Virus record (IMG/VR): IMGVR_UViG_3300036814_000459
Coordinates: 1-24,602 of that record
DNA length: 24,602 nt
DNA from: a virus
Reading direction: 5' to 3' (one strand)
Positions 1 to 24,602 of the stretch are shown here, one piece after another. Each line of letters opens with the position of its first letter. The first letter of the stretch is position 1. A program made the position numbers and the translations under genes. The notes under the pieces were generated by a model, which made no database searches, was not told the origin of the DNA, and worked only from the letters and a program-made list of their open reading frames with translations.

Positions 1-965
1 CGGTGCTGCGTCAGATCATGGATGGTGCATATCAATCCACTAATCCACGGGTGATGGCTGTGGAAGGTCAGGTCAACATCAGCGACCTGATGGAGAACCG
101 CCCAGGCAACATCGTGCGCGTTCGCGCTCCTGGCATGGTGCAACCGCTGCCCATACAGCCTGTCTGGCAATCTACGTTTCCACTCCTTGAATATCTAGAC
201 AATGTGAAAGAGGCGCGCACCGGCGTTTCCAAGGCATCAATGGGCTTGGACCCAGACTCGCTCCAGAGCAGCACGGCCACGGCCGTGGCTGCCACCGTCA
301 GTGCAGCACAATGCAAGGTCGAGCAGATCGCGCGCGTGTTCGCCGAGACGGGTTTCCGAGATCTGTTCCGCGGCATCTTACGCCTTGTCACTCACTATCA
401 GGACGCCCCGCAGATCGTCCGCCTCACTAATAATTATGTGGAAATGGACCCGCGCGCTTGGGAGAACGGTTTCGATCTGATTGTCAACGTCGGATTAGGC
501 ACCACGCAACAGGATCAAAAGCTGGCGCTGCTGGCGCAGATCGCCGGCAAGCAGGAACAACTGCTTCAAACATTAGGCCCATCCAATCCGGTCGTAGGCA
601 TCAACCAGTACGTCAGCACCTTGCGCAAAATGGTTGAGGCCGCCGGCTTCAAAGACGCCGGCCAATTTTTCAATGACGTACCGAAAGAGGTGGCGCAGCA
701 AATGGGTCAGCAGGGACAAGAGCAGCAGCCAGACCCGATGGCACAGGCCGCCATGGCCCAAGTCGAAATCGCCAAGGCCAAGGCCGAGGCGGAAATTGCC
801 ATCAAGCGCGAGAAAATGCAGGCCGATATTCAGTTGGCCCGGGAGAAGTTACAAATGGAAATGCAACTGAAACAGGCCGAGCTTGAAGGCGAGGCGCGGC
901 TGCAAGGCATAAAGCTGGCCAACAAGATCGGCGAGCAGGGCACTAATATCAGGAGTGTTGTCTGA
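1..965 (+). CDS. portal protein, C-terminal part (5' end outside window)
   Basis: The reading frame is open from the left edge, so this is the last 321 codons of a longer gene; the GTG at position 3 is just an internal valine codon. The portal is the dodecameric ring at the capsid vertex through which DNA is packaged and ejected. The sequence resembles the P22/SU10-type portal family: a GQVNISDL segment, rPGNIVRVRAPG, a KEARTGVSKASMGLDPDSLQ stretch, then QIARVFAETGFRDLFRGIL and DLIVNVGLGT. From about residue 225 to the end it is Gln/Glu/Lys/Ala-rich and should form a long helix or coiled coil, as the portal barrel does. Its stop overlaps the next start (TGATG). The family assignment is from recognised motifs, not a search. 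Confidence 0.87.
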   Translation, partial: VLRQIMDGAYQSTNPRVMAVEGQVNISDLMENRPGNIVRVRAPGMVQPLPIQPVWQSTFPLLEYLDNVKEARTGVSKASMGLDPDSLQSSTATAVAATVSAAQCKVEQIARVFAETGFRDLFRGILRLVTHYQDAPQIVRLTNNYVEMDPRAWENGFDLIVNVGLGTTQQDQKLALLAQIAGKQEQLLQTLGPSNPVVGINQYVSTLRKMVEAAGFKDAGQFFNDVPKEVAQQMGQQGQEQQPDPMAQAAMAQVEIAKAKAEAEIAIKREKMQADIQLAREKLQMEMQLKQAELEGEARLQGIKLANKIGEQGTNIRSVV

Positions 966-2473
966 TGGCGACCGGAACCTGGGCGCCACCAACACCCGAA
1001 TATCTAACAGCGCCTGGCTACGAAACTTACGCGCCGACCGCAGCTTACGCATACTCGCCAACGGGCGGCGACTGGTCGAGCGCATACCCAGGGTATGGAT
1101 ATGGTGGCGGCGGCGGTGGCCAGACCTCGGGTGACTTCGGCGGCGGTGCTGACACCGGCATGATGGGCGGCTTGCTATCTGTCGCGAGTTTGCTGGGTGG
1201 CGCCAACAGCCTGTCCAGCACGCTGACGGGCAAGAGTCTGCTTGAGCATGCGGGCATCAAAAACCCATTTGAAAATTTGTTTAGTAGTGGCAGCAGCGGC
1301 GACGGGGCACTCCCCAGCAGCCCACCGAATCCATTTAGCAATTTCTTTTCGCCCGAGGCCACGCAAGGCATCGTCGGAAATACGCCGCTTGACAGGATAC
1401 AGAATTTATTCGGGTCTGGTCCCATGGCCCAGCGCGAGGCCCTGACCCAGGCGCTGCATCCGACGGGCGGTATAGGCGACATCGCGGGGCTTCCGTACCA
1501 AGATGTCGGGGCTGGTCTGCCCGTGGCTCCCCCTGGAGGCACGGCTCCATTAACCGACGTATTTGGGCCGCCCACCCCGGCGACACAGGCCGGCATGGAT
1601 GTCGCCAACCTACCTGTTTTTGATGCGCCATTAGCGCCCGGCACGCCAACAGCAGGCCCGTATGGGCCGAACCCAGCTTTTACCGAAGCAGCCCTAAATA
1701 CAATAATGCCTGGATACGGAACAACCTTGGGCGCGGCCTCTGCCGCAGCAGGGATGTCCCCGGCCTTAACCGGCGCCTACATGACGGGAGCAATCCCTGA
1801 ATTTGCTGGGGCCGCTTTTGGCGCCGGCGTAGCGCCGACCACCGGCCTGTTAGGCGCGGGAGGTGGTGGGTCAGCCGCAGGCTTAGGCGCAATGGGCGCG
1901 GCAGGTCCGTTGGCGCTAGCGGCAGGAGCATACATGCTTATGAAGATGCGTGCCGACGCGTCAAAAGATCCAACGATATCAACCCGTCGAGCGCAGGGGT
2001 TGGAAAAGACACTGAATACGGGCGGCATAGGGGCGTTAGCGGAGTTCGCCTACGGCAACCCCGACACTCTGAACTTATTGGATCAAGTGGCCATGGATGG
2101 CCCCGGAAGCGTTAATACCGCTCCGTTTGGCACGGCCCCAACGTCCGGTGGAACCGAGATGATTGCGTGGTCGCCCGAGAATAAAGTTAAAGTAAAGGCC
2201 GCGATTGAGCAGCTACAAGCAGCGCACAATAAAGGGCAGCAGGTTAAATCTTACGGGCCGGATCAAGGTCTTCATGGCGCAGTGCCATCGTACGCTGACG
2301 CGATGAGCGGCGCGACTTGGAACGCACAAAACGACCCGTTTGGGCGGCGTGAGCTAGAAGCGGCTTCTATGAAAGCGCAGGGTTACGGAAATTACACCCC
2401 ATCCTCGCGCAACTTGAAGGCGCTGGCGACAGGCAACAGATCCGGGTTCGCCTCTGATGGCAGCCTTGTATGA
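965..2473 (+). CDS. Gly/Ala/Pro-rich protein between portal and scaffold, unknown function
   Basis: A 502-residue protein I do not recognise. The N-terminal 60 residues are rich in Tyr, Pro and Gly with a run of six glycines, followed by long low-complexity Gly/Ala/Pro/Ser stretches. A hydrophobic Gly/Ala segment near residues 275-325 ends in GPLALAAGAYMLMKM and could contact a membrane or pack inside the capsid. The last 100 residues look more globular. It starts one base before the portal stop ends and its own stop overlaps the next start (ATGA), so it belongs to the head operon. The position and the hydrophobic Gly/Ala segment suggest a virion or ejected protein, but this is inference. A large minus-strand open frame here is a compositional shadow. 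Confidence 0.8.
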   Translation: MATGTWAPPTPEYLTAPGYETYAPTAAYAYSPTGGDWSSAYPGYGYGGGGGGQTSGDFGGGADTGMMGGLLSVASLLGGANSLSSTLTGKSLLEHAGIKNPFENLFSSGSSGDGALPSSPPNPFSNFFSPEATQGIVGNTPLDRIQNLFGSGPMAQREALTQALHPTGGIGDIAGLPYQDVGAGLPVAPPGGTAPLTDVFGPPTPATQAGMDVANLPVFDAPLAPGTPTAGPYGPNPAFTEAALNTIMPGYGTTLGAASAAAGMSPALTGAYMTGAIPEFAGAAFGAGVAPTTGLLGAGGGGSAAGLGAMGAAGPLALAAGAYMLMKMRADASKDPTISTRRAQGLEKTLNTGGIGALAEFAYGNPDTLNLLDQVAMDGPGSVNTAPFGTAPTSGGTEMIAWSPENKVKVKAAIEQLQAAHNKGQQVKSYGPDQGLHGAVPSYADAMSGATWNAQNDPFGRRELEAASMKAQGYGNYTPSSRNLKALATGNRSGFASDGSLV

Positions 2474-2718
2474 CGCACGAAGAAGAAGTCGCGCGCGGCA
2501 AGGCCGCCGAGCTTCTCTTGCGCAACGAACTGTTGGCGGACGCCTTCGAGAAACTTGACTTGACCTACACGGCGGCCTGGAAGGCCACAGCCCCAGGTCA
2601 AACACAAGAGCGCGAAAAACTATTCGCGCTGACCACGGCCCTGCAAGACGTGCGCGGCCACATCGAGCAGATCGCCGTTACTGGCGAACTCGCACGGCGG
2701 CAACTAGGCATCGACTAG
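2470..2718 (+). CDS. small alpha-helical head-module protein
   Basis: This 82-residue protein starts inside the stop of the preceding gene (ATGA). It is charged and helical throughout: an N-terminal EEEVARGKAAELLLRNE, then LADAFEKLDLTYTAAWKAT, a central QEREKLFALTTALQDV, and a final helix. Small helical proteins of this pattern (aggregating Glu/Lys helices with a W-K-A-T turn followed by RE.L) are often found between portal and scaffold in phages of this kind. I know of no firm function, and a minor head or assembly role is inferred from position. There is a 31-nt gap before the scaffold gene. Confidence 0.75.
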   Translation: MTHEEEVARGKAAELLLRNELLADAFEKLDLTYTAAWKATAPGQTQEREKLFALTTALQDVRGHIEQIAVTGELARRQLGID

Positions 2719-2749
2719 ACCGCCCACCAACCAAAAAGGTTTATTTATT

Positions 2750-3790
2750 ATGGCTATACCCAGCAACCCTGAGGGGACTGGCGGCGGCCCGCTGTCTGTT
2801 AGCAGCGCGGTCGAACATCTTCTATCTACAGCGGCTCCTGAACAGGAAACTCCGGCTGAAGCGGAAGAGCAACCAGCGGCGGAAATTGACACTGCCGCTG
2901 AAACTGACGACGCCGAGGAAGACGCGCCCGCGGAAGCGACAAGCGCAGATGCCGAGGATGAAGACGAAGTCTCCGGCGATGATGACGACGACGGTGAAGA
3001 GGCCGGCATCGATTACTACACTGTCAAAGTTGACGGTGCTGAAGTCGATGTATCGGCCGACGAACTGATTGCCGGATATCAGCGCAACGGAGATTATACG
3101 CGCAAGACGCAGGCAGTAGCTGAAGACCGCAAAACGGTCGAAGGCGAACGGCAGCAATTTGCGCAGGCGAGCCAGGAACTTTCAGAGATGAGGGGGCACC
3201 TCGCTACCAGGCTACAGCAGGCCGAACAGATGTTGCAGACAGGTGCCGGTGAACCGGAACCTGACTGGGACCAGCTACGCGAAGACGACCCAATGGAATA
3301 CATGGTCCAGAGGGATAGATTTCGTGACCGGCAGGAACAGCAGCGCCAAATCACGTTAGAGCGTGAAGCGCTCCAGGGTCAGCAAAACGCGGACGCACAG
3401 CAGCGTTGGCAGCAACATCTCCAGGGCGAACAGGTGGCACTACTCGAGCGAATACCCGAGTGGCGGGACGGCGACGTGGCGGCGAAAGAGAAATCTTCGG
3501 TCATCACCTACGCCCAGCGCGCCGGATTCAGTGAGCAAGAGCTATCACAAGCCTCTGACAGCAGGGCGATTTCGATCCTACGCAAGGCAATGTTGTACGA
3601 CGCCTTGCAGGACGCAACGCCCAAGGCCAGGGCCAAGACCAAGGCCGCACCAAAAATGGTGAGGGCAGGTAAGCCCAAAAGCAAAGCCGAAAAATCATCC
3701 AGGCGGCGGGCTGAACAGCTTAACCGCATCGACAAACATAGTGGCAGGGATGCCATGGCAGCCGCCGTGGAGTATCTGCTTGACCCATAA
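2750..3790 (+). CDS. capsid scaffolding protein
   Basis: 346 residues immediately before the major capsid gene, the usual place for a scaffold. Residues 25-85 are extremely acidic (Glu/Asp/Ala runs, then EDEDEVSGDDDDDGEEAG). A short ordered piece follows (YYTVKVDGAEVDVSADELIAG, a motif common in phage scaffolds), then a long Gln/Glu/Arg coiled-coil region from about 115 to 220. The C-terminal 70 residues are Lys/Arg-rich, as expected for the part of a scaffold that docks on the inner capsid surface. Scaffolds direct procapsid assembly and leave before DNA packaging. The start follows a weak AAGG at about 10 nt. Composition and position support the call; no enzymatic motif is present. Confidence 0.85.
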   Translation: MAIPSNPEGTGGGPLSVSSAVEHLLSTAAPEQETPAEAEEQPAAEIDTAAETDDAEEDAPAEATSADAEDEDEVSGDDDDDGEEAGIDYYTVKVDGAEVDVSADELIAGYQRNGDYTRKTQAVAEDRKTVEGERQQFAQASQELSEMRGHLATRLQQAEQMLQTGAGEPEPDWDQLREDDPMEYMVQRDRFRDRQEQQRQITLEREALQGQQNADAQQRWQQHLQGEQVALLERIPEWRDGDVAAKEKSSVITYAQRAGFSEQELSQASDSRAISILRKAMLYDALQDATPKARAKTKAAPKMVRAGKPKSKAEKSSRRRAEQLNRIDKHSGRDAMAAAVEYLLDP

Positions 3791-3805
3791 ATAAGGAGCC
3801 ACAAG

Positions 3806-4999
3806 ATGGCAACGTGGACGACCAGCGCGGCAATTGGCGCGCGTGAAGACCTCACGGACGTGATCACCAGAATCGATCCTGATGAGACGCCCATTTTTTC
3901 TAACGCCAAGCGTGAAGTCACGAAGGCGGTCTACCATGAATGGCAGGTTCAGGAACTTGCCGCGGCTTAATTTGTAGGCCCATCACGTCGCAAGGCGTGA
4001 TTGAAAATTCCGTGAATTGCTGGGAAGTCTCTCGTAGATAATCAGCAGCCAAGCCCCGCAAGGGGAAGGTTCAACGACTATCCTTTTTAGGAGTACCTGC
4101 CAAGCGGCGGGGAAGCGCGGAACACCCCACTGGGGTGATGATATAGTCTAATCTGCATGTCGACATGCAGCGGCCCTACGGGGCGGGGATGGTTTAGCGA
4201 ACTGTCCTGAATATAAATGGTAGACACAAATTACGTGAATGAGGGTGCGGATTTTTCGTATGTTAATCCCGCCGCCACGACTCGCCTCGGAAATTATCAC
4301 CAAATCTCAGTACAGGCCGCGCAAGTTTCCGGTACTCTCGACGCCGTAGACCTTGCCGGTAGAGCGAAGGAATCAGCTTTCGTTAAGATTTCAAAGTCTT
4401 TGGAGCAAAGGCGAGATATAGAAAAATCGCTGTGCAAAAACGAAGCGCGTTCCGCGAGCGACGCCCGCAAGGCCGGCAAGTTGATGAGCTATATCACCAA
4501 CATCAACGTCATCTCGGCGTCTACAACCCCCTCCGGGGATGGTTCGAACGTGAGCGACCTCGCCGGCACCAACGCCGCCCTGACGCTTGCTAAAATTGAT
4601 GCAGCTAATTTGCTTGCATACACCGACGGCGGGCAGCCCGACATGATGGTTGTATCGCCGGCCAACAAGGTTGCGTTCAGTGATCTGTCCTCGGGCAGCG
4701 CGGTGACCAACCAGTTGCATATGACCACGCCAAAGGAAGCCACCATAATCGGCGGCGTATCAATGTATTTGACAGACTTCGGCCTGTTGAATGTTGTCAT
4801 TGACCGCTTCAATGCTGATGATCGCATCTTCCTCTTGGATTCTGACTACTACAGCATCGGGCATCTGCCCGGCCGTATGTTCGCGGTTTCCGATGTGGCG
4901 GCAGTTGGGGATGCGTCTCGCTTCAGCATCACCAGCGAATGGACTCTCATAGTTAAAGCGCCAAAATCACACGGCGGCGTTTACGATCTGAGCACCTAG
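3806..4999 (+). CDS. major capsid protein, split by a group I intron (join 3806-3967, 4220-4999)
   Basis: Main shell protein of the head, DUF5309/SU10-type family. Exon 1 codes 54 residues beginning MATWTTSAAIGAREDL and ending YHEWQVQELAAA, after AAGGAG at a good distance. The next codon is a stop (TAA) that is the first codon of the intron. Exon 2 gives VDTNYVNEGADFSY, then TTRLGNYHQISVQAAQVSGT and 259 codons to the stop. Joining 3967 to 4220 keeps frame and gives 313 residues. From memory, family members read HEWQ, about five residues, a run of alanines, then a short linker and VEGAD; the joined protein has that spacing, so nothing is missing. An ATG at 4217 lies in frame but has no convincing ribosome-binding site, so the downstream part alone is unlikely to be the real product. 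Two terminators follow the gene. Confidence 0.92.
3968..4219 (+). ncRNA. ORF-less self-splicing group I intron in the major capsid gene, IA-like
   Basis: Helices pair by eye. P1: exon GGCT 3964-3967 with GGCC 3977-3980, placing a U.G wobble at the 5' splice site. P2: 3982-3987 with 3996-4001. P3: TTCCGT 4008-4013 with GCGGAA 4117-4122. P4: 4017-4022 with 4043-4048. P5: 4027-4030 with 4036-4039. P6: 4049-4050 with 4068-4069, and P6a CCCC-GCAA-GGGG 4054-4065. P7: GACTAT 4076-4081 with ATAGTC 4143-4148. P7.1: 4082-4084 with 4089-4091. P7.2: 4096-4101 with 4106-4111. P8: CACCCC 4123-4128 with GGGGTG 4132-4137. P9: 4153-4159 with 4164-4170, then two more hairpins. GTTCAACGACTA and GATATAGTC are the classic conserved core strings. 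P7.1/P7.2 suggest subgroup IA, as in the T4 td intron, whose TAATTGAGGCC start this one resembles. The last base is G4219. Length 252 is a multiple of three, and there is no endonuclease gene inside. Confidence 0.93.
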
Positions 5000-5016
5000 T
5001 AGCGTTAAAACCTACC

Positions 5017-5046
5017 GGGGGCGGCTTCGGCCGTCCCCACCTTTTT
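5017..5046 (+). terminator. rho-independent terminator after the capsid gene, first of two
   Basis: A 9-bp stem (5017-5025 with 5030-5038, one G.U pair) closes a TTCG tetraloop and is followed by ACC and a five-T run. It lies 18 nt after the capsid stop. The T run is modest and offset by three bases, so on its own this would be a moderate terminator. Confidence 0.7.
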
Positions 5047-5048
5047 CC

Positions 5049-5070
5049 AGCGGCTTCGGCCGCTTTTTTT
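5049..5070 (+). terminator. rho-independent terminator after the capsid gene, second of two
   Basis: AGCGGC (5049-5054), TTCG loop, GCCGCT (5059-5064), then a continuous T tract to 5070. This is a textbook intrinsic terminator with a UUCG loop. Together with the first hairpin it should end or reduce read-through from the abundant capsid transcript into the tail genes. Confidence 0.9.
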
Positions 5071-5081
5071 ATGGCGAGGCA

Positions 5082-5408
5082 ATGGGCAAAAAACTTCTTT
5101 CATCTGACCCGCTGACGCGGAAAAAAACATGGCTGACCGATGATGCTGACGGCCTGGGCATAACCACCGAGCAAGACGTGACGCCCGTGATCGACGCCGC
5201 TAAGGCCGAGGAAGCCGCGTGGCGGCCTGGGCAAATGACCGGCAACACGCAGAAGCATCACCAGAAAGTCGCCGAAATTCCGACGGCGCTGTATTTTGAT
5301 TTGCTGGCAAGATTAGGCCCGCCGAAGGAAAACCAAAAGAAGTGGATGCGCTGGCTACAAGATCCCGACAACAAATATTTCCGCACGTCTGGCGGCAGGC
5401 TGGTCTAG
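5082..5408 (+). CDS. conserved head-to-tail module protein, function unknown
   Basis: 108 residues, starting MGKKLLSSDPLTRKKTWLTDD and ending LQDPDNKYFRTSGGRLV. From memory, a protein with this plan (an N-terminal LLS.DPLT..., a middle WRPG...HHQKVAEIP segment and a C-terminal DPD.KY.RT..GR.) follows the capsid gene in many phages with SU10-type heads. Its role is not established to my knowledge. It has no membrane segment or enzymatic motif. The start is 11 nt after the terminator T tract with only a short GAGG nearby. It abuts the adaptor gene directly, with stop TAG then ATG, which argues for co-translation. Confidence 0.8.
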   Translation: MGKKLLSSDPLTRKKTWLTDDADGLGITTEQDVTPVIDAAKAEEAAWRPGQMTGNTQKHHQKVAEIPTALYFDLLARLGPPKENQKKWMRWLQDPDNKYFRTSGGRLV

Positions 5409-6032
5409 ATGGCTATCACGAATTTCGACGAATTAAAAACCGCGGCAGCAAACTGGCTCGGGCGCGACGACCTGACAGATCGCATACCCGAATTCGTCGC
5501 GTTGGCTGAAGGCCGAATGAACCGCACCATCTTTGCCCGCGCCCAGGAAGCCAGAGCCACTGCGACGTTGACGGTGGATGATGCCTTCACGGCATTGCCG
5601 ACCGATTTGCGCACAATCCGCGCGGTGCAACTAAATACCACGCCGACCACGGTGTTGAGGTTTATGCCGCCTGGAATGCTGGAGCAGTTTTACCCAAGCA
5701 CGGCAAGCGGCAAGCCTCTGGCCTATGCGGTAATCGGCGGGGAGATTAAATGGGCGCCAACACCGGACAGCGGCTACACCGCTGAAATCCTTTACACGCA
5801 AGGCATTCCGGCGCTGTCGGATTCGCAGACCAACAATACCTATTTGATCAGGAGTCCTGACGCCTACCTATATGGAACTTTGGTTGAGGCGCATCGATAT
5901 TTGATGGACCCGGCGCAGGCCAACAATTTTGACCAGATATTCGGGCGCGCCATGTCCGAGATGAAGGCCGAAGACGAAGAGGCCCGCTGGGGCGGATCGC
6001 CTCTACTAATGAAAACCACATCTGCTCCATAG
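5409..6032 (+). CDS. head-tail adaptor protein (SU10 adaptor / Gp4-like)
   Basis: 207 residues. Adaptor proteins form a ring under the portal and receive the tail. The N-terminal pattern FDELKTAAANWLGRDDLTDRIPEFVALAEGRMNR, the following TATLTVDDAFTALPTDL and the strand-rich middle (GGEIKWAPTPDSGYTAEILYTQGIPALS) fit the SU10-adaptor family. The C-terminal half (YLIRSPDAYLYGTLVEAHRYLMDPAQANNF) is helical, as is usual for these proteins. The position after the capsid gene fits. Identification is by recognised motif pattern. Confidence 0.85.
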   Translation: MAITNFDELKTAAANWLGRDDLTDRIPEFVALAEGRMNRTIFARAQEARATATLTVDDAFTALPTDLRTIRAVQLNTTPTTVLRFMPPGMLEQFYPSTASGKPLAYAVIGGEIKWAPTPDSGYTAEILYTQGIPALSDSQTNNTYLIRSPDAYLYGTLVEAHRYLMDPAQANNFDQIFGRAMSEMKAEDEEARWGGSPLLMKTTSAP

Positions 6033-6043
6033 GAGAATATTAA

Positions 6044-6430
6044 ATGGCCGCTTTAAGTAACTTTGCCGAAAACGAAATGCTCGACCACATGCTGGGTACG
6101 GGCGCGTACACGGCACCGACTAATGTGTTTCTATCGCTCTGGACAACGGACCCGACCGACGCCGGTAGTGGAACGGAGTTAAGTGGATCAGGGTATGTGC
6201 GCCAAGACATAAATTTTGGCGCTGCATCAAGTGGCGTTGCGACCAGTTCAGGTGTGGTGACGTTTCCCACTGCAACCGGGAGTTGGGGCACCCTGACCCA
6301 TATAGGAATTTCGGACGCTGTCAGTTCTGGAAACTTGCTTTTCACCGGAGCTCTTGCAGTCTCTAAGACCATAGCATCGGGGGACGTTTTCCAAGTCGCC
6401 AACGGCGCAATCACCATAACGGCGGCCTAG
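6044..6430 (+). CDS. tail fibre-like structural protein (Gp80-like family)
   Basis: 128 residues, preceded by AGGAGA at a seven-base spacing. It opens with ALSNFAENEMLDHMLGTGAY, then FLSLWTTDPTDAGSGTE, GYVRQDINF, GTLTHIGISDAVSSGNLLF. This order is typical of a small beta-rich phage protein family (from memory, Pfam 'Gp80-like' or phage tail fibre-like) found among tail genes. It is probably a minor tail or decoration component; exact placement in the virion cannot be read from the sequence. Confidence 0.75.
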   Translation: MAALSNFAENEMLDHMLGTGAYTAPTNVFLSLWTTDPTDAGSGTELSGSGYVRQDINFGAASSGVATSSGVVTFPTATGSWGTLTHIGISDAVSSGNLLFTGALAVSKTIASGDVFQVANGAITITAA

Positions 6431-6443
6431 TTGATCCCCCAAA

Positions 6444-6863
6444 ATGGCAGATGTAACCGGACCAAATTTAGAACAGCTAGACAGTTGGTACGGCGGGAAC
6501 CTCGATAGCTTCCCGACCTCGCTCGACAACGCTTTTTGGAATACTGCGACATTACGGGACGCAGCGTCCGCATTAAGCGTATCGGCTACTGCGGCGGCTG
6601 CTGGCGTTCGAGTGGCGCTTGGCGCTGCCGCGTTAAGCGTATCGGCTTCGACTGCTGCCGCAGGGTTGCGGGTCGCAACAGGCGCAGCGACGCCCAGCGT
6701 TTCGGTAACAGTTGCAGCGGCTGGGCTTAGGACTGGACTCGGAGAAGCATCGCCGTCAGTGATCGTTTCGCTGGCCGCAACCCCCACCAAATATCGTTCG
6801 CCTGGGTTCCTGGGAGAATGGTCAAAAGTATCGGCAGGCAGTGAAACCTGGGTGAGAGTATGA
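6444..6863 (+). CDS. repeat-containing tail-region protein, unknown
   Basis: 139 residues. The N-terminal 40 contain NLDSFPTSLDNAFW. Residues about 43-115 are an Ala/Ser/Val/Gly repeat of 20 residues: units begin ALSVSATAAAAGVRVALGA, ALSVSASTAAAGLRVATGA, TPSVSVTVAAAGLRTGLGE and a degenerate fourth. The C-terminus (FLGEWSKVSAGSETWVRV) is unlike the repeat. No Shine-Dalgarno sequence is visible before the ATG. The gene overlaps the next by four bases. The alternating small and hydrophobic residues suggest a beta-rich fibre or coat-like repeat. I do not recognise a family. Confidence 0.7.
   Translation: MADVTGPNLEQLDSWYGGNLDSFPTSLDNAFWNTATLRDAASALSVSATAAAAGVRVALGAAALSVSASTAAAGLRVATGAATPSVSVTVAAAGLRTGLGEASPSVIVSLAATPTKYRSPGFLGEWSKVSAGSETWVRV
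6571..6790 (+). repeat. 60-bp in-frame tandem repeat, about 3.6 units
   Basis: Units start at 6571, 6631, 6691 and 6751, exactly 60 bp apart, so each codes 20 residues. The first two share TTAAGCGTATCGGCT exactly; the third and fourth have diverged at DNA level but keep the protein pattern. This indicates repeated duplication, the latest between units one and two. Confidence 0.85.
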
Positions 6864-8302
6864 CAGCAATCAATTTTGGTGAGTGGACGCCCGACCAGCC
6901 AAACCTCGGGTCTGGCTGCGCCGACGCCCTGAACGTCATTCCAACAGCCAAGGGCTATCGCCCGTTGCCGAGCCTGTCGGCGCTGTCGAACGCGGCAGAC
7001 GCTCGGTTACGCGGCATCTTCCCGGCCAAGCAAAGCGACGGCGCGGTCAAGCTGTTTGCCGGCGATAGCACCAAACTCTATTTGTTTGCCGCCGGCGACA
7101 GTGATCTCGACAATGTCAGCAAGTCCGGTAATTACACACTGACCGGTGATGAACCCTGGCGCTTCGTTCAATTCGGCGACATCGTCATCGCGGCCAGTAA
7201 TTCGCAGATCCTACAGAGCTACACGCTCGGCAGTTCATCGCTTTTCGCTGACGTGACCGGCGCCCCAACGTCCAAATTTATCGCTGTCGTGCGCGACTTT
7301 GTGATGACGGCCAATACCTCGACATCCAACCAGCAAGTGCGCTGGTCTGGGATCGGTGATTCCACTAGCTGGGCAGCAAGCGCAACGACGCAGGCCGACA
7401 GCCAAACGATTTACGGATTAGGCGCAATCACCGGCTTGGTCGGCGGCGAGTTCGCTACGATTTTATGCGAAGAGGGAATTGTCAGAGGCACATATGCTGG
7501 TTCGCCTCTGGTCTTCCAGTTCGATGCGGTCGAGACAGCCCGTGGCTGCGCGATACCCGGCAGCGTAGCGGCCATCGGGTCGAGTGCGATTTTCTGGTCG
7601 GGCGACGGATTCTATATTTTTGACGGCGCGGCATCGACGCCAATTGGCACCGAGAAGATTGATCGGTTCTTCGCTGAAGACCTGAACCTTGGTGACGTTG
7701 ACCGTTGTTCTGCCGCTATCGACCCGGTTAACAAATTATATGTATTGGCCTACTCTGACGGAGTGGGCGGGCCGCAGCCTAACAAGCTGTTGGTCTACAA
7801 CTACTCTCTGGGCCGCTGGGCACGCGGCGAGGTGGATACGGATCTGGTCGCGCCGATTTATACCGCCGGTTACACCCTTGAAACTTTGAACAACGTCAAC
7901 AGCAGCCTGGACGCACTGCCAGCCAGTCTGGACAGCCCGATTTGGAAAGGTGGAGAGTTCGCTTTTGCAGGCAGCGACGCCAGCAAGATCAGTACCTTCA
8001 CCGGCACTGCGCTGACCAGTGTCATCGAAACCGGCGAACAGGCCCTGCCAGACGGCCAGCGTATAATGATTAATGCGGTCACGCCGCTTGTCACAGGCAG
8101 CCCCACGACAACCGTGCAAGTGCTGACGCGCAACCGGCAACAAGACAACGAAACGACCAGCGCGGCCGCCAGTATCAATGCTGACGGCTGGGCACCCGTG
8201 CGCTCCAATGGGCGCTTTCACCGGGTACGCCTGAACGTCAGCGGCGTCTGGACAAACGCCCAGGGCGTCGATGTGCAGGTGCAAAGCGCCGGCAGGCGCT
8301 GA
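6860..8302 (+). CDS. tail hub/nozzle-like beta-rich protein (P22 gp10-like stabiliser candidate)
   Basis: 480 residues. It begins FGEWTPDQPNLGSGCADALN followed by VIPTAKGYRPLPSL, an opening seen in many podoviral tail proteins. The rest is strand-rich with repeated short units (FAGDSTKLYLF, WRFVQFGDIVIAAS, RDFVMTAN, SSAIFWSGDGFYIFDGA, NKLLVYNYSLGRW), which looks like a beta-propeller. Proteins of this type plug or extend the short tail below the adaptor. Residues around 350-366 (SSLDALPASLDSPIW) echo a motif in the preceding protein. Start and stop overlap the neighbours by 4 and 1 bases. The fold and role are inferred. Confidence 0.75.
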   Translation: MTAINFGEWTPDQPNLGSGCADALNVIPTAKGYRPLPSLSALSNAADARLRGIFPAKQSDGAVKLFAGDSTKLYLFAAGDSDLDNVSKSGNYTLTGDEPWRFVQFGDIVIAASNSQILQSYTLGSSSLFADVTGAPTSKFIAVVRDFVMTANTSTSNQQVRWSGIGDSTSWAASATTQADSQTIYGLGAITGLVGGEFATILCEEGIVRGTYAGSPLVFQFDAVETARGCAIPGSVAAIGSSAIFWSGDGFYIFDGAASTPIGTEKIDRFFAEDLNLGDVDRCSAAIDPVNKLYVLAYSDGVGGPQPNKLLVYNYSLGRWARGEVDTDLVAPIYTAGYTLETLNNVNSSLDALPASLDSPIWKGGEFAFAGSDASKISTFTGTALTSVIETGEQALPDGQRIMINAVTPLVTGSPTTTVQVLTRNRQQDNETTSAAASINADGWAPVRSNGRFHRVRLNVSGVWTNAQGVDVQVQSAGRR

Positions 8303-8622
8303 TGGCCAACCAATATAGACGCCTACCGCAAGACGGCGCATCGCCGCGCCAGGTCGCGGAGGTGGTCAACAGAGCATTAGACGGCGGCATCAACGCCACC
8401 GGCAGCGTCACGCTGACAGCCAGCGCGGCAAGCACTGTGGTGGCTGACAAGCGACTAAGCGCAACAAGCTATTTTGGACTGATGCCAACGACGGCCAATG
8501 CCTCGGCCGAGGCCGGCAACGGCACCATCTATGTAAGCAGCCAAGGAAACCAGACACTGACACTGACCCATGCAAACAACAGCCAGACAGACAGAACCTT
8601 CCGCTACGCTATTTTGGGATGA
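8302..8622 (+). CDS. small tail-region protein, beta-rich
   Basis: 106 residues, overlapping the previous stop (TGATGG). It opens MANQYRRLPQDGASPRQVAEVVNRALDG-like, where the helix QVAEVVNRALDG is common at the start of phage tail proteins that attach to a neighbour. A beta region follows (SVTLTASAASTVVADKRLSA), and the end TLTHANNSQTDRTFRYAILG is very characteristic of a small widespread phage protein family near tail genes. Likely a structural or attachment protein; its function is not established to my knowledge. Confidence 0.78.
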   Translation: MANQYRRLPQDGASPRQVAEVVNRALDGGINATGSVTLTASAASTVVADKRLSATSYFGLMPTTANASAEAGNGTIYVSSQGNQTLTLTHANNSQTDRTFRYAILG

Positions 8623-8968
8623 ATGGCGGCGATTACGCCACCACATCCTGGCGGCGTTGCAGCACGCGGGCGACACGCACACCGAGCATGACGTTCTGGA
8701 TCTACTGCGGAACGATCAGGCCCAGTTCTGGCCCGCCGAAAACTCGGCGATGGTGACAGAAATTGTCGGCTACCCGCAGGGCAGCCACTGCCGCATCTGG
8801 TTAGCTGGCGGGGAGTTCGATGAATTACGGGCGCTGGAGCTAGACGTAGTGATCCCGTGGGCGCGGCAGCGTGGGTGCCGTCGAATTGAAATGGTCGGGC
8901 GCAAGGGTTGGGCGCGGCGACTGAAAGATTATCGAGAAGTGGCCACAGTGTTGGCTAAGGAGATTTAA
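8570..8968 (+). CDS. acetyltransferase-like phage protein, possible T7 gp13-type internal protein
   Basis: 132 residues. The only ATG in frame gives an unusually long 53-nt overlap with the preceding gene. The core matches a phage family often annotated as GNAT-like: HTEHDVLDLLRNDQAQFWPA, AMVTEIVGYPQ, CRIWLAGGEFDELRALE, then WARQRGCRRIEMVGRKGWAR and a C-terminal VATVLAKEI. Such proteins sit before the ejection-protein genes in T7-like and related podoviruses, and the same position here supports a virion role over a metabolic one. GNAT cofactor-binding residues cannot be confirmed by eye. Confidence 0.72.
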   Translation: MQTTARQTEPSATLFWDEWRRLRHHILAALQHAGDTHTEHDVLDLLRNDQAQFWPAENSAMVTEIVGYPQGSHCRIWLAGGEFDELRALELDVVIPWARQRGCRRIEMVGRKGWARRLKDYREVATVLAKEI

Positions 8969-8970
8969 AA

Positions 8971-9825
8971 ATGTCAAAAGGCGGATCAAATCAGCCATCG
9001 GGGCAGACCGTAACCACCAGCACCCAAGACCCGTGGGCCGGCCTGCAGCCATACCTCGGGTACGGCCTGGGCGAGGCGATGAACCAGTACCAGAACGCGC
9101 CGCAGGAATTTTTCCCTGGCAGCACGGTGGCGCCGCAATCGGCGGACACCATCGCAGCGCAAAATCTCATTCGCTTGCGCGCGCTTGGAGGCAACCCGTT
9201 AAACGCCATGGCGCAACAAGGCGCCGTGGATACTTTACAGGGAAGTTGGCTGGGCGGCCCCAGGTATCAGGAAATGTATGGTGCCGCGGTCAGGCCCGCC
9301 ACGCAGCAATTCACAGAGCAGGTGCTGCCGGGCATCACAAGTCAGTTCGCACGCAGCGGTCGCCTGGGCAGCAACCAACAACAACTAGCAACCGAGCGCG
9401 CTACCGAGGCGTTTGGGCGCGGCCTTGCGGATGTTGGCGCGCAGCAATACGCCGCGGAAAGGGCCAGACAAAATCAGATGATTGGCATGGCGCCGCAACT
9501 CGCCGCGACAGATTACGCGGACCCGGCTCGGCTGGGGGCAATCGGGCTGGCGCAGGGTGCGCAGTCGCAGGCGCAATTGGCGGACAAGGTGGCCCGGTTC
9601 AATTTCTACCAGCAGCGCCCGAGCAATATGCTCAATAACTATATAGGTCAGGTCCAGGGCCTGCCGATAACGGGCGGCAGCAGACAGGACGCCACGCCAT
9701 ATTTCACCAACCCGACCGGAAACGCGATGAGCGGGGCAATGAGCGGCGCAGCCCTGGCAAATATGATGAACGTATCGCCATGGCTTGGTGCCGCGGGCGG
9801 TGCCGGCTTGAGCTTGTTGAGCTAG
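8971..9825 (+). CDS. putative internal virion / DNA ejection protein A
   Basis: 284 residues, preceded by AAGGAGA. It is Gln/Ala/Gly-rich: N-terminal TTSTQDPWAGLQPYLGYGLG, a Gln-rich helical middle (SRFARSGRLGSNQQQ-like, ATERATEAFGRGLADVGAQQ), and a C-terminal Gly/Ala hydrophobic stretch (AMSGAALANMMN, WLGAAGGAGLSLL). These properties and its place as the first of three large genes before the fibre suggest one of the ejection proteins that form a channel through the host envelope, as P22 gp7/gp20/gp16 or T7 gp14-16 do. The call rests on position and composition. Confidence 0.72.
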   Translation: MSKGGSNQPSGQTVTTSTQDPWAGLQPYLGYGLGEAMNQYQNAPQEFFPGSTVAPQSADTIAAQNLIRLRALGGNPLNAMAQQGAVDTLQGSWLGGPRYQEMYGAAVRPATQQFTEQVLPGITSQFARSGRLGSNQQQLATERATEAFGRGLADVGAQQYAAERARQNQMIGMAPQLAATDYADPARLGAIGLAQGAQSQAQLADKVARFNFYQQRPSNMLNNYIGQVQGLPITGGSRQDATPYFTNPTGNAMSGAMSGAALANMMNVSPWLGAAGGAGLSLLS

Positions 9826-9834
9826 GAGGTGGCA

Positions 9835-11013
9835 ATGGCTAATCCATTATATCAGGGACTGCTCGGGCCGGTCGGCCAAAACTCTGGACTGTTCGGCATG
9901 GACCCACAGACATCCGGCCTTGTCGCGGCCGCGCGGGCGCTGGGGCAGCAATCTGGGCCGTCGCGTATGCCGCAGGGCACGGGCTCGATGATGGCTAATG
10001 CCTTGGCTGCTGGGGCGGGTGGATACCGCCAAGCGCAGCTTGCTGGCCTAAACCAACAGATGAACAAGATGAAGTTCGATGCTGCCAAGCGGGCACAGGC
10101 CGTAGCGGGGCAGCAAGCAATATATCTGCAAGAGCTTGCCACCGCCCAGGCTACTGGTGACCCGGAGCTCATTAGGGCCGCGACAGCGAGAGCATACCCT
10201 GGCAAGGCCGCGGACCTAGTGCTTGCCAAGCCAAATTACAAACAACGCAAAATTCCGGTAAAGGCCCCCGGCACAGGGTATATGTACCAGAGCCAGGAGA
10301 GCAACGACGGCGGGCGGACCTGGGTGAACCTTGGCCCAGCGGCCCCCGCGTCTGCCAGTACGAACGTCTCTGTCAGTATGGGCAAAACAGCCGGCGAAGG
10401 GTTGCTGAAGAATTGGCAGGGCATTGTTGATAACGGGATGCAAGCTCAAACCAACTTGGGCACCGTGAACCAAATGCAAGCGCTATTGGAAGGCGGCGTT
10501 AACACGGGGTTCGCTCAACCCATGATGTTGGACATTCAGCGGGCCTACCAGCGGATTGACCCTAACTACAAAATAGAATCTGTAGCCGGCGGTGAGGCGT
10601 TCGCGGGACTGTCCAATAAGATTATCTTGCCGCTAGTTAAGCAACTTGGCGTTAACCCGACAGACAAGGACTTGGATTTTATTGTGAAGGGATCGCCGGA
10701 ATTGGCGAAAAGCCCAGCCGGCAACAGGCTGATGTTGAAGGCCCTGGAAGTTTCGCAAAATCGTCAAATAAGGATGAGCCAACTGGCGACGCAGTGGATG
10801 CAGAAAAATGCCCCTGCCATTGAAGGCGGCACCCTGTCCCCTCTTATGGCGCAAATTGAGTTCAGAAAGTACCTACAGAACGCCACGGTCAACGATCCAG
10901 AATTCAAGCAGGCAGCGGATGATATGAAAATGGCATACGCCGCCGTTGTAGGCGGCTCGCTGACTGAATCCAGTGCCCAAAACGCTGCCAAGGCGGGAGG
11001 GTATGTAAATTGA
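9835..11013 (+). CDS. putative internal virion / DNA ejection protein B
   Basis: 392 residues. The ATG at 9835 is chosen over a GTG six bases upstream because AGGAGG (9824-9829) lies at the right distance from it. The N-terminal 100 residues are Gly/Ala/Gln-rich, including NALAAGAGGYRQAQLAGLNQQM. The C-terminal 250 residues are helical, with QRAYQRIDPNYKIESVAGGE, NKIILPLVKQLGVNPTDKDL and an amphipathic KALEVSQNRQIRMSQLATQW. It lies between the other two candidate ejection proteins. The family is unnamed by me. Confidence 0.72.
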   Translation: MANPLYQGLLGPVGQNSGLFGMDPQTSGLVAAARALGQQSGPSRMPQGTGSMMANALAAGAGGYRQAQLAGLNQQMNKMKFDAAKRAQAVAGQQAIYLQELATAQATGDPELIRAATARAYPGKAADLVLAKPNYKQRKIPVKAPGTGYMYQSQESNDGGRTWVNLGPAAPASASTNVSVSMGKTAGEGLLKNWQGIVDNGMQAQTNLGTVNQMQALLEGGVNTGFAQPMMLDIQRAYQRIDPNYKIESVAGGEAFAGLSNKIILPLVKQLGVNPTDKDLDFIVKGSPELAKSPAGNRLMLKALEVSQNRQIRMSQLATQWMQKNAPAIEGGTLSPLMAQIEFRKYLQNATVNDPEFKQAADDMKMAYAAVVGGSLTESSAQNAAKAGGYVN

Positions 11014-13070
11014 CCACGCGCGCAGATTTAGCGACATTCCAAGACACTCTGAAAGCTGCCGAAAGTCGCGGCAACATCACTCCCAAAGGCGCAGAAGTTC
11101 TGGCTGCAATACGGCAAGGCGCATGGGCCGAGGAAGACCTTGGCGCATTTCTTCACGGCCTGGGGTTTAGTTTCTCCGATGAGGTGTTGGGCACGGCTCG
11201 TTCAGCGATTAGCGATGCGCCGGGAACAATAGCCCCTGCGCTGACTGAATTTCAGAAAGGTATGCGGGGCGATCAACAGTCCCCACTCACTGGCAGCGAC
11301 GTAGGCATAGCGCAACAGCGTCAGGCTCTGGAAACATTCAGAGAAGAGAATCCGGCCAGGGCGATTACTGCGGAAATTGGGGGCACGTTGGTGCCTGCAT
11401 TTATCCCCGGCATGGCCCCGACGAGCTTATTGCGAGCCGCGGGAGTCGGCGCCGCATCGGGCCTTGCGCACGGCCTTGGTGCGGGCGAGGGCGGCGCTCA
11501 AGACCGAAGCGTGAGCGGCGCTATTGGCGGCACGGTTGGCCTCGCCGCTGGCGGCCTTGGGAATGTCATACAGCGCCCGATAGCTGCGGCAGTGCGCGGC
11601 ATTAGCAAGGCGGCGCGTGGTTCGACAGGCATGGGCAAACAAGCGGCCAGGGCTCTTCTTCGTGAGGCCATAGAGGCCGAAGGCATGAGTATGGAGGGTG
11701 CCCTACAGCACGTTTTGTCAAAAACGGGAAAGCCTTACACCTTGGCCGACATTGGGCCAAATACCCGTTCCTTTATTGATGCGGTCAACGTGCTGCCAGG
11801 TGTCGGAAAATCACGCGCGCAGAAGTTCCTCGCGGCTAGATCGAGCGGCATGGTTACCCGTCTGACAGACGACCTACAAAAAGCATTTGGCAAGCGCGGT
11901 AGGTTTCTAGGCGAATTTAAAGCCCTCGTAGAGGCGCGATCCAAGACCGGTGGGCGGCTTTACGACATGGCGTTGAAAAGCGGAAAGGTGGACCGCCAGG
12001 TCGGGCTGTCACCCAAGATGGTCGAAATATTGCAGCGCCCTTCCGTAGCTGACGCTTTTCGTCGGGCAAAGGACATCGCTGCGGAGAAGGGCGACGACCT
12101 GGGGGGTATTTCTGTTGTAGACGGGCGACTATTGAATCAGGCCGGCGAGGAGGTCGCGGAGCTTAGTGCTAAATTCTTGCACTATCTAAAGATGGGCCTG
12201 GACGACCAGATATTTACCGGGCGATCTCCAACTAGCGGTATTGGCAGCACGCAATTAAACGCCCTGAAGGGTACGCGGGCCATATTCCTAGACCTGTTTG
12301 ATAGCGCCAGCCCAGCATACAAAAGGGCGCGTAATTATTGGGCGGGCGAAACGTCGGCAATGGATGCGATGAAGCTGGGGCGCACCATTACTCGCGCTGA
12401 CCCTGACGAACTAGCCGACGATCTTGCGCGTATGAGCGCCAGCGAAACGGAAGCCTTCCGCCTTGGCGCCATGAACGCACTGATAGATAAAATTGAAGGT
12501 ACGGTTGACACTGCCAACATCGCCAGGAATTTCGTCAAAACCAAAAAGCTGCGGCGACTGTTGCGCCTGACTTTCCCCAAGGGTGAGAAGGGCCAGTCCA
12601 AGTACGATAAGTTCGTTGACAAGCTGTCGGACGAGATGGACATGCACGTCACGAACATCACGACCACCTCGAACAGTGCTACAGCCGCACGGCAGGAAGC
12701 GGTAGGGCGTCTGCGCGAAGCTGCCGAAAGGTCAGTGCCGCAAGAGATAACCGGGCTCACCCAGTTAATGCACCGCGTGCTGAAAAGTGATTTTGCGGAC
12801 GCTAGTGAAGTGCATTTGCGGTCGATGTCGGATGAGCTATCGCGCGCCTTACTGGAAACAGATCCCGCCAAACTTCGAGTAATCATGCGAGAGATCGGTG
12901 GGCGCCGTATTCAAGACGTATTGACAGACGTTGCGCCGGAACTCCTGTCGTTTATAGCCCGAAAGGTCGCGTCGCCAGTAGTCACGGGTGGCACGGCGGG
13001 GCGGATCGCAGCCGAGATAGGCCCAAAAACATTCCCCGGCACCCCGCAACTTGAGAACTTATTGCAGTAA
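11010..13070 (+). CDS. putative internal virion / DNA ejection protein C (large)
   Basis: 686 residues, the largest protein in the window. The start is TTG in a TTGA overlap with the preceding stop, with GGGAGGG (10996-11002) at a suitable distance; no better ATG lies nearby. An N-terminal helical domain (about 1-60) is followed by a Gly/Ala hydrophobic region about residues 125-205 with glycine-zipper-like spacing (AASGLAHGLGAGEGG, GAIGGTVGLAAGGLG), a pattern suited to membrane insertion. The rest is helical and charged. Size and order suit the largest ejection protein, which enters the host with the genome. No lytic transglycosylase motif is seen. Confidence 0.72.
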   Translation: MTTRADLATFQDTLKAAESRGNITPKGAEVLAAIRQGAWAEEDLGAFLHGLGFSFSDEVLGTARSAISDAPGTIAPALTEFQKGMRGDQQSPLTGSDVGIAQQRQALETFREENPARAITAEIGGTLVPAFIPGMAPTSLLRAAGVGAASGLAHGLGAGEGGAQDRSVSGAIGGTVGLAAGGLGNVIQRPIAAAVRGISKAARGSTGMGKQAARALLREAIEAEGMSMEGALQHVLSKTGKPYTLADIGPNTRSFIDAVNVLPGVGKSRAQKFLAARSSGMVTRLTDDLQKAFGKRGRFLGEFKALVEARSKTGGRLYDMALKSGKVDRQVGLSPKMVEILQRPSVADAFRRAKDIAAEKGDDLGGISVVDGRLLNQAGEEVAELSAKFLHYLKMGLDDQIFTGRSPTSGIGSTQLNALKGTRAIFLDLFDSASPAYKRARNYWAGETSAMDAMKLGRTITRADPDELADDLARMSASETEAFRLGAMNALIDKIEGTVDTANIARNFVKTKKLRRLLRLTFPKGEKGQSKYDKFVDKLSDEMDMHVTNITTTSNSATAARQEAVGRLREAAERSVPQEITGLTQLMHRVLKSDFADASEVHLRSMSDELSRALLETDPAKLRVIMREIGGRRIQDVLTDVAPELLSFIARKVASPVVTGGTAGRIAAEIGPKTFPGTPQLENLLQ

Positions 13071-13077
13071 CCAATCC

Positions 13078-13090
13078 CCCGCACCGCGGG
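13078..13090. other. short GC hairpin before the tail fibre gene
   Basis: CCCGC-ACC-GCGGG, five paired bases, in the 37-nt gap between the ejection protein and the fibre gene. There is no T tract, so it is not an intrinsic terminator. It may be an mRNA processing or stability element, or chance. Confidence 0.35.
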
Positions 13091-13107
13091 AACCACGGAG
13101 TTAAAAG

Positions 13108-14484
13108 ATGCCCAAAAATAGTTGGAACGACTACAGCACTACGGCGGCGTCGAATACGGATGTGCATTCTGTTTCGATTGCCGAGGGCATGGCGCCCTCT
13201 GATGTCAATAATGCCATGCGCGAGCTTATGGTGGACGCCGCAAACTTCGACCAGGGCAACGTCACGCTGACAAGCGCGCTGGCTGTAGCCTCTGGCGGCA
13301 CCGGGGCGGCAACGCACACGGCAAACAATGTTCTGGTCGGCGCTGGCACCAGTGCTGTTACCAGCGTTGCGCCGTCTACGTCCGGCAATGTTTTAACGTC
13401 GAACGGAACAGTTTGGGCGAGCACGGCGGCAGCGGCTTCCGCTGGCAAAAATATGCTGATCAACGGAGCCATGACGGTAAATCAACGTGGCTCAACAACG
13501 GCAACAGTCAATACGGAAAATTTAGATCGATTTGCATCTACTCTTTACAATGCCGCCGGGTCCGCAGTGGCTACTGTTACTAAAGACAGCGATTCTCCAA
13601 CGGGCTTTGGTAGTTCGATGAAGTTTGATGTCACCACCATAGCTACGGGTGGCGGAGATTATAACCATGTCCGGCAACGCATTGAAGGGCAAAACCTACA
13701 GCATCTAAAGTATGGCACGGCGGATGCTTTAACTTGTACATTTTCATTTTGGTTCAAGACAACAATTACCGGAATATATTCAGCTATTGCCTACCATATG
13801 GACGCCACCCAGACTTACATTCGTGAGTTCACCGTAGCTTCTGCTGACACTTGGGAGTTTTTCCAAGTTACTTTTCCCGGCTACACAGCCACGGCATTTG
13901 ACAATGATGCTAATGCAAGTTTGGAAATTGGCATTACGCTTGCGTCTGATAGCGCCACAGCCTCATCGAATAACGTGTGGCAAGCCGGTGGAGATACAGG
14001 CGGGTCAACTAATCAGGTGAACGGCCTCAGTTCTACATCCAACAACATTTATACAACTGGCTGGCAGTTTGAAGTCGGCAGCGCTGCGACAGATTTTGAG
14101 CATGAAGATTACGGGACGACCCTGAAAAAATGCCGCCGGTACTTCCAAACTTACAATGCCGGGGCAGGGGCCTCTGCCACAACCGACTGGACGGATTTAG
14201 GGACTGTTTCGTGTCCCAACACAACGCAGGGGATTATATCGTGGCATTTTGATGTTGAAATGCGAACCGGCCCGACGCTCGCAGCGACCACTTCAGGCGC
14301 AGGCAGTTTTCTGATTTTAACGGGTACTGCAAATCGAATATGTACCGCTATTACCATCGACTCTTATACTCGAAATTGGTTTTGCCCGCTTATATTTACT
14401 GCTCCATCCCTCGTCGCGGGGCAGGGCGCACAGTTACGCACCTACGGCGGTAGTCCTAAACTTGATTTCTCAGCGGAGATATGA
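13108..14484 (+). CDS. tail fibre / receptor-binding protein
   Basis: 458 residues after a CGGAG ribosome-binding site. The N-terminal 40 (SIAEGMAPSDVNNAMRELMVDAAN) is the usual virion-attachment helix of phage fibres. Next come ALAVASGGTGAATHTANNVLVG and similar Gly/Thr repeats typical of trimeric fibre shafts, up to about residue 110. From about 115 (GKNMLINGAMTVNQRG) to the end is a beta-sandwich-like head with WFKTTITG, WEFFQVTFPGYT and WQFEVGS motifs, reminiscent of carbohydrate-binding domains in fibre tips. It should set host range. The head-coding part is visibly AT-richer than the flanking genes. Confidence 0.85.
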   Translation: MPKNSWNDYSTTAASNTDVHSVSIAEGMAPSDVNNAMRELMVDAANFDQGNVTLTSALAVASGGTGAATHTANNVLVGAGTSAVTSVAPSTSGNVLTSNGTVWASTAAAASAGKNMLINGAMTVNQRGSTTATVNTENLDRFASTLYNAAGSAVATVTKDSDSPTGFGSSMKFDVTTIATGGGDYNHVRQRIEGQNLQHLKYGTADALTCTFSFWFKTTITGIYSAIAYHMDATQTYIREFTVASADTWEFFQVTFPGYTATAFDNDANASLEIGITLASDSATASSNNVWQAGGDTGGSTNQVNGLSSTSNNIYTTGWQFEVGSAATDFEHEDYGTTLKKCRRYFQTYNAGAGASATTDWTDLGTVSCPNTTQGIISWHFDVEMRTGPTLAATTSGAGSFLILTGTANRICTAITIDSYTRNWFCPLIFTAPSLVAGQGAQLRTYGGSPKLDFSAEI

Positions 14485-14486
14485 AA

Positions 14487-14825
14487 ATGCAGTATGAAAA
14501 ACATATGATTTTATCCGACAGCACCACTGGTGATATTTTTGACTCACCGAGAACAATCTTTTTCCGGCGGGAAGGCATTGACGAGTGCATTCCCGCTAAC
14601 CCGGACAACACCGATTACACCAGGATGATGGAAGCCATCGAAGCTGGCGAGGCCGAACTGGTGGAGGTGGACGATACCTCAGTATTGTCTTATGCCGACA
14701 ACCGCCGTAGGGCTTATGCGAGCGCCGGCGATCAACTCGACATGCAATATCACGATGCTGTGGATAGCACGACGACTTGGAAAGATCATGTGGCCGCTGT
14801 TAAGGCCGCGCACCCCAAGCCGTGA
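14487..14825 (+). CDS. fibre-associated small protein (possible fibre assembly factor)
   Basis: 112 residues from ATG 14487; GGAG (14475-14478) is eight bases away, whereas for ATG 14481 it would be too close. The protein begins MQYEKHMILSDSTTGDIFD, is acidic, and has a C-terminal helical part (YADNRRRAYASAGDQLDMQ, then TTWKDHVAAVKAAHP). The Y-D-N-R-R.AY...GDQLD pattern followed by a W.. VAA.KA..P end is common in small proteins encoded right after phage fibres, some of which are assembly chaperones or parts of the fibre tip. Function is inferred from this position. Confidence 0.7.
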   Translation: MQYEKHMILSDSTTGDIFDSPRTIFFRREGIDECIPANPDNTDYTRMMEAIEAGEAELVEVDDTSVLSYADNRRRAYASAGDQLDMQYHDAVDSTTTWKDHVAAVKAAHPKP

Positions 14826-15115
14826 CCCGCACCCTCCCCGCCCTCGCAGCCAGCGCCACGCTGGCTTTTTTAATGCCTGCTCAGGCGCAGCAACAACAAT
14901 GCGCGCCGCGCCAAGTTGTCGCTGATGCTTTGGGCAAGCATGGTGAGAGGGTTATCCAGCGTGGCCTGGTCAACGACCACATGCTGGAAGTGTGGAGAGC
15001 CGACGATGGCGGATTCACAATTGTTGTGACCAGGCCGGATAAGATCGCCTGTGCTATCGCCTCGGGCAGATCAATGCACCCGGTACCGCCGGCAACATCT
15101 GAAGACAAGTCGTGA
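14822..15115 (+). CDS. small secreted (periplasmic) protein, unknown
   Basis: 97 residues with a GTG start in a GTGA overlap with the previous stop. Residues 1-22 form a clear Sec signal peptide: basic start, hydrophobic core ALAASATLAFLM and an AQA cleavage motif. The mature part has two cysteines, about residues 27 and 77, that could form a disulfide, and a GLVNDHMLEVWRADDGGFTIVVTRPDKIACAIASG core. From memory, similar small exported proteins occur in alphaproteobacterial genomes and phages without known function. Placement at the head of the lysis cassette suggests envelope action, but it is not a recognisable spanin. Confidence 0.75.
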   Translation: MTRTLPALAASATLAFLMPAQAQQQQCAPRQVVADALGKHGERVIQRGLVNDHMLEVWRADDGGFTIVVTRPDKIACAIASGRSMHPVPPATSEDKS

Positions 15116-15306
15116 CAATCCGCCCCGGCGACATCGATGCGGCCGCGGCCGGCGGTGGCGGTGCGGCAGCGGCATGGAATTTCGTGATCGGCGGGCAGCT
15201 AAATGTGCTGATCGGCGCGATTGTCGGCGCGCTGTCTATCGCCGTACTGATCCAGAGGTTCGTCATCAACAGGCGCGCCATCCGCAACGAGCGCGACGCA
15301 GATTGA
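15112..15306 (+). CDS. single-pass membrane protein in lysis cassette
   Basis: 64 residues, GTG start in a GTGA overlap with the previous stop. The N-terminus is Ala/Gly-rich (DIDAAAAGGGGAAAAWN), followed by one membrane segment about 25-50 (VLIGAIVGALSIAVLIQRFVI) and a short charged tail (NRRAIRNERDAD). It could be a pinholin-like or accessory lysis protein. The assignment is only from topology and location. Confidence 0.7.
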   Translation: MTIRPGDIDAAAAGGGGAAAAWNFVIGGQLNVLIGAIVGALSIAVLIQRFVINRRAIRNERDAD

Positions 15307-15698
15307 TCGATATCGGCCGAGCGGGCGAGTTCATTGCCGCGACCAGAATAGAGTTAGGCGGATGGCGGGCAGTACCGGCCACGGCTGATGCGGTTGACCT
15401 AATCGCTATGTCAGATAGCGGCCGCGTACTGCGCGTGCAGGTAAAATCCACGCGCAGGCCCTATGCCAAAAACGGGTTTTATTACTTCGGGACCGGTCGC
15501 GGACGGCATCGACGCGGCCTAACAAAAAGCGATTGCGATGTCGTGGCGATGGTGGCGCTAGACCTGGGGCGCTGCGTCTTTCGCCGTGTCGAGGAGCTCA
15601 ATAGAGCCGTGACCACTAGGCTGTCTTCGGACGCTATGAGCGTTGAGGCCGAGGCCGCGTCTTTCGAAGAATCTTTTGGTGACGGTGAGAAAAAATGA
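15303..15698 (+). CDS. PD-(D/E)XK endonuclease, I-Ssp6803I-like (PDDEXK_5 type)
   Basis: 131 residues with a TTG start in a TTGA overlap with the previous stop. It shows the PD-(D/E)XK layout: an N-terminal helix with IGRAGEF (Glu9), a strand AVDLIAM (Asp32) and the strand VLRVQVKST (Gln46-Val-Lys48). The glutamine in place of the usual catalytic acid, together with the GRAGE opening and a later SDCDVVAMVALD, matches the group I intron endonuclease family founded by I-Ssp6803I; related proteins are also found free-standing. It lies inside the lysis cassette, an odd place for a nuclease. Likely a DNA endonuclease; target unknown. Confidence 0.75.
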   Translation: MIDIGRAGEFIAATRIELGGWRAVPATADAVDLIAMSDSGRVLRVQVKSTRRPYAKNGFYYFGTGRGRHRRGLTKSDCDVVAMVALDLGRCVFRRVEELNRAVTTRLSSDAMSVEAEAASFEESFGDGEKK

Positions 15699-16048
15699 CG
15701 CCAGCGGCAGTGATGAAAATGATTGAGACGCTTGGCGTCCCACTCGCCGTAGCCATCGCCGGCGGGGTGGCCCTGTGGAAATTGATCGCCTTCGTTTTAA
15801 AGGATTTGAAAAAAGATATTGCTGACAAACAAGATGAGATACACCAACTGCTGCGCGGGCAGAACACGATCCTAGTAAAGCTGATCGACCGGGTGCGAAC
15901 CCTGGAAATCAATCAGATGACGGCGTACACGTCATTGCTCACTGCGGCCAATGCAGACCTTCCAAATTTTAGGCGGACCAGGGCAGAGCGATTGGCCGAG
16001 CTTCGTGAACAAATGCTCGACGTGGCCCATAACGGAGAGGGCGAGTGA
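15695..16048 (+). CDS. membrane-anchored coiled-coil protein, holin-like accessory
   Basis: 117 residues in an ATGA overlap with the nuclease gene. One membrane segment about 12-33 (GVPLAVAIAGGVALWKLIAFVL) is followed by a charged coiled coil (KDLKKDIADKQDEIHQLLRG, then LVKLIDRVRTLEINQ). This is the plan of many small phage lysis-cassette proteins such as BhlA-type holins and some inner-membrane spanin-like proteins. It most likely sits in the inner membrane with a cytoplasmic or periplasmic coil. No outer-membrane lipoprotein partner is seen. Confidence 0.7.
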   Translation: MTPAAVMKMIETLGVPLAVAIAGGVALWKLIAFVLKDLKKDIADKQDEIHQLLRGQNTILVKLIDRVRTLEINQMTAYTSLLTAANADLPNFRRTRAERLAELREQMLDVAHNGEGE

Positions 16049-16049
16049 C

Positions 16050-16154
16050 ATGACGATAGCGAAAATAATAATTGTCGTGGCGCTGTTCGCCATCGCGGCT
16101 AGCCTCATAGTCATGCTGACGGCCGAAATGAGATGCGTCCCCCCCTGCGTTTAG
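16050..16154 (+). CDS. 34-residue membrane peptide
   Basis: A very short gene starting two bases after the previous stop (TGACATG) and ending right against the next start (TAGATG). Nearly all of it is one membrane segment (AKIIIVVALFAIAASLIVML), ending with two cysteines (MRCVPPCV). Tight packing on both sides supports a real gene. It could be a small lysis regulator. Confidence 0.6.
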   Translation: MTIAKIIIVVALFAIAASLIVMLTAEMRCVPPCV

Positions 16155-16454
16155 ATGGACGACAAGCTCACCGCGCAAGAGCGGGCGACGATGGCGTGGC
16201 GTTGGGCGGCACTTTCGGTCTATCTGCTGATCTGTTTTTACGATTTCGTTTTTGTACCGATTTGGTTTGGGTTAAATCGACCTGACATCTCCTCGCTTAT
16301 GTTGATAGTCAACAGCACCCCAGACCCGGAAATTCGTTCCGCCCTCATGCGGAAATTGGTCGATCAGCATCAGCCATTCACTTTGATGGGAGGTGGACTG
16401 ATCCATTTATCTTTCGGCGCGCTTTTAACGGGCAGTGCCTTGGCCAAGAAATAA
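16155..16454 (+). CDS. two-segment membrane protein in lysis cassette
   Basis: 99 residues starting directly after the previous stop. Two hydrophobic segments, about 17-39 (WAALSVYLLICFYDFVFVPI) and about 75-96 (TLMGGGLIHLSFGALLTGSA), flank a polar loop. Small proteins with this pattern occur in phage lysis regions and could be holin or antiholin partners of the 3-TM holin that follows. I do not recognise a defined family. Confidence 0.7.
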   Translation: MDDKLTAQERATMAWRWAALSVYLLICFYDFVFVPIWFGLNRPDISSLMLIVNSTPDPEIRSALMRKLVDQHQPFTLMGGGLIHLSFGALLTGSALAKK

Positions 16455-16469
16455 ACGAGGATTAGCCAC

Positions 16470-16877
16470 ATGATCTCAGCGTTGATTAGCTCCATCCTGC
16501 CCGTTGCATCGACGGTGATCGATCGCCTGGTCCCAGACAAAAACGCAGCCGGTAAAGCAAAGCGCGAGATGGAGAAGGCGCTGATCGATGCCGAGGCTGC
16601 TGGCATGCTGGGGCAGCTAGAGATCAACAAGGTCGAAGCGGCTCACCGTTCTATTTTTGTGTCCGGGTGGCGCCCGATGGTCGGCTGGTGCTGCGGCGCA
16701 GCCCTCGGATACCACTTTGTCCTGCAACCAATCATCGTCTTTGGACTGGCGCTCACGGAAACCGCTGTTCCTGCCCTGCCTGAATTTGACATGTCATCTC
16801 TGATGACGGTGCTGCTGGGGATGCTCGGACTTGGCGGGATGCGGTCATTCGAGAAATTCAAGGGCCTGACCAAATGA
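16470..16877 (+). CDS. 3-TM holin (GTA holin family)
   Basis: 135 residues with GAGG before the start. It matches the 'holin of 3TMs, for gene-transfer release' family: a leading membrane-active helix (ISALISSILPVASTVIDRL), an amphipathic helix, then the signature SGWRPMVGWCCGAALGYHF with a second segment (VLQPIIVFGLALTE), and a last segment MTVLLGMLGLGGMRSFEKFKG. Holins open the inner membrane at the end of infection. The family is best known from alphaproteobacterial gene-transfer agents and many proteobacterial phages. The stop overlaps the endolysin start (ATGA). Confidence 0.9.
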   Translation: MISALISSILPVASTVIDRLVPDKNAAGKAKREMEKALIDAEAAGMLGQLEINKVEAAHRSIFVSGWRPMVGWCCGAALGYHFVLQPIIVFGLALTETAVPALPEFDMSSLMTVLLGMLGLGGMRSFEKFKGLTK

Positions 16878-17314
16878 AGCTGTCGCCGCATTTCTCCCTG
16901 ACCGAAATGACGAAAAGCCAGACCGCGCTGCGCCTCGGCCTAGACAACAATCCAGACCCGGACAAGGTGGCGCTACTGCGGACCCTATGCGAACAAGTTC
17001 TGGAGCCTGTTCGAATGCACTTCGATCTGCCCGTCATCATCAATTCCGGCTACAGAGCGGAGGCGGTCAACAAGGCAATCGGTAGCACGCCGACCTCGCA
17101 ACACTGCAAGGCACAGGCGGCCGATATAGAAATTCCAGGCGTGGATAATCTTGAGCTATATCGATGGGCTAGTGGCTTGGACTACGATCAATTAATTTTA
17201 GAATACTACACTGGCGAGCCGCAGTCGGGCTGGGTGCACGTTTCATACGTCTCGCCCGACGAGAACCGGGGCGAAAGGCTGCGGATCGACAAGGGTGGGG
17301 TGCGTCGGGATTAG
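16874..17314 (+). CDS. endolysin, peptidase M15 family
   Basis: 146 residues. M15 enzymes are zinc peptidases that cut peptidoglycan stem peptides. The zinc ligands are visible: His77 and Asp84 in TSQHCKAQAADIEI, and His122 in SGWVHVSY, with Glu110 (QLILEYY) nearby as probable catalytic residue. The segment PVIINSGYRAEAVNKAIG is the usual M15 core strand. There is no separate wall-binding domain, as is normal for phages of Gram-negative hosts, and no signal peptide, so export depends on the holin. It is the last late gene and its final four bases overlap the end of a leftward gene. Confidence 0.92.
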   Translation: MKLSPHFSLTEMTKSQTALRLGLDNNPDPDKVALLRTLCEQVLEPVRMHFDLPVIINSGYRAEAVNKAIGSTPTSQHCKAQAADIEIPGVDNLELYRWASGLDYDQLILEYYTGEPQSGWVHVSYVSPDENRGERLRIDKGGVRRD

Positions 17315-17535
17315 ATCAGCGCGATGCTGCGCCGGCTATAAGGCTGATAGGCTATGTGGCCACGCTGCGACAACGTGTCAATGAAGTGTTTGACGTTGCC
17401 CAAAGATTTTATCCCGCCGGCCCTGGCGATCTCCTCATACGTCGGGCTGTACCCGTGCTCGTCAATCAGCGACCGGATCACGGCGAGAACCTCCATCTGG
17501 CGTTTTGTTATTCCTAATTTTGTTGCACCGCTCAT
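17311..17535 (-). CDS. stand-alone LexA-type DNA-binding domain protein
   Basis: 74 residues from ATG at 17535. TKRQMEVLAVIRSLIDEHGY then SPTYEEIARAGGIKSLGNVK and HFIDTLSQRGHIAYQP is the winged helix-turn-helix of LexA. LexA is about 200 residues, and here the self-cleaving peptidase half is absent, so the protein cannot respond to RecA by autocleavage. It might compete for SOS boxes or regulate phage promoters. It is the last gene of the leftward operon, and the start lies in a repeat shared with the next gene upstream. An upstream in-frame start would add 28 residues unlike LexA, so it was not used. Confidence 0.85.
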   Translation of the reverse strand: MSGATKLGITKRQMEVLAVIRSLIDEHGYSPTYEEIARAGGIKSLGNVKHFIDTLSQRGHIAYQPYSRRSIALI

Positions 17536-17538
17536 AGC
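17515..17538 (-). repeat. start-associated repeat B, copy 2
   Basis: On the minus strand GGTGACGCTATGAGCGGTGC, spanning the upstream gene's TGA, the start codon and the first codons (MSGA). The same string occurs at the start of the upstream gene (17773). The exact repeat lies within roughly 17521-17542 on the plus strand. Both proteins therefore begin MSGA although otherwise unrelated. Confidence 0.75.
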
Positions 17539-17539
17539 G

Positions 17540-17773
17540 TCACCATGGCGCCGGGGGCAGGGTTCTGGTCGAATAGACAATGGGGCCTTGCTGGCCTGAC
17601 GATTTCCAGAAGCGCACATGGGCAGACCGCAGAATACTGTTCACCATTTTGTTCATGGATATGCCCTCCTCCTTAGCCATCTCCCTTAGCGCCGCGCGAA
17701 GCTCGGCCGGGAGTCTTAGCGCGAATTGCACCGCTTCATCTTCGACGTAAACGGGATACCGTGCACCGCTCAT
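17540..17773 (-). CDS. ribbon-helix-helix (Arc/MetJ-type) regulator candidate
   Basis: 77 residues, beginning MSGARYPVYVEDEAV. Residues about 16-50 (FALRLPAELRAALREMAKEE then ISMNKMVNSILRSA) match the Arc-like ribbon-helix-helix pattern: a strand with alternating polar residues, then two helices with the G-x-S-x-N-K turn. Such proteins bind DNA as dimers and often repress their own operon. A basic and Pro-rich tail of about 25 residues follows. It overlaps the previous gene (ATGA) and its stop lies four bases before the start of the LexA-like gene. Confidence 0.8.
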   Translation of the reverse strand: MSGARYPVYVEDEAVQFALRLPAELRAALREMAKEEGISMNKMVNSILRSAHVRFWKSSGQQGPIVYSTRTLPPAPW

Positions 17774-17780
17774 AGCGTCA
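17756..17780 (-). repeat. start-associated repeat B, copy 1
   Basis: Same minus-strand string GGTGACGCTATGAGCGGTGC as at 17535, here covering the stop of the small membrane-protein gene and the start of the ribbon-helix-helix gene. It lies within about 17759-17780 on the plus strand. The identity covers both the non-coding leader and the first four codons. Confidence 0.75.
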
Positions 17781-17952
17781 CCAGCCCCCCAATCAGCATC
17801 CCGGCGACTACGCCGAGGATGAACACCAGGGCGAGCCCATAGATTGCCGATACGCTCTCTGTCGGCGCCTCAAAGCGGTGAATGTCGCTGGTTTCTGCAA
17901 GGTGCGCCATCGTCAGGCGTGCGTGCAGTGGTCGATCTATGCGGCGGGTCAT
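17770..17952 (-). CDS. small single-pass membrane protein
   Basis: 60 residues. The N-terminal 35 are polar (TRRIDRPLHARLTMAHLAET), and residues about 36-58 form a Gly-rich membrane segment (AIYGLALVFILGVVAGMLIG). Both ends overlap neighbours in ATGA junctions. A C-terminal membrane anchor with a cytoplasmic N-terminus is likely. The function is unknown; superinfection or envelope roles are possible for such early phage proteins. Confidence 0.68.
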   Translation of the reverse strand: MTRRIDRPLHARLTMAHLAETSDIHRFEAPTESVSAIYGLALVFILGVVAGMLIGGLVTL

Positions 17953-18392
17953 GTCGCGTCCCCCGCCTCGATGTCGGAGAGCCAGCTATCCCGGTGGGCA
18001 ACGACATCTGCTGGGTGTACGCCGACTTTGGCCGGACCACGCCAAGCTCCCCTGTGCCAGAAAGGCACACTGCACCCAGGCTCGGCGCAAATGGTGGTGT
18101 CGCTGTTGTGGCTATTGGCCGGGGCGGCAGCGCGGAATCTTATGCGGCATCGGCGGCAGGTCACCTCGGTTACCACACAGCGTTCCGCGCCCTCTGCCAA
18201 TTCTTTAGCCTTCGTCACGGCAAACGTCCGCGCCTTCGCGTATGCATTGCCGCCGATTGCCGGGGAAAACACCTCCTCTCGGCTGTATCCCCGGAGGTTT
18301 CCCACCACAATCGGGTAGGCCACGACATAGCTGCCAGATTGCTTTTTGATGGTGATGCGCTGCCGCATTTCACGATATTCTCTGCTGGTCAT
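17949..18392 (-). CDS. putative zinc-ribbon protein, unknown
   Basis: 147 residues. The N-terminal half is basic and strand-rich (ITIKKQSGSYVVAYPIVVGN). The middle has cysteines spaced as a possible zinc ribbon: Cys79-X2-Cys82 (TCRRCRIRF) and Cys102-X4-Cys107 (ICAEPGCSVPFWH). The C-terminus is acidic. The start is fixed by the start-associated repeat A (GGAGGACTGACCG before ATGA). I do not recognise a family. Metal and nucleic acid binding are guesses from the cysteine pattern. Confidence 0.68.
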   Translation of the reverse strand: MTSREYREMRQRITIKKQSGSYVVAYPIVVGNLRGYSREEVFSPAIGGNAYAKARTFAVTKAKELAEGAERCVVTEVTCRRCRIRFRAAAPANSHNSDTTICAEPGCSVPFWHRGAWRGPAKVGVHPADVVAHRDSWLSDIEAGDAT

Positions 18393-18407
18393 CGGTCAGT
18401 CCTCCGT
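18389..18407 (-). repeat. start-associated repeat A, copy at gene start 18392
   Basis: Minus strand CGGAGGACTGACCGATGA. It holds the ribosome-binding site (GGAGG) and the start. Here the upstream gene reads through CTGA in another frame and stops at the TGA of ATGA. Confidence 0.85.
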
Positions 18408-18571
18408 ATTCTAGATTTTTCCAACTTGGCAACGATTTCATCGTATGCCTTCTTAGAGGCCGCATCGTAATCCAGCCCCTCCGCTACATATTTCGAGATT
18501 AGTGCGATATGCTTTTTAACGCTGCGCTCTATGGCGACGGCGCCTCCAGCCCTTGGTCTTGATGCTCTCAT
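18389..18571 (-). CDS. small basic helical protein, unknown
   Basis: 60 residues: an Arg/Ala-rich start (RASRPRAGGAVAIERSVKKH), then a helix with LISKYVAEGLDYDAASKKAY and DEIVAKLEKSR, ending RIRRTDR. The last five codons lie inside the start-associated repeat of the next gene, so that repeat both ends this protein and starts the next. The start is supported by GGGAGGGCTGAGCG before ATGA. No family is recognised. Confidence 0.65.
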   Translation of the reverse strand: MRASRPRAGGAVAIERSVKKHIALISKYVAEGLDYDAASKKAYDEIVAKLEKSRIRRTDR

Positions 18572-18586
18572 CGCTCAGCCCTCCCT
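18568..18586 (-). repeat. start-associated repeat A, copy at gene start 18571
   Basis: Minus strand GGGAGGGCTGAGCGATGA. The upstream gene (18575-19060) stops at the internal CTGA. Confidence 0.85.
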
Positions 18587-19060
18587 GTGCCACGTTATAC
18601 TATTGCCGCTGGCCTTTTTCCGCCCGCCGCCGTCCAGGGCGATCCAATTCCCCCCCAAAACGCCGGTAAACTCGCGCTCGCCAACCCGTCGCGGGTGGCG
18701 GCGAGAACCTCCCCATATCGTGTATGTGCCGGAAACACGCTGCCCCGCCTCTGGCTGTGCCTTGGCGCTGGCTGCGGCCTTAGCGGCGCTCCTATCGTCC
18801 TCATCCATGTCGGCCCACGCCTCGACCAGATCGGCAGGATCAAAAAAATCCACCCTATTGAAATACGTCCCGCCGCTGTGATGCCACTCGCTTGTGTGCC
18901 AAACACCGGCCTTGGCCAGATGCTTGGCCAACTTCACGGTGCCGGTCCACCCTGCCGCCTTCAGGTCTGCGCCGGCGATCTGGCTGATCGGCGCGCAGCC
19001 GCGATTGTAGGCGGCGAGTGCGTTGTTGCTCATGCCCGCCGCGTAGTTATAGCCGGTCAT
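18575..19060 (-). CDS. uncharacterised accessory protein
   Basis: 161 residues. The N-terminal part (NNALAAYNRGCAPISQIAG, then ADLKAAGWTGTVKLAKHLAK) looks helical, followed by a His/Trp-rich turn (VWHTSEWHHSGGTYFNRVDFF). The middle is an acidic and Ala-rich linker, and the C-terminus (SGTYTIWGGSRRHPRRVGER then FTGVLGGNWIALDGGGRKK) appears beta-rich. I do not recognise the protein. Start-associated repeat A before the ATG supports the start, and the last codons of the gene lie in the next copy. Confidence 0.7.
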   Translation of the reverse strand: MTGYNYAAGMSNNALAAYNRGCAPISQIAGADLKAAGWTGTVKLAKHLAKAGVWHTSEWHHSGGTYFNRVDFFDPADLVEAWADMDEDDRSAAKAAASAKAQPEAGQRVSGTYTIWGGSRRHPRRVGEREFTGVLGGNWIALDGGGRKKASGNSITWHREG

Positions 19061-19075
19061 CGTTCAGTCCTCCCC
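19057..19075 (-). repeat. start-associated repeat A, copy at gene start 19060
   Basis: Minus strand GGGAGGACTGAACGATGA. The upstream gene (19064-19372) stops at the internal CTGA, leaving a three-base gap to the ATG. Confidence 0.85.
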
Positions 19076-19372
19076 CACATCTCGCAGCATCAGAACGGCC
19101 TCTCGGACGGGCTTATCCGAGAAGCGTTTGCCAAACATGCCCAGTTTCTTCCAATGCTTGCGGCGTTTTTCCAAGCGAGTGGCCATCTTGCGTGGCCTCA
19201 CGCTGACCGCCACGCTGTGGTCATCAAAATCGCGGGCCGCTATTTTTAGTCCGCGCAGCGTGCCGCAGTCTAGCACCCTAGACCACTTGGGTCCGCGCTT
19301 TAGCAGTACAACCAGGCGATGTCCGCCATCTACAAACCAGTGTTGTGATATCAGTTGACTGGTGGTAGTCAT
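19064..19372 (-). CDS. uncharacterised accessory protein, basic
   Basis: 102 residues. The N-terminal half is beta-rich (HWFVDGGHRLVVLLKRG, WSRVLDCGTLRGLKIAA), and the C-terminal half carries a strongly basic helix (KMATRLEKRRKHWKKLGMFG) followed by SDKPVREAVLMLRDVGED. The basic helix might contact nucleic acid; no domain is recognised. The start is supported by start-associated repeat A. Confidence 0.68.
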   Translation of the reverse strand: MTTTSQLISQHWFVDGGHRLVVLLKRGPKWSRVLDCGTLRGLKIAARDFDDHSVAVSVRPRKMATRLEKRRKHWKKLGMFGKRFSDKPVREAVLMLRDVGED

Positions 19373-19386
19373 CGGTCAGCCCTCCC
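19369..19386 (-). repeat. start-associated repeat A, copy at gene start 19372
   Basis: Minus strand GGGAGGGCTGACCGATGA. The upstream gene (19376-19636) stops at the internal CTGA, three bases before the ATG. Confidence 0.85.
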
Positions 19387-19636
19387 GACCTGTATATGCG
19401 CATGGGTCTGCGGCATGTTTTTTCGCCTTCAGGCGCAACTCGCGCACCTCTTCAGGAGAATACATTTGAGCCGCGATCGACCAGAAGTCAGCCGAGCCGG
19501 GATGCTCGCCACAGTCGGCCACTTCGCCATAGGGGCCTGTGAGGCCGCACGGTACCAAGTGCTCGCGGTACTCGTCTCGGCCCCAATTTGAGTGGCCGTG
19601 GGGCACATAATAGCTCACCTTGTTTGCGCATCTCAT
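19376..19636 (-). CDS. uncharacterised accessory protein
   Basis: 86 residues, with an Asn/His/Tyr-rich beginning (VSYYVPHGHSNWGRDEYREH), a small Cys/Gly central part, and a helical end (YSPEEVRELRLKAKKHAADP). No family is recognised. It begins in an ATGA overlap with the first gene of the cassette, preceded by a slightly degenerate start-associated repeat A. Confidence 0.65.
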   Translation of the reverse strand: MRCANKVSYYVPHGHSNWGRDEYREHLVPCGLTGPYGEVADCGEHPGSADFWSIAAQMYSPEEVRELRLKAKKHAADPCAYTGREG

Positions 19637-19649
19637 CGTTCAGCCCCCA
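19633..19649 (-). repeat. start-associated repeat A, degenerate copy at gene start 19636
   Basis: Minus strand TGGGGGCTGAACGATGA. It lacks the A of GGGAGG but keeps CTGAACGATGA. The upstream gene passes CTGA in another frame and stops at the TGA of ATGA. Confidence 0.7.
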
Positions 19650-19815
19650 TCGGATGCCAGTGGCCTATGATCTCGTCATCGTCATCAACTTCCGGGCCGT
19701 GCGGCGCATCGTAATATGCGACGTTGCGCAATTCCCTGATTATATTCCCCTCATAGTCCTCCAGAAAATACGACCATGTTTTCTGCGTTGCCGTTTCGTC
19801 TTGTGCGGTTTTCAT
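19633..19815 (-). CDS. first gene of leftward cassette, acidic small protein
   Basis: 60 residues from ATG at 19815, chosen over a GTG seven codons upstream because AGGGAGA stands eight bases before it. The protein has WSYFLEDYEGNIIRELRNVA, a short beta-hairpin-like stretch, then a very acidic patch (PEVDDDDEIIGHW). No family is recognised. Acidic small early proteins sometimes mimic DNA or bind host proteins; that is only a possibility here. Confidence 0.65.
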   Translation of the reverse strand: MKTAQDETATQKTWSYFLEDYEGNIIRELRNVAYYDAPHGPEVDDDDEIIGHWHPMGAER

Positions 19816-19832
19816 CTTCTTCTCCCTTTGTT

Positions 19833-19848
19833 GCACGATGCTTCGTGC
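19833..19848. promoter_or_regulatory. perfect dyad, operator candidate
   Basis: GCACGA-TGCT-TCGTGC, six paired bases per arm. It covers where a -35 would fall for a rightward promoter with the -10 TCTAAT at 19865-19870. It could also form an RNA hairpin in the leftward leader. Confidence 0.5.
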
Positions 19849-19863
19849 GTTGTTCCTATTTGC

Positions 19864-19892
19864 ATCTAATCACACACGGGGTACCATGGCAA
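19864..19892 (-). promoter_or_regulatory. sigma70-type promoter candidate for leftward cassette
   Basis: On the minus strand TTGCCA (19887-19892), 17 bases, then TTAGAT (19864-19869) preceded by TGA, an extended -10 element. The -35 is five of six to consensus, the -10 only three of six. The ACACC/GGTGT dyad begins at its upstream edge. Confidence 0.45.
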
Positions 19893-19906
19893 CACCTAAA
19901 CGGTGT
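19892..19906. promoter_or_regulatory. dyad ACACC-TAAAC-GGTGT, operator candidate
   Basis: Fifteen bases with five-base arms, flanked by CCATG on the left and CATGG on the right (unequal spacing). It touches the -35 of the leftward promoter candidate and precedes the ribbon-helix-helix gene. Confidence 0.5.
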
Positions 19907-19920
19907 CATGGGAAAATACA

Positions 19921-20106
19921 ATGATCCATAAGCACATCCATCTGTCGCGCGAAATTTGCGACAGGCTGGTTGCCCAGGCGCGCCTCGAGCGCTATTCACA
20001 AAGCGCCCTGATTGAAGTCATTTTGCGCGACGCGCTGCCGCGCCGTGCGGCGCATTGGGATGCTGGGGCTGAAGATCACATCAAGGGGTCAGAGAAGGTT
20101 GTCTGA
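19921..20106 (+). CDS. ribbon-helix-helix (CopG-like) regulator
   Basis: 61 residues from ATG 19921, preceded by GGGAAAA. The sequence HKHIHLSREICDRLVAQARL then ERYSQSALIEVILRDALPRR is a ribbon-helix-helix fold: a strand with alternating His/Lys, helix one, the R-Y-S-Q-S-A turn and helix two. As first gene of the rightward operon beside two dyads, it is a natural candidate to bind there. A start six codons upstream is possible but lacks a ribosome-binding site and would lie in the control region. Confidence 0.8.
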   Translation: MIHKHIHLSREICDRLVAQARLERYSQSALIEVILRDALPRRAAHWDAGAEDHIKGSEKVV

Positions 20107-20254
20107 AATATACGCATCAGGCGCCATGACGGCCCGCGCCGAATACGAAGCTGGCGGCATCGACATGCACCAAGCCGAACAGCGCCTGATGGACCTTGGC
20201 TGGTGCGACACCGCGATCTGGACATTTATGGAGTGGGAAACGGCTGATGGGTAA
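20099..20254 (+). CDS. small acidic protein, unknown
   Basis: 51 residues if started at the TTG at 20099, which overlaps the previous stop as in other genes here; 42 residues from ATG 20126. Visible sequence includes MTARAEYEAGGIDMHQAEQR then LMDLGWCDTAIWTFMEWETA. It is short and helical, ending with an aromatic motif. The last eight bases overlap the following nuclease gene. The family is unknown and the start is uncertain. Confidence 0.55.
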   Translation: MSEIYASGAMTARAEYEAGGIDMHQAEQRLMDLGWCDTAIWTFMEWETADG

Positions 20255-20564
20255 GCCAAGCCGAGACAAAGGCGCGCGGTTCGAACTTGAAATCAAGCAC
20301 ACAGCCGACGCCCACGGCCTCACCGCGTTGCGGGTGCCATTAAGCGGCGCCACTAATTTCGCCAAGGGCGACGTGGTGGTCAGCAACGCCACCGACCAGT
20401 GGACAATAGAGGCGAAAAAGCGCGCAAACGGCTTTAAGACGATTTACGGGTGGCTCGAAAAGGGCGACTGCGATTTGCTGGTGTTGGGTGCTGACCGTAA
20501 GCCGGCGCTAGCCGTACTGCCGTTGGCTGACTTTTTCGATTTATTGGCTGGCAGGCACACATGA
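20247..20564 (+). CDS. Holliday-junction resolvase-like PD-(D/E)XK nuclease
   Basis: 105 residues with the archaeal Hjc-type plan: KGARFELEIK (Glu13), LTALRVPLSGATNFAKGDVV (Ser33, Asp42), WTIEAKKR (Glu55, Lys57), then a helix with IYGWLEKGDCDLLVLGADRK. Such enzymes cut four-way junctions and are used by phages to clear branched DNA before packaging. It overlaps both neighbours. All expected catalytic positions are present. Confidence 0.82.
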   Translation: MGKPSRDKGARFELEIKHTADAHGLTALRVPLSGATNFAKGDVVVSNATDQWTIEAKKRANGFKTIYGWLEKGDCDLLVLGADRKPALAVLPLADFFDLLAGRHT

Positions 20565-21256
20565 ACGTGCGCGTCGAAACCATAGGCGATGCCACGCTGT
20601 ACCTGGGCGATTGCTTGGAGATCATGCCGGGGCTGGGGATGGTGGATGCCGTGGTGACTGATCCGCCTTATGGGATTGGATTTGCCTATTCATCGCACGA
20701 CGACAATTTAGCGGATTGGGAAGCCATGATGAATAACGTGGTGCCGATGTGCCGGTCCATCGCGCGATTTGTCATCATGCCGTCCTGCGCCATTGACAGA
20801 ATGGGTTGGTGGTATGAAAACCACAGCCCCGACTGGATTGTTGCTTGGTACAAAGGCAGCCCAGGCCATAGCGCCAAGGTTGGATTTAACGATTGGGAGC
20901 CTCATGTATCATGGGGCAGGCCAACCCGCCCAATGCACGACCATTTTTCCACACCATGTGGATTTGACGATAACGGGCATCCATGCCCAAAGCCCATACA
21001 ATATTCAATGTGGTTGGCTAAACGATCTGCCGAACACGGGCAAACAATCATCGACCCTTTCATGGGAAGCGGCACCACGGGCGTTGCCTGCGCCAAGCTG
21101 GGGCGCAAGTTCATCGGCATCGAGATTGACGAAGGCTATTTCGACATAGCCTGCGAGCGCATCGAACAAGCCTACGCCCAGCCATCACTATTTATTGAGC
21201 CGCCGGCGCCGAAAGCGACGCAGGGGTTGTTCGATCTTATGGCGGTGAGCGCATGA
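20561..21256 (+). CDS. DNA methyltransferase, beta-class (N6-adenine or N4-cytosine)
   Basis: 231 residues. Motif IV is DPPYG (34-38). The C-terminal part has HPCPKP (140-145), then motif I IDPFMGSGTTG (164-174), with GIEID (186-190) completing the SAM site. Motif IV before motif I marks the beta order. DPPY is compatible with N6-adenine or N4-cytosine methylation. It is short, with little room for a target recognition domain between motifs. No cognate restriction enzyme is adjacent, so it is likely a protective or regulatory orphan enzyme. Starts in an ATGA overlap. Confidence 0.9.
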   Translation: MNVRVETIGDATLYLGDCLEIMPGLGMVDAVVTDPPYGIGFAYSSHDDNLADWEAMMNNVVPMCRSIARFVIMPSCAIDRMGWWYENHSPDWIVAWYKGSPGHSAKVGFNDWEPHVSWGRPTRPMHDHFSTPCGFDDNGHPCPKPIQYSMWLAKRSAEHGQTIIDPFMGSGTTGVACAKLGRKFIGIEIDEGYFDIACERIEQAYAQPSLFIEPPAPKATQGLFDLMAVSA

Positions 21257-21528
21257 AACACGCCGCACGCAACGCCAAAATCGTCGCGCATTTTCGCCGG
21301 GGTATGAGCAGTTCGGAGATTGCTGAAGCTACAGGGATATCGTGTGCCGCCGTGACGCACGCAATCCACGATAGCGTGCCCGAGTTCGAGCGCAAGGAAA
21401 TGGTCCAAAAGCGGCGAATAACCAAGCCCCAAAAGCCGCGAGGGACCAAGCAACCGCCGCCCGAGGGCCGCGAGGAGTTGCTGGACTCGGTCGTGCTGGA
21501 GGGCCGGAACTTGGCCAATTATTCGTGA
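21253..21528 (+). CDS. helix-turn-helix protein
   Basis: 91 residues. Residues about 8-45 (IVAHFRRGMSSSEIAEATG then ISCAAVTHAIHDSVPE) look like a resolvase or terminase-small-type helix-turn-helix. The C-terminal half is basic and Pro-rich (KRRITKPQKPRGTKQPPPEG). It overlaps the methyltransferase (ATGA). It could be a transcriptional regulator; no family is fixed. Confidence 0.68.
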   Translation: MKHAARNAKIVAHFRRGMSSSEIAEATGISCAAVTHAIHDSVPEFERKEMVQKRRITKPQKPRGTKQPPPEGREELLDSVVLEGRNLANYS

Positions 21529-21692
21529 AAATCAAACTCACCAGGGGCGACCTTATGGGCCGCATTGTTGAGGCCAAGGAGGTTGTGTGGCAGGGGGTGC
21601 CGTCCTGGTCTTTTGCCGTGGAGGAGTTCGGAAAGTTTGTCGTGCCGGCAAACTGGGCAGTGGCATTGGAGGATAAAAATGACCACCCCTAG
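21525..21692 (+). CDS. small conserved-looking protein, GTG start
   Basis: 55 residues from GTG 21525, overlapping the previous stop (GTGA). Sequence includes KIKLTRGDLMGRIVEAKEVV, then WSFAVEEFGKFVVPANWAVA and ends EDKNDHP. It looks like a compact beta-rich protein. The tight GTGA junction and continuous open frame support it. Function is unknown. Confidence 0.6.
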   Translation: MKIKLTRGDLMGRIVEAKEVVWQGVPSWSFAVEEFGKFVVPANWAVALEDKNDHP

Positions 21693-21707
21693 AGGCATTT
21701 TCTCATT

Positions 21708-22007
21708 GTGTCGCATCTGGATGAGACGATGAAGGCGGCAGAGCTATTGCTAACCGCGGCGGACATCGTCTCTGGAGAGCGCGCTGCGAAACACGGCGAT
21801 ATGCGTGAGTGCCACGAAAATATCGCAGAAATTTGGAACGCTTTTCTGCGTACCCGCCGCGATCCTGCTGCGCCGTTGAGCGGGGCGCAAGTGGCAATCT
21901 GCATGGCATTGCTGAAGATCGCCAGGAGCCAGACGGGCGAGGAAAATCCTGACGATCTGCTGGATGCGGCCGGCTACATCGCCATAGCCGAGGAGCTCTC
22001 GGAATGA
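21708..22007 (+). CDS. DUF6378-like phage protein
   Basis: 99 residues from GTG 21708, or 92 from ATG 21729; the latter gives the usual family opening. Core: AAELLLTAADIVSGERAAKH then GDMRECHENIAEIWNAFL, SGAQVAICMALLKIARSQTG, and DDLLDAAGYIAIAEELSE. This order (VSG-R...HGD, W..yl, MALLKiAR, D...D.aGYaai) matches DUF6378, frequent in phage early regions and reminiscent of an all-alpha nucleotide-pyrophosphohydrolase fold. Its biochemical role is unproven. Confidence 0.75.
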   Translation: MSHLDETMKAAELLLTAADIVSGERAAKHGDMRECHENIAEIWNAFLRTRRDPAAPLSGAQVAICMALLKIARSQTGEENPDDLLDAAGYIAIAEELSE

Positions 22008-22174
22008 CCACTTACCACGTCGGATTCCTGGCCCGAGATCGTGAGCACGACGAACTGCTGCACAGGACTGCTGGCGCTATCTATCAGCGTGCGAAGCGTG
22101 GCGAGATCCATCTGTTGCAGCAGCGTAGTGGTTTTTGTGCCTGGCACTACCTTTATGTGGAGACGGCCGAATGA
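22004..22174 (+). CDS. small protein, unknown
   Basis: 56 residues, ATGA overlap at both ends (22004 and 22171). Sequence: TTYHVGFLARDREHDELLHR, then AGAIYQRAKRGEIHLLQQRS, then FCAWHYLYVETAE. It may be a compact alpha/beta protein. The double overlap, and the fact that it fills exactly the gap between two recognised genes, supports it. Confidence 0.65.
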   Translation: MTTYHVGFLARDREHDELLHRTAGAIYQRAKRGEIHLLQQRSGFCAWHYLYVETAE

Positions 22175-22941
22175 GCATCGAACACGCGCGGCCAACCAAC
22201 GGCTACCAGAAGCACGGCTTCAGACACGCCTCGCCCAGCATGCTGAACCAATGGATAGACTCGCCGTCGGTCTTCGTGGCGCAGCGCATCTTTGGGCATC
22301 GAGGCACGTTTGGCTGCGCGGCAGAACGCGGCAAAGCGGTGGAGACTGCACTGGTGGCGGTGCTGGCACACGGCTTGAGCGTCGAGGATGCCCTGGAGCG
22401 CGGCCTGGCTGATTATAACAAGGTGACTGCTCTAGGCGGCGATCCGAAACGTGACGGCGAGCGCGCCAATATAGAGCCAATGTTGGAGCAGGCGCTGGAC
22501 TGTTTGAAGCATTACGGCGACGCCGAGGTGCCGCCCGGTGGGCAAGAGAAAATCAAACTTAACTGCGTCACCGAAGACTGGGTGCTGCCGGTCATTGGCT
22601 ACCTCGATATGAGGTTCCCCAAGGTCAACAAGATCGTGGACCTAAAGACGACGCTGCGTATGCCTGGCGTTATGTCGCCGGCGCATCAGCGGCAGCGCGT
22701 CATTTACGCGGCCGCAACGGGCGACGATGTCGAGTTCTGTTATTCCACACCAAAAAAGGCGGAATTGAAAGCGGACGGCAACATTCCCGAGGTGCTGGCA
22801 GACATTAAAACACACCTGATCCGGCTAGAAAAATTCCTGCAACTGGACAAGGAAACGATCAGGGCCTGCGTGCCTGTGCAACCTGACAGCTTTTACTGGA
22901 ATGGCATGGAGCACGCACGCAAGGAACTATTTGGACTGTGA
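22171..22941 (+). CDS. PD-(D/E)XK exonuclease, Cas4/RecB-type
   Basis: 256 residues from ATG 22171 (not the upstream in-frame ATG, which would run through the preceding gene). The layout is that of the Cas4/AddB-type nucleases: SPSMLNQWIDSPSVFVAQRI, RGKAVETAL (Glu58), VIGYLDMRFP (Asp146), KIVDLKTTLR (Asp157, Lys159), and the QxxxY motif region HQRQRVIYAA. With the SSB-type gene next to it, it probably supplies 5'-3' DNA resection for phage recombination. No cysteine cluster for an iron-sulphur site is evident. Confidence 0.83.
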   Translation: MSIEHARPTNGYQKHGFRHASPSMLNQWIDSPSVFVAQRIFGHRGTFGCAAERGKAVETALVAVLAHGLSVEDALERGLADYNKVTALGGDPKRDGERANIEPMLEQALDCLKHYGDAEVPPGGQEKIKLNCVTEDWVLPVIGYLDMRFPKVNKIVDLKTTLRMPGVMSPAHQRQRVIYAAATGDDVEFCYSTPKKAELKADGNIPEVLADIKTHLIRLEKFLQLDKETIRACVPVQPDSFYWNGMEHARKELFGL

Positions 22942-22947
22942 GTTTAC

Positions 22948-22979
22948 GCGGGCACTAATGCCCGCAACCCGACGCCGGG
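22948..22979 (+). other. two tandem stem-loops between exonuclease and SSB genes
   Basis: GCGGGCA-CTAA-TGCCCGC (22948-22965), seven pairs, then CCCG-ACGC-CGGG (22968-22979), four pairs. There is no T tract, so not an intrinsic terminator. The 75-nt gap otherwise holds only the AAAGGAAAAA leader of the next gene. Confidence 0.65.
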
Positions 22980-23016
22980 CGGGATTACGCGGCAGCAAAG
23001 GCAAAGGAAAAAGCAA

Positions 23017-23562
23017 ATGCCTCTCGATTTAGGTGGTGGTGGAGATTTTAACGACGTTCGATGGATGGCGCAGGACCGCACATGGCGGGCAGACGGTGAA
23101 GATGTAGACCTCAAAATGGCCGTGTTCGACCTATTACATATAAAGACCGGGTGGATCTCGTTCGCCCAGGGGATGGCGCCGGAGGTCGTGTGGGACAATG
23201 GGGCGAAGCAGCCGCGCCCGCACACAGATGCTGAATGGAAGCGCGGCTTTGAAGTCGCGGTCTACGCCCCCAAGACATTCGGTGACGAAGCGCCGCGCAC
23301 GTTTATGACGTCGGCGACCGGCGCCTGCATGGGGCTACAGGCGCTGTACGTCGAGTTCGAGGCGCAGCGCGACGGAAAGGACGGCCAGGTGCCCCTGTGT
23401 AAATTCAGCGGCGGCGAATCCATCAAAGTAGGGAAGGGGTCAACATCGATCCCGCAGCTATCAATCTCAAAGTGGATTGAGCGCCCAGATGCCTTGAAAA
23501 ACCGTGCGGCTGAAGCACCGGGCGTGGCTGCCGTTGAAGAGGAGGACGACGCCGAGTTCTGA
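23017..23562 (+). CDS. single-strand DNA-binding-type protein
   Basis: 181 residues. It begins PLDLGGGGDFNDVRWMAQDR. A beta-rich core (DLKMAVFDLLHIKTGWISFA, WKRGFEVAVYAPKTFGDEAP, VPLCKFSGGESIKVGKGSTS) precedes a Pro/Ala linker and an acidic C-terminal tip (EEEDDAEF) ending in phenylalanine. An acidic tip with terminal Phe is the hallmark of SSB proteins, used to recruit partner enzymes. The position after the exonuclease and before the nuclease and primase fits. The OB-fold itself is inferred. Confidence 0.75.
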   Translation: MPLDLGGGGDFNDVRWMAQDRTWRADGEDVDLKMAVFDLLHIKTGWISFAQGMAPEVVWDNGAKQPRPHTDAEWKRGFEVAVYAPKTFGDEAPRTFMTSATGACMGLQALYVEFEAQRDGKDGQVPLCKFSGGESIKVGKGSTSIPQLSISKWIERPDALKNRAAEAPGVAAVEEEDDAEF

Positions 23563-23576
23563 TTGATTTTTGGCTC

Positions 23577-23605
23577 CGGGCGCAATTCTTCCATCGTTGC
23601 GCCCG
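23577..23605 (+). other. strong stem-loop 1 after SSB gene
   Basis: CGGGCGCAA (23577-23585) pairs perfectly with TTGCGCCCG (23597-23605), nine pairs and an 11-nt loop. No T tract follows on the plus strand. Confidence 0.75.
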
Positions 23606-23613
23606 TCGAGGGG

Positions 23614-23646
23614 CCGGGGCTGTGCCCTCCTCCCGCGCAGCCCCGG
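23614..23646 (+). other. strong stem-loop 2 after SSB gene
   Basis: CCGGGGCTG (23614-23622) pairs perfectly with CAGCCCCGG (23638-23646), nine pairs and a 15-nt pyrimidine-rich loop. No T tract follows. With stem-loop 1 it fills nearly all of the 108-nt gap. Confidence 0.75.
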
Positions 23647-23670
23647 AACCCTCTACCGAGGCGTTGAAAC

Positions 23671-24231
23671 ATGTACGAATTCAGAGACGAAAAAGCGGCC
23701 GAGAAATATCTTCTCGACATGCTGGAGCCATATTTCACCATGTTGCCGCAGTGCAACTTGAAACATGTCGAGACTGGGCAGAGGCTTCGAATTGATTTTA
23801 TCGCCAAGCCGAAACGCGGCAGCGAATTCCCGTTTCCTTTGATCGGAATAGAGGTCAAACGCGGCAGATATTCCTACGCGAGCCAGGCATATAACAAGCC
23901 GCTGTTCCAGGCGCTCGACTACACCAGATGCACGCTGGATGATGCGCGCGTCAAGAAACACGCAGGCGAACGATTGCAGCAGGTTTATCTGTGGCCTGGA
24001 TTATTCAGCATGGAAGGGGATTCCGTGTGGGGCGTCAACCGTCTGATCGGCCTCGGCCACGTCGGCATTATTCTACACGTAGTCAGGTGGGGCGAAGCGG
24101 CGAAAGGCGAGCCGCAATTTTGGATGTGCGACGAACGTCAATGGTCACCAGGGCGGCCTCGGAAAAACGCCCATAAGACGCGCCACACGCTAGGCTCAGG
24201 CGTTGCACGCATCGACGCGGCAACGCTATGA
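23671..24231 (+). CDS. PD-(D/E)XK nuclease-like protein
   Basis: 186 residues after GAGG. The first half has a PD-(D/E)XK core: an N-terminal helix (EKAAEKYLLDMLEPY), QRLRIDFIAKP (Asp42), LIGIEVKRGR (Glu61, Lys63), and a helix with KPLFQALDYTRC containing a Gln. The second half has W/G-rich segments (LWPGLFSMEGDSVWGVNRLI) and a basic tail. It fits a restriction-like or repair nuclease; substrate unknown. It starts after the stem-loop gap and its stop overlaps the prim-pol start (ATGA). Confidence 0.75.
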   Translation: MYEFRDEKAAEKYLLDMLEPYFTMLPQCNLKHVETGQRLRIDFIAKPKRGSEFPFPLIGIEVKRGRYSYASQAYNKPLFQALDYTRCTLDDARVKKHAGERLQQVYLWPGLFSMEGDSVWGVNRLIGLGHVGIILHVVRWGEAAKGEPQFWMCDERQWSPGRPRKNAHKTRHTLGSGVARIDAATL

Positions 24232-24602
24232 GATATCAAAAACACGGCCATGCCCTGGCGGAACAAGGCTACGACACCACGCCGCTGAACGGCAAGGTGC
24301 CAGTTCTAAAGGGGTGGCAGAACCGGCCCGAGGCAGCAAAAGACTTCGAAAAGTATGCGGCCTGTAATATCGGCATCGTGCTGGGCGGGGTACACAATAT
24401 CATCGCGGCCGACATCGATGTCAGGAACGCCGAAGCTGCTGCCGAGATCAAGGCCCTGGCTATAGATATATTGGGCGCAGCGCCTGAGAGGATAGGTGCG
24501 GCACCGAAAACGATGCTGATTTATCGTGCGGCAGCGGCGGCGACAAAGCGGAAAACGGCCGTGTATGACCTTGACGGCCAGGACGCCTGTGTCGAAATAC
24601 TG
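24228..24602 (+). CDS. bifunctional primase/polymerase (prim-pol), N-terminal part, runs off window
   Basis: 125 codons visible from ATG 24228, open to the window end. HALAEQGYDTTPLNGKVPVL then KGWQNRP and NIGIVLGG (47-54), followed by IIAADIDV with Asp62 and Asp64, match the prim-pol domain of plasmid and phage replication proteins (PF09250-like). The two Asp residues are the metal-binding pair. Such proteins usually carry a C-terminal helicase domain, which cannot be judged here. It would prime and possibly extend phage DNA. Confidence 0.85.
   Translation, partial: MRYQKHGHALAEQGYDTTPLNGKVPVLKGWQNRPEAAKDFEKYAACNIGIVLGGVHNIIAADIDVRNAEAAAEIKALAIDILGAAPERIGAAPKTMLIYRAAAAATKRKTAVYDLDGQDACVEIL

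Follow-up and report, generated by a model that had tools for sequence, protein, structure and literature searches.

Group I introns are already known from phage capsid genes. In the report by Pope et al. 2013 (PMC3706429), the major capsid gene of mycobacteriophage LittleE contains an intron whose spliced form was shown by RT-PCR, and a capsid-gene group I intron of lactococcal phage Tuc2009 is cited. In crAss-like phages (Zeta/Delta), group I introns occur in MCP genes, several per gene, and were found via their encoded endonuclease domains (PMC7886860). Many compact group I introns (~206 nt) were described from uncultured Jug phages, and the splicing of 37 of 76 is backed by metatranscriptome reads (PMC12363816). 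Outside phages, related group I introns with guide matches at their targets occupy differing positions of one gene in fungal rDNA, and a spread by reverse splicing was proposed for them (PMC1299323).

The window analyzed here is a whole stretch of viral DNA of 24,602 nucleotides (IMG/VR record IMGVR_UViG_3300036814_000459). Its segment 3968–4219 is almost certainly a group I intron, predicted to self-splice, of an SU10-type major capsid gene. Like the LittleE intron, it interrupts a phage major capsid gene, with a U at the exon end and a G at the intron end, and it is short like the BAKA tail-gene intron (265 bp; PMC3706429). The LittleE intron differs from it in length (819 bp), in containing an endonuclease ORF and in residing in an HK97-like capsid gene of an actinobacteriophage, and the available part of that report contains no account of site shifting for LittleE or BAKA. 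The Jug phage examples, although comparably compact and from uncultured phages, come from huge gut phages, where they interrupt terL, nrdD and DNA polymerase genes (PMC12363816). The fungal case shares the occurrence of kin at different positions of one gene and concerns eukaryote rRNA genes, whereas the present introns interrupt protein-coding phage capsid genes. Among cultured phages, the best full-length intron matches were found in Pseudomonas phage 201phi2-1 (73%) and phiKZ (70%) over ~80% of the intron length; the 201phi2-1 match, unlike the window intron, sits in an RNA polymerase beta subunit gene.

Boundaries and host gene of the intron

The Rfam covariance model RF00028 matches positions 3958–4170 on the plus strand, where all features described below are located, over the whole model with 90.8 bits (gathering score, 50; E value, 2.3e-22). 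This is the sole Rfam match within the window. The original prediction of a group I intron at 3968–4219 had named an Rfam search as its check and is borne out by this match, and the two core strings that it listed are present, GTTCAACGACTA at 4069–4080 and GATATAGTC at 4140–4148. Membership in the group I introns is also indicated by the U3967·G3977 pair between the end of exon 1 and the guide sequence and by the terminal G4219 at the 3′ splice site, both of which are present.

The intron separates capsid exon 1 (3806–3967; 54 codons ending in GCC GCG GCT) from exon 2 (4220–4999; 259 codons and a stop). Both exons match the Pfam profile PF17236 (SU10_MCP), at profile positions 7–52 (E value, 2e-9) and 57–291 (E value, 5e-47), respectively, and the spliced reading (3806–3967 joined to 4220–4999) encodes a 313-aa protein with zero internal stops. 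SU10-type portal (3–965) and adaptor (5409–6032) genes adjoin the capsid gene. The exons are directly joined in the intronless relatives L003–L007, which contain no insert and exhibit 87–92% protein identity to the window capsid. In the empty-site alignment, bases 2500|2501 of L005 and L006 coincide exactly with 3967|4220 of the window. Because the junction falls there, the insert is exactly 252 nt long, exon 1 ends in U and the intron ends in G. The predicted boundaries are thus exact to the base, and the accompanying claims, that the flanks are parts of one capsid protein and that splicing 3967 to 4220 restores both the frame and the family alignment, hold as well.

A one-off assembly error was considered and rejected, given a second contig (L002; 99.5% identity to the window across 4.2 kb) with an identical intron and the existence of intronless alleles. 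A chance Rfam match was likewise rejected on the score, the empty sites and the covariation.

No homing endonuclease is present in the 252 nt, which are too short to hold one and lack any ORF, in line with the predicted absence of an endonuclease ORF, or among the window ORFs that were scanned; the intron thus differs from mobile (homing) group I introns, which are recognized by an encoded endonuclease. An in-frame TAA (3968–3970) opens the intron, so translation of the unspliced mRNA would produce just a 54-aa N-terminal piece. A stop as the first in-frame intron codon was noted for many group I introns (review PMC3984707). Two separate proteins of 54 and 260 aa, the second starting from the ATG at 4217, are what gene callers annotate, and production of both without splicing would suit the overlap of this in-frame ATG with the 3′ splice site and the annotation of two major head proteins in Phage C72C1. 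Such a reading is very improbable in view of the covariation of the full ribozyme core, the coverage of only an initial portion of the family profile by the 54 residues and the related intron at codon 78, whose terminal ATG lies in a different frame from exon 2. On the preferred reading, the intron would fold in the late mRNA and use GTP for cleavage after U3967 at the U·G pair of P1, and 3967 would then be joined to 4220 to yield a single 313-residue SU10-type capsid protein.

Secondary structure of the intron RNA

A structure of 76 base pairs in 15 helices (P1–P9.2, with P7 as a pseudoknot) was evaluated for covariation using a MAFFT alignment of 19 introns, the window intron and 18 relatives. 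Changes on both sides of a pair occur at 51 of the 76 pairs and in 244 cells, compared with 77 ± 8 cells in shuffles (0 of 500 as high) and 38–74 cells in a control in which the partner was slid by 1–3 columns. The window intron served as the template for the structure, a choice that favors the structure in the proportion of cells paired (87.3%) but not in the both-side changes. These changes are observed in P1, P2, P3, P4, P5, P6a, P8, P9, P9.1 and P9.2.

P1 (3964–3980) is formed between the exon sequence GGCU (3964–3967) and the guide GGCC (3977–3980), with the U3967·G3977 wobble at the 5′ splice site, and is extended by the U3968–A3976 and A3969–U3975 pairs; helix 1 covaries, with 80% of its cells paired. 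P2 (3982–3989/3994–4001) is closed by a GCAA loop and shows both-side changes in all eight of its pairs. P3 (4008–4014/4116–4122; both-side changes in 5 of 7 pairs, 97% paired) encloses P4 (4018–4023/4042–4047), P5, P6 (4048–4050/4068–4070) and P6a (4054–4057/4062–4065). P4, P6 and P7 are near-invariant with 98–100% of cells paired, while P3 and P8 (4123–4128/4132–4137; both-side changes in 5 of 6 pairs) covary. The guanosine-site helix P7 (GACUA/UAGUC; 4076–4080/4144–4148) is pseudoknotted with P3, lies inside the RF00028 match and is fully invariant in the 19 sequences. P9 (4153–4159/4164–4170) and P9.1 (4173–4176/4181–4184) are supported by covariation, and P9.2 (4187–4194/4200–4207) displays both-side changes in 8 of 8 pairs.

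The single-strand MFE fold (−105 kcal/mol; z, −3.5) reproduces every helix except the P7 pseudoknot. It includes P7.1 (4081–4083/4090–4092) and P7.2 (4096–4101/4106–4111), for which 60–64% of cells are paired in an alignment where MAFFT misaligns both helices, limiting their covariation. P1–P9 together with P7.1 and P7.2 can accordingly all be drawn as originally proposed; covariation or invariance backs the core, and the poor alignment makes for a weak test of P7.1 and P7.2. The placement of these two helices between P7 and P3′ in the modeled structure would assign the window intron to the ordinary compact IA-type phage introns. Pairing of the guide region with exon GUAG, the usual P10 register, is weak. 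A complementarity of 7 nt is observed between the intron start (AAUUUGU, 3969–3975) and exon 2 (ACAAAUU, 4226–4232), six bases inside the exon and outside the usual P10 register.

Related introns at shifted positions

The nearest relative of the window intron is the first intron of the L173 capsid gene (92.5% identity over 254 nt), which contains the same guide sequence and is inserted after codon 73, compared with codon 54 in the window. Six contigs carry the L173 copy. The two introns have a common 5′ end, UAAUUUGUAGGCCC, and both are preceded by CGGCT, with no other flank in common; each gene is uninterrupted at the position of the other's intron. A further intron, 80–82% identical to that of the window, is located at codon 78 in L028, L118 and their copies, where the guide/exon pair is altered but matching (exon GCCU, guide GGGC). 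On the capsid tree, the window clusters with the intronless L003, L005 and L007 (support, 99), followed by L173, and in the intron tree, the codon-54, codon-73 and codon-78 copies are neighbors. The intronless relatives may have lost introns. Of the 12 introns in a supported set around the window copy, nine interrupt capsid genes that span several PHROG families, one interrupts a DNA polymerase gene and the remaining two lie within a single genome in an RNA polymerase subunit region. A scan of genome contigs identified one relative only, on a Rickettsiales MAG contig, a single case that gives no basis for assigning a host.

Introns inserted at the same site exhibit a mean identity of 87% (maximum, 91.6%) at 66–70% exon identity and a mean of 90% at 70–74%, and on this calibration the 92.5% between the window and L173 introns, at 69% exon identity, is only slightly high. 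Introns are more conserved than exons here, so their age is not readable from identity, and identity alone leaves a recent horizontal transfer undecided.

The window intron, itself endonuclease-less, belongs to a compact lineage that resides mainly in phage major capsid genes and, having settled at codons 54, 73 and 78, has moved to new sites. Descent from an ancestor with several capsid introns, of which different ones were kept, would explain the different sites by repeated loss. Multi-intron ancestors are plausible from the three introns of L173 and the two of other genes, and the site-24 introns described below seem to be vertical in part (26 rows, 11 changes). This explanation is nonetheless improbable for the close pair: the introns within the L173 gene are 66–70% alike, compared with 92.5% for the window and codon-73 copies, which therefore go back to a single copy rather than to two old neighbors, so a jump is still needed.

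Guide-directed reverse splicing into capsid mRNA, followed by cDNA recombination, is the simplest route for the jump and the one that we propose, and we give it about an even chance of being correct. Homing usually copies flanking exon DNA along with the intron. Relocation without a carried exon flank is unlike endonuclease homing and resembles the expected outcome of reverse splicing. The common CGGCT of the close pair and the lack of any other common flank fit ectopic, guide-directed, reverse-splicing-like movement and are no proof of it. Guide–exon pairing is needed for splicing under any insertion route, and any splice-competent insertion must therefore match the guide, so the common CGGCT does not by itself demonstrate reverse splicing.

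Movement could also have occurred at the DNA level, through a homing endonuclease acting in trans, from a co-infecting phage or from elsewhere in the genome, that cut degenerate sites; repair would have copied the intron, and only splice-competent insertions would have survived. We regard this as possible, if somewhat unlikely. Related introns often have a homing endonuclease next to them, as seen in many downstream ORFs, ectopic insertion through relaxed endonuclease specificity has been proposed (PMC3984707), and the partial contig leaves room for an endonuclease elsewhere in the genome. The intron and the scanned window ORFs contain none, however, and the codon-54 and codon-73 sites have only CGGCT in common, without the copied exon tract that homing usually leaves. 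The occurrence of nearly the same intron at different places of this gene in sister phages suggests that such introns can reach new sites without an encoded endonuclease.

Introns across SU10-type capsid genes

A profile of 142 capsid sequences served to look for interruptions in the SU10-type capsid genes of viral contigs. At least one intron is present in 15 of 160 loci from two protein-only scans; these loci were not dereplicated, and both scans selected on protein, not on introns. The introns occupy about ten positions (near codons 24, 47, 54, 73, 77–78, 100, 108–116, ~213–240 and 285), with up to three per gene (L173, L464 and L381), and those checked were confirmed as group I by Rfam. 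Nearly all are 195–345 nt long, which leaves no room for an endonuclease gene. They resemble the crAss-like MCP introns in occurring several per gene, and differ from these endonuclease-detected introns in being compact and empty. The capsid tree requires 11 changes for site 24 (26 rows) and 12 for the 100–116 region, which points to frequent gain and loss. SU10-type capsid genes are thus a multi-site intron hotspot.

A generic compact-intron pattern, GTTCANNGACTA...GATATAGTC, was also run on viral contigs. Among the matches listed, at least 24 of 105 downstream exons encode major capsid proteins (12 SU10_MCP and at least 12 of other capsid families), a share that also reflects the ease of recognizing capsid genes and the frequency of such phages in IMG/VR. 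Endonucleases, DNA polymerase, Sak4-like proteins and nucleotide reductases are the other large downstream classes among these matches. Of two other core patterns, the second was taken from a capsid intron and is capsid-biased, so its 50 of 109 is not a prevalence estimate; the first of the two carries this bias less strongly. The view in the original prediction that endonuclease-less capsid introns are uncommon does not apply to environmental phages, given the 15 of 160 SU10-type loci and the capsid share of downstream exons.

Several individual loci extend this picture. The L173 gene (6621–8307 of the reverse complement; also L506–L508, L515 and L516) is divided into four exons; its three compact group I introns, which follow codons 73, 112 and 240, differ from one another. 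In dozens of contigs (L284–L403), SU10-type capsid genes carry a second intron type (core GTTCAGAGACTACC) at codon 24; this type also precedes photosystem II D1 exons (10 of 109 downstream exons). The deposited complete genome of Phage C72C1 (OQ984150; L082, 2833–4034) contains a group I intron at capsid codon 108, and its record places three small antisense hypothetical genes between the two annotated major head proteins. In L422 (5840–7200), two close-kin introns lie ~1.1 kb apart in one genome, and the second, unlike the first, apparently holds an endonuclease-like ORF. A distant (~30% identity) capsid-like match, perhaps a paralogue, is located ~1.5 kb downstream of the capsid gene in L035, L037, L040, L042, L043 and L045–L047.

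A more general and tentative proposal, which we consider rather doubtful, is that phage introns lacking an endonuclease spread through reverse splicing at the RNA level and would consequently pile up in capsid mRNA as the most abundant late transcript. This process would have produced the window, codon-73 and codon-78 copies as well as the relatives found in capsid families unrelated in sequence. We found neither a multi-site hotspot in SU10-type capsid genes nor site-shifted intron copies in phages described in the open-access papers searched. The near-identical endonuclease-less introns with one guide at two positions of orthologous capsid genes provide a case in a phage protein gene comparable to that of fungal rDNA, and phages are far handier than fungal rDNA for co-infection experiments. 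A further consequence is that annotations split the capsid genes of many uncultured phages. Phage introns are usually stated to prefer nucleotide-metabolism genes (PMC12350094), a preference that may mirror cultured phages.
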